Assembly (NCBI RefSeq): GCF_013337045.2
Contig: NZ_CP118262.1
Location: 1-64,000, forward strand
Direction of reading: 5' to 3'
Source of the DNA: Agrobacterium vitis
GTDB lineage: Bacteria > Pseudomonadota > Alphaproteobacteria > Rhizobiales > Rhizobiaceae
DNA length: 64,000 bases
Part shown: positions 1 through 64,000 of the stretch, piece after piece
Layout: each line of letters starts with the position of its first letter
Position numbering within the stretch: the first letter of the stretch is position 1
Program-made: the position numbers and the translations under genes
Notes under the pieces: generated by a model
What the model saw: the letters and a program-made list of their open reading frames with translations, nothing else
Databases searched by the model: none
Told to the model about the DNA's origin: nothing

Positions 1-1191
1 ATGAGCACTACGCTGCCCAACCGATTTGATATTGAGATTGCCCAGCAGGGCGCCAAGATCTCAAACGCGTTGCATATGCTGCGCAGCCAACAGTATCCTC
101 CTGATGCGCGCAAAGGTCTGCGTAAATTCCAACTTGGAGAAGTTGCGGATTTTATGGGGGTTACTCAGACGCATCTCCGACAGCTTAATTCCGACGGCAA
201 GGGCCCAGAGATAGAGTCGGTTAGCGGTCGCCGCTATTATACGGCAGATCAAATGTTGGAACTCCGGGATTATCTTGAGGCCAATAAGAAATCTGACAAA
301 AGGTATTACGTTCCTAGGCGCCGTGAGGGCGAATCAATGCAGGTCGTCTCGGTCGTAAATTTCAAAGGCGGGAGCGGCAAGACCACCACCGCCGCACACC
401 TTGCACAATACCTCGCTCTCACCGGCCATCGGGTGTTGGCGGTCGACCTTGACCCTCAGGCGTCACTCACCTCCCTTTTCGGGATCCAGCCCGAACTCGA
501 TGATACGGCGTCCCTGTATGAGGCCCTTCGTTTCGATGACGAGCGGAAATCGATTGCGGATGTTATACAGCCAACCAATATTCCCGGTCTTGATGTCGTG
601 CCTGCAAATCTGGTCCTGCAGGAGTATGAGTATGATGTCCCCCTAGCGATATCCTCCAAGAAGGGTGAGGACGGCCGGCTGTTCTACATGCGCATTTTTA
701 ATGCGCTGAAGCAGGTGGACGACAGGTACGATGTGGTGGTTATAGATTGCCCACCACAACTTGGGTACCTGACGATCACGGCGCTCATGGCCTCGACAGG
801 CATTCTGATTACGATCCATCCTCAGATGCTGGACATCATGTCAATGAGCCAATTTCTGATGATGTTAGGCGGAATTATGGGGCCCGTCGCAGAGGCTGGC
901 GCCGAGATGCGTGTTGAGTGGTTCCGCTATCTTGTAACTCGCTTCGAGCCGACGGACATTCCACAGGCACAGATGGTCGGGTTCATGCAATCCATGTTCG
1001 CCCAGCAGATGTTGCGAAATCACGTCCTGAAATCGACGGCAATTTCCGATGCTTCAATAAAGAAGCAGACCTTATACGAGGTGGAACGGGGTGATTTCGT
1101 CCGGTCTACCTATGACCGGGCGATGGAAAGTCTGAACGCAGCCAACGGCGAAATCATGGAATTAATCCACGGCGCATGGGGGCGCAAATGA
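1..1191 (+). CDS. repA: RepA, ParA-type partition ATPase of a repABC operon
   Basis: ParA-family ATPase that segregates the plasmid together with RepB and represses the operon. The deviant Walker A box KGGSGKTT lies at residues 122-129, a second acidic motif (VDLDPQAS) near 148-155, and a Walker B-like VVVIDCPPQ near 245. Residues about 40-62 form a helix-turn-helix-like segment, normal for the longer RepA/ParA Ia type. The length of 396 aa is typical. The ATG is base 1 of the window, so promoter, operator and any upstream centromere lie outside. repB follows after 84 bp in the same direction. Identification is firm from domain order and the repA-repB-repC context. Confidence 0.97.
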   Translation: MSTTLPNRFDIEIAQQGAKISNALHMLRSQQYPPDARKGLRKFQLGEVADFMGVTQTHLRQLNSDGKGPEIESVSGRRYYTADQMLELRDYLEANKKSDKRYYVPRRREGESMQVVSVVNFKGGSGKTTTAAHLAQYLALTGHRVLAVDLDPQASLTSLFGIQPELDDTASLYEALRFDDERKSIADVIQPTNIPGLDVVPANLVLQEYEYDVPLAISSKKGEDGRLFYMRIFNALKQVDDRYDVVVIDCPPQLGYLTITALMASTGILITIHPQMLDIMSMSQFLMMLGGIMGPVAEAGAEMRVEWFRYLVTRFEPTDIPQAQMVGFMQSMFAQQMLRNHVLKSTAISDASIKKQTLYEVERGDFVRSTYDRAMESLNAANGEIMELIHGAWGRK

Positions 1192-1196
1192 CGCAT

Positions 1197-1211
1197 TTGT
1201 CAGCCGTTTTT
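1197..1211 (+). repeat. 15-bp direct repeat flanking repB-repC (copy 1; copy 2 at 3686-3700)
   Basis: The 15-mer ttgtcagccgttttt occurs just after the repA stop and again at 3686-3700, just after the repC stop. It is not palindromic, so it is not an obvious parS. A shorter tttgtcag recurs at about 3710. Its role is unknown; it could be a protein-binding element or duplicated junk. Confidence 0.5.
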
Positions 1212-1275
1212 TCCGTGGGATTTATGAAGCATATCAATACCCTGTCGACGTTGAAAGCGAGTTTGGAGGCCGGCT

Positions 1276-2271
1276 GTGGCGCGTGAGAATCCTTTTGCGA
1301 AACTTGACATGGCTTCCATCGCTTCTAACCAGACACCGACAAAGCCTGGTTACGGCATGACGGGGGCAGCAAAGACTGTCGTTCGCTCCATCGAGGACTT
1401 GGCCGAGAACACCAAGAAGCTGATGGAAGGCGAGGTGATTGTGGATCTGGATCCGCGGTTGATTGACGTTTCGTTTGTCGCCGATCGCCTTTCCGACGAT
1501 GGCGAGGAGTACCAGGAGCTAAAGCAGGCGATCAAGACATCCGGCCAGACAACGCCCATTCTGGTTCGACCCAGTCAGGCAGATAGCCAGCGGTTCATGG
1601 TGATCTTTGGTCACCGCCGTCTCAAAGTCGCCAAAGAACTTGGTATTCCGGTCAAGGCAGTAGTCAAGAAACTGGATGACATCACGTCAGCAATCGCCCA
1701 AGGGCAAGAAAATTCCGCCCGTTCAAATCTATCGTTCATCGAGCGCGCGTACTTCGCACAGAATCTACTCGCGTCCGGAATGACGAAGGATGTGGTTCGA
1801 TCGTCGCTGGCGATCGACGAGGCGATGCTCTCTAAGATGCTTGGTGTCGTGGAGGCAGTTCCGGCCTCGGTTCTCAAGGTGCTCGGAGCATCCAAGAAGA
1901 TCGGACGCGACAAGTGGCTGAGCCTTCGTCAATTGGTTCTCGCCCCTGCCCTCTTGAAGGTAGCTACGGAACACGTGGGAACCGCGGAGTTCGCTGAACT
2001 GACAGAAGACAAGCGGTTCGATGAACTTCATGACTACCTGAAGCGCTACAGGGTCAAATCAGCTGCAAAAAAGCCCAAGGCCACCGCGTCCGGGAAGGTT
2101 TGGACGTCGAGCGATACTTCACTGGATTTCGTGATGAACGCCAAACCAAAGAAGGTTGCGATCGAGCTTTCGAATGTCGAAGCGAAGCCCTTCAGCGAAT
2201 GGCTTTCAGCCCACATGGACCGTCTGTACACCGAGTACAGAGGATCGAAGCAGGAAAACAACGGAGAATAA
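1276..2271 (+). CDS. repB: RepB, ParB-type centromere-binding protein
   Basis: DNA-binding partner of RepA. The start is GTG at 1276; the protein (MARENPFAKLD...) is 331 aa, normal for RepB. The ParB/Srx fold is seen as the GHRRLKVAKELGIP segment around residue 115 and a box-II-like ENSARSNLSFIERAYFA around 143-160, followed by a helix-turn-helix region. It sits 84 bp after repA and 155 bp before repC, which is the standard arrangement. No 16-bp palindromic parS could be spotted in the intergenic gaps, so the centromere is probably upstream of repA or elsewhere on the replicon. Confidence 0.96.
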   Translation: MARENPFAKLDMASIASNQTPTKPGYGMTGAAKTVVRSIEDLAENTKKLMEGEVIVDLDPRLIDVSFVADRLSDDGEEYQELKQAIKTSGQTTPILVRPSQADSQRFMVIFGHRRLKVAKELGIPVKAVVKKLDDITSAIAQGQENSARSNLSFIERAYFAQNLLASGMTKDVVRSSLAIDEAMLSKMLGVVEAVPASVLKVLGASKKIGRDKWLSLRQLVLAPALLKVATEHVGTAEFAELTEDKRFDELHDYLKRYRVKSAAKKPKATASGKVWTSSDTSLDFVMNAKPKKVAIELSNVEAKPFSEWLSAHMDRLYTEYRGSKQENNGE

Positions 2272-2280
2272 ACCGCAAAA

Positions 2281-2315
2281 GAAAAAGGCCCCCAAACGGT
2301 AAACCGTGGAAGCCT
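2281..2315 (-). terminator. Intrinsic terminator of the antisense RNA
   Basis: Minus-strand hairpin with inner stem ACGGT/ACCGT and outer arms AGGCTTCC/GGGGGCCT (G-U pairs in the RNA), followed by TTTTTC. This stem is the conserved 3' structure of repABC antisense RNAs. Confidence 0.85.
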
Positions 2316-2332
2316 CTCTCGTATCTCTCGCA
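2281..2332 (-). ncRNA. repABC counter-transcribed RNA (incompatibility antisense RNA)
   Basis: RepABC plasmids encode a roughly 50-60 nt antisense RNA in the repB-repC gap that limits repC expression and sets incompatibility. On the minus strand a promoter-like pair (TTGACT, 17 bp, GATTCT at 2367-2339) precedes a short transcript ending in a strong intrinsic terminator at 2315-2281. The predicted RNA is about 52 nt. The exact 5' end is estimated from the -10 position. Confidence 0.88.
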
Positions 2333-2338
2333 GGATTG

Positions 2339-2367
2339 AGAATCGCATTTCCCGGAATCACAGTCAA
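2339..2367 (-). promoter_or_regulatory. Promoter of the antisense RNA
   Basis: Read on the minus strand: -35 TTGACT (2367-2362), 17-bp spacer, -10 GATTCT (2344-2339). Placement just upstream of the antisense RNA matches the family layout. Confidence 0.7.
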
Positions 2368-2426
2368 GAGTCTTGGCACCGATTTGGTGAGCGGATTTCC
2401 TTTGCCTGAAGAAAGGTGAAAGAAAA

Positions 2427-3665
2427 ATGCAAACGGGACATGTAACGACGCCCTTTGGGCGGCGGCCGGCGACGCTTGCCTTGGTGAAAGGGCAATTGGC
2501 GATCGCGGCTTCCACACCAGGCACGCGTGTCGAGAAGTGGAAGGTGTTTCGCGATGTGTGCGAGTCGAGGGAGCGCTTTGGTTTGCAAGACAGAGCGCTC
2601 GCCGTTCTCGATGCCCTATTGACGTTCTACCCCGATGCGCAGCTCGATGCTGAAAACGGGCTTGTTGTATTTCCATCCAATGCGCAGCTGTCCGTCCGCG
2701 CTCATGGGATCACGGAAAGTACACTGCGCCGTCAGCTCCGCGCACTCGTGGATGCGGGACTTATCCAGCGTCGTGATAGTCCGAACGGGAAGCGATACGC
2801 ACATCGCAGTCGAGACGGTGAGATCGAGCAGGCTTACGGCTTCGATCTGAGCCCGCTGCTTGCCCGTGCCGCCGAGCTTGCCTTGCTGGCTCAAGACGTG
2901 GCCGCGGAACGTATGCGCTTTCGCCGGGCGAAGGAAGCACTCACGATTTGCCGCCGAGATGTCCGCAAGCTGATAACAGCTGCGATTGAGGAAGGCGCCC
3001 CCGGCAATTGGGAGCATGTCGAAACGATGTATATTGGAATTCTGGAGCGGCATCCTCGCTATCCGGACAGAAACCAAGTCGAAGCCGCACTCGATGAGAT
3101 GGAGCTCTTGCGTTCTGAGGTACTCAACCTTCTGAAAAGGCTATCGGAAACCAAAAATATACACGGCAATGCCATCCCAAATAACCGTCACATACAGAAT
3201 TCAAATACCGAATCTATAAATGAATTTGAACCTAGCTCCGAAAAAGAGCAGGGCGAAAACTTGCCGGAAGGACCTCGGACAAAGAACGCGGTGCAAGCAA
3301 AGGCTAAGGTTGATTCGATCAAGTCATTTCCGCTTGGTATGGTTCTTCGGGCCTGCCCGCAGATAATCGACTATGGACCCGCAGTCGGAATTTCGCATTG
3401 GCGAGAGTTGATGGCGGCGGCTGTTGTTGTCCGTTCAATGCTTGGGGTCAGCCCATCCGCCTACGAGGAGGCTTGCAATGCAATGGGCCCCGAAAATGCG
3501 GCGGTGGCGATGGCGTGCATTCTAGAACGATCGAACTTAATCAATAGTCATGGCGGCTATCTTCGTGATCTTACGAAACGCACAGTACGGGGCGAATTCT
3601 CGCTTGGGCCGGTGTTGATGGCACTACTGAAAGCACACGGCGGAGAGGGGCGGCGTGCTGGTTAA
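2427..3665 (+). CDS. repC: RepC, replication initiator
   Basis: Replication initiator of repABC plasmids; the origin normally lies inside repC itself. The protein (MQTGHVTTPFGRRPAT...) is 412 aa, close to the usual 400-440. The N-terminal half has the winged-helix-like region around ITESTLRRQLRALVDAGLIQRRDSPNGKRYA (about residues 93-122). The reading frame begins 155 bp after repB, downstream of the antisense RNA, whose pairing is expected to control repC expression. The 193 bp after the stop hold the second copy of a 15-bp repeat and no convincing gene. Confidence 0.96.
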   Translation: MQTGHVTTPFGRRPATLALVKGQLAIAASTPGTRVEKWKVFRDVCESRERFGLQDRALAVLDALLTFYPDAQLDAENGLVVFPSNAQLSVRAHGITESTLRRQLRALVDAGLIQRRDSPNGKRYAHRSRDGEIEQAYGFDLSPLLARAAELALLAQDVAAERMRFRRAKEALTICRRDVRKLITAAIEEGAPGNWEHVETMYIGILERHPRYPDRNQVEAALDEMELLRSEVLNLLKRLSETKNIHGNAIPNNRHIQNSNTESINEFEPSSEKEQGENLPEGPRTKNAVQAKAKVDSIKSFPLGMVLRACPQIIDYGPAVGISHWRELMAAAVVVRSMLGVSPSAYEEACNAMGPENAAVAMACILERSNLINSHGGYLRDLTKRTVRGEFSLGPVLMALLKAHGGEGRRAG

Positions 3666-3685
3666 AGTTATTGACTTCAACCGAC

Positions 3686-3700
3686 TTGTCAGCCGTTTTT
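3686..3700 (+). repeat. 15-bp direct repeat (copy 2 of 1197-1211)
   Basis: Second copy of ttgtcagccgttttt, 20 bp after the repC stop. See 1197-1211. Confidence 0.5.
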
Positions 3701-3858
3701 CTCTCGATATTTGTCAGTTAGAACAAAATGTTAGCAAGGTTGACGTCCTCATTCATGGAGTACGGCTCGCCGTTCGGGGAGGCGGATTTGTGGTATATGG
3801 CAACGGCTGTGGTCCAGGGTACCATCTACTTGAGACGCCCACTGTCAATCCAGGATGG

Positions 3859-4836
3859 CTAGTTACGGCGTAGATTCGGCTTGCTGAAAAATTGCTCGGC
3901 CATGAAATCTATAAACCCGTGCTGATTGCGGGATACGTTATGGACGTAGATCTCGTCAAAACCACAGCTCACGCATTCTTCGACCAGATCGAGAAGTTCG
4001 TCTCCGCGCGTAATCAAGGGGATGAACTCATCCATCCCTTCGGGCGTCACATCGGATGACGCGGCATCGAATTCTGCCGGGGTTTTGAGCTCGGCCAACA
4101 GATCCGGCGTGACCGCCGCATTGCGCCACTCATGCCAGGCGGCCATTCGCGCCTCATCGAAGGTGGGTGCCCATGACACTTGAAGCTGGAGAGCAAGAGG
4201 CCTCCCCGCGCCGCCGCTCGAGCGGAATGCCTCGACCACCCGCTTCAGTTCGTTCGCCGGTTTCCGAACCGTCACAAGTCCGTCCGCCCATTTCCCGAGC
4301 CAGCTTGCCGTCTCCTCAGTGAGCGCCGCGCCCAACAGCAAGGGTGGCTTGTTTGGAAGTGACCACAGCTTTGCCTGTTCTGTCTTGAGGTGGGGATGAT
4401 CAGAGGTCACCGTTTCGCCGGCAAGCAGCGCGCGGATAATTTCTGAACCGGCTTCCAGTCTCTCGTTTCGCTCCGTCTTGTCTGGCCACCCGCGTCCAAC
4501 GGCGTTTTCGTTCAAGGCTTCGCCGCTGCCCATGGCAATCCACCGCAGACGCTCCGGAAACATCTCGCTCAAGGTCGCGACCAGATGCGCCAGCACGACT
4601 GGATGATAACGCCAGCCGCCCGGTATGGCGAGACTGCCGAATGGCAGCCTGGTCTTTGCCATCGCTGCGCCGAGCCATGCCCAGTTGTTGCCGGAGTTTC
4701 CCTGCCGATGGCTCCACGGTGCCAGGTGATCGGACGTCATGATGGCCTGGAAACCGGCGCGCTCAGCAGCCTGGACGTAGTCCAGCAGTTGACTGGGCGA
4801 GAACTGTTCGTGAGAGGCGTGGTAGCCGATCAGCAT
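3859..4836 (-). CDS. LLM-class flavin-dependent oxidoreductase (TIGR03885-like)
   Basis: Luciferase-like (LLM) TIM-barrel flavin oxidoreductase, 325 aa. It opens with MLIGYHASHEQFSPSQLLDYVQAAERAGFQAIMTSDHLAPW and carries the family-like WAWLGAAMAKT and MGSGEALNE segments. Members of this non-F420 branch use FMN; the substrate is unknown. It is transcribed opposite to repABC. A strong terminator of the upstream DUF4142 gene lies just before its start, so it probably has its own promoter. Confidence 0.85.
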   Translation of the reverse strand: MLIGYHASHEQFSPSQLLDYVQAAERAGFQAIMTSDHLAPWSHRQGNSGNNWAWLGAAMAKTRLPFGSLAIPGGWRYHPVVLAHLVATLSEMFPERLRWIAMGSGEALNENAVGRGWPDKTERNERLEAGSEIIRALLAGETVTSDHPHLKTEQAKLWSLPNKPPLLLGAALTEETASWLGKWADGLVTVRKPANELKRVVEAFRSSGGAGRPLALQLQVSWAPTFDEARMAAWHEWRNAAVTPDLLAELKTPAEFDAASSDVTPEGMDEFIPLITRGDELLDLVEECVSCGFDEIYVHNVSRNQHGFIDFMAEQFFSKPNLRRN

Positions 4837-4845
4837 GGCGTCCTC

Positions 4846-4881
4846 AAAAAATGCCCCCGCGAGAGGAACCCGGCGGGGGCA
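4846..4881 (-). terminator. Intrinsic terminator of the DUF4142 gene
   Basis: On the minus strand a perfect 9-bp stem (TGCCCCCGC / GCGGGGGCA) is followed by TTTTTT. It lies 10 bp after the DUF4142 stop codon. Confidence 0.88.
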
Positions 4882-4891
4882 GGATTATGGG

Positions 4892-5425
4892 TTACTTGTT
4901 CATCTCTGTCGCCATGTGCAGGTGATGCTCCAGCGCCGGCCGGGTCTTTGCAGCCCAGGCCTTCAGCTCAGCGTTTTCGCCCTCGTCGCCGTAGCGCTTG
5001 AACAGATCGACCGCATCTTCATGCACGTCTTCCTGGTCGGAGTGATACTGCTTCGTGAACTCTTCGCCCTGAAGCTTCTTGAGATCGTCCAGCATGCCCT
5101 GATGAGCGGACGACATGGCAGTCGGGATCGTCGCCTTGATTTTGCCTGACGTCACAATGGCTTTCAGCTCATCAGAAGTCTTCTGGTGGTCGGTCAGCAT
5201 CTGCTGAGCAAATGTTTTTGTCTTTTCGTCCGATCGTTCCACGGCAAGCTTGCTGGACTCAATCTCGAACATGTCGCTGCTGGCCGCCTCAAGGACGAAG
5301 TCTTCGGTCTTTGGCGCGACACCCATGACAGAATTCACGCCGGTCTTTTCGGCTGTGGACTGTGCCAGGGCTGCGGATCCGGCCGTTGCCAGAAGGATGG
5401 ATGCGAGAATGAGGGTTCTTTTCAT
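4892..5425 (-). CDS. DUF4142 exported ferritin-like protein
   Basis: Probable periplasmic four-helix protein of the DUF4142 family. A longer reading frame extends upstream, but the chosen ATG at 5425 follows a good ribosome site (acaggag) and starts a clean signal peptide (MKRTLILASILLATAGSAALAQ). The mature part has the family pattern FVLEAASSDMFEIESSKLAVERS and QQMLTDHQKTSDELK. Length is 177 aa, normal for the family. Often linked to stress resistance in rhizobia; biochemical role unknown. Confidence 0.88.
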   Translation of the reverse strand: MKRTLILASILLATAGSAALAQSTAEKTGVNSVMGVAPKTEDFVLEAASSDMFEIESSKLAVERSDEKTKTFAQQMLTDHQKTSDELKAIVTSGKIKATIPTAMSSAHQGMLDDLKKLQGEEFTKQYHSDQEDVHEDAVDLFKRYGDEGENAELKAWAAKTRPALEHHLHMATEMNK

Positions 5426-5537
5426 GACGATACTCCTGTTGTGGATGGCCGGGTAAACCACCGCGACGCCATCAAGTTCCGAGAGAAGGAACAATTTCAT
5501 ATTGTTATGGTTTTCAGCGCATGCAGGGAGGCTCGTG

Positions 5538-5783
5538 ATGACAGCCAATGACATTTTGGACGAGGATGTTTCGGATTTCGCGACCCGGCTTGAGGCGATG
5601 ACGGTTGATGAGGTCTTTGCCGCGATGAGCGCGCTGGAAAAGCATAGCGAGGACGACGCCAGTGATCGGGAGGAAACCCTTTCCCGAATTACGCTTGTGG
5701 AAGAAGAAATTGAACGGCGCTTCCCCGGGCAGATGTTGACGCCTTACCGCGACTGGAAAAAAGAGCAGCCTTTGCTGTCTTGA
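5538..5783 (+). CDS. Small acidic hypothetical protein
   Basis: 81-aa acidic protein (MTANDILDEDVSDFATRLEAMTVDEV...), mostly helical by composition, with no recognised domain. The ATG at 5538 follows a purine-rich gggagg. It lies 46 bp before nadE in the same direction and is divergent from the DUF4142 gene, so it may lead the nadE unit. Confidence 0.55.
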   Translation: MTANDILDEDVSDFATRLEAMTVDEVFAAMSALEKHSEDDASDREETLSRITLVEEEIERRFPGQMLTPYRDWKKEQPLLS

Positions 5784-5829
5784 TCCAACTCTCGCAGCAA
5801 CGACGCACAAAACAGCCTACGGATCGGAA

Positions 5830-6651
5830 ATGGACAACGAGCAGCACTCGATATCACGGACCCTTGGAGTCACTGCCGATTTCGATGCGGCGCTTGAGGC
5901 TCGGCGTCGCATCGCCTTCCTGAGCCATTATTTGCGCCAGGCGTCATGCCGAACCTTTGTTCTCGGAATTAGCGGCGGTGTCGACTCTCTTGCCGCCGGC
6001 TTACTCGCGCAATCCGCGGTTTCGGACCTCCGGGGGGATGGATACGATGCTCAATTCATTGCTGTCCGTCTGCCATATGGCGTCCAGGCCGACGAGACAG
6101 ACGCGCAGAAGTCCCTCGGAGTCATCGGCCCGGACCGTATCGTCACAATTGATATCAAGCCAGCAGCAGACGCCATGCTCGACGCGGTGATGGCGGAGGG
6201 GGCGGATCTAGTAGAGCCAGCTCGCAAACACTTTCATCTTGGCAACATCAAAGCACGCCAGCGAATGATCGCGCAGTACGCGCTGGCTGGGTCAACCGGA
6301 GGATTGGTGATCGGGACCGATCAGGCGGCCGAAGCGCTCATGGGGTTCTTCACAAAATTCGGCGACGGTGCGGCCGACATACTGCCACTGGCTGGCCTGA
6401 CCAAACGACGGGTGAGGGCCATCGCCGAGCATATGGGTGCTCCTCAGGAACTGGTATTCAAGGTGCCGACTGCTGATCTCGAGTCTGACGCGCCGCTTCG
6501 TCCCGATGAAGACGTCTATGGTGTCACCTACGACGACATTGATAATTTCCTGGAAGGGAAGACGGTCGCTGAACCGGCACGGCAACGTATTCTCAAGACG
6601 TATCGGGCGAGCGGACACAAACGCGCCCTGCCGGTAGCGCCGTTCGATTAA
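5830..6651 (+). CDS. nadE: NAD synthetase, ammonia-dependent
   Basis: Makes NAD from nicotinate adenine dinucleotide, ATP and ammonia. 273 aa, the size of the short ammonia-using form with no glutaminase domain. The PP-loop motif SGGVDSLA lies near residues 49-56 and the GTDQAAEALMGFFTKFGDGAADILPLAGL segment is diagnostic for the synthetase. Plasmid copies of NadE are accessory to the chromosomal enzyme. The next gene is an isochorismatase-fold hydrolase, a family that includes nicotinamidases, so the pair may serve NAD salvage (inference). Confidence 0.95.
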   Translation: MDNEQHSISRTLGVTADFDAALEARRRIAFLSHYLRQASCRTFVLGISGGVDSLAAGLLAQSAVSDLRGDGYDAQFIAVRLPYGVQADETDAQKSLGVIGPDRIVTIDIKPAADAMLDAVMAEGADLVEPARKHFHLGNIKARQRMIAQYALAGSTGGLVIGTDQAAEALMGFFTKFGDGAADILPLAGLTKRRVRAIAEHMGAPQELVFKVPTADLESDAPLRPDEDVYGVTYDDIDNFLEGKTVAEPARQRILKTYRASGHKRALPVAPFD

Positions 6652-6727
6652 ATGGCTGAGTGAAGAGTCTCGGCCGCAATCGGCAACCGCTCTTTGTTGT
6701 GTTGGTTCGTGTCGAGGAGAGGAGACG

Positions 6728-7306
6728 ATGAACGACAGTCCCTGGATTCACTTGTGCATCGATATGCAGCGGATGTTCGCTGAAGATACGCCCTGGCATG
6801 TGCCATGGATGAAAGAGGTTTCGCCTCAGATCCAGGAGATTGCGCAGCGCCATCCGCAGCGGACGGTGTTCACGCGCTTCGTACCGCCGAAGCGAGCGGA
6901 GCACATGCACGGCATGTGGCGCAGCTACTATGAGAAATGGGACACCATGACCCTGGATCGACTGGGACCGGACATGGTCAATCTCGTCCCGTCACTCAAG
7001 GCCTTGGTCCCACCCGCCCGGATTTTCGACAAGAGGACGTACTCGCCATGGATCACCGGCGAGCTGCACCGCGTCCTGGCGGGGGAGGGTGTTGAGACAC
7101 TCGCCATCTCGGGTGGAGAGACGGACGTGTGTGTGCTGGCTGCGGCCCTCGGAGCAATAGACCTTGGCTATCGCGTTATTCTGTTGAAAGATGCCGTCTG
7201 TAGTGGCGCTGATGATACCCATGACGCCTCGCTCGAGTTGCTAGGCGATCGGTTCTCGGTGCAATTGGAAATCACCTCGACGGAGGATTTTCTCAGACAG
7301 GTGTGA
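6728..7306 (+). CDS. Isochorismatase-family cysteine hydrolase, possibly nicotinamidase-like
   Basis: 192-aa cysteine hydrolase. The expected triad is visible: Asp in CIDMQRMF (about residue 12), Lys in FDKRTYSPW (about 100) and Cys in GGETDVCVLAAA (about 136). The substrate cannot be set from sequence; nicotinamidases, isochorismatases and other amidases share this fold. Its place 76 bp after nadE makes a nicotinamide-related role attractive but unproven. Start supported by gaggagacg just upstream. Confidence 0.82.
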   Translation: MNDSPWIHLCIDMQRMFAEDTPWHVPWMKEVSPQIQEIAQRHPQRTVFTRFVPPKRAEHMHGMWRSYYEKWDTMTLDRLGPDMVNLVPSLKALVPPARIFDKRTYSPWITGELHRVLAGEGVETLAISGGETDVCVLAAALGAIDLGYRVILLKDAVCSGADDTHDASLELLGDRFSVQLEITSTEDFLRQV

Positions 7307-7427
7307 ACGAACTTGGCATCTTCCAGGACGCGGCTACCTTGCCTCGGCGAACAGGGGAGGGGGATCGCGGATCTCCAGCAGGACCGTAGACCACGGCGTA
7401 TCGCACACCTTTACCACGGGAATTCAC

Positions 7428-7832
7428 ATGTTCAGCCACATCATGATCGGCGCTCGCGACCTTGAGACGATGGTCGCATTTTACGACGCTGTTTTGGCAC
7501 CGCTCGATCTGCGTCGAGTCGTCGAACTAGACGACGTCGACGAAGCGGGTGTTATCTGGCGTAAAGGCGACAGGCGTTGGCCGCAGTTCGCCCTCCGGCG
7601 CCCAATCAATGGTTTGCCGGCGACGTGGGGCAACGGCGTGCAAATCAGTTTCGCAGCACCGTCGAGAGAGGCCGTCGACCATGCCTGGACCACAGCGATG
7701 CACAAGGGTGCATATGATGAAGGGTCGCCCGGTCTAAGGCCAAAGTATGCGGAAGATTTCTATGCCGGCTATTGTCGAGATCCGGAGGGAAACAAACTCT
7801 GTTTTGTCCATGCACACGGCCTTCCGGCCTGA
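7428..7832 (+). CDS. VOC (glyoxalase/bleomycin resistance fold) protein
   Basis: 134-aa single-domain VOC protein: MFSHIMIGARDLETMVAFYDAVLAPL at the N-terminus and the closing YAEDFYAGYCRDPEGNKLCFVHA. Metal ligands (first His, terminal Glu/His) appear present. The subgroup annotated as lactoylglutathione lyase-like is common in rhizobia; substrate unknown. Start at 7428 is the first ATG, with a weak upstream site. Confidence 0.8.
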   Translation: MFSHIMIGARDLETMVAFYDAVLAPLDLRRVVELDDVDEAGVIWRKGDRRWPQFALRRPINGLPATWGNGVQISFAAPSREAVDHAWTTAMHKGAYDEGSPGLRPKYAEDFYAGYCRDPEGNKLCFVHAHGLPA

Positions 7833-7858
7833 TAGGCGCCCGATAATGGAATCGCCGC

Positions 7859-8239
7859 ATGGGCGCGGCAGTCGATCCGCTCAGTTATCTCCGCGGTATC
7901 GGAAAAGCCGGCGTTATAGTACCGTCACACGAAGGACCGAACGGGGACACTGCGGAGATGCTCAAAACTGATACCCGGCAAGCGAATTGGCGGCGTGCCA
8001 ACCCAGGGAAGTATGAAGCACACCTTGCTGTGCAGCGGGCCGTCAAGGCGGGTGAACTCGATAAGGAGAGTTGCGAGGTATGCGGCGTCCAAGCGGTCGA
8101 TGCCCATCATGATCAATACGACGAGCCTCTGTGCGTCCGATGGTTATGTCGTCGCCACCATACGCGCCTTCATCATTACGGTGAGGACATGTTCCCGATC
8201 AAAAATTCCGCCAGCGCGTCTGGTGCTGGTGCCGACTGA
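7859..8239 (+). CDS. HNH-like zinc protein, hypothetical
   Basis: Up to 126 aa. The core has CEVCG near residue 73, then VDAHHDQYDEPLCVRWLCRRHHTRLHH, a pattern of zinc cysteines and histidines seen in small HNH-type proteins from phages and plasmids. The start is unsure: 7859 gives the longest form, while an ATG at 7958 gives a form beginning MLKTDTRQANWRRANPGK. Nuclease activity is inference only. It borders the recombinase gene. Confidence 0.55.
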   Translation: MGAAVDPLSYLRGIGKAGVIVPSHEGPNGDTAEMLKTDTRQANWRRANPGKYEAHLAVQRAVKAGELDKESCEVCGVQAVDAHHDQYDEPLCVRWLCRRHHTRLHHYGEDMFPIKNSASASGAGAD

Positions 8240-8249
8240 TCGGCAAGCG

Positions 8250-9395
8250 TTACAATCCTGCAGCTTTGGTTAGGTTGATGCGGAAACGGTCACGCCGTCG
8301 CTGATACCTGCGAGTCATTTCAGCGGATGCGTGGCCAAGCTGTTTTTGCACATATCGCTCATCGACTTCGGCCGAGGAAGCGAGACCGGCTCGCAGCGAG
8401 TGGCCGGAGAATTTGAAGGCCCGTTCTATCTCGCTGAGATCGCCGCGAACGCCAGCCGCGATTGCCGAGCGTTTTACCAGTCGCGCGACTTCCTTATCGT
8501 TCAGGCGGTCCGCACCGACGGATTTGCCCTGACCCGTTACGCGGCGGAAGAGGGGACCGTGTGCAAGCTTGGCGAACTTGATCCAGGTCTCGATGGCGAC
8601 GACCGGACACGTGGCGTCGGATGAGCCGCGGCCTACCTCGACCTCTCTCCAGCCGGTTTTGCCGCGCAGGGTGACAAGCATGCCCTTGTCGAGGATTTCG
8701 ATCCAGCCGCGGCCGTCTTCGGTCTGATCTGCCTTGAGGTCGAGGCCGACGATCTCCGAGCGCCGCAGGCCGCCAGCGTAACCGATCAGCAGCATGGCGC
8801 GATCTCGCAAGCCTCGCAGAGTGCCTCGATCCAAGGTTTCGATGATGGCGATGATGTCGTCTGGCATGACCGCCTCCTTCTGGACGGGCGGGCGGGCATG
8901 GCTATTGCGGATACCGGCCATGACGGTGGCGATATGCCTGTCCTTGCGATCTAGCGCGAGGCCGCGTTGGGCAAAGTTCCAGGAGAGTGACGAGAGGCGC
9001 CGCTCGATGGTCGAGACGGAGTTGGCCTTGGCGCCGCGCGCAGCGGTGCCCGCGGCACTGCCGGAAGCGCAGGCCGTGATGTAGAGTCCTACTGTTTGCG
9101 GATGCGGGGGGAGGGGAGCGAGATTGGACCGCCGGCACCACGCGGAAAAATGCTTCCAGTCGGCGGCGTAGGCTTTGCGAGTATTGGCGGAACTGGCGGC
9201 TTCGACGTAGCCCCGGGCGCGACCAGCGAGGCTTGCGAGATGGGCTGGCGTCTGGTCCTGAACGGCGAGAGAGGTGAGGGGGCTTTCGCCCGACACCTCT
9301 GGCGCGGAAACATCATGCGACGCCGCCATGCTGAGAGATGGCGCTGAGGTCTCTTCGACGTGATTTTCGGTGTTCTGCTCGATGATTTGCGCCAT
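8250..9395 (-). CDS. Tyrosine recombinase (phage-integrase family), plasmid resolution type
   Basis: 381 aa: an N-terminal SAM-like core-binding domain (about 60-170) and a C-terminal catalytic domain with Arg in GGLRRSEIVG, Lys in LRGKTGW, HSLRAG, LGHAS and the nucleophile Tyr in TRRYQRRR. All catalytic residues are present, so it should be active. It is close to repABC and divergent from a DUF1403 gene, with a large lox-like inverted repeat 15 bp upstream. A dimer-resolving role like that reported for the R. etli RinQ recombinase is plausible but inferred. Confidence 0.92.
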   Translation of the reverse strand: MAQIIEQNTENHVEETSAPSLSMAASHDVSAPEVSGESPLTSLAVQDQTPAHLASLAGRARGYVEAASSANTRKAYAADWKHFSAWCRRSNLAPLPPHPQTVGLYITACASGSAAGTAARGAKANSVSTIERRLSSLSWNFAQRGLALDRKDRHIATVMAGIRNSHARPPVQKEAVMPDDIIAIIETLDRGTLRGLRDRAMLLIGYAGGLRRSEIVGLDLKADQTEDGRGWIEILDKGMLVTLRGKTGWREVEVGRGSSDATCPVVAIETWIKFAKLAHGPLFRRVTGQGKSVGADRLNDKEVARLVKRSAIAAGVRGDLSEIERAFKFSGHSLRAGLASSAEVDERYVQKQLGHASAEMTRRYQRRRDRFRINLTKAAGL

Positions 9396-9409
9396 TTCTC
9401 TATAATGAC

Positions 9410-9446
9410 AAATATGTCCGATAATGCAAGATTATCGGACGTATTT
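9410..9446. promoter_or_regulatory. Lox-like inverted repeat, candidate recombination site or recombinase operator
   Basis: Two 16-bp arms in inverted orientation around a 5-bp spacer (gcaag, 9426-9430). The left arm 9410-9425 and right arm 9431-9446 match in 15 of 16 positions; the inner ten bases (GTCCGATAAT/ATTATCGGAC) are perfect. It lies in the 124-bp gap between the divergent recombinase and DUF1403 genes. A 10-bp palindrome ATGCTAGCAT follows at 9479-9488. The geometry suits tyrosine-recombinase binding arms; repression of the two genes is an alternative. Confidence 0.65.
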
Positions 9447-9519
9447 CTACAACGACAGGGCGTGCGGTTCAAGTCGATAATGCTAGCATAAACTGCGCAC
9501 CTGATTTACACTTCGGCGC

Positions 9520-10473
9520 ATGGATTCACTCCTGCCCTCCGCTCCAAATACCCCTGCTTGGTCGCCCCGCCTACCGGCGTGGGCGCTTTCGCGCGGTCGC
9601 GAAATCAACGAGTCCGACGCTGCCTTCGCCGCTGGTATCGCCCTGAAATCACTGAACGATATGGTCCGCGCCGAACCGAAATGGATCGGTTGCTGGCGTG
9701 ATCGCCTAGCCCTCAAATCGGCCACTGTTGCCGCCAGAATGATTGGGCGCGACGAAAAAGAAAGCGCCATCCGGGACGCCGTTTTGTTGACCGCCGCCGG
9801 TGACGATCCCGGCCCGGCCGGAAAGCTGTTTCTGGCGACACGATTGCTGACGCGTCGATCCGGGACAATCACCACACCCTTCGTTAAGGAGCTCTCCACG
9901 CTTTTGGGAATTCGTTGGGACGACGGTCTTGCCGAGATCCCGAATCTGATCGATTCTGCAAGGCAGTCCGGGCGAGCAGCGCCTTTCGTCGCGGCGGACC
10001 TTATAGCGGCACTTTGCGCTGCCCGCCCGGATGCCGAGGTGCTGGCGCTGGGGCTCGCCGATCTCATCTTAGCGTACAAGCTTAATTGGCCGAAACCTGT
10101 GCCGCTGCTGCTCCCTGAGCGTTTTGGTCCGGCGTTCCGCACGATCGGCGGCCGCGGTCGCGTTAGGCCGGGCGAACCGGCTTATCCAAAAGCGATCTGC
10201 CTGGCGCTGGTCGATGGCGTAGACGCCGCACTTCGATCCGCCGTCGAGATAGACCGCTGCGCCGCACGACTGCTGGCCGTTGCGCCGAAGCTGCGCACCA
10301 AGAGAGCTGAGCCCGTTATCCGCAGACTCCTGAAGGAGGACGCGGTGCCTGCGTCGGCCCCCGGTAGCACACTATCTCGCTGGGCGGCCAATCGTCTGTT
10401 CGAACGGCTCGAAGGTTTTGAGGCGGTGCGCGAACTGTCCGGCCGATCGTCCTTCCGGATCTTTGGGTTGTGA
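9520..10473 (+). CDS. DUF1403 family protein
   Basis: 317 aa, matching the length and feel of the rhizobial DUF1403 family (LPAWALSRGREINESDAAFAAGIALKSLNDMV near the start, then Ala/Leu-rich helices). Function unknown. In rhizobial plasmids this family is often seen beside tyrosine recombinases, as here: it is divergent from the recombinase, with the inverted repeat between them. Its 3' end abuts a truncated tetR gene on the other strand. Family assignment is by recognition of pattern, not by alignment. Confidence 0.7.
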   Translation: MDSLLPSAPNTPAWSPRLPAWALSRGREINESDAAFAAGIALKSLNDMVRAEPKWIGCWRDRLALKSATVAARMIGRDEKESAIRDAVLLTAAGDDPGPAGKLFLATRLLTRRSGTITTPFVKELSTLLGIRWDDGLAEIPNLIDSARQSGRAAPFVAADLIAALCAARPDAEVLALGLADLILAYKLNWPKPVPLLLPERFGPAFRTIGGRGRVRPGEPAYPKAICLALVDGVDAALRSAVEIDRCAARLLAVAPKLRTKRAEPVIRRLLKEDAVPASAPGSTLSRWAANRLFERLEGFEAVRELSGRSSFRIFGL

Positions 10474-10517
10474 CCATGGCAGGATCCAGCACCGTTCGCA
10501 GCAAACGGCGGCCCGAC

Positions 10518-10697
10518 ATCCTTGTCCGAAAAATAATGATAGAGTTGCGACTTGCTGGTGCGACTGGCTTCCATGACTTCATCCAGGCTCATTCCAGCAG
10601 CACCTTTGGCATAGACGATCTCGGCGGCAGCCTCGATGATCCGTTGTCTTGTCGTCTCTCCCCGGACCGTAAATCCGGATTTTCCGTTTTTTCGCAT
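10518..10697 (-). pseudogene. Truncated TetR-family regulator (DNA-binding domain only)
   Basis: About 60 codons encode a TetR N-terminus (TTRQRIIEAAAEIVYAKGAAGMSLDEVMEASRTSKSQLYHYFSDKD) from an ATG at 10697 with a good ggagatc site. Family homology stops right after the FSDKD motif, and the frame then runs antisense into the 3' end of the DUF1403 gene. The ligand-binding domain is missing. The recombinase/DUF1403 segment probably replaced it. The first 60 codons show no stop or frameshift. Confidence 0.8.
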
Positions 10698-10712
10698 GGT
10701 GATCTCCAAAAT

Positions 10713-10762
10713 TGGACTAGACAGTCCAGTATCCTTCTATCAAGACTGGACCGTTCAGTCCA
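10713..10762. promoter_or_regulatory. Two TetR-type operators
   Basis: Two 16-bp inverted repeats: TGGACT-agac-AGTCCA at 10713-10728 (perfect 6-bp arms) and TGGACC-gttc-AGTCCA at 10747-10762 (one mismatch), 34 bp apart centre to centre. They fill the gap between the truncated tetR and the peroxiredoxin gene. This is a normal divergent TetR control region whose own regulator is now broken. Confidence 0.8.
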
Positions 10763-10779
10763 TAAAGGAAGTCATCTTC

Positions 10780-11268
10780 ATGCCAATGCTTCAGAACGAC
10801 CAGACCTTTCCAGACATCGAAATTCCCGCCGTCGGTGGCGGCGTCATCCATCTTCCAAGCGATCTTGGCGGGTCATACGGCGTCGTGCTCATCTACCGTG
10901 GACATTGGTGCCCTTTCTGCAATGAGCAAGTGGCGGCTTTTGTCGCGGCAAGCGACGCGCTTCAGAAAGAGGGCATCAAGGTCGTGGCGTTTTCCGTCGA
11001 TGACGAAGCCGAGACGAAAGACTTCATTGCAAAGCACGCTATCCCCTTCAAGATGGGGCATTCGGCAGATCTTGAAGCAATCGTTGCGGCTGTCGGCGCC
11101 TATCAGAACAACGCCCCGGCACGCGGCCGCTTTCTCGAAAACACCGGCTTCGTGCTCGCGCCCGACGGCAGCGTCGTCAATGCCGTCTATTCCAGCCGGG
11201 CGATCGGCCGGCTCGTTCCCAGCGACGTCATTCGCCTCGTCGCCTTCATGAAGTCATTGAAAAAATAA
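10780..11268 (+). CDS. Peroxiredoxin-like AhpC/TSA protein
   Basis: 162-aa thioredoxin-fold protein. The start at 10780 follows aaggaag and gives MPMLQNDQTFPDIEIPAVGGGVIHLPSD. The active-site region is YRGHWCPFCNEQV: a CxxC in place of the single peroxidatic Cys of classical peroxiredoxins, seen in peroxiredoxin-like members of the AhpC/TSA family. Likely peroxide or electrophile defence in the cytoplasm. Two TetR-type operators precede it. Confidence 0.85.
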   Translation: MPMLQNDQTFPDIEIPAVGGGVIHLPSDLGGSYGVVLIYRGHWCPFCNEQVAAFVAASDALQKEGIKVVAFSVDDEAETKDFIAKHAIPFKMGHSADLEAIVAAVGAYQNNAPARGRFLENTGFVLAPDGSVVNAVYSSRAIGRLVPSDVIRLVAFMKSLKK

Positions 11269-11345
11269 GAAGTGGGCTGGGCCAGATCATTCTCCGCTAC
11301 CTGGCCCGTGCGCCGATGGTGTCAGGTTTCCACGGGAGTGCCGGG

Positions 11346-12272
11346 TCACTCACCCCGATGATCGCCATGTCCGGCGAGTAGGTCTCGTGCCACTTCACTG
11401 ATCAGCGATCGCAGCCACCTGTGCGCCGGGTCATGGCGATATCGGACATGCCATGCCATCTCGACAGGGAAGGTCCCTAGATCGACGGGGGCCGGAAGGA
11501 TCTTAAGGCGAGGATCCTTGGCAAGACGATTGCAAATCAGGCGCGGCAGTGTGGCGCAATAGTCCGTGACGGCGATCATTTCCGGCACTGCCAGAAAATG
11601 CGTCACCGACACGGCAACGTCGCGCTTGAGGCCCTTCTGGTCCAGCGCCTGGAAAAGCCCGGCCCGCATCCGGCCCGGCGGAAGCACGTTGACATGCTTC
11701 AGACTTTCGAACTGCTTTTTTGAGATGCTGTCCCGGATGTCCGGATGGTCGGCGCGCACGACGCACGCCAGTCCATCGTCCATCAGGTGCTGCACCACCA
11801 TATTGTCCGGCGGATCGACGATGCGACCCAGCACCATGTCGGTCGTTCCGGACATTGCGCCGGTCTCGATCAGATCGTTGCCGAACGGGGTAAGGCGAAG
11901 CTTGATCCCGGCGGCCCGCTCGCGCAGCTGCGAAACAATTTCGGGCATCAGTACGAACTCGACGTAGCCGTTTGGAGCTAGGGTAAACAACCGTGTTGCC
12001 TCGGCCGGATCGAACTCCTGCTGGCCGAGGATCACGTCGTCCATACTTGCGAGCGCAGCACCGATCACCGGCGCCAGTTCCTCGGCCATTTGGGTCGGCC
12101 TCATGCCGTAACGCTCGCGGATGAACAGCGGATCGCGCAGCGTGTCGCGCAGGCGGTTCAAGGCATTGGACAGGGCTGGCTGGGTGATGCGGAGCCTTTC
12201 GGCAGCGCGGGTCACACTGCGTTCTTCCATCAGCGCAATGAAGACAGGCAGCAGGTTCAGGTCATATTTCAT
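11346..12272 (-). CDS. LysR-family transcriptional regulator
   Basis: 308 aa with an N-terminal winged helix (FIALMEERSVTRAAERLRITQPALSNALNRLRDTLRDPLFIR) and a substrate-binding domain of the NodD/PcpR-like branch (MKYDLNLLPVF start). Divergent from the DJ-1 gene 170 bp away; the gap holds ATAT-N9-ATAT near its start codon, a possible LysR site. It likely controls the downstream run of five detoxification-type genes. Effector unknown. Confidence 0.92.
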   Translation of the reverse strand: MKYDLNLLPVFIALMEERSVTRAAERLRITQPALSNALNRLRDTLRDPLFIRERYGMRPTQMAEELAPVIGAALASMDDVILGQQEFDPAEATRLFTLAPNGYVEFVLMPEIVSQLRERAAGIKLRLTPFGNDLIETGAMSGTTDMVLGRIVDPPDNMVVQHLMDDGLACVVRADHPDIRDSISKKQFESLKHVNVLPPGRMRAGLFQALDQKGLKRDVAVSVTHFLAVPEMIAVTDYCATLPRLICNRLAKDPRLKILPAPVDLGTFPVEMAWHVRYRHDPAHRWLRSLISEVARDLLAGHGDHRGE

Positions 12273-12442
12273 CCCGTTATATTGCAGAGAGTATATCTGA
12301 AATCAAAGAAATAAATTTCCGGAATGAGGTCTCGGCAGGCATGATCATCGTGTCGAAAGAGCAGCGATCGAAGGAAGATCGCAGCCAACACGAAACACCC
12401 GCGGCAGCTCTTGCCCAGTCAATTTTCGGAAGGATCCGCACA

Positions 12443-13135
12443 ATGAAAATTCTCATGGTTCTCACCTCACATGACGAACTCGGCAACACCGGCCGCAAGA
12501 CCGGTTTCTGGCTCGAAGAGTTCGCAGCTCCCTATTACGCCTTCCTCGAAGCCGGTGCCGAGATCACCGTCGCTTCGCCCAAGGGCGGCCAGCCGCCACT
12601 CGATCCCAAGAGCGACGAACCCGGATTCCAGACCGAGCAGACCCGTCGCTTTCATGCCGATCCCCAGGCGCAGGCCGTACTGAGCACCACCGTCACGCTC
12701 GACAGCGTTTCCAAGGATGACTACGACGCCATCTTCTATCCGGGCGGCCACGGCCCGCTCTGGGATCTGGCCGAAGACAAGGATTCGATTGCTCTCATCG
12801 AGGCAACCTATCGTGCCGGCAAGCCGGTCGCCTTCGTCTGCCACGCTCCGGGCGTCCTGCGTCACGTCAAGGCGGCCGATGGCGCACCGCTTGTCCGCGG
12901 CAAGAAGGTGACCGGTTTCAAGAACACGGAAGAGGACGGCGTGGGCCTTACCGACGTGGTGCCGTTCCTGGTCGAGGACATGCTGAAAGAGAATGGTGGC
13001 GTCTATACCAGCGGCGATGACTGGGGCTCCTACGCCGTTCAGGATGGCCTGCTGATCACCGGCCAGAATCCGGGCTCGTCCGTCGAGACGGCCGGCATTT
13101 TGCTCGCCACCCTCAAGGCTGCCAAGGCCGCCTGA
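12443..13135 (+). CDS. DJ-1/PfpI family protein, type 1 glutamine amidotransferase fold
   Basis: 230 aa. The start at 12443 follows ggaagga and gives MKILMVLTSHDELGNTGRKTGFWLEEFAAPYYAF, typical of the HchA-like glyoxalase III/deglycase group. The nucleophile Cys sits in AFVCHAPGVL, with Glu in the LEEFAAP segment and the FYPGGHGPLWDL loop. Cytosolic; expected to act on methylglyoxal or glycated products (family knowledge). First gene after the LysR divergent promoter. Confidence 0.9.
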   Translation: MKILMVLTSHDELGNTGRKTGFWLEEFAAPYYAFLEAGAEITVASPKGGQPPLDPKSDEPGFQTEQTRRFHADPQAQAVLSTTVTLDSVSKDDYDAIFYPGGHGPLWDLAEDKDSIALIEATYRAGKPVAFVCHAPGVLRHVKAADGAPLVRGKKVTGFKNTEEDGVGLTDVVPFLVEDMLKENGGVYTSGDDWGSYAVQDGLLITGQNPGSSVETAGILLATLKAAKAA

Positions 13136-13265
13136 TCGCGGCGGATCATCCTCAAGCTCAAGCTTGAGTCACCTGCCATCTTGGTTCGGGGACAGACCTT
13201 GTCGTCTGTCGGGAACCGGGGCCGTCCCCGGACCAAGCTGCATCCCTTTGCCCTGGAGAATAGCG

Positions 13266-14549
13266 ATGACGCACATGCTTCCTGCCCCATCATTCGTCCG
13301 CAATCATGTCATGACCAGGGAACCGGCAGTTGTGGAGACAGATGCTCACAGCGACCAGGAGAAGCTCGCGCCACTATCTTTCGCCGCGACCGTTGCCGTG
13401 ATTGTGCTGGTGGCGATCGACCTGCGGCCGGAAATCGTGTCGATAGGACCGTTGCTGCCGCATATCCGTGAGGAATTCGGCATCTCCAATACACAGGCTT
13501 CGTTATTGACGGCCATCCCGGCGATGTTGATGGGTTTGCTGGCTTTCCCGACACCCTGGCTTGCCCGGCGGTTCGGTCGCGACCGGGTGATCCTGATCGC
13601 CCTCGTCGTCCTGATGACCGCGACGGCAGGCCGAGCCTTTGCCGGGTCGATCGGCGTGCTGTTGTCCGCCACCGTCGGGGTCGGCGCCGGCATAGCGGTT
13701 ACCGGTGCACTGATCCCCGGTTTCGCCAAGAAGAGCTTTCCGAAACGCGCCGCAATCCTGATGGGCATTTATGCCATGTCGCTGGGACTAGGCAGCACGT
13801 TTGCGGCAGGTCTGGCACAACCGCTTGCCGATGCCGGCAGAGGCTGGAGGTTCGGTTCGGGCATTTTTGCGCTGCCCTGCCTGACGGCGATTGCAGCCTG
13901 GCTGTTGGTCGCCCGCGCCGAACGCGGCTCGGACGTTCCGGTGGCCGCAGCGCCAGCACCGGCGCGCCGCGGACTGCCTGTGCGCAACCCCAAGGCATGG
14001 CTGATCGCGCTCTATTTTTCGGCCAACAACATCCTGTTTTTCGGCTTCGTGTCGTGGACGGCACCAATGTTTCGGGAATACGGCATGAGTGCCACCACGG
14101 CCGGCCTGCTGCTTGCCAGCTTCACCGCCGCCTTCATGGTGTCGAACCCGCTTGCAGGCCTTATCAGCCGAAACGAGGACCGGCGCGGGGTGATTGCCCT
14201 GTTTGCGGGATTGGCTCTGGTCGGATCGGCTGCGGTTGCGATATCGCCCAGTCTGCTCCCGTTCCTGTTCATCCCCGTTATTGCCTTCGGCGTGGGCGGT
14301 TCTTTCACGCTTGGCATGATCCTGCCGCTCGACAACGCAGCTGATGCACACGAGGCCAATGCCTGGTCGGCATTCGTGATGGGCATCGGATACTTCACCG
14401 GTGCACTCGGCCCGCTGCTTCTGGGCCTGCTTCGCGACGTCACCGGTGGCTTCGCCATTCCGCTCTGGATCCTCGCGGCCGTTGCACTGCTGATGCTCGC
14501 CTTGTCGCCGTTCCTGCAACCGTCCGGCCTGCGCAGCGCGCGCGACTAG
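13266..14549 (+). CDS. MFS transporter, CynX/NimT-like
   Basis: 427 aa with about 12 hydrophobic segments. IDLRPEIVSIGPLLPHIREEFGIS in the first helix-loop and PWLARRFGRDRV match the CynX/NimT branch of the major facilitator superfamily (cyanate, nitroimidazole and related exporters). Chosen start ATG at 13266 after ggagaatag; a longer frame upstream overlaps noncoding DNA. Inner membrane; substrate unknown. Same direction as the DJ-1 gene. Confidence 0.88.
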   Translation: MTHMLPAPSFVRNHVMTREPAVVETDAHSDQEKLAPLSFAATVAVIVLVAIDLRPEIVSIGPLLPHIREEFGISNTQASLLTAIPAMLMGLLAFPTPWLARRFGRDRVILIALVVLMTATAGRAFAGSIGVLLSATVGVGAGIAVTGALIPGFAKKSFPKRAAILMGIYAMSLGLGSTFAAGLAQPLADAGRGWRFGSGIFALPCLTAIAAWLLVARAERGSDVPVAAAPAPARRGLPVRNPKAWLIALYFSANNILFFGFVSWTAPMFREYGMSATTAGLLLASFTAAFMVSNPLAGLISRNEDRRGVIALFAGLALVGSAAVAISPSLLPFLFIPVIAFGVGGSFTLGMILPLDNAADAHEANAWSAFVMGIGYFTGALGPLLLGLLRDVTGGFAIPLWILAAVALLMLALSPFLQPSGLRSARD

Positions 14550-14651
14550 ACCCCGCACATTCCACCGGCATTACCCAAGCTTTCCAGGGACGGCCAGCAG
14601 GCCGGCCGCCGGACAACCGCGAACTCCATTCACCAACTCGAGGACAAGATC

Positions 14652-15392
14652 ATGACCACAGGTATCGCAGACAAAGTCGTTCTCATCACCGGCGGCAGCA
14701 CCGGCATCGGTGCAGAGGTCGCCCGGACGCTCGCCGCAAAGGGTGCAAAGGTCGCCATTGCCGCCCGGCGTGAAGAAAAGCTGGAGGCGGTCCGCGCCGA
14801 GATTGCAGGGCAGGGTGGTAACATCCGTGCCTATGGCATGGACGTAACTGACAAGCACCAGGTCAAGGCCACCGTCGAAGCCGTGGTTCGGGATCTCGGA
14901 CGGCTCGATGTCATCATCAACAATGCGGGGATCATGCCAATCCGGCCGATGGCCGAGATCAATACGGACGAGTGGGACGCGATGATCGACGTCAATCTCA
15001 AGGGGACGCTTTATGGAATTGCGGCCGCCCTGCCGCTGTTTCTCGCGCAGCAAAGCGGCCACATCATCAACCTGAGCTCCGTCGCCGGCATCAAGGTCTT
15101 CGCACCGGGCGGCACCGTCTATTCCGGTACCAAATTTGCGGTCAGTGCCATTTCGGAGGGGCTGCGCATGGAGGTCGGCGGGGCCGTCCGTGTCACGTCG
15201 ATCGAGCCCGGCGCCGTGGAAAGCGAGCTGAAACTCGGCACGACGGGGACCGCGCGGGACACCGTGCATGACTTCTATGAACAGGCGATACCAGCCTCAT
15301 CCGTGGCCCGGGCAATTGCCTTCGCGATCGAGCAGCCCGACGACGTCGACATCAATGAAATCGTCATCCGTCCCACGGTCCAGGCGTTCTGA
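14652..15392 (+). CDS. SDR-family oxidoreductase
   Basis: 246-aa classical short-chain dehydrogenase. Cofactor motif TGGSTGIG near the N-terminus, NNAG at about 90, catalytic Ser in INLSSVAG and YSGTK (YxxxK). The Arg residues after the second strand (AARREEK) favour NADP(H). Good ribosome site (gaggacaag). Fourth member of the LysR-linked run; substrate unknown. Confidence 0.92.
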
Positions 15393-15460
15393 ACCTTTTC
15401 ATACGGGCGGCAACTCTTGCCCGCCTGCTTTTCCAATAAGACACCACAAGGATTATCGGA

Positions 15461-16225
15461 ATGTCTAGAATCATGAAATCTCTCGCAGGCGCAACGTTTC
15501 TGGCCTCGATCGCTCTCTCAACCGGAGCTGCCGCCGCTGCGGACAGCAAGGTCAGGAATGTTGTTCTCGTCCATGGCGCCTTTGCCGATGGCTCGGGCTG
15601 GAGGGCGGTTGCCGATCTGCTCGCCAAGGACGGCTACAAGGTCAGCATCGTCCAGCAGCCTGAAACAACGCTGGAAGCCGATGTGCAGGCGACACAACGA
15701 GTCCTAGACCAGCAGGATGGTCCCGTCGTGCTCGTCGGCCACAGCTACGGTGGCCAGATCATTACCGAGGCCGGCAGTGATCCGAAGGTCAGGTCGCTGA
15801 TCTATGTTTCGGCATTGATGCCCGAGATCGGCGACAGTTTACTGTCTCTCGTCAAGTCGAAGCCTTTGCCGAACGAGGATGTAAAGGCCACCAAGGATGG
15901 ATATCTCTACCTCGATCCGGCGAAATTTGCCGCCGATTTCGCCGCCGACCTGCCGAAGGAAATCTCGGCCACGATGGCGATCTCGCAGGTGTTCGTTTCC
16001 GAAAAGGCCTTTTCCACGCCGGTGACTAGGGCTCCTTGGCATGACAAGCCGACATTCGCGATCGTCTCGACGCAGGACAAGGCGCTCAATCCGGATCTCG
16101 AACGCTGGATGTACAAGCGTGCCGGTGCTGAGGTGACCGAAATCGAGGCGAGCCATGCGGTCTACATCTCGCAGCCGCAGGCCGTCGTGCGCGTCATCGA
16201 AAAAGCTGCAGAAAGTGGAAAGTAG
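15461..16225 (+). CDS. Secreted alpha/beta hydrolase
   Basis: 254 aa with a signal peptide (SLAGATFLASIALSTGAAAAADS) and an alpha/beta hydrolase fold: VLVHGAFADGSGW oxyanion loop, nucleophile elbow GHSYGG, and a late His in EIEASHAVYIS. Similar to the exported esterase-like hydrolases often annotated as salicylate esterase-like in rhizobia. Periplasmic; substrate unknown. Follows the SDR gene by 68 bp. Confidence 0.9.
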   Translation: MSRIMKSLAGATFLASIALSTGAAAAADSKVRNVVLVHGAFADGSGWRAVADLLAKDGYKVSIVQQPETTLEADVQATQRVLDQQDGPVVLVGHSYGGQIITEAGSDPKVRSLIYVSALMPEIGDSLLSLVKSKPLPNEDVKATKDGYLYLDPAKFAADFAADLPKEISATMAISQVFVSEKAFSTPVTRAPWHDKPTFAIVSTQDKALNPDLERWMYKRAGAEVTEIEASHAVYISQPQAVVRVIEKAAESGK

Positions 16226-16343
16226 GCGGCGGGAGAACCCGCATCGGGCTCGCAAGATATTTGCGTGCCCGATGCTTCAACGAAAATCGAATGCCGCCTT
16301 TGAAGCGGCCAATCCAGGCACGCAACGGATGCGAGACGCAATC

Positions 16344-16775
16344 ATGACAACCAAATTCGAAAACCTCACTCTTGTCGATGCAATGCGGGCCATTCAGGCC
16401 GCCGTCGCGAAAGCCGACGCATTCAGGGTTCCCTGTTCGGTCGCAGTTGTTGATGCCGGAGGCCATTTGCTTGGCTTTGCCAGGCAGGATGACGCCATGC
16501 CCGGATCGGCTGAGCTGGCGATCAACAAGGCTTATACCGCACGCATCTTCAATAACTCGACAGAGGCGCTTGGGAGGATCGCCCAGCCGGGAGCAGAGCT
16601 TTACGGCATTCAGCAGAGTCACGCGGGCAGAGTAGTCATGTTCGGTGGCGGCCTTCCAATCTGCATCGGTGGCGTCGTTGTCGGCGCAATTGGTGTAAGT
16701 GGCGGATCGGTGGCCCAGGATGTGGAGATCGCTGAGACGGGCACAAGCCTCTTTGTCGACAGGGCAACTAGATGA
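16344..16775 (+). CDS. GlcG/HbpS family heme-binding-like protein
   Basis: 143 aa from ATG 16344 (MTTKFENLTLVDAMRAIQAAV); an ATG at 16329 adds five residues. The pattern VAVVDAGGHLLGFARQDDAMPGSAELAINKAYTA and GGLPICIGGVVVGAIGVSGGS is the GlcG/HbpS fold. Members bind heme or act as small sensor/accessory proteins. Last gene of the run begun at 12443. Role here unknown. Confidence 0.88.
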   Translation: MTTKFENLTLVDAMRAIQAAVAKADAFRVPCSVAVVDAGGHLLGFARQDDAMPGSAELAINKAYTARIFNNSTEALGRIAQPGAELYGIQQSHAGRVVMFGGGLPICIGGVVVGAIGVSGGSVAQDVEIAETGTSLFVDRATR

Positions 16776-16898
16776 ACAAGGTGGCGGTTGCCCTCTCCAT
16801 CGCGCTGGTTCGAATTGGTTCAAGAGCGAAGAGGAACCAGAGGTTGGCGCCCGCCTCTCTATCGGGTGCAGACAGACGGTATGAAGAGGCGGGCGAGC

Positions 16899-17813
16899 CT
16901 ACGCCTGCTCGGCATATCGGTCGATATTTGTGTCGAGAAGTTCCAGCAACTGGTCGCGTCCGGGATCACGAACAGCTTTTGCCCAGGCTGCGGCAAGAGG
17001 CAGTTTCCGGAGTGAAATGCCGCCAACCGTCATGAGGGGAACGAAAGTCACCCCGGATACCGCGAGTTTCGCGGTCCAGCGGGGGACGATGGCAGATCCG
17101 ATTCCTGCCGCAACGAGGTTGATAATCGTTTGTTTCTCGTCAGCAATTTGGGCTATGCGCGGGTGTAGTCCGGCGTCCTCGAAAAGTTTCATGGTCAGGT
17201 CATAGCTGTGGGGGCGAGAGCGACGCTCTGGCACGATGAGGGGCTCGTCGCGCAGTTCATCGACGGAGATCCGCTCGCGGTTCGCGAGCGGGTGCGTGAC
17301 AGGCAGTGCAATAACGGGTGTTTCCTGCGTGAGGGTGCGAACGACCAGATTCCGGTTCAGTCCGTCTCGAGGTCGAATAAAGACGATATCCAGACGCCCG
17401 GCAATCAGTTTTGGAATGAGACGTATCGACTTGTCTTCGACAAGTTGCGTGATGATCCCGGGGAATCGCTCCCGAAAATCATGCAGCAGCGGCGGTATAA
17501 GACCTGCTGCAGCGCTGTCTATCGCACCTATGCGGAGCACGGTCGTCTGCTGAGTTTTCCTTGATCGAAACTCTTCCGCAAGTGTCTGGAGACGATGGAG
17601 AAGGGGCCTCACCTCCTCCAGCAGGGCGACTCCATCTTCGGTCAGGGCGACACTTCGGGTTGTCCGGGACATGAGGCGAGTGCCGAGGGACTCCTCCAAC
17701 AGTCTTAAATGCCGTCCCAGCGATGCCGGTAGCATTCCCATTTTCTGTGCAGCCCTACCGAAATGCAGTTCTTCGGCCGCAGCGACGAAGCATTTTAGTT
17801 GTTCCAGTTCCAT
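16899..17813 (-). CDS. ttuA: TtuA-like LysR regulator of tartrate genes
   Basis: 304-aa LysR protein ([44 protein letters not shown]) in the CbnR/CatM-like branch. Divergent from the tartrate operon, with a perfect 18-bp AT palindrome in the gap. The order LysR / MFS / tartrate dehydrogenase / MOFRL kinase / pyruvate kinase equals ttuA-ttuB-ttuC-ttuD-ttuE as published for A. vitis. Expected to activate ttuB-E when tartrate is present. Confidence 0.9.
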
Positions 17814-17830
17814 GACATGCCTTTATATCA

Positions 17831-17848
17831 TTTAATTATATAATTAAA
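17831..17848. promoter_or_regulatory. Perfect AT palindrome, probable TtuA (LysR) binding site
   Basis: TTTAATTATATAATTAAA, an 18-bp perfect palindrome 17 bp from the ttuA start and 88 bp before ttuB. It contains the T-N11-A spacing of LysR boxes and sits where the shared divergent control site is expected. Confidence 0.7.
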
Positions 17849-17936
17849 GCATTGTGGATTGGGAGGAAAGTACGAATTAACGTCTTTCCCGAAGGCGCAG
17901 GAGGTGCGCCCAACGGATCATTGGGAGGAGTTCGCT

Positions 17937-19238
17937 ATGAACAGCGACCTGGAGACGCGCGTTCTGCGCAAAATCACTCTGCGCATCGTGCCATTTATCA
18001 TGCTGCTTTATTTTGTAGCGTTCCTGGACCGGGTGAATATCGGTTTCGCCGCACTGACCATGAACGAGGACCTTGGATTTTCCTCGACTGTCTTCGGTAT
18101 CGGAGCAGGCATCTTCTTCGTCGGCTACTTCCTGTTCGAAGTTCCGTCCAACCTCATTCTCAACAAAGTCGGTGCGCGCATCTGGATTGCCCGCGTCATG
18201 ATCACCTGGGGGATCGTGTCCGGCCTCATGGCGTTCGTACAGGGAACAACAAGTTTCTATGCGTTACGCTTCCTTCTCGGCGTTGCCGAGGCGGGCTTTT
18301 TCCCGGGGATTATCCTTTACCTGAGCTTCTGGTTTCCGGCTCGCCGACGTGCGGCAGTGACAGCGATTTTCATGGCCGCAGCCCCGCTTTCGACCGTCCT
18401 CGGTTCGCCGATCTCCGGAGCGCTCATGGAGATGCATGGTTTCCTCGGTCTTGCCGGCTGGCAGTGGATGTTCCTGATTGAAGCCGCTCCTGCGGTCATC
18501 CTCGGCGTCGTCGTCCTCTTTTACCTCACCGACCGTCCGGAAAAAGCCAAGTGGCTCTCGGAAGATGAGCGCAACTGGCTTGTGAAGACGATGAACGCTG
18601 AGCAGGCCGCAAAGGGCAAGGCCAGCCACAGCATTCTTGCAGGGCTCGCTGACATTCGGGTTATCGCGCTCGCCCTTGTCTATTTCGGTACGTCCGCCGG
18701 CCTTTACACCCTCGGCATCTGGGCGCCGCAGATCATCAAGGAGTTCGGCCTATCGTCCCTTCAGGTCGGCTTCATCAACGCAGTACCGGGCATTTTCGCA
18801 GTTGCTGCAATGGTTCTCTGGGCGCGTCATTCCGACAAGACCGGTGAACGGACCTGGCATGTCGTCGGCGCTTGTCTGCTTGCCGCCGTCGGGCTTGCAT
18901 TTGCCACGGGTGCGACAAGCGTCTTCACCGTCCTTATTGCGCTGACGCTGGTTAACATCGGGATTAGCTGCTCGAAGCCGCCGCTTTGGAGCATGCCCAC
19001 GCTCTTCCTGTCAGGACCAGCGGCCGCAGCCGGTATCGCTACCATCAACTCGATCGGCAACCTGGGCGGCTTCGTCGGCCCCTCGATGATCGGCTGGATC
19101 AAGGACACTACGGGCAGCTTTGCGGGCGGGCTCTACTTCGTCGCCGGTCTGCTGGTCGTATCCGCTATCGTGACGCTCGTGTTGTCGCGTACCGCACCGG
19201 AAAACGGGGGCAAAGTCGCCCCGGTCCAACATCGTTAA
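17937..19238 (+). CDS. ttuB: TtuB, MFS tartrate transporter
   Basis: 433 aa from ATG 17937 with a strong ggaggag site; the longer upstream frame is not needed. Twelve hydrophobic segments and the anion:cation symporter signature VAFLDRVNIGFAALTMNEDLGFS then GIFFVGYFLFEVPSNLILNKVGARIWIARVMITWG. This branch carries tartrate, galactonate and phthalate-type acids. Leads the ttuBCDE operon; ttuC begins 21 bp after its stop. Confidence 0.92.
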   Translation: MNSDLETRVLRKITLRIVPFIMLLYFVAFLDRVNIGFAALTMNEDLGFSSTVFGIGAGIFFVGYFLFEVPSNLILNKVGARIWIARVMITWGIVSGLMAFVQGTTSFYALRFLLGVAEAGFFPGIILYLSFWFPARRRAAVTAIFMAAAPLSTVLGSPISGALMEMHGFLGLAGWQWMFLIEAAPAVILGVVVLFYLTDRPEKAKWLSEDERNWLVKTMNAEQAAKGKASHSILAGLADIRVIALALVYFGTSAGLYTLGIWAPQIIKEFGLSSLQVGFINAVPGIFAVAAMVLWARHSDKTGERTWHVVGACLLAAVGLAFATGATSVFTVLIALTLVNIGISCSKPPLWSMPTLFLSGPAAAAGIATINSIGNLGGFVGPSMIGWIKDTTGSFAGGLYFVAGLLVVSAIVTLVLSRTAPENGGKVAPVQHR

Positions 19239-19259
19239 ATCTCAAAGTGGAGAAAAGAC

Positions 19260-20330
19260 ATGCGTGAATACAAGATTGCAGCGATCCCTGCGGATGGGAT
19301 TGGTCCTGAGGTTATAGCTGCGGGTCTTCAGGTTTTGGAGGCGCTGGAACAGCGCAGCGGTGACTTCAAGATCCATACCGAAACCTTCGACTGGGGTTCG
19401 GACTATTACAAGAAGCACGGCGTGATGATGCCGGCCGACGGGTTGGACAAGCTGAAGAAGTTCGATGCAATCTTCTTCGGTGCGGTCGGCGCCCCTGACG
19501 TTCCCGACCATATCACGCTCTGGGGCCTGCGCCTGCCGATCTGCCAGGGGTTCGACCAATACGCCAATGTGCGCCCGACGAAGATCCTGCCCGGCATCAC
19601 GCCACCCTTGCGCAATTGCGGTCCAGGCGATCTCGACTGGGTCATCGTGCGGGAGAATTCCGAAGGCGAGTATTCCGGCCATGGCGGCCGCGCCCATAGG
19701 GGCCTTCCGGAAGAGGTCGGCACGGAAGTGGCGATCTTCACCCGCGTCGGCGTGACCCGCATTATGCGCTACGCCTTCAAGCTGGCCCAGGCGCGCCCGC
19801 GCAAACTGCTGACTGTCGTCACCAAGTCGAACGCCCAGCGCCATGGCATGGTGATGTGGGACGAGATCGCGGCCGAAGTGGCGACGGAGTTCCCGGATGT
19901 CACCTGGGACAAGATGCTGGTCGATGCGATGACGGTGCGCATGACGCTGAAGCCGGAGACGTTGGATACGATCGTGGCGACCAATCTGCATGCCGACATC
20001 CTGTCGGATCTGGCTGGTGCTCTCGCTGGCAGCCTCGGGGTTGCGCCGACGGCCAACATCGACCCGGAGCGCCGTTTCCCATCAATGTTTGAGCCGATCC
20101 ACGGATCTGCCTTCGACATTACCGGCAAGGGTATCGCCAACCCGATCGCCACTTTCTGGACTGCCGCGCAGATGCTCGAGCATCTCGGTGAACGCGACGC
20201 CGCCGCACGGCTGATGAGCGCCGTCGAGCGCGTGACCGAAGCGGGCATCCTGACCCCCGATGTCGGCGGCACCGCCAACACCCGCCAAGTCACCGAAGCC
20301 GTATGCAACGCAATCGCAGGATCGAATATC
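19260..20330 (+). repeat. 1071-bp direct repeat, ttuC copy 1 (copy 2 at 25038-26108)
   Basis: No indels against copy 2. By eye there are seven substitutions, all within the first 345 bp; the remaining about 725 bp look identical. Only one changes an amino acid (Lys to Thr in GLDKLKKFD). The repeat begins at the start codon and ends a few codons before the stop, so it tracks the gene and not a transposon. Confidence 0.9.
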
Positions 20331-20354
20331 TTGAAGATGGCCGCTGCAGAATGA
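19260..20354 (+). CDS. ttuC: Tartrate dehydrogenase/decarboxylase, copy 1
   Basis: NAD-dependent beta-decarboxylating dehydrogenase of the IMDH/ICDH fold, 364 aa (MREYKIAAIPADGIGPEVIAAGLQVLEAL). VIVRENSEGEYSG and the metal-binding Asp region VDAMTVR...NLHADILSDLAGALAGSLGVAPTANI are clear. Tartrate dehydrogenases convert tartrate to oxaloglycolate and catalyse decarboxylation to glycerate or related products. The first 1071 bp are almost identical to copy 2 at 25038. The last seven residues (LKMAAAE) are unique, and the stop overlaps ttuD by ATGA. Confidence 0.95.
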   Translation: MREYKIAAIPADGIGPEVIAAGLQVLEALEQRSGDFKIHTETFDWGSDYYKKHGVMMPADGLDKLKKFDAIFFGAVGAPDVPDHITLWGLRLPICQGFDQYANVRPTKILPGITPPLRNCGPGDLDWVIVRENSEGEYSGHGGRAHRGLPEEVGTEVAIFTRVGVTRIMRYAFKLAQARPRKLLTVVTKSNAQRHGMVMWDEIAAEVATEFPDVTWDKMLVDAMTVRMTLKPETLDTIVATNLHADILSDLAGALAGSLGVAPTANIDPERRFPSMFEPIHGSAFDITGKGIANPIATFWTAAQMLEHLGERDAAARLMSAVERVTEAGILTPDVGGTANTRQVTEAVCNAIAGSNILKMAAAE

Positions 20355-21619
20355 CCTGGAACGATGTGTCCGCTCGCCAGGTGCTGCGTCGAATTTTCGA
20401 CGCAGCCGTTGCCAGCGCGGATCCGAAAATAGCTGTTGTCAACAACCTCCCAGAGCGTCCCAGAGGTCGCTGCGTTGTGGTGGGAGCGGGCAAGGCGTCG
20501 GCTGCGATGGCGGCTGCGGTCGACGCCGCCTGGCCCGATGTCGATCTCTCGGGCATCGTGGTCACTCGCTACGGCCACGCCGTTCCGGCGGGACGCATCG
20601 AAATCCTGGAGGCCTCCCACCCCGTCCCGGATGAGATGAGCATCAAGGCTGCAGAGAAGATTTTCGCTGCGGTTCAGGGCCTTGGTCCGGACGATCTCGT
20701 GGTGGCTCTCATCTCCGGCGGCGGTTCGTCATTGCTTGTATCGCCTACGGGCAAGATGACTTTGACCGACAAAAGGGCGGTCAATCAGGCGCTGCTTGCC
20801 AGCGGTGCCACCATCTCCGAGATGAATACCGTCCGCAAGCATCTTTCCGCTATCAAGGGAGGCCATCTGGCCCGCGCAGCACTGCCGGCAAAACTGGTGA
20901 CACTGATCATCTCCGACGTGCCGGGTGATGATCCATCGGAGATCGCCTCGGGTCCAACGGTCGCGGATCCTACCACTTTGGCAGACGCAGCAGCCATCAT
21001 CGCCCGCTACGGAATTGACCTGCCCGAGTCTGCGCGCGCAGTGCTTGTGCAAGGCAACGAGACGCCTAAGGCAGGGGAGGTCGCAGGCGAGATTCGGCTG
21101 GTTGCTGCCCCCTCGATAGCGCTCGAAGCGGCCGCCGCGGCCGCGCTAGATGCCGGTTTGTGTCCACTTATCCTCGGAGATGCCCTGGAAGGTGAGGCTC
21201 GCGAAATGGGGCGTGTCATGGCAGGCATCGCACTCTCCGCCCGCGACAAGGGCCTGCCTGTAGCAGCACCTGCCGTCATCCTGTCCGGTGGTGAGAGTAC
21301 CGTTTCCCTTGGTGCCATGACCGAGGGGCGCGGTGGGAGAAACACGGAGTTTCTTCTCAGTCTTGCGGTTGCCCTTAAGGGAGCTTCCGGCATCTGGGCC
21401 ATCGCCGGTGATACTGATGGTATCGACGGTGTCGAGGATGCTGCCGGTGCGCTGGTCGCGCCGGACAGTCTTATCCGAATGCGCGATGCTGGTATCGATC
21501 CACGGGCGACCTTGTCTGCCCATGATAGTTACACGGCCTTCAAGGCCATCGGCGACCTGGTGGTCACAGGCCCAACGCTTACGAACGTCAACGACATCCG
21601 CGCAATTCTCATAGGTTAG
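20351..21619 (+). CDS. ttuD: TtuD, MOFRL-family hydroxypyruvate reductase / glycerate 2-kinase
   Basis: 422 aa from the ATG that overlaps the ttuC stop (ATGA), giving translational coupling. GAGKASAAMAAAVDAAWP near residue 40, ISGGGSSLLVSP, and a C-terminal MOFRL-like domain with ILSGGESTVSL and GRGGRNTEFLLSLA are diagnostic of the type-II glycerate kinase/MOFRL family. In ttu clusters TtuD is called hydroxypyruvate reductase; members of this family are glycerate 2-kinases. Either converts the TtuC product toward lower glycolysis. Confidence 0.92.
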   Translation: MTWNDVSARQVLRRIFDAAVASADPKIAVVNNLPERPRGRCVVVGAGKASAAMAAAVDAAWPDVDLSGIVVTRYGHAVPAGRIEILEASHPVPDEMSIKAAEKIFAAVQGLGPDDLVVALISGGGSSLLVSPTGKMTLTDKRAVNQALLASGATISEMNTVRKHLSAIKGGHLARAALPAKLVTLIISDVPGDDPSEIASGPTVADPTTLADAAAIIARYGIDLPESARAVLVQGNETPKAGEVAGEIRLVAAPSIALEAAAAAALDAGLCPLILGDALEGEAREMGRVMAGIALSARDKGLPVAAPAVILSGGESTVSLGAMTEGRGGRNTEFLLSLAVALKGASGIWAIAGDTDGIDGVEDAAGALVAPDSLIRMRDAGIDPRATLSAHDSYTAFKAIGDLVVTGPTLTNVNDIRAILIG

Positions 21620-21627
21620 GTTTGGAC

Positions 21628-23076
21628 ATGTTCATACGCAACAACCGGCGATCAAAGATCGTCGCGACGGTCGGACCGGCGTCAAGTTCGCCCGACATGC
21701 TTCGCTCACTGTTTCTCGCCGGTGTCGATACGTTCCGCCTGAATTTCAGCCATGGTGCCCGGGCCGATCACGCGGAAGTCTATAGGAACATCCGAGCTCT
21801 TGAGCAGGAGCATGATGCTGCTATCGCCGTGCTGCAGGATCTTCAGGGTCCGAAGATCCGGATCGGAGTTCTGGCACATGGCAGGCTCGATCTCGCACTT
21901 GGATCCACCATCGGATTTATCCTTGGCCGTGAGGGTGGTGAAGGAATGAACGATATTCCGCTACCTCATCGGGAAATCTTCGAGGTGGCGGTGCCCGGAA
22001 TGGACCTCCTGATCGACGACGGTAGAATAAAAGTCCGGATCATGGAGGTGATGGACGGGCGGCTTGTTTGCGAGGTCCTCAATGGAGGCGCCTTGTCGAA
22101 CCGCAAGGGTGTCAACGTGCCCGGCGCTGTCCTGGACATTTCCCCGCTCACGGCGAAAGATCGTGAGGACCTGGAATTCGGGCTCGAGCTTGGCGTCGAC
22201 TGGGTCGCACTTTCTTTCGTTCAGCGGGCACGCGACATGATCGAAGCCCGGTCCCTCGTTGGAGACAGGGCTGGCCTCATTGCCAAGATCGAGAAGCCGT
22301 CTGCCCTCGATGACATCGAGGATATTGTCAGGCTTTCGGACAGCGTCATGGTTGCGCGAGGTGATCTCGGCGTGGAGATCCCGCCGGAGGACGTTCCGGG
22401 CAAGCAGAAGGAAATCATCCGTGCATGCCGGCTAGCGGCCAAGCCCGTGATTGTCGCCACACAGATGCTCGACTCGATGGTGAGTTCGCCAACGCCGACG
22501 CGCGCTGAAGCCTCGGACGTTGCCGGTGCCATCTATGATGGGGCAGATGCCGTCATGCTTTCCGCCGAGACCGCAACAGGCGCCTACCCGGTGGAGGCGG
22601 TCGAAATTATGAACCGGATCATCGAGAAGACGGAGAAGCACAAGCACTACCGGCCGATCCTTGAGGCAACGGAACCCGATGTCGCTCAATCACCGCCGCA
22701 TGCAGTTGCCACTGCAGCAGCCAACGTTGCCGTGGCTCTGGGATCGCCGGTTGTGGTGGCCTATACATCGAGCGGAACAACCGCGGCCAGAATTTCGCGT
22801 GCCAGACCGGCATTGCCAATTCTGGCTCTCACTCCGTCCGAACAAGTCGCGCGCCGGCTCAACATGTTCTGGGGGGTTGTCGGCGTGCGATCACAAGATG
22901 TCCACACCTATGAGGCGTCGCTGATTCATGCGCAACAGGCGGTGCAGGAAGCAAAGCTGGCAAGTCCCTCCGATCACATTGTCATCGTGGCGGGATTTCC
23001 ATTTGCGCAACAGGGCAGCACCAACAATCTCCGCGTCGTTCAGATCGCCGCAACCGACAACCTAGAGATTGCGTAG
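21628..23076 (+). CDS. ttuE: TtuE, pyruvate kinase
   Basis: 482 aa if started at ATG 21628; a TTG two codons earlier is possible. RRSKIVATVGPASSSPDMLRSLFLAGVDTFRLNFSHG at the N-terminus, the Lys-containing IAKIEKPSALDDIEDI, MVARGDLGVEIPPEDVP, and TQMLDSMVSSPTPTRAEASDVA are full pyruvate kinase signatures. Removes phosphoenolpyruvate formed from 2-phosphoglycerate. It follows ttuD by 8 bp. Its 3' end overlaps the convergent gntR gene by 15 bp. Confidence 0.95.
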   Translation: MFIRNNRRSKIVATVGPASSSPDMLRSLFLAGVDTFRLNFSHGARADHAEVYRNIRALEQEHDAAIAVLQDLQGPKIRIGVLAHGRLDLALGSTIGFILGREGGEGMNDIPLPHREIFEVAVPGMDLLIDDGRIKVRIMEVMDGRLVCEVLNGGALSNRKGVNVPGAVLDISPLTAKDREDLEFGLELGVDWVALSFVQRARDMIEARSLVGDRAGLIAKIEKPSALDDIEDIVRLSDSVMVARGDLGVEIPPEDVPGKQKEIIRACRLAAKPVIVATQMLDSMVSSPTPTRAEASDVAGAIYDGADAVMLSAETATGAYPVEAVEIMNRIIEKTEKHKHYRPILEATEPDVAQSPPHAVATAAANVAVALGSPVVVAYTSSGTTAARISRARPALPILALTPSEQVARRLNMFWGVVGVRSQDVHTYEASLIHAQQAVQEAKLASPSDHIVIVAGFPFAQQGSTNNLRVVQIAATDNLEIA

Positions 23077-23805
23077 ATTGTATCGAGCAATAAGGGGGAT
23101 CAATGCGTCATGAGCATGTTTGCGGTGCAGCCGTGCGGCGCGGCTCGCCGCATCCCCATCACCCTGCTCGATTGCTTCTATGATTTCCGCATGCTCACCG
23201 GCCGAGTGCAGCGGCAAGGGCCGTAGGTTGAGGGTGAACATGCGGGCGCGATGCAATTGATCGGCGACGGTCCCCGCCATCCGCATGAGGCGGCTGTTTC
23301 CGCTCTCTACTACGAGAGTCTGATGAAAATCCTCGTCGGCCACAGCCCATCGTGGAAGGTCGTTGTCGGCCAATGCCTCAATCATCCGCTTTGTGGCGGC
23401 CTTCAGAAGCTGGATGACGGGCGCGCGTTCCTCCATCGGCAGCCGGGCGAGCCGTGCCGCCGCGGCACCCTCGAGCGCGGTGATGACTTCGTAGATTTCT
23501 TCGATGTCCGCGGGAGACAGGGCGCAGATGATGATGCCCTTCTTGGGAAGTATCCGGACCAGTCCGTCTTCCTGCAGTCGCGCCATGGCTTCGTGCACCG
23601 GGGTTCGGCTCATGCCGAGCTGACGCGCAATTTCAATTTCTGCGGCTTGGTACCCGGGGGGAAACGCATTGGAGCGTATCGCCTCCTTGATGGCGAGATA
23701 GGCGGCAGAAACCCGACCCGAACCGTTGATGTCGGAGTTTGCTGAATTCTGTTCTGTGGCCGGATCGCGTGGCGCGGCTCCGGGAATGTCGATCGTCCTG
23801 ATCAT
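23062..23805 (-). CDS. GntR-family regulator, FCD-domain branch
   Basis: 247 aa: winged helix with GYQAAEIEIARQLGMSRTPVHEAMARLQEDGLVRILPKKGIII (about 50-93) and a C-terminal FCD helical domain (EEIYEVITALEGAAAARLARLP..., DEDFHQTLVVESGNSRLMRM, HAEIIEAIEQGD). FCD regulators bind carboxylic acids via a metal. Divergent from tctC with a CTTGCATGCAAG palindrome between them, so it probably controls the second tartrate unit. Confidence 0.92.
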   Translation of the reverse strand: MIRTIDIPGAAPRDPATEQNSANSDINGSGRVSAAYLAIKEAIRSNAFPPGYQAAEIEIARQLGMSRTPVHEAMARLQEDGLVRILPKKGIIICALSPADIEEIYEVITALEGAAAARLARLPMEERAPVIQLLKAATKRMIEALADNDLPRWAVADEDFHQTLVVESGNSRLMRMAGTVADQLHRARMFTLNLRPLPLHSAGEHAEIIEAIEQGDGDAASRAARLHRKHAHDALIPLIARYNLRNL

Positions 23806-23886
23806 GAACTGCCTGTCGTTGTTTCAAGGCTCGTTATAGCCGCTCTCCTGGAGCTTGACAAACGGGCGCGCATCAATAAATGTAAG

Positions 23887-23898
23887 CTTGCATGCAAG
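23887..23898. promoter_or_regulatory. Probable GntR operator
   Basis: Perfect 12-bp palindrome CTTGCATGCAAG between gntR (start 23805) and tctC (start 23954). FCD-type GntR proteins often bind short palindromes of the TNGTNNNACNA / TTGCATGCAA kind. Confidence 0.6.
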
Positions 23899-23953
23899 AT
23901 AGCATGGAAAAGGATGTGGAGGCATCCTTCGCGATCTCAGGGAGGAAAGCGCG

Positions 23954-24922
23954 ATGAAAAAGGTACTGTTGTCCCTCACAGGTGTCCTGTTTGCCATGTC
24001 CAGCCATATGGTGCTGGCGCAGGAGAACTATCCTGATCGACCCATCACAATCGTGGTGCCTGCAGCGGCAGGTGGACCGAGTGACACCGTGGCGCGCCTG
24101 GTGGCGCAGTCGATGTCCACGACCCTTGGCCAGCAGGTGCTGATCGAAAACATGGGCGGCGCTGGCGGCTCGCTTGGTGCCGCAACAGTGGCGCAGGCGG
24201 ACCCCGATGGCTACCGGTTGCTGCTCTACCATATCGGGGTGGCCACTTTCGCTGCGCTCTACCCGAACCTGACCTACAAGCCGATCGAAGACTTTTCGAG
24301 CGTCGGGCTGATTACCGAGGTCCCGATGACGGTCGTCGGCAGGAAGGACTTCGAGCCGAAGACGTTCACCGATCTCCTCTCCTATGTGAAGGCAAACGGG
24401 CCTGCCGTCACCTTCGGGACCGCCGGCACGGGTGCCGTTTCCGATCTCTGCGGCAGGTTGCTGCAGGACGCGCTCGGCACCAAGATCACTCTGGTCCCTT
24501 ACAAGGGCATGGGCCCCGCAATGACCGATCTCATTGGAGGTCGCATCGATCTCGCCTGCGACCAGACGACCAACACCACGACCCAGATCAAGGCCGGTGA
24601 GGTTCATCCCTATGCGGTGACAACGAAGGCGCGGATTGGCGTGCTGCCAGATCTTCCGACTGTGGAAGAGAGCGGCCTGCAAGGGTTCGAGCTCAGTGCC
24701 TGGCATGCGCTCTGGGCACCCAAGGAAACGCCTGAAGCCATCCGCAGCAAGCTTGCGGAAGCGTTGCGCGCCGCACTCAAGGATCCGGTCGTGATCGAGC
24801 GTTTTGCGAGCCTTGGAACCGCACCGGTATCGGAAGATCTGGCGACACCGGCGGCGCTTGACCAGAAGTTCGCGTCTGAAGTCGAGCGACTGACGAAGCT
24901 GATCAGCGAAAGCGGCAAGTAA
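23954..24922 (+). CDS. tctC: TctC-type periplasmic solute receptor (tripartite tricarboxylate transporter)
   Basis: 322-aa Bug/TctC receptor with signal peptide (MKKVLLSLTGVLFAMSSHMVLAQ) and the family start YPDRPITIVVPAAAGGPSDTVARLVAQ. VTFGTAGTGAVSDL and DLIGGRIDLACDQ are typical binding-site loops. Captures a carboxylate, here presumably tartrate, and delivers it to TctAB. Separated from the tctBA genes by the second ttuC, an unusual arrangement for this transporter. Confidence 0.93.
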   Translation: MKKVLLSLTGVLFAMSSHMVLAQENYPDRPITIVVPAAAGGPSDTVARLVAQSMSTTLGQQVLIENMGGAGGSLGAATVAQADPDGYRLLLYHIGVATFAALYPNLTYKPIEDFSSVGLITEVPMTVVGRKDFEPKTFTDLLSYVKANGPAVTFGTAGTGAVSDLCGRLLQDALGTKITLVPYKGMGPAMTDLIGGRIDLACDQTTNTTTQIKAGEVHPYAVTTKARIGVLPDLPTVEESGLQGFELSAWHALWAPKETPEAIRSKLAEALRAALKDPVVIERFASLGTAPVSEDLATPAALDQKFASEVERLTKLISESGK

Positions 24923-24933
24923 CCTCGGTTTGG

Positions 24934-24958
24934 TCGGCGGCTGAGAATAAGCCGCCGA
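24934..24958 (+). promoter_or_regulatory. Stable hairpin between tctC and second ttuC
   Basis: Perfect 9-bp stem tcggcggct / agccgccga around a 7-nt loop, 11 bp after the tctC stop, with no T-run after it. Likely an mRNA-stabilising or partial attenuation structure that keeps the receptor transcript more abundant than the downstream genes. Confidence 0.55.
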
Positions 24959-25037
24959 TCCATCATTCGTCATGGCCACGGGCCATGCGTCCGGCGCTTG
25001 ACCTGAGCGCTAGCCCTTGAACAGGAGCGAACTTCCC

Positions 25038-26108
25038 ATGCGTGAATACAAGATTGCAGCGATCCCTGCGGATGGGATTGGTCCTGAGGTTATAGCTGCG
25101 GGTCTTCAGGTTCTGGAGGCGCTGGAACAGCGCAGCGGCGACTTCAAGATCCATACCGAAACCTTCGACTGGGGTTCGGACTATTACAAGAAGCACGGCG
25201 TGATGATGCCGGCCGACGGGCTGGACACGCTGAAGAAGTTCGATGCGATCTTCTTCGGTGCGGTCGGCGCCCCTGACGTTCCCGACCATATCACGCTCTG
25301 GGGCCTGCGCCTGCCGATCTGCCAGGGGTTCGACCAGTACGCCAATGTGCGCCCGACGAAGATCCTGCCCGGCATCACGCCGCCCTTGCGCAATTGCGGT
25401 CCAGGCGATCTCGACTGGGTCATCGTGCGGGAGAATTCCGAAGGCGAGTATTCCGGCCATGGCGGCCGCGCCCATAGGGGCCTTCCGGAAGAGGTCGGCA
25501 CGGAAGTGGCGATCTTCACCCGCGTCGGCGTGACCCGCATTATGCGCTACGCCTTCAAGCTGGCCCAGGCGCGCCCGCGCAAACTGCTGACTGTCGTCAC
25601 CAAGTCGAACGCCCAGCGCCATGGCATGGTGATGTGGGACGAGATCGCGGCCGAAGTGGCGACGGAGTTCCCGGATGTCACCTGGGACAAGATGCTGGTC
25701 GATGCGATGACGGTGCGCATGACGCTGAAGCCGGAGACGTTGGATACGATCGTGGCGACCAATCTGCATGCCGACATCCTGTCGGATCTGGCTGGTGCTC
25801 TCGCTGGCAGCCTCGGGGTTGCGCCGACGGCCAACATCGACCCGGAGCGCCGTTTCCCATCAATGTTTGAGCCGATCCACGGATCTGCCTTCGACATTAC
25901 CGGCAAGGGTATCGCCAACCCGATCGCCACTTTCTGGACTGCCGCGCAGATGCTCGAGCATCTCGGTGAACGCGACGCCGCCGCACGGCTGATGAGCGCC
26001 GTCGAGCGCGTGACCGAAGCGGGCATCCTGACCCCCGATGTCGGCGGCACCGCCAACACCCGCCAAGTCACCGAAGCCGTATGCAACGCAATCGCAGGAT
26101 CGAATATC
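25038..26108 (+). repeat. 1071-bp direct repeat, ttuC copy 2
   Basis: Partner of 19260-20330, same orientation, 5.8 kb apart; recombination between them would delete ttuD, ttuE, gntR and tctC. Confidence 0.9.
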
Positions 26109-26114
26109 ATCTGA
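25038..26114 (+). CDS. ttuC: Tartrate dehydrogenase/decarboxylase, copy 2
   Basis: 358 aa, same protein as the ttuC at 19260 except for Lys to Thr at about residue 64 and a shorter C-terminus ending NII. Good ribosome site (acaggagcg) before the ATG at 25038. It lies inside the tripartite transporter operon, between tctC and tctB. All active-site segments are intact, so both copies should be functional. Two ttuC genes in one tartrate region raise gene dose or place the enzyme under two regulators. Confidence 0.94.
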   Translation: MREYKIAAIPADGIGPEVIAAGLQVLEALEQRSGDFKIHTETFDWGSDYYKKHGVMMPADGLDTLKKFDAIFFGAVGAPDVPDHITLWGLRLPICQGFDQYANVRPTKILPGITPPLRNCGPGDLDWVIVRENSEGEYSGHGGRAHRGLPEEVGTEVAIFTRVGVTRIMRYAFKLAQARPRKLLTVVTKSNAQRHGMVMWDEIAAEVATEFPDVTWDKMLVDAMTVRMTLKPETLDTIVATNLHADILSDLAGALAGSLGVAPTANIDPERRFPSMFEPIHGSAFDITGKGIANPIATFWTAAQMLEHLGERDAAARLMSAVERVTEAGILTPDVGGTANTRQVTEAVCNAIAGSNII

Positions 26115-26153
26115 ACGGGAGGACCGTCAGGGGACGCCAGAGGGGAGGAGACC

Positions 26154-26621
26154 ATGGCTACACTCGAAAAGTACACCCGGAAAAACCTGATTGCCGGTGG
26201 CATCTTCATCGCCATCGCGGCCTCGTTCGCTGTGCAGGGTCTAAGATATGAGTTCGGGACCGCGACCCAGATGGGCCCGGGCTTTTTCCCGGTGGTGCTC
26301 GCTTTCGTATTGGGCGCACTAGGCGTCGTCATCGGCCTTGATGGCTTGCGCAGTGAGCCGGAGCCGACCGATGGTTCCGTGCCCTGGCGCGGGCTCGTCC
26401 TTATCTGTCTGGCACTTGCCATCTTTGCGGCCGGAGCCCGCGATCTTGGGCTCGTACCCGTCGTCCTGCTGTGCACGTTCATGACGGCACTCGCGTCTCG
26501 CCGAAACTCGCTGGTATCGGCGGCTATGATGGCCGCCGTCATTGCCACTCTTTGCTATCTGGTCTTCAAGGTCGGGCTGGCAGTTGCCATTCCGACATTC
26601 GGGCCGGTTTTCGGACTATGA
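26154..26621 (+). CDS. tctB: TctB, small membrane subunit of tripartite tricarboxylate transporter
   Basis: 155-aa membrane protein with about four hydrophobic segments. KNLIAGGIFIAIAASFAVQGLRYEFGTATQMGPGFFPVVLAFVLGALGVVIG is the standard TctB opening. Partner of the large TctA subunit. A ggggaggag ribosome site precedes the ATG. tctA begins 10 bp after its stop. Confidence 0.93.
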   Translation: MATLEKYTRKNLIAGGIFIAIAASFAVQGLRYEFGTATQMGPGFFPVVLAFVLGALGVVIGLDGLRSEPEPTDGSVPWRGLVLICLALAIFAAGARDLGLVPVVLLCTFMTALASRRNSLVSAAMMAAVIATLCYLVFKVGLAVAIPTFGPVFGL

Positions 26622-26631
26622 GGTGCTCACC

Positions 26632-28140
26632 ATGATGGATCTGATCTCGAATCTTGCCCTTGGCTTCGAAACGGCTCTCACGCCGATAAACATCGTCTGG
26701 TGTTTCGTTGGCGTACTGCTCGGCACGCTCGTTGGCGTATTGCCCGGCATCGGGCCGACAGCGACGATCGCGATGCTTCTGCCGATCACGTTTACATTCT
26801 CCCCGGTAACGTCCTTGATCATGCTTTCGGGCATCTACTACGGCGCCCAGTATGGTGGGTCCACAACAGCAATCCTCATCAACCTGCCGGGGGAAAGTTC
26901 TTCCGCTGTCACAGCGATCGATGGCTATCAGATGGCCCGAAAGGGTCGTGCCGGCCAAGCATTGGCAACCGCGGCGCTCGGATCCTTCTTCGCAGGCTGC
27001 GTGGCAACAATGCTGTTGGCGATCGCGGCTCCGCCGCTTGCCTCCATCGCGCTCGAATTTGGCGCGCCGGAATATTTTGCCCTGATCGTTCTCGGGCTGC
27101 TCGTTTCGATCTCACTCGCTCACGGTTCGGTCCTCAAGGCGCTGGGCATGATCGTCATCGGCTTGCTGCTTGGGACGGTGGGCCAGGACATCTATACGGG
27201 CGAGGAGCGCTTCACGTTCGGTCGCCTGGAATTGTCGCAGGGGATCAACTTTGTTTCGATTGCTGTTGGAATATTCGGGGTCTCCGAAATCTTCCGCAAC
27301 CTTCAGAACGAGCACACGCGCGAAATCGGAGTGAAACACGTCACGAACCTTTGGCTGACGAGAGACGATTTCCGGCGGATTATCGGCCCTGTATTGCGGG
27401 GAACGGCGCTTGGCTCGCTTCTCGGCGTATTGCCGGGCGGCGGTCACGTATTGGCGTCCTTTGCCAGCTATTCGGTCGAGAAGAACCTGTCGAAAAATCC
27501 GGCCGAATTTGGCCATGGCGCGATCGAAGGCGTGGCGGGACCCGAAAGCGCCAACAACGCTGCGGCGCAGACGTCCTTCATTCCGCTGCTTACCCTCGGC
27601 ATTCCGGCCCATCCAGTCATGGCACTCATTGTTGGCGCCTTTATCCTGCAGGGGATCACGCCGGGGCCGGACGTCATTACCAGCCAGCCGGCGCTGTTCT
27701 GGGGCATCATCGCATCGATGTGGATCGGTAACCTGTTGCTGGTGATCCTCAACCTGCCGCTGATCGGGCTGTGGGTGAAGATGCTGACCATTCCCTACCG
27801 CATGCTGTTTCCGGCCATCGTCATCTTTGCCTCGATCGGATGTTATTCCATCAACAACAACCCCTTCGACGTCTATGCAATCATCGTCTCGGGCATACTT
27901 GGCTACGTGCTGATCCGTGTGGGCTGCGAACCGGCACCCCTTCTGCTGGGATTCGTTCTGGGGCCGCTGCTCGAGGAGCATCTCCGGCGGGCGATGATCA
28001 TCTCCCGCGGCGACGCGACGGTGTTCGTCACAAACCCGATCGCTGCATCGCTGCTCGGCCTGGGTCTGGTCTGCGTAATCCTGGCGCTCCTACCGTCGAT
28101 ACGTTCCAAGCGCGATCAGGTGTTCGTAGAGGATGACTGA
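26632..28140 (+). CDS. tctA: TctA, large membrane subunit of tripartite tricarboxylate transporter
   Basis: 502 aa, about 11-12 membrane segments. LLGTLVGVLPGIGPTATIAMLLPITF and YYGAQYGGSTTAILINLPGESSS are the conserved TctA loops. The start at 26632 (MMDLISNLALGFETA) follows gaggtg. A longer upstream frame overlaps tctB and is unlikely. With TctB and TctC it makes a secondary carboxylate importer, the second uptake route in the tartrate region besides TtuB. Confidence 0.94.
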   Translation: MMDLISNLALGFETALTPINIVWCFVGVLLGTLVGVLPGIGPTATIAMLLPITFTFSPVTSLIMLSGIYYGAQYGGSTTAILINLPGESSSAVTAIDGYQMARKGRAGQALATAALGSFFAGCVATMLLAIAAPPLASIALEFGAPEYFALIVLGLLVSISLAHGSVLKALGMIVIGLLLGTVGQDIYTGEERFTFGRLELSQGINFVSIAVGIFGVSEIFRNLQNEHTREIGVKHVTNLWLTRDDFRRIIGPVLRGTALGSLLGVLPGGGHVLASFASYSVEKNLSKNPAEFGHGAIEGVAGPESANNAAAQTSFIPLLTLGIPAHPVMALIVGAFILQGITPGPDVITSQPALFWGIIASMWIGNLLLVILNLPLIGLWVKMLTIPYRMLFPAIVIFASIGCYSINNNPFDVYAIIVSGILGYVLIRVGCEPAPLLLGFVLGPLLEEHLRRAMIISRGDATVFVTNPIAASLLGLGLVCVILALLPSIRSKRDQVFVEDD

Positions 28141-28370
28141 TGCCGGACATTTTCATGTCCCCGGGCGCCAGGGCGAGTTTTCAAGTGATGGGGTGTAAGA
28201 GCTACCTTCTTTCGCGAACGCCGAATGGTGTGATTATTTTCTATAATAAACTTTCGCCGCCCAGTTGCTGTAGCAGGCTTGCAGATCAAAGGCTTAACCG
28301 AAACAACTGGAACCGAAAGTTCGATTCCCGTCAAGGCGAGGCCATCAAACACCCCCTGATCTTTATGGAA

Positions 28371-28844
28371 TCACGCCGCGATATCCGCGACGTTGCTCTC
28401 GTTCTTCCCCATCATCGCCTCACGTACTTGCTGCCGCAACCATGCGCAGCCCAGATCGCTGTCCATGTGGAGCGGCCAAACCATTGCCACGGGTGGAAAA
28501 GAAAGCGCCAGTGGCACTGGGCTGACCTCAAGTCCCAACAGCGGGCCATAACGAAGTGCAATACGCGATGATACGGTGGCAATGACCGCAGATGAACGCG
28601 CCGTTGCCAATATCGACATGAAATCGGGAGCTGCCGCAACGACTTCCAATTCTGCACCTGCATGCTCCAGCGCATCCTTGACGCAGCCATGCAGGCTGTC
28701 CGTCTGCGAGATCACCGCATGTTGTGCGGCCATATAGGCATCAAGATCCACCGGATTGGAGAGCTTCAGCAATTGAGGATTGAAACAGCATAATACGCTG
28801 GATTGATAAAGCGGTTCGGAATGGTGTCGTGAATCCGGCAGGTA
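28371..28844 (-). pseudogene. LysR-family regulator, 3' half only, cut by Tn3-family element
   Basis: About 155 codons encode the second half of a LysR ligand-binding domain (PVDLDAYMAAQHAVISQTDSLHGCVKDALEHAG, then APDFMSILATARSSAVIATVSSRIA and QQVREAMMGK at the end). The frame enters the Tn3 terminal repeat at 28845 and the N-terminal half is not found on the other side of the element. The fragment cannot make a regulator. Confidence 0.85.
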
Positions 28845-28882
28845 GGGGTCAGAACAAGAGCAGTGCAAAATCGTACGCTAAG
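28845..28882 (+). repeat. Tn3-family terminal inverted repeat, left
   Basis: 38 bp starting GGGGTCAGAACAAGAGCAGT; two mismatches against the right end. Confidence 0.92.
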
Positions 28883-30683
28883 GGCGAACGGAATGAGAAC
28901 TTATGCGACCCGCCGTAGGCCGACTGGCAGACGGAGCGGTCGAAATCCGTTGGGCATCTGATGTTCGGCATCCCAGGTGTAGATGCCTGTAAGGTTGATA
29001 TGTTCCCAACTCAGCGGCGAGATGTGCTTCAACAGAGTATCAGGAATGTCTCGTCCCGCTCGTTTCAGCTGTGTGACCGCGCGATCAAGATAGACCGTAT
29101 TCCAGTGCACGATTGCACTGACGACGAGATTGAGCCCTGAGGCGCGGAATGCTTGGCTCTCGAACGACCGGTCGCGGATCTCGCCCCGCTCGTGGAAGAA
29201 CACAGCCCGTTTCATCTTATGGGCGGCCTCGCCCTTGTTGAGACCGGCTTGGCATCTCCGCCGTAGTGCCGGACTTGAGTACCATTCGATCATGAAGAGC
29301 GACCTTTCGATACGGCCGAGCTCGCGGAGCGCCCTCGCAAGATGGCTTTGCTTAGGCGACGCAGACAGCCTCTTGAGTATCGTAGACGGCACCACGGACC
29401 GCGTCGTGATCGACGCAGCGAGATGGAGCAGATCGTCCCAATGATCGAGAATCAGACTGGTATTGATCGGAGCCCCGATGTGGTTCGACAGCGCCGGATA
29501 TGCACCGCTCTTTTCTAGCGTGTGGAACTTCCGGTCTTTGAGATTGCGCAGTCGCGGTGAGAACCGCTTTCCGATCAAGGCGAAGAGCCCGAAGATATGA
29601 TCACTCGCGCCGCCTGTGTCGGTAAAGTGTTCATGGATATCGAGGACAGTGTCCTGATCGAATAGCCCATCGAGCACATACGCCGCCTCGCTCTCGGTGG
29701 GACTGATGGGCAAAATGCTGAAGTAGCCGTATTGATCTGACAGATGGCTATAGAATTTCGATCCGGGCTCGCTACTGTAATGCAAATTGATGTCGCCGCG
29801 CTTTGCAGCCCGGTCGCTCGCACGGAAGAATTGGCCATCGGACGATGACGTCGTGCCATTGCCCCAAAGGCGCGAATGCGGATGCTGGGTGTGGGCATCG
29901 GTGATGCACGCTTGAGCCGTGCGGTATGTCTCCGATCGGGCGTGGAATGTGCGCATCCACCCAATCTGGTGAGCGCTAATCCCCTTGGAGGCACCCGCCA
30001 TTCGTTTGGGGCCAAGGTTCGTAGCATCGGCCAGTACACCAGCGAGCATTGCAGAAACATTTTTTGGGACGTCGCCGGTCCGAACATGCGTGAAGTGATC
30101 CGCAAAGCCGGTCCATTCATGCACTTCCCTTAACAGGTCGGGAACCTCGACCAACGGATACATATCGCTGATCTCGGCATTCAGTGCCTCCGCGGCCACA
30201 GGGATTTCGCTGGCAGTTGGTGTGATTATCAAGGTTCCGGCTTCAAGACGAACTCCTTCGAGCTTTCCGGATCGTGCCCTGTGCGCCAGACGCTGCAGGT
30301 TGAACTCGAGCATCTGACTCGCTTCGGCAAGCCACTGCGCGCCGTCGCTCTGGACCCCCAAACCGAGACGATCTTCTTCCTTCATCGTGATGAATGTTGT
30401 TCGCGGCATCAGATGCTCATCAATGGGCCGGAAAGATCGGCTGCCATCGACCCAGATCTCCGCAGATCGAAGCCGGTCTCGCAAAGAAGCGAGCGTTGCG
30501 ATCTCGTAGAGACGGCGATCGGGTTTTTCCCGTTCGAAGATGAGCCGGCGCTCAGTTTGGCTAAGGTGGGTGAGCGGGACGCGATCAGGGAGTGGCCGCC
30601 GCTTTTCGGCATAAAGCCGTTTAAGCAGTCCAATTGCCGCTAAAAGTGGATCGTGGCGACGCGCCGAGCGGAACGTGAATGCC

Positions 30684-31579
30684 TGAGAGTCGGACTCGAA
30701 AAGTCCTCAACGATATCGATACCTTGCGAGCCGTCTGGTTATCAGGCGAATGTGGGCGATCATGATCCATGCCTCGGCTGATGCGATGGAGCGTTCGACG
30801 TCCTTGGCCAATCTTCGGCATCTACCGAGCCAGGCGAAGGTCCGCTCGACCACCCAGCGACGCGGTAGAACCTCGAAGCCTTTCGCCTTGTCTGATCGCT
30901 TGATGATCTCAATCGTCCAGCGCCCGATCTTCTTCAGCCGTTGCTTCAACTTGTTGCCCGCGTAACCACCATCGGCGAAGACGTGTAGCAACCATGGCCA
31001 CCTGTGGCGGATGGATTTAAGGAGATCGGGAGCGCCATCGCGATCCTGGATGTCGGCGCTGTGAACCATGAGACCGACCATCAGACCAAGCGTATCGACG
31101 ATGATATGGCGCTTGCGCCCTTTAGTTTTCTTGCCCGCATCATAGCCTCGTATGCCACCGCTTTCCGTGGTTTTCACGCTCTGGCTATCGATCACACCGG
31201 CCGTCGGACTTGCCTCTCTGCCCTCCAGCTCGCGGGCCTCCATCACCAGATGATGGTTGACGCGCGCCCAAAGTCCCAGCGCGCGCCATTCATAGAAATA
31301 ACGCTGGACGGTCGAACAGGGCGGGAAATCCTTCGGCAGCATGCGCCACTGGCAACCAGTCGTGGCGATGTAAAGCAGAGCGTCGACGACCTCGCGCAAA
31401 TCAGTGGTGCGGGGGCGGCCCAAGCGGCGGGGCATCGGCAGAAAAGGCTCCATCAAAAGCCATTCCCGATCTGTCATGTCACTTGCGTAGCGTGCCGTTC
31501 GCCGGGCATATTGCCGACGGGTGATTTCAGTCCAGGCCATCGTGAACTCCATCGAATCTTTGCAAATCCGAAGGAATCA
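30684..31579 (-). mobile_element. IS5-family (IS1031-like) insertion sequence inside Tn3 tnpA
   Basis: About 0.9 kb with one transposase gene. The ends share an imperfect inverted core: TCGGACTCGAAAAG (30690-30703, plus strand) against TCGGATTTGCAAAG (31571-31558, minus strand). Outer limits are good to a few bases; no clear target duplication was resolved. Confidence 0.85.
30707..31540 (-). CDS. IS5-family transposase
   Basis: 277 aa from ATG 31540 with ggag upstream. MTDREWLLMEPFLPMPRRLGRPRTTDLREVVDALLYIATTGCQWRMLPKDFPPCSTVQRYFYEWR then GVIDSQSVKTTESGG, HVFADGGYAGNKL and RRWVVERTFAWLGRCRRL give the DDE residues (D in VIDSQS, D in FADGGY, E in VERTF). Single uninterrupted frame, unlike two-frame IS427 members. 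Appears functional. Confidence 0.94.
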   Translation of the reverse strand: MAWTEITRRQYARRTARYASDMTDREWLLMEPFLPMPRRLGRPRTTDLREVVDALLYIATTGCQWRMLPKDFPPCSTVQRYFYEWRALGLWARVNHHLVMEARELEGREASPTAGVIDSQSVKTTESGGIRGYDAGKKTKGRKRHIIVDTLGLMVGLMVHSADIQDRDGAPDLLKSIRHRWPWLLHVFADGGYAGNKLKQRLKKIGRWTIEIIKRSDKAKGFEVLPRRWVVERTFAWLGRCRRLAKDVERSIASAEAWIMIAHIRLITRRLARYRYR

Positions 31580-32958
31580 TAACCTGTTGAAATCACCCAC
31601 TTCTTTTTGAGGCAGCTTCTGAAGGAATGCACCAGTGTATTTGTGGACGGTCGCATATTGCTCGGCTGCTACGGTCAACGACGGCGCCTCGTTGTCGTCG
31701 ACCATCGACTCCAGTTCAGGTTTCATCCGAAGCAGTCGGTCCCAGCCGACTCTTTGGTCGAGAACAGCCAATGCATTCCGACCATGGTCGTTGGCGGACT
31801 GCAGCGCGGAGATGGTATCGAGGAACATGCGCAGCGCTTTGGCGGTGTTCGCTCTGCAGTCCATTTGCCGCTGCTTCTTTCGGTTGTTGGCTTGCGAGAA
31901 CAACTTACCCATTAGTTTGATGAACATCGTCACCGCATCGTCCGTGAGCTTCTGGCAAAGCTTGATGACTTGAGCCACAATCAGAGCGTGGCGACGGCTG
32001 GCATTGAAGTCGTTGGCAAGCCAGGCCGGGGTTGCGTTACCCTCCCGGATCATCTGGTCCCACCGTCCTGCTGATATGCGCGCCTGTAACGTCGGATCGA
32101 TCTCCAGCCGCCGCAGAAAGGCTATCCGCTCTGTCAGCCCGACCAGATTCGACGCACTTGGTGCTTCTGGCGCTGAGCGTAGCCAATGGAAGCGCGTCTG
32201 GCCGATCGACGGGTCCACTTCTAACAGCCGGTCCAATGATCGGAACGTATCGAGCGGGATGTCTTTAATCAGAGTTGTCTCTGCCCAACGGCGAGCTATC
32301 GCACGGCCGGCAAGGCCAATCCGTTCGATCGTGTCGATCGCCGGTAGAAGAGCGCCGCGTTCACGAAACGCGGCGACAACTGAACTGACTATCGCAGCAC
32401 CGTCGTCGGACGTGGTCGACGCATGAATTGCCACCAACAACGCGGCGCGGCGATCTTGTAGCGTCGCGCTTCTCGTATCCAGATACATCATTAGCCGTGC
32501 TGTGTGATCCCGACGGGTTTCTTCACGGCGTGCATAGAGCGAAAATGCTTCCGGGGCGGCGCCGATCTGATCAGCAACAAATCTCAGCATGGCGCGTGGC
32601 GGAATTTCTTCTGCCCCCAGCACTCGACCCGGGTATCGCATCAGACATAGCTGAATGGCAAAGCCGAGCCGGTTGTGATTACGTCTCCGCAGTTCGATCT
32701 CCAGGCGATCCGCCAATGACAACGAATAGTGTCGGATCAGGCTGTCCTCGTCGACTGGTATGTCGATAAGCTTTCGACGATCTTGATCTTTGAGAAGCTT
32801 GCGCTTTGCCATTGCCTGACTCCATCCATGACCAATCTGCGCTGAGCGTCGTCGAGTCGGGCCGGACAGCGAAATCAAAACTGGCGCATGTCGATGGCAA
32901 TCCACAGAGATCGAATGCCTAAAACCCGAGCTATGGCATTGTTCACGCTTCGTTCGGG

Positions 32959-32996
32959 CTTAGCGTACGATTTCGAACTGCTCTTGTTCTGACCCC
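32959..32996 (-). repeat. Tn3-family terminal inverted repeat, right
   Basis: 38 bp, reverse complement of the left end with two mismatches. Confidence 0.92.
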
Positions 32997-32998
32997 AC

Positions 32999-33766
32999 AT
33001 TGATGAGGAATTGCACCGTGAATCCCTGACGCACGAACAGGTCCAGAAAATCGTTGAGTACAAGAGCACGATGGGCAACATCCTTGGACCTGAGGAATTT
33101 GCGCGCTTGAGCAAGAGCAATGTGCTGCAAAACAGTGACTCAGATTTCATCATGCGGGTCGCTGAGAATATGAAGGCACAGCCCGAGGAATGGCGTGGCT
33201 TAGCTTACCTCAACTCCGATAATCCCGACCATTGGGATCGATTGCTTTATTTGATCATAAATCTCAGCCCGGCGGGATGGGATGTGAAATTCAGTAAGCT
33301 TGTCTCCTTTGTGAAAATTCTCTCGAGAAACTGGCGCCGGGAAATTCCGGATCTATTGCTGGAGCTTGATGATGAGGGAATTGACGTGGAGTTGTTCTTT
33401 CAGCTTGAACGTACGGTAACGTTCAAGCTCACTACTTTGCTGAGCGACGCCAATGAACTTCACAAGGTCATCGTCGATCCCAATGTAGATGTGTCACCTT
33501 TTATTGCGCGACTGGGGCATGCGTTTTTGCCCGGCGCCGTTTATCAGCTAGAAGAGTACGGGCTACCAAGAATGATTTCGCGAAAAATTCATCGGAGCGG
33601 CGCCATGAATTTCAACGACCCCAGCCTTGATCTGCCCACCGCGATAAAAGCTTTTCAGTCGATAGGCTTGGAAACTATCAGCAAAATACCTAGCCTTTCC
33701 CGTTTTGACGTATATGTACTGAAGTTCTTTTATGAAGGGATCACTCAGGATCCAATCAAGAGTTAG
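32999..33766 (+). pseudogene. 3' remnant of an unrecognised larger gene
   Basis: About 255 open codons beginning at the edge of the Tn3 right repeat; upstream in frame the first stop lies inside the repeat. The only early starts are a TTG at 33011 and later codons, with no ribosome site. The sequence (HEQVQKIVEYKSTMGNILGPEEFARLSK...; EEYGLPRMISRKIHRSG; LSRFDVYVLKFFYEGIT at the end) reads like the C-terminal part of a large protein, possibly helicase-associated, but I do not recognise the family. Lower GC than neighbours. Confidence 0.65.
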
Positions 33767-33786
33767 CCTTCGACTATAATGATCAA

Positions 33787-34116
33787 TTAGACAGCGTCGC
33801 TGACACGCATTTCAACATTCAACCCAGCAGCAGCAGCCATATTGATCAACGTGTCCAAGCCGAAAACGCCTACCTCGTGCCGGAGCAGATCTGACACACG
33901 AGGCTGAGTTACGCCAAGTAGCCGGGCAGCTTCCGCCTGCGTCCAACCCTTTGCTTTCACACGGCTCCCAATCGCCGTGATTAAAATCACACGCAATTTC
34001 ATGTTTTGGGCACATGCGGAGTCTCCATCCGCTGGATTGGTCGCATTGGCTATGCTTTTTTCGCCCCCCGAAACCACACGCTTGGAGGTGGTCTCATGGT
34101 AGGGTCTAGGCGCCAT
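33787..34116 (-). CDS. HTH_37/XRE-type regulator, antitoxin-like
   Basis: 109 aa. N-terminal VVSGGEKSIANATNPADGD then a Cro/C1-type helix-turn-helix RVKAKGWTQAEAARLLGVTQPRVSDLLRHEVGVFGLDTLINMAAAAGLNVEMRV. This is the layout of HigA-like HTH_37 antitoxins, which pair with RelE-type toxins; no such toxin is adjacent. Instead it overlaps the end of the SLOG gene by 11 bp and is third in a three-gene operon, so it is likely the operon's own regulator. Confidence 0.82.
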   Translation of the reverse strand: MAPRPYHETTSKRVVSGGEKSIANATNPADGDSACAQNMKLRVILITAIGSRVKAKGWTQAEAARLLGVTQPRVSDLLRHEVGVFGLDTLINMAAAAGLNVEMRVSDAV

Positions 34117-34717
34117 ATGGGGTGCGTTTTTTTTTGCTCTTTTGCTCTAGCTCGCTGTCGTTGACATCGAGAGTGAATTGCTTTTGCGATATGTCCGCAA
34201 TTTTCGAGGATAGGCCGATCTTTTCCTCTGCTTTGGTACGAGCGTGGTCGGACATAAACGTAAGCAGGTAGTTCAACCCCTCTTCGTCAGCGACAGTGAC
34301 GAAATCCTTATTTTTATTTACGAACACAACGGACTTTTTGTCTTCTTTTATTAGCTGAATGACATTGCTCAGTGTGCCTGTGCTCTTGCAATCCCAAACC
34401 ATTAGGCCGTAATTGCTGGCGTGGGCCATCTCGATGTCTTTAGCAGTGTAAAAGGCTCGACTACCGGGCGGCGCTTTCGGGTGAATATGAGTGACCGGCC
34501 ATTCAGCCAAGTTATTGCGCGGCCGATCACCGCTGCAAAAGACGGTCACTCTCTTAGCGCCATACTCAACAAGGCACTGTTGGATCGATGTATCCGCGCC
34601 GTCTGCGTCTCCGACGACAATATCGAGGTCGGACGCGACGATCTTCTCAATCCTACTTTTAACTTTCTCATGCAGGCGGCTGATTGATATGGAACCTGCG
34701 ATAAAAACGGTGTTCAT
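34106..34717 (-). CDS. SLOG-domain (Rossmann, DprA/LOG-like) protein
   Basis: 203 aa. MNTVFIAGSISISRL opens a Rossmann strand; DIVVGDADGADTSIQQCLVEYG matches the glycine-rich nucleotide loop of SLOG proteins, and AHASNYGLMVWDCKSTGTLSNVIQL the second conserved loop. SLOG domains bind or cleave nucleotides and recur in nucleotide-signalling immune systems (family knowledge). The last 50 residues are charged. Start is 4 bp after the phosphoribosyltransferase stop. Exact activity unknown. Confidence 0.75.
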   Translation of the reverse strand: MNTVFIAGSISISRLHEKVKSRIEKIVASDLDIVVGDADGADTSIQQCLVEYGAKRVTVFCSGDRPRNNLAEWPVTHIHPKAPPGSRAFYTAKDIEMAHASNYGLMVWDCKSTGTLSNVIQLIKEDKKSVVFVNKNKDFVTVADEEGLNYLLTFMSDHARTKAEEKIGLSSKIADISQKQFTLDVNDSELEQKSKKKRTPYGA

Positions 34718-34721
34718 TGGC

Positions 34722-35312
34722 TCACTTCCAAGTCACGGCAACAGCGTAGACCCGTGCGATCTTCGGGTAGGTCTTAAGTGTTTTACACACCGCGTCCATC
34801 GTTGCGCCAGTATCATATAGGTCATCTAACAGTAAGGCGTTCCAACTACCATCGCCAGAAATCTGATCGTTAATCGAAAAACGCCCAGCGAGCGCGGCAT
34901 CCTTTTCTGCCTTTGTGTTTAAATTCTTGAGCGGCGTGCCGCCCTCAGGAGCCGGAGCCTTTACGATGATGTTGTTGAACACGCTGGCGTCAATGACCTT
35001 GGCCAGTTCGTTGGCGATCTCATCGACAGGTTGTCTGGCACGCAGGGTGGACGCAGGCATGGGTACTATCAACCCTATCGTTTCAAATAGTGGTAGAATT
35101 GACGTCTTAATTTGGGCGGCTATCGGTCCAGCCTGCGACCAGTCATTGCGATATTTGAGCTGATAAAGTGCTTCTCCGGGCTCTGACCTGGTGGTGTCAT
35201 AAGTAGGGTGGCCAAATTCATTGTGCCCGGTGAAGGTGCTGTGGAGAGAATGCTTGTGTAATGCGTATCCCAAATCCCAGGATCCTGTGATTTGCTTTAT
35301 CTGAACTTGCAT
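34722..35312 (-). CDS. ComF-like phosphoribosyltransferase
   Basis: 196 aa from ATG 35312; a GTG at 35336 is an alternative. EALYQLKYRNDWSQAGPIAAQI, IVPMPASTLRARQPVDEIANELAKVI and the PRPP loop LLLDDLYDTGATMDAVCKTLK are the ComFC-type PRTase core. The N-terminus (WDLGYALHKHSLHST...) lacks the zinc ribbon of ComF. First gene of a tight operon with SLOG and HTH genes. Predicted to handle PRPP and a base or nucleotide; no known competence partner is near. Confidence 0.8.
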   Translation of the reverse strand: MQVQIKQITGSWDLGYALHKHSLHSTFTGHNEFGHPTYDTTRSEPGEALYQLKYRNDWSQAGPIAAQIKTSILPLFETIGLIVPMPASTLRARQPVDEIANELAKVIDASVFNNIIVKAPAPEGGTPLKNLNTKAEKDAALAGRFSINDQISGDGSWNALLLDDLYDTGATMDAVCKTLKTYPKIARVYAVAVTWK

Positions 35313-35630
35313 AAATTTGAACCCCCATGACGCCACCTCTGGTTGAGGACTATGTAATATATTGCTTAGAATGCAAGGCGAATGCGGGTTGCGGCATAAT
35401 GTTAAAGTTGAACTTCTCTACGCCGGGGGGTAGCCGGAGAGCCGACAGGCAAGGGCTGGCTGCAAAGCTCGGAATTGCGGCGCCGCTCGGCCGAATCGCC
35501 TTAAGCGTGTATGTCTATATGGAGATTTGTAAGGGGAGTGCGTCGATCCATCTTGACCGGTCACTGTGCATCCGTATTGCGGCGCCCGCAGGAACGATGC
35601 TAGCCAGCCCAAGACGTTGCACAGGAGCGT

Positions 35631-37430
35631 TCAAGCAGCACCCCAAACCTCCAAATCTGAGCCAACCGCGTTCGCCGATAGTCTTGCTGCAAGGAGTAAC
35701 GTGTTGAGTTGTTTCATCTTCAGGGTTCTTCTTTGGGAAGCTTGGCCATTCGCACATTCGTCATGTTCGGTCTCCGTTAATTGAGGCTGAAGAATCACTA
35801 CTCGCTTTTTGTAGCCGATGGGAAGCGCCTGAACTCGGGCGATAAGTCCAGTTCTGTCTGGTTGTCGAATACCGTTGTGCCAAACGGCGCCCGCGATAAG
35901 ATGATGGCGTCCAGCGTCTAGCGTGTCTGTCAAGGATTGTCGTTCCAGATGACGAAGGTTCTTGACGGCTTGACCCGTAACGACCTCGTACTTCGACGCG
36001 GAGACTTCCCTTGTGACAGCCGAAGAGCCAGCCCCTTTTGCGTGGATCAGAGTGACAAGGTTTGTGGCATCATCAATGTGAACGAAATCAGCAAGTTCCA
36101 TCGAACCGTCATCGCTAGCCAACCAGCCGGTGTTAAAAATGTCGTGGCAATAGCCAAATAGCGAGTCGTCGTGCTGACCCGGCGCCTTCGGCGTCCCGAT
36201 AGACAAACCGAGGGTCTGCCCTACCAGTATAACTGGCTTTTCCTGTGTCACATTGTAATTGGCTAAGTTCTTGAACTGCCAATTGGGAAACCACTGGTCA
36301 GTGTAAGCGCTTCTGAAACATTTTCCTCCGGAAATAGTATGGCCACTGCCATAGTAGATTTTGAGCCAATCATATTCCGCTATCAGGGCATCGAAAGCCG
36401 CCCGGCCGGCCGCTCCTGTCACGGGTCGAGTCGTCCAGTCAAAACCGAGTGTGATCTTGTCGCCAGCTAGAGTCGGAGTGATAGATAGGTCTCCTAGTAG
36501 CGTCGTTTCGAAGGTCACTGTTGCGACGAGATTCGGTCCTGCGCCAGGAACCACGGAGAATTCGGCCCCGTAGGCCCATTGTGCGGCGCGTTCCTTCAGG
36601 GTCTGATCGGTGTCCTCAGCCAAAAGTTCCGGTGGAACCACGGCGATCGCGTCGCCGTCGCTGACGGTTGCCAGATCGTTAACCGCCTGCGCAAGAGCAG
36701 GGAAGCGCACGGTTGGTGGAGTCGCCCCGACCGAAGCCGCCACGTCGAGCAAGATCTCCGTGTCCGCTAAGAAGTCAGCCCAAGTCTTGGGGCGGTTGAG
36801 CCAGAGGCGAGCGTCATCTGGGGAGGCACCGACCACTTGACTCACTGCGCCACTCGACAGGACCAGCGGCACTTTGCTGCGGACCGCCTTAAAGGCGTAG
36901 GTCTGATCGCCGAGAGGATCAATGGCGAACTCCAATGCACGTCCCATCAAGGTCTTCGCGTCAGGCTTGGCGTCAGAGCGGGCGTGAATACCGTCTAACC
37001 ACAGCGCTTTGGTCTCACTGCCGACGAAGCCGGATTCGATCTCGGTTCGGGAGATGGGGCGTGCCGCTGTGAGTTTGCGATCAATCTGCGGACGAACGGC
37101 AGACTCGGATGCAGAGATTGCGGCTAAGCTTCCTTTCACTGAAATGGTCAGGAGGTGGTGGGCCAGATCAGTATATGTTCCCGATGGCGCCCAGGCCGGT
37201 TCCGACCGGTGTTGATATTCAATGGTTACCGTGCGCAACGCACCGCTTACGATGGGTGGGGATGTTCTGAGGAGGGTTCTCGGGCCAACAGCCACGCCTA
37301 TCAAAGCTTCGAGCTCAGCTGTGAGAGCCCGGAGAAGGCGGGCGTTGGCGATTTTGCCTACACCCCGCAAGAGCATGGGTGCAAGATAGGGGCGGAGCGG
37401 TATCGTAGCGTGCGAGCGAGCCATGCCCAC
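35631..37430 (-). CDS. Large unknown protein with a nuclease-like C-terminal motif
   Basis: 599 aa from GTG 37430 (ATG 37424 possible; neither has a strong ribosome site). No family recognised. A long N-terminal half is followed by GYCHDIFNTGWLASDDGSMELADFVHIDDATNLVTLIHAKGAGSS and YEVVTGQAVKNLRHLE. The E-x-A-D-F ... I-H-x-K spacing resembles PD-(D/E)xK-type nuclease cores seen at the end of some defence proteins. Divergent from the NA37-like/RelA-SpoT pair with a 157-bp gap, so the three genes may form one system. Confidence 0.65.
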   Translation of the reverse strand: MGMARSHATIPLRPYLAPMLLRGVGKIANARLLRALTAELEALIGVAVGPRTLLRTSPPIVSGALRTVTIEYQHRSEPAWAPSGTYTDLAHHLLTISVKGSLAAISASESAVRPQIDRKLTAARPISRTEIESGFVGSETKALWLDGIHARSDAKPDAKTLMGRALEFAIDPLGDQTYAFKAVRSKVPLVLSSGAVSQVVGASPDDARLWLNRPKTWADFLADTEILLDVAASVGATPPTVRFPALAQAVNDLATVSDGDAIAVVPPELLAEDTDQTLKERAAQWAYGAEFSVVPGAGPNLVATVTFETTLLGDLSITPTLAGDKITLGFDWTTRPVTGAAGRAAFDALIAEYDWLKIYYGSGHTISGGKCFRSAYTDQWFPNWQFKNLANYNVTQEKPVILVGQTLGLSIGTPKAPGQHDDSLFGYCHDIFNTGWLASDDGSMELADFVHIDDATNLVTLIHAKGAGSSAVTREVSASKYEVVTGQAVKNLRHLERQSLTDTLDAGRHHLIAGAVWHNGIRQPDRTGLIARVQALPIGYKKRVVILQPQLTETEHDECANGQASQRRTLKMKQLNTLLLAARLSANAVGSDLEVWGAA

Positions 37431-37587
37431 AACTAATCAGTTTGGGACGATGTGTCGAGATTGATGATTGCGGGGTTCATCCTCATTCTCTGTGATTCAG
37501 CGGCGGTAAATGTTCGTCTGCTTGTGCGGGACAGGTATTCTATGTAGCTGTTGTAAAATTGAAGTATTCGGCAGCGAGGGGATAAGC

Positions 37588-38607
37588 TTGCCTATCGAGA
37601 GCATCCATACATACCTTGTCTATCCGAATAAGGGGGCTGCCGACCCGTCAGCCATCGTCGGGAGCCAAGTACCGCATGAAGGCGACATGTTCGTCCTAAT
37701 GAGGAACGTGTACGAAAAGGCCGATACCGAATGCAACATCGGCATCGCCTTCAATAAGGGCAACGGCGGCGCTCAAGCGAACGCGCGTCGCGACATGTTG
37801 ATTGCCTATGCCTCAGCGCCTGGGGTCGATTTGGGTCGCGTGCTAGCTGAGGAACTGGCGACAGTAACGACACGTCGCTCGGGGCTCGGGCTTCTATTCC
37901 TGATCAAAGGAACCGAAGGCGCCGAGCACAAGGTGGTAATATCACGCTTTCGTGCCAACAACGGCGTGGTCGTAAACGAGGCTGCCGACATGCTGACGGT
38001 CGAATTCATCGACCGCGTATTCATGAAGAATGCGCATTCCTACAAAGCTGTCGTCTACAAGCATCAGTCATTCCAAGGTGGCTTCTGGAATGGAATGGCC
38101 GTCGACAAGCAGATTAACAGCCAGGATCTGGAGTCGTCGGACTACTGGGTTAAGGAGTTTCTGCTGTCGGACTTCATGACAAGTCCCGCGTTTGGCACCC
38201 GTCGTCTCGCTGTCGCACTGAAGAAAGCCATCAAGGCTACAGATGATCTAGAAGTTAAGCGCCAGATCACCGCCGCAGCTACGCTTGCCAGTGGACTTGG
38301 TGCGGAGACATTAAGCGTTGAGGCGTTCTGTAATCGATACGGATTTACCGAGGGTGCAAAGGCCGCCGTGGTGAAGCAGCTCGAACGAGCTGACCTGGCC
38401 AATGATAATTTCCAGTTCGATGCAGCCGAGTTCACAAAGCGATTGCCCTATCGGACGGTGGAGCTGGACAACGGAGCCATGCTCACTGCCGACGCTGCGT
38501 CCTTCGATAAGGTCTTCGAACACACGCCCGTTGAAGAAGGGGCCGACAGGATACGCTTCAGCACAGTCGGCTCGGTTGTTAGCGAAAAACTGGAGAAAGG
38601 TAGATGA
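37588..38607 (+). CDS. NA37 (nucleoid-associated)-like protein, unknown role
   Basis: 339 aa from TTG 37588, chosen because gagggg lies 7 bp upstream and the preceding Cys-rich stretch looks noncoding. LPIESIHTYLVYPNKG, RRSGLGLLFLIKG, VVISRFRANNGVVVNEA and SYKAVVYKHQSFQGGFWNGMAVDKQIN recall the NdpA/NA37 nucleoid-associated fold, but the match is by eye and weak. The stop overlaps the RelA/SpoT gene by ATGA, so the two are translated together. Confidence 0.6.
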   Translation: MPIESIHTYLVYPNKGAADPSAIVGSQVPHEGDMFVLMRNVYEKADTECNIGIAFNKGNGGAQANARRDMLIAYASAPGVDLGRVLAEELATVTTRRSGLGLLFLIKGTEGAEHKVVISRFRANNGVVVNEAADMLTVEFIDRVFMKNAHSYKAVVYKHQSFQGGFWNGMAVDKQINSQDLESSDYWVKEFLLSDFMTSPAFGTRRLAVALKKAIKATDDLEVKRQITAAATLASGLGAETLSVEAFCNRYGFTEGAKAAVVKQLERADLANDNFQFDAAEFTKRLPYRTVELDNGAMLTADAASFDKVFEHTPVEEGADRIRFSTVGSVVSEKLEKGR

Positions 38608-39215
38608 CGGTAGAAGCTCAATATCGAGCGCGATACGAAACCGTGCTCTTTCCCATCGCCGATAAGCTTTCCACCTTATTGCACGAGATCTTCGCAGGTC
38701 AGCCGCGGATCGATCGCATCTCGACGCGCCCGAAGTCCGTGGAGCGCTTCGTAGGGAAAGCCACTGCGGAGAAGGATGGCAAAGCGAAGTACGATGCTCC
38801 GCTTCATCAGATACAGGATCAGATCGGCGCGCGGATCATCACCTTCTACAAGGATGATGTGCATAGGATTTCGGAGGAAGTTCAGCGCTACTTCCACGCG
38901 ATCGAGTCGAAAGACATGTTGCCGGAGAACGAGTGGGAATTTGGATATTTTGGAAATCACCATATTCTTATGCTGCAGCAAGATCTGATCGACCCGAATT
39001 TCAACAAGGACCTTGTGCCCTATTGCTTCGAGCTGCAGATTAAGACGCTCTTTCAGCATGCGTGGTCCGAGGCGAACCACGATCTCGGCTATAAGCCCGG
39101 GCAGCAGCCACTCGAAAGCGATGAGTTGCGACAGCTTGCCTTCACTTCCGCTCAGGCGTGGGGAGCGGATCGGGTGTTCAACGACCTGTTCGTAAAGCGG
39201 AGCTCGCAGCATTGA
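38604..39215 (+). CDS. RelA/SpoT-domain (alarmone synthetase-like) protein
   Basis: 203 aa, synthetase domain only; no HD hydrolase, TGS or ACT. Motifs line up with small alarmone synthetases: TRPKSVERFVGKA, IQDQIGARIITFYKDDV (the DLxAxRI box), EFGYFGNHHIL (Tyr that stacks on the acceptor nucleotide), and FELQIKTLFQHAWSEANHDLGYK. Members make (p)ppGpp or ppApp, or pyrophosphorylate tRNA as toxSAS toxins. Coupled by 4 bp to the NA37-like gene; no classic antitoxin is next to it. Confidence 0.88.
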   Translation: MTVEAQYRARYETVLFPIADKLSTLLHEIFAGQPRIDRISTRPKSVERFVGKATAEKDGKAKYDAPLHQIQDQIGARIITFYKDDVHRISEEVQRYFHAIESKDMLPENEWEFGYFGNHHILMLQQDLIDPNFNKDLVPYCFELQIKTLFQHAWSEANHDLGYKPGQQPLESDELRQLAFTSAQAWGADRVFNDLFVKRSSQH

Positions 39216-39281
39216 GAACAACTGCTGCAGGCCTTTATATCGTGTTCGCTTAGATGGTCACTCCGCGTTGGCTTTCTGAAG

Positions 39282-39764
39282 TCAGGCCGGCTCGACCTCG
39301 GCCGCTTCCGAATGATCCTTTAGGGCCTGGGCTTCCTCCAAAGAGATTTTGCTGGCCACATATTCCTCCAGCTCGGCAGCGTGGTTTTCACAGCCCTTCG
39401 CCTGCTTGCGAAGAAGTAACATATGGTCAGAGAGTTCTCGCGGCGTGCAAAGGCTTATGGGAACCAGTGCCCTCTCACCGTTTCTGATCACGGGATATGA
39501 TTTAACCAAACGGGTATGGCCCGGAAACACCATCTGAGGAGAGGCGGGGTCGTCGCTCATGCCGATGCGCTTCAGCATTCGCGTCACTACCTTTACCAGT
39601 TCCTTTTTGGCAAACGCCCTGTAGAAGTCGGCATGAGGACTTGTCAGAGGCTTGTTCTTGAAAACTTCTTCAACAATCTGGCTCGGCTGTGCAATCTGGC
39701 CAGCATCCATCCGCTGTCCGATCAGCTTATGCAGCTCAGACAATAGTGCAGCGTCTTTGGCCAT
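39282..39764 (-). CDS. Hypothetical protein
   Basis: 160 aa from ATG 39764 (MAKDAALLSELHKLIGQRMDAGQIAQPSQIVEEVF). A longer frame upstream is unlikely. Basic, helical first half (YRAFAKKELVKVVTRMLKRIGM), a short beta-like centre (LVKSYPVIRNGERALVPISLCTPREL) and an acidic tail. No family recognised. Convergent with the RelA/SpoT gene. Confidence 0.6.
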   Translation of the reverse strand: MAKDAALLSELHKLIGQRMDAGQIAQPSQIVEEVFKNKPLTSPHADFYRAFAKKELVKVVTRMLKRIGMSDDPASPQMVFPGHTRLVKSYPVIRNGERALVPISLCTPRELSDHMLLLRKQAKGCENHAAELEEYVASKISLEEAQALKDHSEAAEVEPA

Positions 39765-40397
39765 GAGCTTCGTCCTATAAATCTTGAGCAGAGAAAAGGC
39801 ACGGCCGCGCAGGCGCTTCCGTTCCCGACGGCTCCCAGCGCTCGGGGAGCTTGTCTGGAAGGCATGCATTGCCCAGTGATAATCCACGGATTCTAAGGAT
39901 TGTCAAAGCAGATGTTCTGATTTTGTTCGTGGAAGCGATAACGCTAGTCGATAGGGTGCTTTGCGGAGTCGGTCCGACCATTATCCATTGTGGTGCATCT
40001 TTCCTCACGCTTGAACTAGCAGCACGTCCTGCCTAACGGGCAATACATCTTCCATAGCAAGGGACTCTACTGGTCGCTCGGTACGATTTTCGACAGTCAG
40101 CGTTCAAACCGCAGGTTCAAAGAGGGGGCTATATCGCATAGAAAATCGACGCCCGTACCTCAGAGCTTGGACTAGACGAGCTATGACCGCTTTGCGCCGT
40201 CACATCAGACATTGAGAGTGCGTCAGTAGATACCTGAAAGCTGACATTGCTGACCAAATGGCAATGACCTACACACAAAATTGCTCGGCATGAGGCGTCG
40301 CAAACGTGCCTTTGCGCCGTTGTAAAATCAGAAAATTAGCGACGTTACCTAACAGCTTGGCAGGGTTGGAAGCAGCAATCTGCCAACAGTGGGCCAT
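39765..40397. other. 633-bp stretch without a supported gene
   Basis: No frame with plausible codon use. The only repeat seen is ctttgcgccgt at about 40190 and 40311. Possibly eroded DNA at an island boundary. Confidence 0.6.
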
Positions 40398-41273
40398 TTA
40401 CCGACGAAACCGTGGTGTCCAACTTTCTTCCAAGGCTTCGATCTCTTCCGCATCTTCAATTTCATCAGGCGCAATAAAAAGCAGCGTGAGCTGGTAACCC
40501 TCCCGTTGAAGCAGCGTCTGCTCCAGAACTTTTGGGCAATGAGAACGGCCTTCACCGTTTAGCCAGACACTTCCCTGAATTTCAGCCCATTCTGACGGAC
40601 GGGATTGTGTGCGGTTAGAGGATCGCCCGGATAGGCTTCGCTCTGGAAGATGATGTTTCGAGCGAACCGACAGAGGTGGAAAATCCTTGGTCGCCCTGGT
40701 GTATCGAATAATCCCGTCTTTCGAGAATACGAACGCACAGCAATCATCGGTCAGCTCGACATACCGGGCAACAGTCGCCTCGACGCTTGTCCCGTATTGT
40801 CTAGCAAGCGTTTTGACGTGCTCTACGTCGGCATCGCCCAGTTTGCGCATATCGGAAACGAACCATGGCCTCGGCATGAGTATGCCGGCCGCAAACCGGT
40901 TGGCTTCTGTTTCCTGTTTCTGAACAAGCGTTTCAATCCGCCGCTCGATCATGTCCTTTTTCGTACAGCGCTGATCCCCCTTATGCCACGGGATCAAGAA
41001 ATGTCCGATCTCGTGAGCGATGGTGAAGCGTCGACGCCCACCCTTTGTCCCGGCCTTGTAGAGAATGACACCCTTCCGTTTGTCTGGATCGGTGGTGAGG
41101 CCGCCCTCGAACTCCTCTGTTTCCATCTCCAAAATGTCGATAATGTTGATGGAGCTTGCCAGATCTTCGATTGGGACCGGCGCCGCCCAGTCCGGGTGAT
41201 GGCGAAGGATGCAAGCGATGATAGACTCTGGAGCGGCACAGTCCGCGAGATCCATCATCAGCTCGTCGTTCAT
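40398..41273 (-). CDS. ImmA/IrrE-family metallopeptidase
   Basis: 291 aa. The zinc motif HEIGHFL is near residue 88 with Glu in KQETEANRFAAGILMP as third ligand, the ImmA/IrrE core. The first 70 residues and about 130 C-terminal residues are extra. Such proteases cut a partner repressor on a stress signal. Its start overlaps the XRE gene stop by 4 bp (ATGA), the usual ImmR-ImmA pairing. Confidence 0.9.
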   Translation of the reverse strand: MNDELMMDLADCAAPESIIACILRHHPDWAAPVPIEDLASSINIIDILEMETEEFEGGLTTDPDKRKGVILYKAGTKGGRRRFTIAHEIGHFLIPWHKGDQRCTKKDMIERRIETLVQKQETEANRFAAGILMPRPWFVSDMRKLGDADVEHVKTLARQYGTSVEATVARYVELTDDCCAFVFSKDGIIRYTRATKDFPPLSVRSKHHLPERSLSGRSSNRTQSRPSEWAEIQGSVWLNGEGRSHCPKVLEQTLLQREGYQLTLLFIAPDEIEDAEEIEALEESWTPRFRR

Positions 41274-41590
41274 TTCGCGTCCTTATCCTTCAGGCGGTCG
41301 GCGACAACGCGCAGCGTTTCCCAATCCTTATCAGATAGTTTGCCGCCGAACTCGCGAAAAAATTGTAATGAGGATCGGTCAAGCTCTTCCTGATCGTCCT
41401 CAGCAAGGTACTGGACGGTAACGTTGAAATGTGCGGCGAGCTTCTTAAGAAGCTCAAGGCCCGGATTGGTGCTGGTTCCCTTCTCCAGTTCCCAAATATG
41501 AGCCTTCGAAACTGACACCGCGTCGCCAACCTGTTGGAGCGACTCTCCGCGCTTCAACCGAAGCTCCTTGAGCTTCGAAGCTAATGACAT
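41270..41590 (-). CDS. XRE-family repressor, ImmR-like partner
   Basis: 106 aa. Helix-turn-helix KLKELRLKRGESLQQVGDAVSVSKAHIWELEKGTSTNPGLELLKKLAAHFNVTVQYLAED at the N-terminus; short acidic tail. Upstream partner of the metallopeptidase; it most likely represses its own promoter in the 149-bp gap before the divergent DUF2188 gene, and may control that gene too. Confidence 0.9.
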   Translation of the reverse strand: MSLASKLKELRLKRGESLQQVGDAVSVSKAHIWELEKGTSTNPGLELLKKLAAHFNVTVQYLAEDDQEELDRSSLQFFREFGGKLSDKDWETLRVVADRLKDKDAK

Positions 41591-41739
41591 TTTCGATCTC
41601 CATACATGCTCTTCGGACGCAGCCAGTATTTGGAAAACGCCGTTCTGTCAAATGAACGATGCGTTCGCAGTTGACAACGCCCTATTCGTTCACCATATCT
41701 TACGGCATGTCCATATTGGGACGGAAAGGAGGTGAGAAA

Positions 41740-41964
41740 ATGTCAGGAAAGAACCAACACGTTGTGCCGCATGCTAATGGTTGGGCAGTGCAGGGTGCCG
41801 GGAACAGCCGCGCCACTGCGGTTCACTCTACCCAAGCTGAAGCAACGGCTCATGCTCGTTCGATCGCGCAGAACCAACAGTCTGAACTGTTGATCCACGG
41901 CCGAAACGGTCAGATTCGTGAACGAGACAGTTATGGCAATGATCCCTACCCACCAAAGGGCTGA
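41740..41964 (+). CDS. DUF2188 small protein
   Basis: 74 aa from ATG 41740 with a very strong aaaggaggtga site. HVVPHANGWAVQGAGNSRATAVHSTQAEATAHARSIAQNQQSELLIHGRNGQIRERDSYGNDP is a complete DUF2188 domain. Function unknown; family members are small basic proteins. First gene of a three-gene set with a TIR protein; an intrinsic terminator follows at once, so this protein may be made in excess. Confidence 0.88.
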   Translation: MSGKNQHVVPHANGWAVQGAGNSRATAVHSTQAEATAHARSIAQNQQSELLIHGRNGQIRERDSYGNDPYPPKG

Positions 41965-41970
41965 TCCACC

Positions 41971-42003
41971 AAGACCGCGTTCATCCAGAGCGCGGTCTTT
42001 TTT
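41971..42003 (+). terminator. Intrinsic terminator between DUF2188 and TIR genes
   Basis: Perfect 9-bp stem aagaccgcg / cgcggtctt, 11-nt loop, then TTTT. It lies 6 bp after the DUF2188 stop and 47 bp before the TIR start. Either it separates two units or it works as partial termination. Confidence 0.88.
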
Positions 42004-42049
42004 GTGAGGGGATTCGCAGATTGGCGGATCGACAAAGGAGAAGAAAGAT

Positions 42050-42778
42050 ATGGCTAGATGCACCGCTCCAGTAAAGGGCCATCGATCAGCCGCTGCGGCA
42101 GCCGACTGTCCTGCTTGTGGAAGCCGCTATGGTCGCTATAGCAGTTCTAGAGGATACGGCGGCGCGTACAGCTCGTCCCCGAGTTCTTCATACTTCCAGT
42201 CAGGAAGCAGCAGCGGCCGAAGCAGCAGTAGTGGCGGGTCGGGGCGCCGCACTGCAAAGCCGCGATGGTCCGGAGCCGGTTCGACTGTGTTGTATACGCC
42301 CGAACAAGTGCAATCACTCACGCCTGTTCGCGAAAATGTCGAGAATTTAGCAGCGTCGCAGCCTGACCTTCGAGACGTTTTTCTTTGTCATGCGTGGGAT
42401 GACAGGCAGGGATCTGCCAAGGAACTGCATGACCTGCTCGAAGCGCGAGGTGTACGTGTGTGGTTCAGCGAGAAGGATCTTGGCCTTGGCGTGCCGATGA
42501 TGCGGGCGATCGATAAGGGTTTGATTAATTCCCGAGTTGGTATCGTTCTGGTGACCCCGGCTATGCTACGCCGTTTGCCGGCAGAAGGCATTGCAGACAA
42601 AGAGCTGTCAGCGCTTCTAAGGCGCGAGCGGCTCGTTCCGGTTGTTCACGGGACAACCTATGAAGAGCTTGAGCAGGTCAGCCTACTGTTAGCCTCCCGA
42701 GCTGGGTTGAGCACTGCCGAAGAGTCGATGGCGGAAGTCGCCGCTAAGATCGCCGAACTAGTTGTCACTCAGTCTTGA
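42050..42778 (+). CDS. TIR-domain protein with Cys/His N-terminal motif and Ser/Gly linker
   Basis: 242 aa. Residues 4-23 hold C4, H11, C20 and C23 (MARCTAPVKGHRS...DCPAC), a possible small zinc site. Residues about 30-70 are Ser/Gly/Tyr-rich linker. From about 105 a TIR domain: DVFLCHAWDDRQGSAKELHDLLEARGVRVWFSEKDLGLGVPMMRAIDKGLINSRVGIVLVTPAML, with the candidate catalytic Glu in FSEKD or DKELS. Bacterial TIR domains cleave NAD or make cyclic ADP-ribose signals in phage defence (family knowledge). Strong ribosome site aaaggagaag. Confidence 0.88.
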   Translation: MARCTAPVKGHRSAAAAADCPACGSRYGRYSSSRGYGGAYSSSPSSSYFQSGSSSGRSSSSGGSGRRTAKPRWSGAGSTVLYTPEQVQSLTPVRENVENLAASQPDLRDVFLCHAWDDRQGSAKELHDLLEARGVRVWFSEKDLGLGVPMMRAIDKGLINSRVGIVLVTPAMLRRLPAEGIADKELSALLRRERLVPVVHGTTYEELEQVSLLLASRAGLSTAEESMAEVAAKIAELVVTQS

Positions 42779-42795
42779 TGTTCCGGGAGGTCGAG

Positions 42796-43464
42796 ATGTC
42801 GATGCGCCGCGTACACCTTCGCAAACTCCTCAAAATTATGTTCCTGGAGGAAGGTCCTCGCCGATCGGCGCTCCGGACCGACATTCGAGAGGATCGTGCA
42901 AGAGCAGCGGATGACGGTGGCGAGGGCGGCGGGGATTTCTACGGGCCCTTCTGGAGTGACGCGAAGCGGCATGTTTTCGGCATGCACGATCTGCACGCCG
43001 CGACTGATGGGCGGATCGCCGGAAATGGCCGCCGGCAAAATCTCTATCCGCAGCTACGGGATGGCTTCCTACTTTGGTGGGACGAGAGGCGCCGCTGGAC
43101 GAACGCGCCCTTTGCGCCCGGACGACAGCTCGGGACGCAGTTTCCGTTTCCGGGGCTCGATGCCGTCGTGAAGGTCGACAATATTTTGTCCGCCCGCGAT
43201 GGTCGTGGCGTTGAGCATTACGTCTACCCCTATTTCTCAGAGACCCCTGTTCTGGACGAGCAGGCTGCGCGGCTCGGGCTTTGGCTGTTGGGCCAAGCGC
43301 TCCTCGGTGTACCTCACGAGGAGATCCGGGTTTTGGACGTTATCCGTGGCGAACCCTTCTCAATTGATCGCTATCCGCTTGCAGGAAACGAGGAAGATAG
43401 CTTCCGAGACCTATACGCTGCCCTCCTTGAAGAATGGGAAGCGCTTCGAGCAGAATACGACTGA
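42796..43464 (+). CDS. Unknown protein next to TIR gene
   Basis: 222 aa from ATG 42796 with gggagg 5 bp upstream; a TTG at 42775 would overlap the TIR stop. Pro/Trp-rich centre (FYGPFWSDAKRHVFG, GFLLWWDERRRWTNAPF, TQFPFPGLDAVVKVDNILSARDGRGVEHYVYPYFSETPVL) and an acidic helical C-terminus (LYAALLEEWEALRAEYD). No family recognised; compact, well-ordered composition suggests a real enzyme-like domain. Likely cotranscribed with the TIR gene, so a possible effector, sensor or inhibitor. Confidence 0.7.
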   Translation: MSMRRVHLRKLLKIMFLEEGPRRSALRTDIREDRARAADDGGEGGGDFYGPFWSDAKRHVFGMHDLHAATDGRIAGNGRRQNLYPQLRDGFLLWWDERRRWTNAPFAPGRQLGTQFPFPGLDAVVKVDNILSARDGRGVEHYVYPYFSETPVLDEQAARLGLWLLGQALLGVPHEEIRVLDVIRGEPFSIDRYPLAGNEEDSFRDLYAALLEEWEALRAEYD

Positions 43465-43667
43465 CGGTCCTGCCAGCAGATGTGAGAAGTATGCTCGCGG
43501 GACACCGATGCATATGCGGTTGTCGCAAAAGTGAAACTTAGTAGATCAGGGGGAAACGACTGTTCTCAGCCACAAACTGGCTGTCCTTGTCAGGCTAACG
43601 TGCTGAATCGTCAGTGAGAATGACACCTTAGACATGATTTGGTAAACGGGCCGTAGGTTCGCATCCC

Positions 43668-43914
43668 TTCAAGGCGCACCTTGAATTTAGCCAACTCATT
43701 TCTTCGGGAAGGCTTTGGGCTTCGGTTGATACAATCGCCTTTTGGCATTCGAGCGCAGAGCATTTCGAACATCCTTGTCCACGATCGACAGGTCGAACCA
43801 TTCCGGATCAAAGTAGCCGCCGCACCACCGACTGGTTTCGGCGTGTTCAGGATCTTCCCCGTCGGCGATGGTCTTCAGGAACCGCTCATATCCTGCCCCC
43901 CCCCAACATCTTCG
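43668..43914 (-). pseudogene. Partial copy of the pRiA4b ORF-3-like gene (3' part)
   Basis: 247 bp nearly identical to 56524-56771, which is the 3' end of the intact gene at 56552-57175. Same orientation. The copy ends in a C-tract (9 C) where the intact gene has aaaccccgc, and the 5' two thirds are absent. Cannot encode a full protein. Otherwise nothing is recognised between 43465 and 44061. Confidence 0.85.
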
Positions 43915-44376
43915 TAACTATCCGGTGAAGGCCGCTACGGTTTCGCCTGATGGAATACCCACGTTTAGCGAACGCGCTGTTTAGCCGGATCGGGAGGTTC
44001 GGGTTGAAAGCTGCTTGTCCGCCGCCGTGGACAGAAACGGACAAGCCGCCACAGAGGTTCGCTACTTCAGGGGCAGGAAGAGCTCTGCCACCGCCGCATG
44101 TTCAGGTGCTTCGGGAAAGAAGGTGAGACGCTGGCAATACAGGGGGAAATCCCTCGCTTCCTCGCCACTGGCCGGCAGCCAATCGCGATAGAGGTAAAGC
44201 GCGGCAGGCTCCAGATCATCAGTGTTGCCGACGACTTTCAGCACGGCGCAACGGCCACCGGGGATCATGCCCGCCTCGATATGCTCTCCATTCGTCTTGA
44301 TCGGCTGATCAGTGCTGACACAAAGGTCCAGTCGATACTCGTCCGGAGACGTCACCCGCGGACGCCCTTCTAAGAG

Positions 44377-45453
44377 TCAAGCCGCGATTTGGCTTTGGTT
44401 GATTTCCCTGTGCCGCCGCATGATGATGGCGAAGACTTCGCGGGCGATGTAGCGTTTGAGGCAGCGAATTGCCTCGAGCTTCGATTTTCCGGCTGCGATC
44501 CGTCGGGCGACGTAGTCCTGCGTGCGTGCATCCAATCGAAGCCTCCCAATGGCGATGATGTGGATGGCACTGTTTGCTGCGCGATCCCCACCCCTGTTCA
44601 ACCTGTGCCGAACCGTTTTTCCGGAAGAAGCGGGGACGGGGCTGACGCCGCACAATGCGGCGAAGCTCGCCTCGGACTTCAACCGGTCGGAGTTATCGCC
44701 CGCCGTGAGAAGCAACTGCGCCGCACTGTTCACGCCGATTGCGGTTTGAGCAAGTAGTTCAGGAGCGAGATCCTTGACGATGGCCTCAATCATGTCGTCG
44801 AGATCGGCGATCTCGTCATGGAGTTCGAGATAACGCCGCGCCAGAGACTTGAGAGAGATGCGGTAGGCTTCCTCGACCTGGCGATACGCAGTGAGGTCAG
44901 GTCTGCCGGCTGCGAGCGTACGGATCAATTGCATCCGCGTCATGCTGCGCAGCGGATCGCGGATTTTGTCCGGTGCGCAGACGATGGTCATCTGGATCAT
45001 CTGCAGGGCAATACGGCGCGCCTGAATAGCGGTTTTGCGGCAAACCCTTAGGATGCGTAAACTTTCTACCATGCCGTCCCTGCTGCGTGGCGTTACGGTG
45101 TGCCGTCTCGCAAAGGCTGCGTGGGCCGCACTTTCTGCGTCGAAGTTGTCATTCTTGCCGCGCCGGCGGCGGTCGAGTTTGTCAGGTGCGGTGACCTCCA
45201 GAATCTCGACACCTGCGGTTTGCATGTAGCGCAGCAACCCCGCGCCGTAGCTGCCAGAGCATTCGATCCCGACCCGCTGGAGATCCCCGAACGATCGCAT
45301 CCAAGCCAGCATCAAGCGATAGCCGTGTCGGGTTGTCGGGAAGCTCTCGGTACCGAGAACGCGGTCGCGATGATCAACGACTGCCGCGACATGCAAGTCC
45401 TTGTGTGTATCGACGCCACCAATGACGTGAGTTTCTGCTCGGTGTTCAGCCAT
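44377..45453 (-). CDS. IS110-family DEDD recombinase
   Basis: 358 aa. N-terminal RuvC-like domain with the first acidic residue in VIGGVDTHKDLHVAAVVD and others in VGIECSGSYGAGL and KNDNFDAESAAHAAF; C-terminal Transposase_20 domain with LCGVSPVPASSGKTVRHRLNRGGDRAANSAIHIIAI containing the catalytic Ser region. Start supported by gagaggata just upstream. Complete and probably active. Confidence 0.95.
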   Translation of the reverse strand: MAEHRAETHVIGGVDTHKDLHVAAVVDHRDRVLGTESFPTTRHGYRLMLAWMRSFGDLQRVGIECSGSYGAGLLRYMQTAGVEILEVTAPDKLDRRRRGKNDNFDAESAAHAAFARRHTVTPRSRDGMVESLRILRVCRKTAIQARRIALQMIQMTIVCAPDKIRDPLRSMTRMQLIRTLAAGRPDLTAYRQVEEAYRISLKSLARRYLELHDEIADLDDMIEAIVKDLAPELLAQTAIGVNSAAQLLLTAGDNSDRLKSEASFAALCGVSPVPASSGKTVRHRLNRGGDRAANSAIHIIAIGRLRLDARTQDYVARRIAAGKSKLEAIRCLKRYIAREVFAIIMRRHREINQSQIAA

Positions 45454-45735
45454 CTAATTATCCTCTCCTGCGGCATGAGAATTATTTGCCTGAAGGATGC
45501 CGGGACAGGACAGTCATGGGACCGGATGGTCATGCCCTTCTTGGGTCACAGCAGCACCTTTGAGGCAAGGCCTCACCGCAGGGCGTTCCCGGATGATCGA
45601 CAGGTCCGCGGAAAGACACATATTGGGTCGATCGGAGTGAGGGTCAGATCATACCGGGAAGCCTTGCGGCACCAGCCCAGAGAATGGTCGAACGGTGTTT
45701 GAGTCAAACCACCTGAAAACTGGTATCAATCATAT
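45454..45735 (-). ncRNA. Noncoding end expected to encode the IS110 bridge RNA
   Basis: IS110-group elements encode a bridge RNA in the noncoding end upstream of the recombinase that pairs with target and donor DNA (established for IS621). This 282-bp stretch is the only place for it here. I did not derive the fold or loops, so the call rests on family and position. Confidence 0.5.
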
Positions 45736-46432
45736 GACTATCGGAATGGAAGATGTTGAAAGTCAAATTGGTCTTCGGATTCAGGCCAGTGGCTTTGCGC
45801 CATGCTATAAAGCGTTTGATCGTGTCGCCGATCCTTGCCGGATCACCTCGGTGTTTCATGATCGCGACAGGGGTCGGAGACACCTCGCGGATTTCGATGT
45901 CATTTGCTGCAAATGTCCGTTGCATAAGCTTACTCCTTGCTTGGTTGAGAGGCCCGAGGGCCGCAAGCCACAGTTCCCAATCGGGGGATTTCCTGAACTG
46001 CGAAGGCGACTGGCTGAACCGTTGCCGAAATGCGCGGGCAAAGGCGTCAGGAGCTTCGTAGCCGGCATCCATCGCTATCTCGGTCACGCTGTCTACGTCT
46101 CTGTAGGCAAGCCTGTAGGATGCCCGCTTCATGCGGAGGAGCTGGATATAGCGATGCACAGACAGCCCAAAGGCCGCCGCGAACTGCCGATGGAAATGAA
46201 ACTTGGAAAAGGCGGCCACGCAGCTCAACTCGTCCAGGTCCAGATTGCGGTCGAGATGCTGATCAATGTGATCTAGGACCCGTTGCATCCGGGCATGGTA
46301 GTTTCGAAGCGTCGTCGTCATTATCCTGTCCTTGCCGTGGCAGGACCAAATAGCCCCGCACAAGTGCTGTGCGCTCGACCGATCTTGCGGACTATCAGTT
46401 TTGGCTGCTCAGAAATAGCGTCGGCCTATGAG

Positions 46433-46606
46433 GTAGCCGTCCGGCAGGGGGTGTCGGCATCCACTGTGGAGCGCAGATTATGTCGCCTGAGCGTTCAGCG
46501 TCTTCGGTATCCAATTCCACGGCAGCAATTGCTCCAGCCTGCTGATCGGCGTGTCCGCAATGTGGCTGTGGATGTTCACCTTGGTTCTAGTGCTGTTCAT
46601 GCGTCA
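46433..46606 (-). pseudogene. 3' remnant of an IS66-type transposase gene and end
   Basis: Minus-strand codons read ...ISRLEQLLPWNWIPKTLNAQAT-stop, like the C-terminal RLxxLLPWNW tail of IS66 TnpC. Just beyond lies gtagccgtccgg (46433-46444), a degenerate form of the IS66 terminal GTAAGCGTCCGG. The rest of the element is gone. Confidence 0.55.
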
Positions 46607-46625
46607 ACGGACAGAAACAACATAG

Positions 46626-46985
46626 CTATAGCCGCTTGATCGGGATTGCTCGGACGACAATTTCACTCTGATGGAAGCGTTTCTCGAGTTCGCTCTTGTA
46701 AGCGGACCACCAGTCTTCATCTAGATCAGCTGCCATAATTTCGGCGAGGACGATCTCATCATGTTCGGTGTTAGAGCTTGCCTGCCATGTCCCCTCGGCT
46801 GGAGCGTGTCGATAGAAGGTCATTCCCCCAAACTCCTGGGTCAGGCGTTGGCGAACTTGTTCATAGACATTGGCCTCGAACGGCGTCCCAGCATCATCTC
46901 GTTGGGGCAGCAAGATCTGGATAAGCCAGCGGTCGCTGCGAGTGTCAGAGAACCCACCCTGTGGGTTGTCATTGATGAATGTCAT
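46626..46985 (-). CDS. Conserved hypothetical protein
   Basis: 119 aa from ATG 46985 (MTFINDNPQGGFSDTRSDRWLIQILLPQRDDAG). A compact alpha/beta pattern: WLIQILLPQRD, VRQRLTQEFGGMTFYRHAPAEGTW, DEIVLAEIMAADLDEDWWSAYKSELEKRFHQSEIVVRAIPI. Resembles a small proteobacterial family without known function. Often found as a lone gene. Confidence 0.75.
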   Translation of the reverse strand: MTFINDNPQGGFSDTRSDRWLIQILLPQRDDAGTPFEANVYEQVRQRLTQEFGGMTFYRHAPAEGTWQASSNTEHDEIVLAEIMAADLDEDWWSAYKSELEKRFHQSEIVVRAIPIKRL

Positions 46986-47165
46986 TGGGCTTCCTATGCA
47001 CCAAGTGGTTGAGACAGCCATCCAGGCCGGAGTGCTCGACGTCACAAGACTATTATCCTTTGGCTTGGTCGGACCTTACTGCAGGCTCAGGAGATAGATC
47101 TGTTATGCCGCACACTAAGGTGTTGACGGTGGCCGCCGACCCAGTGGCCGCCGGCCAGGTGCGTA

Positions 47166-48032
47166 TCAGATCATGATCTCGCCTCCGGTTACCGGAATGA
47201 CGGCTCCCGTCATGTAGCTTCCCAGATCGGAGGCGAGCAGGACGTAGGCACCCGCCAGTTCTGCTGGCTGTCCGGCCCGGCCGATAAGGGTGTTTTCCCC
47301 AAACTTGGCAGCCTTTTCCGCTGGCATCGTCGAAGGGATGAGCGGCGTCCAGATCGGCCCCGGCGCGACCGCATTTACGCGAATGCCTTTTTCCGCAAGC
47401 ATCTCGGCGAGACCCGCCGTGAAGTTCGAAATCGCGCCTTTCGTGGACGCGTATGCAAGAAGCTGAGGCGACGGCTGCCGCGACTGGATCGAGGTCGTGT
47501 TAATGATCGAGCTACCTGGCTTCATGTGAGGAGCAGCGGCCTTCGAGAGGAAGTATGGTGCGTAGATATTGGTGCGGAAGGTTTCGTCCCATTCCTCGGC
47601 CGTGATGTCGGCGATGTCGCCATAGGTCCGCTGGAACGCTGCATTGTTGACGAGGATGTCGATGCCACCAAGTTCGTTAACGGCGCGCTGTACGAGATCC
47701 TTGCAATGTTCCTCGGACTTGATGTCGCCCGGAACGACAAGAGCCTTGCGTCCCGCTTCCTCGATCCACTTTGCGGTATCGCGGGCGTCGTCATCCTCGT
47801 TCAGGTAGGAAATGACGATGTCGGCGCCTTCGCGGGCAAACGCGATAGCGACGGCCTTGCCAATCCCGGAGTCGGCTCCGGTGATGAGGGCGACTTTACC
47901 GGTCAGCTTGCCGTCACCCTTGTAGGACTTCTCACCATGATCGGGGACAGGTGCCATTTCCGCAGTCTTGCCTGGCGGCTCCTGCTGCTGTTCAGGATAT
48001 GGCGGCGTAGGGTTTCGAGTGTCTTCCATCAT
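47166..48032 (-). CDS. SDR-family oxidoreductase, YhdG/GsiB-linked stress type
   Basis: 288 aa from ATG 48032 (48029 also possible) after aaaggag. Pro-rich head (NPTPPYPEQQQEPPGKTAEMAPVPDHGEKSYKGDGKL) then GKVALITGADSGIGKAVAIAFAREGADIVISYL, NNAAFQRT, INTTSIQSRQPS and YASTK. The Pro-rich N-terminal extension marks the general-stress SDR group common in rhizobia. NAD(P)-linked; substrate unknown. Confidence 0.9.
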   Translation of the reverse strand: MMEDTRNPTPPYPEQQQEPPGKTAEMAPVPDHGEKSYKGDGKLTGKVALITGADSGIGKAVAIAFAREGADIVISYLNEDDDARDTAKWIEEAGRKALVVPGDIKSEEHCKDLVQRAVNELGGIDILVNNAAFQRTYGDIADITAEEWDETFRTNIYAPYFLSKAAAPHMKPGSSIINTTSIQSRQPSPQLLAYASTKGAISNFTAGLAEMLAEKGIRVNAVAPGPIWTPLIPSTMPAEKAAKFGENTLIGRAGQPAELAGAYVLLASDLGSYMTGAVIPVTGGEIMI

Positions 48033-48186
48033 ACAATCTCCTTTTTGGGGACTGCGCGATAAACCCTGAAGGGCGTTCTGGGTTCCGCAAGTACGATTTT
48101 CACCGCAGCTTGGAACGTGCTTTCTCCCGACAAATCCAAACACTTTGGCCGCTCGTTCTTGCGAGGGCAGTTCGAATTGGCTGTCA

Positions 48187-48438
48187 ATGCTTCATCATCT
48201 CGTCCCCGAACGCACGCATGGTTTTCTCGAACACTATGCGGCTATCGGAGATGGACGCACCGTCGCTCTCGTCGGTGCGGACGGTTCCATCGATTGGTGG
48301 TGTGCGCCGGAGATGGATTCGCCGCCGCTCTTCAACCGGATGCACGACTGCGATAGTGGACGCTCCTCGGTCACGCCGGTGGAGAAATTCAAGATCGAGC
48401 GCCGGCACCTGGAAAAAAGCATGTTCTCGAGTCGATAG
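48187..48438 (+). pseudogene. N-terminal fragment of a GH15 (trehalase/glucoamylase-like) gene
   Basis: About 50 residues (LEHYAAIGDGRTVALVGADGSIDWWCAPEMDSPPLFNRM) match the conserved start of GH15-type trehalases and glucoamylases, about 600 aa when complete. After that the frame diverges and stops at 48438. A truncated relic. Confidence 0.75.
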
Positions 48439-48594
48439 CTCGGGCTAAGGCACCGCAGTTCGGTGCGATTTCAAATGCCAATATCACCGGACAGGAACAG
48501 ATTTAACCTGTTGATCCTCACGGCGCGCCGTCCTGGAACCCTGCTTCCGGTTATGACGTTTTCACGACGTCAAGCGTATTGGGAGGGACAATGA

Positions 48595-49254
48595 ATGCGG
48601 GTACTGAAAGACAATGGGCTGACTATCGTTCTGTTGGTGCTGACCATCGCGACCATAACCGGAATGCTCTTGACGGGATGGCAGGTCAACAACGAGAACA
48701 TCATCCAGCATGGTGGCACGGCGCTGTCGCTCGCAACCTATGCCGCGTCAGGACACTTCCTGTCCGCCATCTTCGAGAACTGGGAAAGCGAGTTCCTGCA
48801 AATGTCGGCATATGTGATGCTGACGGCTATGCTGTTCCAGCGCGGCTCAGCGGAATCGAAAGATCCGGACAAAAGCGCATCTCAGGACGAAGATCCAGCA
48901 AGCCATGCGAGACAACCGGGCGCTTCCTGGGCCGTGAGGGCGAGTGGATGGTTGCGAACCCTCTACTCATATTCGCTGGGCATAGCGCTCGCGCTGCTGT
49001 TCGCCGCCAGTTTCATTCTTCACCTCCGCTACAGCGCTATTGCTGAGAACGCAGAAGCCGCCATGCATGGCCACCCGGCTCAGTCGATCATGCAGCATCT
49101 TGCCAGCACGCAGTTCTGGTTCGAATCCTTTCAGAACTGGCAATCCGAATTTCTGTCGACGGCAGTGATCGTGGTGCTTTCGATTTTCCTGCGCTTCCGG
49201 GGATCACCAGAATCAAAGCCCGTTGCGGCGCCGCATTCCGAAACAGGCAGTTGA
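48595..49254 (+). CDS. DUF6766 membrane protein
   Basis: 219 aa with four hydrophobic segments in two similar halves: NGLTIVLLVLTIATITGMLLTGW ... FLSAIFENWESEFLQMSAYVMLTAMLFQRGSAESK and LGIALALLFAASFILHL ... FWFESFQNWQSEFLSTAVIVVLSIFLRFRGSPESK. The repeated ENWESEFL / QNWQSEFL shows internal duplication. Family common in rhizobial plasmids; function unknown. Ribosome site gggaggg. Inner membrane. Confidence 0.85.
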   Translation: MRVLKDNGLTIVLLVLTIATITGMLLTGWQVNNENIIQHGGTALSLATYAASGHFLSAIFENWESEFLQMSAYVMLTAMLFQRGSAESKDPDKSASQDEDPASHARQPGASWAVRASGWLRTLYSYSLGIALALLFAASFILHLRYSAIAENAEAAMHGHPAQSIMQHLASTQFWFESFQNWQSEFLSTAVIVVLSIFLRFRGSPESKPVAAPHSETGS

Positions 49255-49638
49255 TTGGATTTCCTTCATCGTGGTGGTTTGCGTTGTGAGAGCGAAGGCG
49301 TGTGTTTCTTTGCCACGGCTGTGACGAGCCAGCCTCGTCGCAGGTGTATTTGTCGCGACGGTTGTCACCCTCAGCAACGGGGTCGGTTGATCAAGCCAAC
49401 TTTACAGGTTGACCATGTCTCAAGTGCTAGCTTTAAAACGCGTCTCTACGAGCCTCCTGAATGGTGCTTATTACCGGTCAGGTCCCGCGGACATGGCTGA
49501 CCTGGCTTCTGTTGCGAGACGCCGAGTTCTGAGAAGTAGGGGCGCTGCGGCGGGAATCTGTTGGCGACCTCGGCCAGTGGCAGACTTCGCCAGGTCGTAT
49601 CGACCACGTGTTTAACCCTGATCGTCGGAGGAGTGTTC
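49255..49638. other. 384-bp stretch without a supported gene
   Basis: Short frames only, none with a start site or recognisable product. It probably carries the promoter of the gene at 49639. Confidence 0.55.
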
Positions 49639-50046
49639 ATGGATCGCCTGTTTGCAAAATTCGCTAATGCAACGGCCCGGGCAACCGGTAGTCCGATCGC
49701 CTTTATTCTCTGTGTTGCCGCTGTGGTTATCTGGGCAGTATCTGGGCCATTTTTCGGGTTTTCGGAAACGTGGCAGCTGGTGATCAATACCGGCACAACC
49801 ATTATCACATTTCTAATGGTGTTCTTAATCCAGAACACCCAAAATCGGGATGGGACTGCCCTTCAGACCAAGCTCGACGAGATCATACTCTCCTCTGACG
49901 CCGAGAATGAATTCATCGGGATTGAGAAGTTGACCGACGCTGAACTCGAAGCACTTCATCTTCGTTGTGAAAAATCGGCCAAGCGTTCACAAGCCATCCT
50001 GAAGAGGACGCACGCCGAGCGAAAAGCCCGCAAGACCAGCTCATAG
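49639..50046 (+). CDS. Low-affinity iron permease-like small membrane protein
   Basis: 135 aa from ATG 49639 with ggaggag upstream. FAKFANATARATGSPIAFILCVAAVVIWAVSGPFFGFSETWQLVINTGTTIITFLMVFLIQNTQNRDGTALQTKLDEII is the bacterial relative of the fungal Fet4 low-affinity iron permease. Two membrane helices then a charged cytoplasmic tail. Iron transport is not proven for the bacterial branch. Confidence 0.88.
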   Translation: MDRLFAKFANATARATGSPIAFILCVAAVVIWAVSGPFFGFSETWQLVINTGTTIITFLMVFLIQNTQNRDGTALQTKLDEIILSSDAENEFIGIEKLTDAELEALHLRCEKSAKRSQAILKRTHAERKARKTSS

Positions 50047-50315
50047 GAACGGGCGCGCGCATCGTACTAGGCTGGCGGGCGAACGCCGAGCGGAACTTTC
50101 ACTCGTGCCCTCAGTTAGTTTCCGTCAAGAATTGGGTTTCAATTCCCCAAGAACGGGCCTGCTGGCGTGAAGAACCAATCGCTGCGCTGGATGCCCGTAG
50201 CTACCGCGTCAGGCGGTTGTCGGAAGGTGGCGCACGCGTTCTGCATAAGGGCGCAACAACTTGGGACGCCGCACCGGGTCATATCAGGCAGTATTTACTT
50301 GAACAGGAGTTATCC

Positions 50316-50933
50316 ATGCCTCTCAAAGTTCTCGCTCTCAACGGCACGCTCAAAACTTCGGATTCGTCGGAAGCCTCGTCTACCGGAAAGTTGCTTGAGC
50401 TGATCGCCGAGGAATTCAAGAAGTACGGCGTTGAAACCGAAACGATCCGGCTGGCTGACCACAATATCAAGCCGGGCGTGACGTCGGATGAAGGCGAGGG
50501 AGACGGATGGCCTGCGATCCGTGCAAAGGTTCTCGAAGCCGATATCTTGCTGATGGGAACACCGATCTGGCTCGGTCAGCCTGCAAGTGTGTGCAAGCGG
50601 GCGCTCGAACGGATGGACGCTTTCCTGGAAGAGACCGACGATCAAGGCCGGATGGTTTCTTATGGCAAGGTCGCGGCCGTCGCAGTGGTCGGAAACGAGG
50701 ATGGTGCTCATCATGTCTCAGCGGAGTTGTTCCAGGCGCTTAACGACGTCGGCTTCACCATCCCAGCGAACGCGGTGGCCTATTGGGTCGGTGAGGCGAT
50801 GGGGTCAACGAACTTTGTCGATCTGAAAGAGACGCCCGAAGCCGTTCAGACGATGGTATCGATGCTTGCGCGAAACGCTGCACACCTCGCCGGTTTGCTG
50901 CAGCAATCGCAGTATCCGGGCGAAGAGGAATAG
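50316..50933 (+). CDS. NADPH-dependent FMN reductase/flavodoxin-fold protein
   Basis: 205 aa from ATG 50316 with caggag. KVLALNGTLK is the FMN-phosphate loop, ILLMGTPIWLGQPASVCKRALERMDAF the second FMN loop, and VAVVGNEDGAHHVSAELFQALNDVGF the third, as in WrbA/NQR-like flavoproteins. Cytosolic quinone or nitro reduction is likely. The uracil-glycosylase gene starts right at its stop codon. Confidence 0.88.
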   Translation: MPLKVLALNGTLKTSDSSEASSTGKLLELIAEEFKKYGVETETIRLADHNIKPGVTSDEGEGDGWPAIRAKVLEADILLMGTPIWLGQPASVCKRALERMDAFLEETDDQGRMVSYGKVAAVAVVGNEDGAHHVSAELFQALNDVGFTIPANAVAYWVGEAMGSTNFVDLKETPEAVQTMVSMLARNAAHLAGLLQQSQYPGEEE

Positions 50934-51602
50934 TTGGTGGTTGCAGGGTCCGCAAAGCCGGTAGCCCGCCTGCCGCCGGCGTTCGTCGCGCCGTTTGGAC
51001 AAGCGAAGGACTTGGCGGCATTGCGTCGGCAGGCCGAGACGTGCGAACGCTGCGACCTCTATAAGAATGCAACGCAGACCGTCTTCGGCGAAGGAAACGC
51101 TCAAGCCAAGATCATTCTTGTCGGCGAGCAGCCCGGAGACAAAGAGGATATTGCGGGGCGGCCGTTCGTCGGCCCGGCGGGCAGATTACTTGATGAATGT
51201 CTGAACGAGGCTGGCATCGACCGGTCGCTTTGCTATGTCACCAATGCGGTCAAGCATTTCAAGTTCGAACAACGCGGCAAGCGGCGCATCCACTCCAAGC
51301 CCAATGCTGGCGAGATACAACCCTGTGCGTGGTGGCTCGGCGGCGAACTTGACTTGTTGCGTCCTCGTCTCATTGTCGCGCTCGGCGCCACAGCCCTCTA
51401 CAGCTTGATGGGACGGTCAGTCGGGCTGACCAAGGAACGCGCTCACATCTTGAAGACAGCGAGCGCCACACCGCTGCTTGTAACGATCCATCCGTCATAT
51501 ATTCTCCGGATCCGAGACTATGACGATCGTGTCGAGGAAAGACGCCGGTTTGTCGATGATCTGCTCTTGGCCAAGGACTATCTTGCTGCAGATAAAGATT
51601 GA
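50934..51602 (+). CDS. UdgX-type uracil-DNA glycosylase
   Basis: 222 aa from TTG 50934; GTG 50937 is equally likely. Cys pattern CERCDLYKNATQTVFG and VGEQPGDKEDIAGRPFVGPAGRLLD belong to family-4-like glycosylases with an Fe-S cluster. The insert KRRIHSKPN carries the His that, in mycobacterial UdgX, forms a covalent bond to the DNA sugar after uracil removal. HPSYILRI is motif B. Coupled to the flavoprotein gene. Confidence 0.9.
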   Translation: MVVAGSAKPVARLPPAFVAPFGQAKDLAALRRQAETCERCDLYKNATQTVFGEGNAQAKIILVGEQPGDKEDIAGRPFVGPAGRLLDECLNEAGIDRSLCYVTNAVKHFKFEQRGKRRIHSKPNAGEIQPCAWWLGGELDLLRPRLIVALGATALYSLMGRSVGLTKERAHILKTASATPLLVTIHPSYILRIRDYDDRVEERRRFVDDLLLAKDYLAADKD

Positions 51603-51664
51603 TCCCGCGTTCGGGTCCGCCTCATCGCGTGCTTGAGGTGCTTCGGGATAACGGACGAAGCGAC

Positions 51665-51901
51665 CTAACCCCGAAACTCGCCTTCGTTCATGTCACGTTC
51701 GTGGTAATTGAGGTCCCAATCCTTGGCGCCTTTGTCGTTGCCCGGTGACTTGTTGTTGACGGTCGCGTCATCGGAATGCGTGATGACCCGTGGCTTGGCG
51801 CTGCTCACGCCGTTGTTGGATCCCCCGGCATGATTGCTTTCGGATTGCCCTCTGGCGTCGCGCTCGATTTCTGCCTTCGACGACTTTTTACCTTTTTCCA
51901 T
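51665..51901 (-). CDS. Small hydrophilic hypothetical protein
   Basis: 78 aa from ATG 51901 (MEKGKKSSKAEIERDARGQSESNHAGGSNNG...). Asn/Ser/Gly/Lys-rich and probably disordered, ending DLNYHERDMNEGEFRG. No family named; resembles small stress-induced rhizobial proteins. Overlaps the next gene upstream by 14 bp. Confidence 0.55.
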   Translation of the reverse strand: MEKGKKSSKAEIERDARGQSESNHAGGSNNGVSSAKPRVITHSDDATVNNKSPGNDKGAKDWDLNYHERDMNEGEFRG

Positions 51902-52106
51902 GTTGCTGGCACTCCTCAGTTGTCGGTGTGTCACTGTCTGATGTCCGGTCCGTTTCTTTCATGGCCCGCTGCAAGCCTTTCCCGGCCGCCTTGGCCAGAT
52001 CGTTACGGTGATTGTCGGCGGCGGGGCTGTCTATCGAACGAGCATCATCTGTCTCGGCCGGGATCGCTTCCGGCGTCGTTTCGCGTGTTGTCATTGTCGA
52101 TTTCAT
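51888..52106 (-). CDS. Small hydrophilic hypothetical protein
   Basis: 72 aa from ATG 52106 (MKSTMTTRETTPEAIPAETDD), Thr/Asp/Glu-rich and disordered in character. It starts 7 bp after the oxidoreductase stop and overlaps the following small gene, so it would be part of the same minus-strand run. Only moderate support: no family and weak ribosome site. Confidence 0.4.
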   Translation of the reverse strand: MKSTMTTRETTPEAIPAETDDARSIDSPAADNHRNDLAKAAGKGLQRAMKETDRTSDSDTPTTEECQQHGKR

Positions 52107-52113
52107 TTTGCGG

Positions 52114-53442
52114 TTATCCCAATCGACCCCAGTCGGGATTCCATTCAACGCCTTCGACAAGCTCGACGAAGACGGGTTCGTTTCTGTCGGCCCTATGAGA
52201 AGCTGCCAGTTTGAAGGCCGCATCCGGCTCCATTTCCTCGCCCGGAAAGATCGTATCGTCCGCAGCTGTATCCGCGACCTTGCGCACATATCCGCGAATC
52301 TGATCGCCGGAGTGATAGAACTTGATCACCAGCGACCCAACAGGCGCGACCTCGGAAGAGTACCGTCGATAGTCAGGACGTTCCGCTGTTGCGCCGGCAT
52401 CACCGGCTCTATACCAATGCGCGAGGTCCTGACCCTCCGGACGACCTTCGTCTTCCCAGATTTGGTATGCCCGCAATCTCCGTGCGTTGTCGTCGATCAC
52501 GGTTCTTGCCTGCTGCTCGACGACCTTCAGGACGACTTTGCCGCGGATGTGCTTTTCCCCAAGGGCAGACTGTGCTTCTGCGGCTTCACGAAGCTCGAAC
52601 GTGCTGGCAACGACGACCTTCACCTTGCCCTGATCGATCAACGCCGCGATCTCCTGCAGTTGGGCGCCATTCGGCTGAGCGGTGTATCGTCCCGCCCGAA
52701 TCTTCAGTTTTTTGGCGCGTGCCTTGTCCGGCTCCTGGAGTGTCGAGATCAGCGCTCCTCCCGGTTTGACGACGCTGAAGCTACGTTCCTGCGTCTCACC
52801 GCCGATCAGGTCGAACACCAGGTCTACGGGCTCGACAAGCTCTTCAAATTTCTCAGTTTTGTAATCGATCACCTGGTCTGCGCCGAGATCGGTCACGAAG
52901 TCCTTGTCAGACGAGGACACGGTCGTTGCCACCCATGCGCCCTTCGTCTTTGCGAACTGAATAGCGAAATGGCCGACACCGCCCGCGCCACCATGAATAA
53001 GGACACGCTGGCCAGATTGAAGCCCGCCATGATCGAACAGGCCTTGCCATGCAGTGATGCCGGCCAATGGTACGGCGGCGGCGCCGATGGTATCGAGCGA
53101 TTGCGGCTTTGCAGCCACTTCGTCAGCCCGTGCCGTTACAAATTCCTCGTAGCCGCCATGTTCTGGTGACAGGAATGCAAAGACCTCGTCGCCGATCCCG
53201 AAGCCGGCGACCTCAGAGCCGGCGGCAGCGATCTCGCCGCTGACATCGCGGCCGAGCACATAGGGAAGATCCTTTTCGGTGACGACAGGATATTTCCCCT
53301 CGCGCATCTTCGCATCGACCGGATTGACGCTTGCAGCAAAGACTTTGATGAGAACTTCATTGGCGGCAGGCGTTGGCCGATCGATTTCCTCGATTGCCAT
53401 GACTTCCGGACCGCCGAAGCGATGGATACGGACAGCTTGCAT
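52114..53442 (-). CDS. Zinc-type alcohol dehydrogenase/quinone oxidoreductase fused to a DUF2934-like tail
   Basis: 442 aa from ATG 53442 (MQAVRIHRFGGPEVMAIEEI). Residues 1 to about 310 are an MDR oxidoreductase with GRDVSGEIAAAGSEV and the NADPH loop VLIHGGAGGVGHFAIQFAKTKGA. Then RRLRAYQIWEDEGRPEGQDLAHWYRAGD matches DUF2934, and a last 75 residues (SLVIKFYHSGDQIRGYVRKVADTAADD...PVFVELVEGVEWNP) are unknown. The family without fusion is about 310 aa. The join is in one open frame. Confidence 0.88.
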   Translation of the reverse strand: MQAVRIHRFGGPEVMAIEEIDRPTPAANEVLIKVFAASVNPVDAKMREGKYPVVTEKDLPYVLGRDVSGEIAAAGSEVAGFGIGDEVFAFLSPEHGGYEEFVTARADEVAAKPQSLDTIGAAAVPLAGITAWQGLFDHGGLQSGQRVLIHGGAGGVGHFAIQFAKTKGAWVATTVSSSDKDFVTDLGADQVIDYKTEKFEELVEPVDLVFDLIGGETQERSFSVVKPGGALISTLQEPDKARAKKLKIRAGRYTAQPNGAQLQEIAALIDQGKVKVVVASTFELREAAEAQSALGEKHIRGKVVLKVVEQQARTVIDDNARRLRAYQIWEDEGRPEGQDLAHWYRAGDAGATAERPDYRRYSSEVAPVGSLVIKFYHSGDQIRGYVRKVADTAADDTIFPGEEMEPDAAFKLAASHRADRNEPVFVELVEGVEWNPDWGRLG

Positions 53443-53557
53443 AATCGGTCTCCTTAAGCTCAAGAGTAAGTTTTGAAACGAACCGCCAGGCAATGCTCAT
53501 TCATCTCCCGGGGGATCGCTTGGCGGTGAGCGGGCTATTGGCTATGCCGCCCGATGA

Positions 53558-53854
53558 TCAGTGTTTCGGCTGCTTGCCGAAATCCTTGCGCAGCTCGTCC
53601 TTGGCCCTTTCGAGCGTTGCCAACCTAGACTTCGACAGCTGCTTGCCGGCGCGATTGATGTAGAAATTCAGCATCGACATGGCGGACTGGAAAGGGCTGG
53701 CCTTGCGGCGGTCGCTCCGTTCAGCCGAGGCCTTCAGCGAGTCGGCGATCTTCTTGGCGCTGCGCTGTTTGAAGACGCCGCCTTTCAGATCCATCGCGTC
53801 GCTGTTGTCAGTGACATCCTGCGACCATTTCTGTGTGGATTTCTTCTTATGCAT
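53558..53854 (-). CDS. DUF3175 protein
   Basis: 98 aa, basic. KWSQDVTDNSDAMDLKGGVFKQRSAKKIADSLKASAERSDRRKASPFQSAMSMLNFYINRAGKQLSKSRLATLERAKDELRKDFG is the full DUF3175 pattern. Function unknown; frequent in rhizobial and burkholderial stress clusters. Good ribosome site (ggaggaa). Confidence 0.88.
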   Translation of the reverse strand: MHKKKSTQKWSQDVTDNSDAMDLKGGVFKQRSAKKIADSLKASAERSDRRKASPFQSAMSMLNFYINRAGKQLSKSRLATLERAKDELRKDFGKQPKH

Positions 53855-53872
53855 GAACGTTCCTCCATAGAA

Positions 53873-53902
53873 GAAACGGCGCCACTGTCGTGACGCCGTT
53901 TC
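53873..53902 (-). terminator. Intrinsic terminator after the 53906-54220 gene
   Basis: Perfect 9-bp stem gaaacggcg / cgccgtttc with a 12-nt loop; on the minus strand it is followed by TTCTTCT. Only 3 bp after the stop codon. Confidence 0.6.
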
Positions 53903-53905
53903 CTA

Positions 53906-54220
53906 TCAATGATGCGCATGCTGCTCGTTGCGCTTGCGCGTGGCTGCAGCTTTCTTAGCGGATGCTGAGCGCTCTTCCTTGGTGCGCGACGCAGCAGCGG
54001 CACCGCCCTTATGTCCGCCCTTTTCGGAGGAAGCATGGTTTTCGGTATGGCCGCGGCCGGAGCCGGACTTCTTGCCACCGCCGCTTTCTTTGTTAACGGT
54101 GGCCCAGGCGCGGCGTTCGGCCTCCTTCTCGGAAACACCACGGACCTCGTAGCCTTCCTCGATATGCTCGGCCTTGCGCTTCTGCTTGTCTGTATATGCG
54201 GATTTGTCACCCTGAGGCAT
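53906..54220 (-). CDS. Small Lys/Ala/Gly-rich protein, often annotated plasmid stabilisation protein
   Basis: 104 aa from ATG 54220 with ggagatg. N-terminus MPQGDKSAYTDKQKRKAEHIEEGYEVRGVSEKEAERRAWATVNKESGGGKKSGSG is a conserved module; the tail (HKGGAAAASRTKEERSASAKKAAATRKRNEQHAHH) is histone-like and basic. Databases often label it plasmid stabilisation protein, but I know of no direct evidence. DNA binding is plausible from charge. Confidence 0.75.
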   Translation of the reverse strand: MPQGDKSAYTDKQKRKAEHIEEGYEVRGVSEKEAERRAWATVNKESGGGKKSGSGRGHTENHASSEKGGHKGGAAAASRTKEERSASAKKAAATRKRNEQHAHH

Positions 54221-54429
54221 GGAACATCTCCTCTTGCTTCGATGAAGCAAAGAAAACGACCTCTCGACCGTCAAAGTTCCTTCCGTCATGCCCGCAGGTC
54301 GGTCTTTTGCGAGAATTGTGGTCTTCCGTGCGCTTCGGTACATGCCACATCGTCAAGGAACAAATTTTATGACCTGTCGTTTGCAGCCAAGACGCTCGTA
54401 CAATGAAGACACGACCTTGGAGCAAATAG

Positions 54430-55599
54430 ATGAAAGCACTGACCTGGCATGGCAAGCATGACATCCGCTGCGAAAGCGTCCCCGACCCCCAAATTGAGTA
54501 CGGTCGCGATGCCATCATCAAGGTCACGGCCTGCGCGATCTGCGGATCGGACCTTCATCTCTACAATGGCGTCATGCCCGACATGCACAGTGGTGACATC
54601 ATGGGTCACGAAACCATGGGCGAAGTGGTCGAAGTCGGCAAGGACAACAAGAAACTGAAGGTTGGTGACCGGGTGGTCGTGCCTTTTACGATCGCCTGTG
54701 GCGAATGCTTTTTCTGCAAACGCGGGTTTTTCTCAGGCTGCGAACGCTCGAACCCAAAACCGGAAAAGGTCACCAAGATGTGGGGCAACTCGCCCGCTGG
54801 CCTGTTCGGTTACACCCATCTGTTGGGCGGGTTCAGCGGCGGCCAGGCCGAATATCTAAGGGTTCCTTACGCCGATGTCGGTCCGATCAAGGTGCCGGAA
54901 GGCCTAAGCGACGAGCAGGTCCTTTTCCTCTCGGACATTTTTCCAACGGGCTATATGGCCGCCGATTTCTGCAATATCCAGCCGGGCGACACGATCGCTA
55001 TCTGGGGCTGTGGCCCCGTTGGCCAGATGGCGATCAAGTCCGCATTCATTCTGGGGGCGGAGCGGGTTATTGCGATCGACACAGTCCGGGAGAGGCTGGC
55101 GCTTGCTGAAAAGTCAGGAGCCATCACCCTCGATTATATGGACAAGGATATTTATGATCGGATCATGGAACTGACCAATGGCCGCGGGGCAGATGGCTGC
55201 ATCGATGCCGTTGGAACCGAATCTGATCCATCCGCAAGCTGGGATGCCCGGATCGACCGCATCAAAGTCGCAACCTTCATGGGCACGGACCGCCCGCACG
55301 TCCTGCGCCAAGCGATCCATTGCTGCCGAAATTTCGGCACAGTCTCGATCGTCGGCGTCTACGGCGGGTTCCTGGACAAGATCCCGATGGGATCGGCGAT
55401 CAATCGCGGCCTGACGTTCAAAATGGCCCAGACACCGGTCCAGCACTATCTGCCGATCCTGATGGAGCGAATTCAGAACGGCGAAATCGACCCCTCATTC
55501 ATCATCACCCATACCGGAAGCCTGGAAGACGGACCGGACCTCTACAAGACCTTCCTCGAAAAGAAGGACGGTTGCGTCAAAGTCGTTCTCAAACCGTAA
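54430..55599 (+). CDS. Zinc-dependent alcohol dehydrogenase (FDH-like, MDR)
   Basis: 389 aa. Catalytic zinc ligands in [13 protein letters not shown] and [12 protein letters not shown], structural zinc site in [16 protein letters not shown], and GxGPVGQ in [31 protein letters not shown] (Asp favours NAD). Resembles the glutathione-independent formaldehyde dehydrogenase-like branch. Start has gagcaaat; a clean open frame. An SDR gene follows after 11 bp. Confidence 0.92.
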
Positions 55600-55610
55600 G
55601 GAGATACAGC

Positions 55611-56408
55611 ATGGCGATTGAAATGGGAAAAGGCCTTGCCGTCGTCACGGGTGCATCGACGGGCATTGGGTACGAACTGGCCAAATGTGCCGCCCAGGAT
55701 GGCTATGATCTGATCATTGCAGCCGATGAGCCCCGCATCAAACAGGCTGCAGCCAGCCTCAGGGAATTCGGCACTTCGGTCGATGCCATCGAGGCCGACC
55801 TGTCAACGGAGGAAGGCGTCGACCACCTTCTCGAAAACATCGAGGCATCTGGCCGCTCCGTTGACCTGCTGATGGCCAACGCCGGCAGGGGGCTTGGTAA
55901 GGGCTTCCTCGATCAGGACTTCGGTGAGGCCCGCAAGGTCGTAGACACAAACATCGTCGGCACCATCTACCTCGTGCAGCAGGTCGGAAATCTGATGCGC
56001 AGTCGCGGCGAGGGCCGGATCCTGCTGACGGGCTCGATTGCCGGCTTCATGCCCGGATCTTATCAAGCCGTCTATAATGGCACCAAGGCCTTCATCAACA
56101 GCTTCTCCTTCGCTTTGCGGGAAGAGCTGAAAGACAGCGGCATTACGGTCAGCTGCCTGATGCCGGGTCCGACGGAGACTGAGTTCTTCCAGCGCGCTGA
56201 CCTGATGGATACGTCCGTCGGGCAGGCAAAGAAGGACGATCCGGCCGACGTCGCACGGGTTGGTTATGATGCGATGATGGATGGCGAAGGCGATGTTGTC
56301 AGCGGCTGGAAAAACAAGCTGCAGGCTGCGGTCGCCAACGTCACGCCGGCGAACATGCTGGCCCATCAACATGCAAAGATGGCCGAGCCGGGCTCCGGCA
56401 ACAACTAA
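55611..56408 (+). CDS. SDR-family oxidoreductase
   Basis: 265 aa from ATG 55611 with aaggag. AVVTGASTGIGYELAKCAAQDGYDLIIAADEP, NAGRG, LTGSIAGFMPGS and YNGTKAFI (YxxxK) give a classical SDR. AADE after strand two suggests NAD. Downstream of, and probably co-transcribed with, the zinc alcohol dehydrogenase; substrate unknown. Confidence 0.92.
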   Translation: MAIEMGKGLAVVTGASTGIGYELAKCAAQDGYDLIIAADEPRIKQAAASLREFGTSVDAIEADLSTEEGVDHLLENIEASGRSVDLLMANAGRGLGKGFLDQDFGEARKVVDTNIVGTIYLVQQVGNLMRSRGEGRILLTGSIAGFMPGSYQAVYNGTKAFINSFSFALREELKDSGITVSCLMPGPTETEFFQRADLMDTSVGQAKKDDPADVARVGYDAMMDGEGDVVSGWKNKLQAAVANVTPANMLAHQHAKMAEPGSGNN

Positions 56409-56551
56409 ATCAGGCGCCGGACCCATGGACCCAACGTCGTTGGACTAGCAGGCACCCGCTGGTGCCCATAGTAACCTTTGAAGGCGAGAGCTTTGCGGTA
56501 GCAGGATTAACCGTTCGATTCTTTTCAAGGCGCACCTTGAATTTAGCCAAC

Positions 56552-57175
56552 TCATTTCTTCGGGAAGGCTTTGGGCTTCGGTTGATACAACCGCCTTTTG
56601 GCATTCGAGCGCAGAGCATTGCGAACATCCTTGTCCACGATCGACAGGTCGAACCATTCCGGATCAAAGCAGCCGCCGCACCACTGAATGGTTTCGGCGT
56701 ATTCAGGATCTTCCCGGTCGGCGATGGTCTCCAGGAACCGCTCATATCCTGAAACCCCGCCAACATCTTCGGGCGGTCGCGCTCTTTCGCCGGCAACGCA
56801 GCTCCCGTGTTTGGGCGTAGAAGAGAGCGACAGGAACTCCTCAACCGAGACGGTGTGCCGCCATCCGTCCCCGAAATCATAATTGTAGCTGAATACGGCA
56901 CCTTGCTCGAAGTCCTGCAAGCGAACCTCGCTCTGCTCGAAGACCCGGGGATCGTCATCGGTCGCATCCTCTGTCAGGATCTCGACTTCCCCGTACCGCA
57001 GGCCACCAATCCGGAACTCATAGAGATGATAGTTCCACCAGTTGAATGCGGCCTGAATTCCGAGATGCAGCTGCTCCAGGTTCCAATGGACTGGCAGGAC
57101 CAGTCGACGCCAGACGTCTGGCTTAATCTCATTGATAGAAACTCTGATCTGCACAGCGTTTGCGGCTTTAAACAT
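56552..57175 (-). CDS. Plasmid pRiA4b ORF-3 family protein
   Basis: 207 aa from ATG 57175 (a TTG at 57190 is possible). VQIRVSINEIKPDVWRRLVLPVHWNLEQLHLGIQAAFNWWNYHLYEFRIGG is the defining pRiA4b ORF-3 fold, with FSYNYDFGDGWRHTVSVEEF and the acidic CVAGERARPPEDVGGVSGYERFLE following. Named from an Agrobacterium rhizogenes plasmid; function unknown. Its 3' third exists as a broken copy at 43668. Confidence 0.92.
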   Translation of the reverse strand: MFKAANAVQIRVSINEIKPDVWRRLVLPVHWNLEQLHLGIQAAFNWWNYHLYEFRIGGLRYGEVEILTEDATDDDPRVFEQSEVRLQDFEQGAVFSYNYDFGDGWRHTVSVEEFLSLSSTPKHGSCVAGERARPPEDVGGVSGYERFLETIADREDPEYAETIQWCGGCFDPEWFDLSIVDKDVRNALRSNAKRRLYQPKPKAFPKK

Positions 57176-57357
57176 TGCCCAAATGAACAAGGTTGGCGGC
57201 GATCGTCAAGATGATTGCTCGCGCCGCATGCCCGGATATTTTGCCGTGCCGCGCGTGCGACTCCCACCAAGACAACAGTCTTTGGCAGCAGTCCGGCAAA
57301 CTTTCGTGTTTGAGATAACGGTATTGAAAGGACCGCCGGCTATCAAGTTCTTAGCTC

Positions 57358-58776
57358 TTGCGTGAGCGATCCCTTATCGATCGGCTTGGTATGCGTTTCG
57401 TTCGTTTTAAACTGGTTGGCCCAACTATTATCGGCGTGGCGGTCCTCATAGTCGGCATGGCCGCCACTTCCTATTTCGGTGTTGCACAGCTAGATGCGGA
57501 AACCCGGCGGCGGCAGGAAATGTTGGTCGAGCGGAACGTCTCCATCTGGATCAGCGAGGTTGAATTTTCGCTGACCGCCTGGACGGTCTGGGACGAAGCG
57601 ATCGCCAACCTCGACAACGAGTTCGATCAAGCATGGACTGATCGTAATATCGGCGCATCCTTGATCGGTACGTCGCGCACGCGCGGCGCAATCGTGCTCG
57701 ACGCCGCTGATAAGATCATCTATTCCAAGACGGATGAGACCGTGCAAGGTCTGCCGTATTTCGTCAGGGGTCCGTCGGCGATCGCGAAGGATGCGGCGGA
57801 ACTGGTGAAAGGCGTTCGCATAAGAGAGCAGGAGCCCAAGCAGGCCGGCATTCCTCACCCGATTGCGGTGAGCCGGATCATGGTTATCGGCGAGGAATCT
57901 GTTCTGCTTTCTGCCAGCCTGTTTCAATCGGACTTCGGAACATCGAAGCGCAAGGGACCGCGTGGACCCATTCTGATCACGGCCATGCCGATCGCCGGCA
58001 CGCTGCAGGGCGTTTTCGGGGAGCGGTTCGATCTGGACGACGCGCGCATCGAGCCTCTGCGCGAGGTTTCGCCCGAACGCGCCAGGGCGGCAATTGCGGT
58101 AGGACCGCAAGGCGAGGTCGAAGTCCTATCCTGGCGTCCGCCAACTCCGGCAACCGATATATTGTGGCAATCGTTTCCCCTGATCGTCACGGTAAGCCTG
58201 GTCCTGATCATAGGATCGTATCTGATGATCAGAACGTCACATTCCGCCGCTCAGTCCCTTCTGGGGCGCGAACGTCAAATGCGCCATGCCGCCACCCACG
58301 ACTTTCTTACAGGTCTTCCAAATCGATTTTTGCTGGATCTGGAGTTTGCTGCTTGCACGAGCGCTGGCGTGACACAGGTCATATGTCTCGATCTGGATGG
58401 CTTCAAAGGGGTAAACGATAGTCATGGTCACGCGGTTGGCGACGAGTTGCTGCAAGTGGTGGCCGAGCGACTCCGATCCGGGACACGCGGTTCGGATCGG
58501 GTTTTCCGTCTTGGTGGCGACGAGTTCGCGATATTCATGCCCGGTATTTCGAGCGAGGAAGCAAGAGAGGCTTGTCAAAGATTGTCGGCCTCGCTGGCAG
58601 CGAAATTTAAGTTGCCGACCTGTGAGGTTTCGATCGGCGCGTCATTTGGCATAAGCCAGGCTGACGGTACTTCCACGAGCTGTGATGCGGCGTTGAAAGC
58701 CGCCGATGCCGCCCTTTATCATGCGAAGTCGGTGAAACGCGGCAGTGTGGTGGTTAACGACGATCTTGTTAGTTAG
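57358..58776 (+). CDS. Membrane diguanylate cyclase with CHASE4-like sensor
   Basis: 472 aa from TTG 57358; ATG 57391 is the alternative. One membrane helix (VGPTIIGVAVLIVGMAATSYFGV), a periplasmic CHASE4-like domain (ISEVEFSLTAWTVWDEAIANLDNEFDQAWTDRNIG), a second helix (FPLIVTVSLVLIIGSYLMI) and a GGDEF domain with HDFLTGLPNRFLLD and RLGGDEFAIFM. Expected to make cyclic di-GMP. No EAL domain. RxxD inhibition site not obvious. Confidence 0.9.
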   Translation: MRERSLIDRLGMRFVRFKLVGPTIIGVAVLIVGMAATSYFGVAQLDAETRRRQEMLVERNVSIWISEVEFSLTAWTVWDEAIANLDNEFDQAWTDRNIGASLIGTSRTRGAIVLDAADKIIYSKTDETVQGLPYFVRGPSAIAKDAAELVKGVRIREQEPKQAGIPHPIAVSRIMVIGEESVLLSASLFQSDFGTSKRKGPRGPILITAMPIAGTLQGVFGERFDLDDARIEPLREVSPERARAAIAVGPQGEVEVLSWRPPTPATDILWQSFPLIVTVSLVLIIGSYLMIRTSHSAAQSLLGRERQMRHAATHDFLTGLPNRFLLDLEFAACTSAGVTQVICLDLDGFKGVNDSHGHAVGDELLQVVAERLRSGTRGSDRVFRLGGDEFAIFMPGISSEEAREACQRLSASLAAKFKLPTCEVSIGASFGISQADGTSTSCDAALKAADAALYHAKSVKRGSVVVNDDLVS

Positions 58777-59051
58777 AGCCGCGCAGGATGACGGTTTTCC
58801 GGGTGGTCTCGCAACCGTGTCGGTGGCTTCAGGAAAACCTGCCTCCGTTTCAATGGCTTCAAATCGTGCCGCTGGTCTATTTGCAGGACTTTCCTTCAGC
58901 CAATGCATGCGACTGATGCGGAAAACTCCGCAACGCATATAATAAGTTTCTGAAAAATAATCCAAATTCCCGGATCATTATGCCATCGAGAGCGTTATCA
59001 AAGTCCTGGCTACGTCTCTGTATACCAGTGAACCACGGTGGAGCTACGGCG

Positions 59052-59414
59052 ATGGGCTACAACGGCATAACGGTTCTGGTTGTGGAGGACGAGGTTCTTA
59101 TCCGGATGGGCATCGTGGAGTCGCTGCAAGAAGAGGGTTTCGAGGTGCTCGAAGCATCGAACGCGGATGACGCCATTGCCGTTCTCAACAGCCATTCAGA
59201 AATTCGTCTGATGTTCACCGATATAAATATGCCGGGTAGCATGGATGGTTTGAAGCTTGCGACTGCGGTTCGCGATCGATGGCCGCCAGTCAAGATCATC
59301 GTTACGTCGGGTCATCTTCACATACGCGAGGATGCTCTTCCGGTCGTGGGGCGATTCTTTAGCAAACCGTACGATTCAACTCTCGTCGTCCGCGCGATAC
59401 GCGATATGCTATAG
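59052..59414 (+). CDS. Single-domain response regulator
   Basis: 120 aa from ATG 59052. VLVVEDEVLIRMGIVESLQEEGFEV (acidic pair), phosphoacceptor Asp in LMFTDINMPGSMDGLKLA, Thr in IIVTSGH and Lys in FFSKPYD. CheY-like, no output domain, of the type commonly linked to HWE kinases in rhizobia. Convergent with the kinase gene that follows. Confidence 0.93.
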   Translation: MGYNGITVLVVEDEVLIRMGIVESLQEEGFEVLEASNADDAIAVLNSHSEIRLMFTDINMPGSMDGLKLATAVRDRWPPVKIIVTSGHLHIREDALPVVGRFFSKPYDSTLVVRAIRDML

Positions 59415-59489
59415 GCAGTGACATCCTTAGACATTTGTCAGCCTCATTGCACGCTATGCCACGAACTCACAGTTTGTGGCATCGTGGTG

Positions 59490-60950
59490 TCAAATTGGGG
59501 ACTGACTGTGGTCATGGTCGCTCCATCCGGTGTCGAGCGGCGCGTTGATCATGCAGCGTACACCGTAAACATCATAGCTAAGGTCTACCTTTCCACCAAG
59601 CTGGCCAGACGACAGCGCTTCGATCAAGCGCGACCCAAACCCCCTTCGGGTCGGCGGAGTGACTTGAGGCCCGCCGCTCTCTTGCCATGACAGATCGAGT
59701 TGAGCGTTGGAAGGTGAAACGTCCCATGACAGTGTCACCTTTCCGGAACTCACTCCCAAGGCGCCATATTTCGCAGCGTTGGTTGCTAGTTCATGCAAGA
59801 TGAGCGCGAGGCCCACCACAGCCTTTGGCGAGACCTCGACATCGGGCCCGCTGATGTTGAACTGCTCGGGTGGATAGGGAGATAACGCTTCCGAAACAGC
59901 GGTACGAAGGCTGGCAGCCTTCCAGCTTCCTCGCGTGAGCAGGTCATGTGCTCTGGCCAGGCTCTGCAACCTGGCGTCGAAGGCTGTCCTCGCGATATCG
60001 ATGTCTTGTGCGCCGGCGAACGTCTGACGGGCGATTGCGGCGACCGTCGCAAGGACGTTCTTGACGCGATGGTTCAACTCCCCAATGAGGAGATGCTGAG
60101 CTCGCTCCGCTTCTTTTCGTGCCGTGATGTCACGAGCAATCTTCGCGGCGCCGATGATCGTGCCATCCGAGCCGTAGATTGGGGAGACAGCCAGCGAAAC
60201 GTCCAGGAGACGTCCACTCTTATGCCGCCGGACGGTCTCATGGGTCTCTACCCGTTCGCCTGCCCTGATGCGGGAGAGGATGTGCTCTTCCTCATCAGGG
60301 AGGCCGTCCGGAACTAGAAGCGTGACGGACCGGCCCACAATCTCGTCGGCCGAAAACCCATACAGTTTTTCGGCTCCGGTGTTCCAGTCTGTAACCGTCA
60401 TGTCGAGGTCGATGCCGAGAATTGCGTCTTCCGAGGAGGAGATGATCGACGCCATTCTTTTGAGCGTTGACTCGTAGCCGACCCGTTCCGTCGTTTCATT
60501 GACGATACAAAGGGCGGCCAACACATGGCCCTGTTCGTCGGAAACGGGTGAATACGAGATGTCGAAGTAAACTGTTTCTGGAGTGCCGCTGCGTTCGATA
60601 TAAAAGGGCCTGTCTTTGGCAACGACCGTCTCGCCGCGGTCGCGAACCCTACGCAGAAGCGGCTCCAGATCGTCCCAAAGTTCGGCCCAGTTTTCTTTCG
60701 CTGGTTTCCCTAAAGCCTTCGGGTGCTTGGCACCGATCGTCGGAGCATATGCATCATTATAAATGGCGGTGAAGTCATGGCCGCAAAACAATACGATCTG
60801 CGCGCCTGAGGGAATTGCCATGTCGACCGCACACTTTAACTGGACCGGCCAGGAGGACATCGGTCCGAGGCTGGTGTTTTCCCAGTCATAGTTGCGAATG
60901 ATGTCAGCCAAGGACCGCTGATCGGAGGTGTCCGGCTTGTGATCGTGCAT
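59490..60950 (-). CDS. HWE-family sensor histidine kinase with PAS domains
   Basis: 486 aa from ATG 60950 with ggagg. Two PAS-like regions (QIVLFCGHDFTAIYNDAYAPTIG... and SEDAILGIDLDMTVTDWNTGAEKLYGFSADEIVG with a PAC), then GELNHRVKNVLATVAAIARQT with the phospho-His, N-box LILHELATNAAKYGALG, the W-x-E of the class (SWQESGG) and G-box GFGSRLIEAL. No membrane helix, so a cytosolic sensor. Probable partner of the nearby response regulator. Confidence 0.93.
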   Translation of the reverse strand: MHDHKPDTSDQRSLADIIRNYDWENTSLGPMSSWPVQLKCAVDMAIPSGAQIVLFCGHDFTAIYNDAYAPTIGAKHPKALGKPAKENWAELWDDLEPLLRRVRDRGETVVAKDRPFYIERSGTPETVYFDISYSPVSDEQGHVLAALCIVNETTERVGYESTLKRMASIISSSEDAILGIDLDMTVTDWNTGAEKLYGFSADEIVGRSVTLLVPDGLPDEEEHILSRIRAGERVETHETVRRHKSGRLLDVSLAVSPIYGSDGTIIGAAKIARDITARKEAERAQHLLIGELNHRVKNVLATVAAIARQTFAGAQDIDIARTAFDARLQSLARAHDLLTRGSWKAASLRTAVSEALSPYPPEQFNISGPDVEVSPKAVVGLALILHELATNAAKYGALGVSSGKVTLSWDVSPSNAQLDLSWQESGGPQVTPPTRRGFGSRLIEALSSGQLGGKVDLSYDVYGVRCMINAPLDTGWSDHDHSQSPI

Positions 60951-61235
60951 TTGAACCTCCTCCCGCCTTGCATTTATTTGAAAGCTTCCTTTTAGAAAGT
61001 CAACGCAAATCACGGCTGAAGCCGTACCGCTTTGAGCATAAAGCTATTTGGTACATGGTGTTAGCGTAACCCCGTGCGGTTGGTGAGGCTCCGCGCGTTC
61101 GAGCCCATTCAAGGTCAATTAAGGTACTGACGGCCTCTATCCAGGTGCTCGTGTTTCGGCGTGACGCCTGGCTGGGATCAGCAGCGTTTCACGTCAACAT
61201 GCACGGTGTCAGCAGGATATAAAGCCAGGCGGAAC

Positions 61236-61688
61236 CTATTCGTTTTTCGGCTTACCGAGTTCCTCGGCAAGACCGATGAGAAGACCGTCGGGTCCGCGAA
61301 TGTAGCAGAGCTTATAGGCGTCCTGATATCGAACGACATCGCCGACGAGCCTTGCGCCGTGCCCGCGCAATCTTTCAACGGTCTCTTCGACGTCATCGAC
61401 TGTGAACATGGCGCGCAGATAACCAAGGGCGTTCACCGGAGCGTTCCGATGATCAGCCACGACTTCCGGCGTGAGGAAGCGCGAAAGTTCAAGCCGGCTA
61501 TGCCCATCCGGTGTGCGCATCATGGCGATTTCGACATGCTGGTCGCCCAGTCCAGTGACACGGCCGGCCCATTCGCCCTCGATCGTCGCGCGGCCCTCAA
61601 GTTCCAAGCCCAGCTCCTGAAAAAAGCCTATCGCCACTCCAAGGTCTTCGACGACGATCCCGATGTTGTCCATCCGCTTGAGCGCCAT
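61236..61688 (-). CDS. VOC-family protein
   Basis: 150 aa: MALKRMDNIGIVVEDLGVAIGFFQELGLELEGRATIEGEW, HVEIAMMRTPDGHSRLELSRFLTP, and YLRAMFTVDDVEETVERLRGHGARLVGDVVRYQDAYKLCYIRGPDGLLIGLAEEL. Full two-module VOC fold with Glu in IGLAEEL as a metal-ligand candidate. Glyoxalase/dioxygenase-like; substrate unknown. Ribosome site ggaggcg. Confidence 0.9.
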   Translation of the reverse strand: MALKRMDNIGIVVEDLGVAIGFFQELGLELEGRATIEGEWAGRVTGLGDQHVEIAMMRTPDGHSRLELSRFLTPEVVADHRNAPVNALGYLRAMFTVDDVEETVERLRGHGARLVGDVVRYQDAYKLCYIRGPDGLLIGLAEELGKPKNE

Positions 61689-61928
61689 ACTTCGCCTCCT
61701 CCGGTTTTCGGTCTCATTTACAGCTAGGACGTTGATGAACCACCAGATCCGACATCGCTATCGAAATCTCTAGGGGACCTGAAAATAGCAGATCGGCGGT
61801 TCATTTCCTTTCAAGGCGATGACATCCTTTCAGCAACGGAAAAGAAAAACTATAAAAGGATTTCCTGTCGAGCCTCGATGCCAATGCCCGACGCGTTCAA
61901 TATGCTTCGGGTAAAGGTCTAGGGCGCT

Positions 61929-62189
61929 TCAAACGTCGACGTGCTTTACGACGTGACGCGCCCAGAAAGATCGCAAGATTTCGTCTTCGGCAGGGTTCAC
62001 CGTTTCATACTCCTCCAACAGCGTTAGGAACGCTCGATGTGGGTGCATGACATCTTCAGGATTGCGGAAGCCCCACTCACATTCCTCGCAATGCGCATAG
62101 ATCGTCTGCCGTGTCACGTCCTTCTGGAGATAGAGGCGGCCCTGATTGTTACACTGTGGGCAGGTCCCGACATAATACAGTCTCACCAT
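61929..62189 (-). CDS. Small zinc-ribbon-like hypothetical protein
   Basis: 86 aa from ATG 62189, whose A overlaps the previous stop (TAATG). TCPQCNNQGRLYLQKDVTRQTIYAHCEECEWGFRNPEDV has two CxxC pairs, a likely zinc ribbon. The C-terminal half is acidic and helical. No family recognised. Coupled to the small membrane protein gene upstream. Confidence 0.7.
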   Translation of the reverse strand: MVRLYYVGTCPQCNNQGRLYLQKDVTRQTIYAHCEECEWGFRNPEDVMHPHRAFLTLLEEYETVNPAEDEILRSFWARHVVKHVDV

Positions 62190-62386
62190 TAGCAATCGCC
62201 GCTTCCGCCATCCCCGCCGGTGTCGTTGCAGCCGCCGGTATGCGGAGGATAGTCGTTGCTGCCAGCGCTACCCATCACGCCGCTGCCAAACACTCGCCGC
62301 AGTCCCTCTCTCCGTTGCCAAATGAAGACCAGCAGCACGAGTAGTACCAAGGCGAAGCTTACAGCTATCATGAATTGTAACAACAA
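62189..62386 (-). CDS. Small membrane protein with Gly/Cys tail
   Basis: 65 aa: one N-terminal helix (FMIAVSFALVLLVLLVFIWQ), a basic stretch, and a tail TGGCNDTGGDGGSGDC rich in Gly, Asp and Cys. Resembles the short membrane proteins with GDGGGxC-type tails seen in many proteobacteria. Shares a TAATG junction with the zinc-ribbon gene. Function unknown. Confidence 0.6.
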   Translation of the reverse strand: MLLQFMIAVSFALVLLVLLVFIWQRREGLRRVFGSGVMGSAGSNDYPPHTGGCNDTGGDGGSGDC

Positions 62387-62699
62387 TCCGAAGTCTCCGC
62401 TCTACGTGATTGCCCTGCTAGAAAAGTCCCGTCAGCCTGAGACTGGGAAAGCCGCCAAATTTCATAGATATCCCCGCGTATCTATAGCTGATAAACACTC
62501 CTACATCTAACTCAATATGGAAGCGGGGAGCGATACGCTGGCGACATGCGCATATTTGGCGCGTAGACGCCGGGTGCCTCTGCCGCTGTCGTTGGATGGA
62601 CGGCCTAAGTCGCAACGTAAGCGCGAATTTCTCAGCACCTTCAGTATTTGAGCGAGCTTTGGCATGAGGTGTCCACCTAAAAGAGGCGGACACCAAGTT

Positions 62700-63134
62700 A
62701 TGGATGAAGGTCAAAAACTTACAGTGCGACTGGTCGGTCGGAATGGAAGACGCCGTTTCGATCAAAGTTCGAAAGATCGCCTTGTCGCGGCCTGCCTTGA
62801 ACCTGGCGCATCAGTATCGAAACTTGCGCGAGAACACGGGGTCAATGCGAATCTCGTTTGGAAATGGATCAGGAAACATACCCAGGCACATCCATTATCG
62901 CCGTCTTCGACATCTGCGTTTATTCCGGTTCAGATCGCCGCCCCGAGCAGCGAGTTCGACATTGAGATGCCAGCCACGGATCGCGAAGAGCGATTGCCGA
63001 CGGCGAAGAGGAGCGACCCGCTGACCTCTCCAGCGAAGGTGAGAGCGTCATTGCCGAATGGTGTGAGATTGACGCTGGAGTGCCGCGATCTCAGCGCATT
63101 GACGGCAATAATCGGAGCTCTGGGTCATGTTTAA
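62700..63134 (+). CDS. tnpA: IS66 TnpA (accessory OrfA)
   Basis: 144 aa from ATG 62700. RRRFDQSSKDRLVAACLEPGASVSKLAREHGVNANLVWKWIRKH is the HTH of IS66 OrfA. C-terminus RLTLECRDLSALTAIIGALGHV is typical. Overlaps tnpB by 8 bp. Confidence 0.92.
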   Translation: MDEGQKLTVRLVGRNGRRRFDQSSKDRLVAACLEPGASVSKLAREHGVNANLVWKWIRKHTQAHPLSPSSTSAFIPVQIAAPSSEFDIEMPATDREERLPTAKRSDPLTSPAKVRASLPNGVRLTLECRDLSALTAIIGALGHV

Positions 63135-63480
63135 GCTTGGCGCTGATCTTCAAGTCTATCTGCATCGCGAACCGATCGACTTCCGGGCCGGCATCAACAG
63201 CCTTGCGGTCCTGGTCCAGGAGACGATGGCGCTGGACCCGTTTGCTCCTGCAGTGTTTGCCTTCTGCAACCGCCGGCGTGACCGGGTGAAGCTGCTATTC
63301 TTCGATCGCTCGGGCTTTGTGCTAATCCTGAAGCGGTTGACCGAAGACAAGTTCCGATGGCCGCGCCGAGAGGTGACGGTGGTCACACTGACGACCGAGC
63401 AACTGCATTGGATTCTCGACGGGATCGATATCGATGCGATGATCCGCCATCCCGTGCGGCAGTATCAGATCGCCGGCTGA
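63127..63480 (+). CDS. tnpB: IS66 TnpB (Orf2)
   Basis: 117 aa. VYLHREPIDFRAGINSLAVLVQETMALDPFAPAVFAFCNRRRDRVKLLFFDRSGFVLILKRL is the canonical IS66 Orf2 pattern. Required for transposition with TnpA and TnpC. Confidence 0.96.
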   Translation: MFKLGADLQVYLHREPIDFRAGINSLAVLVQETMALDPFAPAVFAFCNRRRDRVKLLFFDRSGFVLILKRLTEDKFRWPRREVTVVTLTTEQLHWILDGIDIDAMIRHPVRQYQIAG

Positions 63481-63533
63481 AGGTGGCGAATTGAGCTGTT
63501 GACGCGGCGACGCGGCTCAGATTCAAAACTGGG

Positions 63534-64000
63534 ATGACCCGAGCCGGCGAACTGAGCGTTGCAGAACTGATGGCGCAGTTGGCGGCCAACGCCGCCGAAA
63601 TTGCTGCGCTCAAAGCCGAGAAGGAGGCCCTCTCGCAGCGGATCGTCAAACTTGAAGAAGAACTGGCGCTCGCAAGGCTCCATCGTTTTGCACCCCGCAG
63701 CGAAAAGCACATCGATCGCATCTTCAACGAGGCCGAGGAGGCCGCGGATGAGGATGACAGTAACGACGGCGACGGCGTCGATCTTCCGGATACAGGCCTG
63801 CCGCCTGTCGAGAGCGCGGCGGGAAAGAAGCGTGGCCGCAGGCCTTTACCGGAAGACCTGCCGCGCGAGCGTGTCGAATACGACCTTGCCGACGATCAGA
63901 AGGCCTGCCCTTGCTGCGACAGTCAAATGCATCGCATGGGCGAGGCCGTTACCGAGCAACTCCATATCGAGGTCAAGGCAAAGGTCCTGCAGAATGTGCG
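63534..64000 (+). CDS. tnpC: IS66 TnpC transposase, 5' part
   Basis: First 155 residues from ATG 63534, open to the window edge. Leucine-rich coiled coil (ELMAQLAANAAEIAALKAEKEALSQRIVKLEEELALAR), RFAPRSEKH, GKKRGRRPLPEDLPRERVEYDL and the zinc motif CPCCDSQM. The DDE domain lies beyond the window. Confidence 0.93.
   Translation, partial: MTRAGELSVAELMAQLAANAAEIAALKAEKEALSQRIVKLEEELALARLHRFAPRSEKHIDRIFNEAEEAADEDDSNDGDGVDLPDTGLPPVESAAGKKRGRRPLPEDLPRERVEYDLADDQKACPCCDSQMHRMGEAVTEQLHIEVKAKVLQNV

Follow-up and report, generated by a model that had tools for sequence, protein, structure and literature searches.

An NA37-like gene and the synthetase-only RelA/SpoT gene directly behind it form a conserved, probably defense-related unit that recurs in widely different bacteria. 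The pair was analyzed in a 64,000-nucleotide stretch of Agrobacterium vitis DNA (the window). On balance, we lean towards reading it as a two-gene growth-arrest or anti-phage module, in which a partner of the YejK fold would control a small alarmone synthetase (SAS) effector. As a unit of two genes spanning roughly 1.6 kb, it is a testable candidate.

Organization of the locus

The layout given in a preliminary description, with a 599-aa reading frame, a 157 bp gap, a TTG start and an ATGA junction, was reproduced in its coordinates (Table 1). The divergent 599-aa gene is separated by 157 bp from the TTG at 37588; in the family alignment, the start of its relatives falls two codons further into the gene, at 37424, and its residue numbers are counted from there. 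The mechanical ORF of the NA37-like gene begins with the ATG at 37510, and we place the start at TTG 37588 because most relatives are about 339 aa long and begin at that position. Its stop codon and the start of the RelA/SpoT gene overlap in an ATGA at 38604, and the two genes are probably translationally coupled. When the 599-aa, NA37-like and RelA/SpoT proteins were scanned against Pfam, the only match was RelA_SpoT (PF04607, E = 3.8e-12) in the 203-aa enzyme. At E ≤ 0.001, the NA37-like protein has at least 352 homologues and the 599-aa protein at least 191, which, together with the preserved NA37-like/RelA gene order, argues that the genes of this locus are more than chance.

Table 1. Genes at the locus, in window coordinates.
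Feature	Coordinates	Strand	Remarks
599-aa protein gene	35631..37430	(-)	GTG start; RdgC-like N-terminus and PD-(D/E)xK-like C-terminus
NA37/YejK-fold protein gene, 339 aa	37588..38607	(+)	TTG start; first of pair
Synthetase-only RelA/SpoT (SAS) enzyme gene, 203 aa	38604..39215	(+)	Second of pair; PF04607
160-aa gene, possible accessory	39282..39764	(-)	Accompanies pair in some Rhizobiaceae; without Pfam match

Conservation of the gene pair

Scanning the NA37-like alignment over one genome per species gave 42 loci, all found from the NA37 side. A RelA/SpoT gene lies directly 3′ of the NA37-like gene in 40 of them, and in the remaining two (L046 and L048) the contig ends there. The NA37-like frame is interrupted in L039, and its C-terminal part alone is present in L044 and L045. 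The hosts are mostly Alphaproteobacteria, joined by Paraburkholderia and a Gallionella bin; other genomes or bins are labeled Planctomycetota, Eremiobacterota, Gemmatimonadetes and Chitinophagales, and these phylum labels may be wrong, since several loci are metagenome bins. The NA37-like gene ends in ATGA in 32/46 cases and in GTGA in 9/46, making 41/46 compatible with an overlap.

Tests from the enzyme side were few, comprising four viral contigs, two genomes and five plasmid records. Among 397 genomes of the window's order, strong enzyme matches occur in two, namely the window's own genome and G361. Both have the partner, which also accompanies the enzyme in all five plasmid records and in three of the four viral contigs with strong matches. 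Three intact plasmid copies are about 90% alike, and two of the five records are probably the same plasmid. In a split copy, the pair spans the start of the record, and an annotated IS481 transposase sits at the edge of the enzyme. The remaining viral contig, L069, carries the enzyme at 2391-3095 without an NA37-like gene; by eye, the frames flanking it resemble phage terminase and portal genes. Carriers of the pair thus include contigs of chromosome size as well as plasmids and predicted viral contigs. The two genes are very strongly, though not absolutely, linked.

The partnerless enzyme of L069 is what one would expect if the two genes were chance neighbors, with a lone accessory synthetase that happened to lie next to a nucleoid-type gene unrelated to it. 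The adjacency across very diverse hosts and the prevalence of overlap-compatible gene ends make this highly improbable, and we consider it refuted by the conserved pairing. For 42 pairs (35 of the 42 genome loci, the window, and three plasmid and three viral copies, after broken, partial or near-duplicate copies had been left out), the distance matrix of the partner correlates with that of the enzyme at r = 0.904, a value reached by 0 of 2000 permutations and partly expected for genes that merely travel together.

The RelA/SpoT enzyme

The enzyme has a synthetase domain without a hydrolase, with donor and acceptor residues present: R42, K44, K52, D72, R77, Y115, E143 and Q145 are invariant across the 42 pairs compared. 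Matched on order and spacing rather than by alignment, the first six correspond to R64, K66, K74, D90, R95 and Y128 of FaRel2, which bind ATP, magnesium and the acceptor base according to the part of PMC11782079 drawn on; judged by spacing, the enzyme of the window has no residues equivalent to FaRel2 S70 and R77. Given the residue match with FaRel2, the enzyme of the window is probably active. A C-terminal block, A-Q-A-W-G-A-D (A183 to D189), is likewise invariant across the 42 pairs, with one change in the L039 enzyme outside that set.

Against solved structures, the enzyme profile matched YjbM first (2.3e-11), with YwaC at 2.3e-7, RelP also matched and CapRel at 0.074. This profile, nearer to small (p)ppGpp synthetases than to CapRel, counts against the proposed growth-arrest or anti-phage module. 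All 30 aligned enzymes match the PADLOC model PDC-S33 (best 8.5e-11). A long RSH of 699–807 aa is also present in each of the 26 genomes tested among those behind the 42 loci, and the window's genome has its own of 751 aa. The enzyme is therefore not the lone housekeeping synthetase that the preliminary description had named as evidence against its proposal.

The YejK-fold partner

None of 24 scanned members of the NA37-like family matched the NA37 model PF04245 at E up to 1, and the model found no match in the window's genome, although an E. coli control matched. In the predicted structure (mean pLDDT 74.7), YejK is the best fold match over most of the protein's length. The label "NA37-like" used earlier for this protein thus holds at the level of fold and not by Pfam models. 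A best fold match to YejK together with no Pfam match is compatible also with other antitoxin types (pZFD/Panacea, SAH, Tis1-like).

To our knowledge, the role of the YejK/NdpA fold is poorly understood. The family differs from YejK/NdpA nucleoid-associated proteins (NA37, PF04245) in that 24/24 scanned members lack the NA37 model match and in that this putative DNA binder has an enzyme gene behind it in 40/42 loci. If the module is as we propose, the YejK/NdpA fold gains a fixed enzyme partner.

A proposed mode of action

Our proposal that the partner is a restraint and sensor draws on related enzymes such as CapRel, which act in toxin–antitoxin systems and phage defense. As described in the part of PMC9712102 drawn on, an antitoxin region within CapRel itself keeps the enzyme inactive until a phage capsid protein releases it, whereupon it pyrophosphorylates tRNA. 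By analogy, the YejK-fold partner would restrain or license the effector, a small RelA/SpoT-type pyrophosphotransferase that is an accessory to the long Rel which the cell itself encodes. A phage or other invader that disturbs DNA or the nucleoid would be sensed by the partner and the enzyme released; once free, the enzyme would make alarmone or pyrophosphorylate tRNA, and growth would stop before the invader spreads. A strict need for an antitoxin is weakened by enzymes without an intact partner in L069 and in G421, a close relative of the window, unless the gene is silent there. We advance only tentatively the stronger version, a widespread phage defense in which a nucleoid-protein-like sensor reads phage-disturbed DNA and drives a dedicated pyrophosphotransferase into alarmone or tRNA-pyrophosphate arrest.

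The pair resembles the toxSAS (FaRel2, PhRel, CapRel) in its short synthetase-only RSH, matching donor and acceptor residues and single partner gene, in being carried both by plasmids and by predicted viral contigs, and in the conserved adjacent partner of a TA-like operon, seen at 40 of 42 loci. Unlike them, it has a YejK-like partner rather than the pZFD, Panacea, hydrolase or Tis1-like antitoxins named in the parts of the toxSAS literature drawn on, and its enzyme lies nearer YjbM/RelP than CapRel by profile. The small alarmone synthetases YjbM, RelP and YwaC are the closest solved relatives by profile, but the enzyme of the pair has a conserved partner gene, carries the C-terminal A-Q-A-W-G-A-D block and in most family members has a Y-F-G-x-H G-loop in place of the Y-R-S-Y-H of YjbM. 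The PADLOC candidates PDC-S33 and PDC-S71 are matched by 30/30 enzymes and 28/28 relatives of the 599-aa protein, respectively, but the matches are distant and partial, the PDC-S33 model having 349 positions against 203 residues here. The "S" in PDC-S names denotes single-gene candidates.

No description of the pair appeared among the open-access titles and abstract openings listed, a set with preprints and most subscription papers outside it, and the founding toxSAS paper may list the pair. The papers drawn on, each in part, were PMC9712102, PMC11782079, PMC8832971 and PMC8565334. Among small alarmone synthetases restrained by a partner, CapRel is a well-studied example of an enzyme that senses phage directly (PMC9712102, in the part drawn on). 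A nucleoid-protein fold as partner would, if confirmed, be a new control principle for SAS enzymes and would tie growth arrest through alarmone or tRNA-pyrophosphate to the state of the nucleoid. We know of no nucleoid-protein-like sensor class described for any SAS enzyme.

The 599-aa protein

Fold matches of the 599-aa protein are RdgC-like at the N-terminus and PD-(D/E)xK-like at the C-terminus, the latter as the preliminary description had anticipated. The E-x-A-D-F ... I-H-x-K motif singled out there was borne out as well, with E443, A445, D446, F447, H461 and K463, along with Q485, invariant in all 28 aligned sequences. Because H-x-K stands in place of the usual (D/E)-x-K, the protein is no more than a putative nuclease. 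Each of the 28 aligned family members matches PDC-S71 (best 2e-13).

All three genes had been proposed to form one system, with the 599-aa nuclease-like protein as a second effector. The divergent layout across 157 bp in the window accords with this, as do the matches of both families to PADLOC candidates (PDC-S33 and PDC-S71), but the family distributions do not: the 599-aa family is absent from the examined flanks of all 42 other NA37-like genome loci (with upstream sequence of about 1.1 kb or less at L015, L023, L041 and L045), and the NA37-like/RelA pair is absent at 9/9 other 599-aa loci, a set separate from the neighborhoods of the closest other relatives, P0002-P0011 (69-82% identical), and including five with an adjacent DUF2235-type gene. 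The 599-aa gene and the pair were seen to adjoin in one near-identical lineage only, that of the window and its close relatives G421 and G702. We therefore consider a three-gene system very unlikely and judge the 599-aa gene to be a separate passenger outside the pair, with no linkage seen beyond the window's lineage. The neighborhood search called for in the preliminary description thus recovered the NA37-like/RelA pair (40/42) and not the 599-aa gene, and of the suggested anti-phage or plasmid-maintenance effectors, the pair stands as probably defense-related while the 599-aa protein falls away as its partner.

Within that lineage, L120 (G421:C21:1-16000) and L119 (G702:C8:46000-62000) each have an NA37-like gene disrupted by a rearrangement of its own; in G421, the first 224 codons of the partner are gone and the enzyme gene is kept. 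The breaks look as if the pair were easily lost or its start attracted insertions. Separately, the adjacent gene at five of the nine non-window 599-aa loci (L006, L106, L108, L109 and L110) encodes about 350-400 aa and is annotated DUF2235 in L006, which we take to be a Tle1-like hydrolase; with this 599-aa subgroup it forms a separate candidate two-gene system.

Genomic surroundings

A simple ORF caller was applied to 36 of the 42 loci, and the two closest genes that it called on either side gave 144 neighbor proteins; as a control, 134 of 156 genes were taken by a seeded random draw from 26 regions on the same contigs, about 40-61 kb away. At 1e-10, the neighbors matched 177 PADLOC models and the control genes 9, numbers that are inflated by redundant models and are not gene counts. 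The control matches were IetA, TRIP13 and mad models, mad3 and mad8 included, while at least 20 of the 25 neighbor models listed at 1e-10 are methyltransferase models. Eleven neighbor sequences were removed before a stricter scan: four with methyltransferase motifs, four copies of the 160-aa gene, two L011 near-duplicates and one L036 relative of an L029 gene. At a cut-off of 1e-15, against 1e-10 for the control, 65 models were left, and the 25 listed include TmtA, PDC-M01, several reverse transcriptase models, mad3, mad8, PtuA, REase_II, QatC, Vsr, capP and ThsB. The capP and ThsB matches are not independent, since they come from L044 with the same scores as in the window; over 38260-44362, L044 and the window share 99.98% identity, and the two are nearly the same island. 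A Pfam scan of the 144 neighbors, run without the control set, gave four resolvases, three integrases, a NADAR-DarT1 antitoxin and NaeI; ordinary genes were matched as well, EPSP synthase, UvrA and MFS transporters among them. The neighborhood of the pair is, roughly speaking, mobile and defense-rich.

These surroundings bear on the main rival explanation, in which the pair would regulate mobile elements, with a YejK-like DNA-binding protein controlling the island, the enzyme making (p)ppGpp to tune host physiology in transfer or stress, and any defense being incidental. Together with TprA, NdpA2, which is counted among the nucleoid-type proteins of the NdpA group, acts on genes and transfer of the ICE PAPI-1 (in the part of PMC8565334 drawn on), the enzyme profile is closest to (p)ppGpp synthetases, and each of the five partner-bearing plasmid records is of conjugative type. 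The richness in defense-model matches, however, and the fact that contigs of chromosome size carry the pair as well as plasmids and predicted viral contigs speak against this explanation, which we regard as rather unlikely beside a growth-arrest or anti-phage module.

The 160-aa gene occurs at 5/42 genome loci, mostly convergent with the pair and once (L021) in the same direction. All three plasmid records with this gene also carry the pair, and so do both genomes with strong matches among the 397 of the window's order (the window's own and G361).

Other genes of the window deserve brief mention. The regulators capP (40398-41273) and capH (41270-41590) lie near a ThsB-like TIR protein at 42050-42778 (PADLOC bits 401). 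At 34106-35336, a gene for a phosphoribosyltransferase-like protein of 204 aa, matched weakly by PADLOC PsyrT (2.7e-7) and ShosT (8.9e-4), adjoins a 203-aa gene that is SLOG/DprA-like by eye and has no Pfam match, possibly a PsyrTA/ShosTA-like pair. The segment 44363-45739 is missing from the otherwise 99.98% identical L044, and the 358-aa ORF inside it (44377-45453) has, by eye, the look of an IS110-type transposase.
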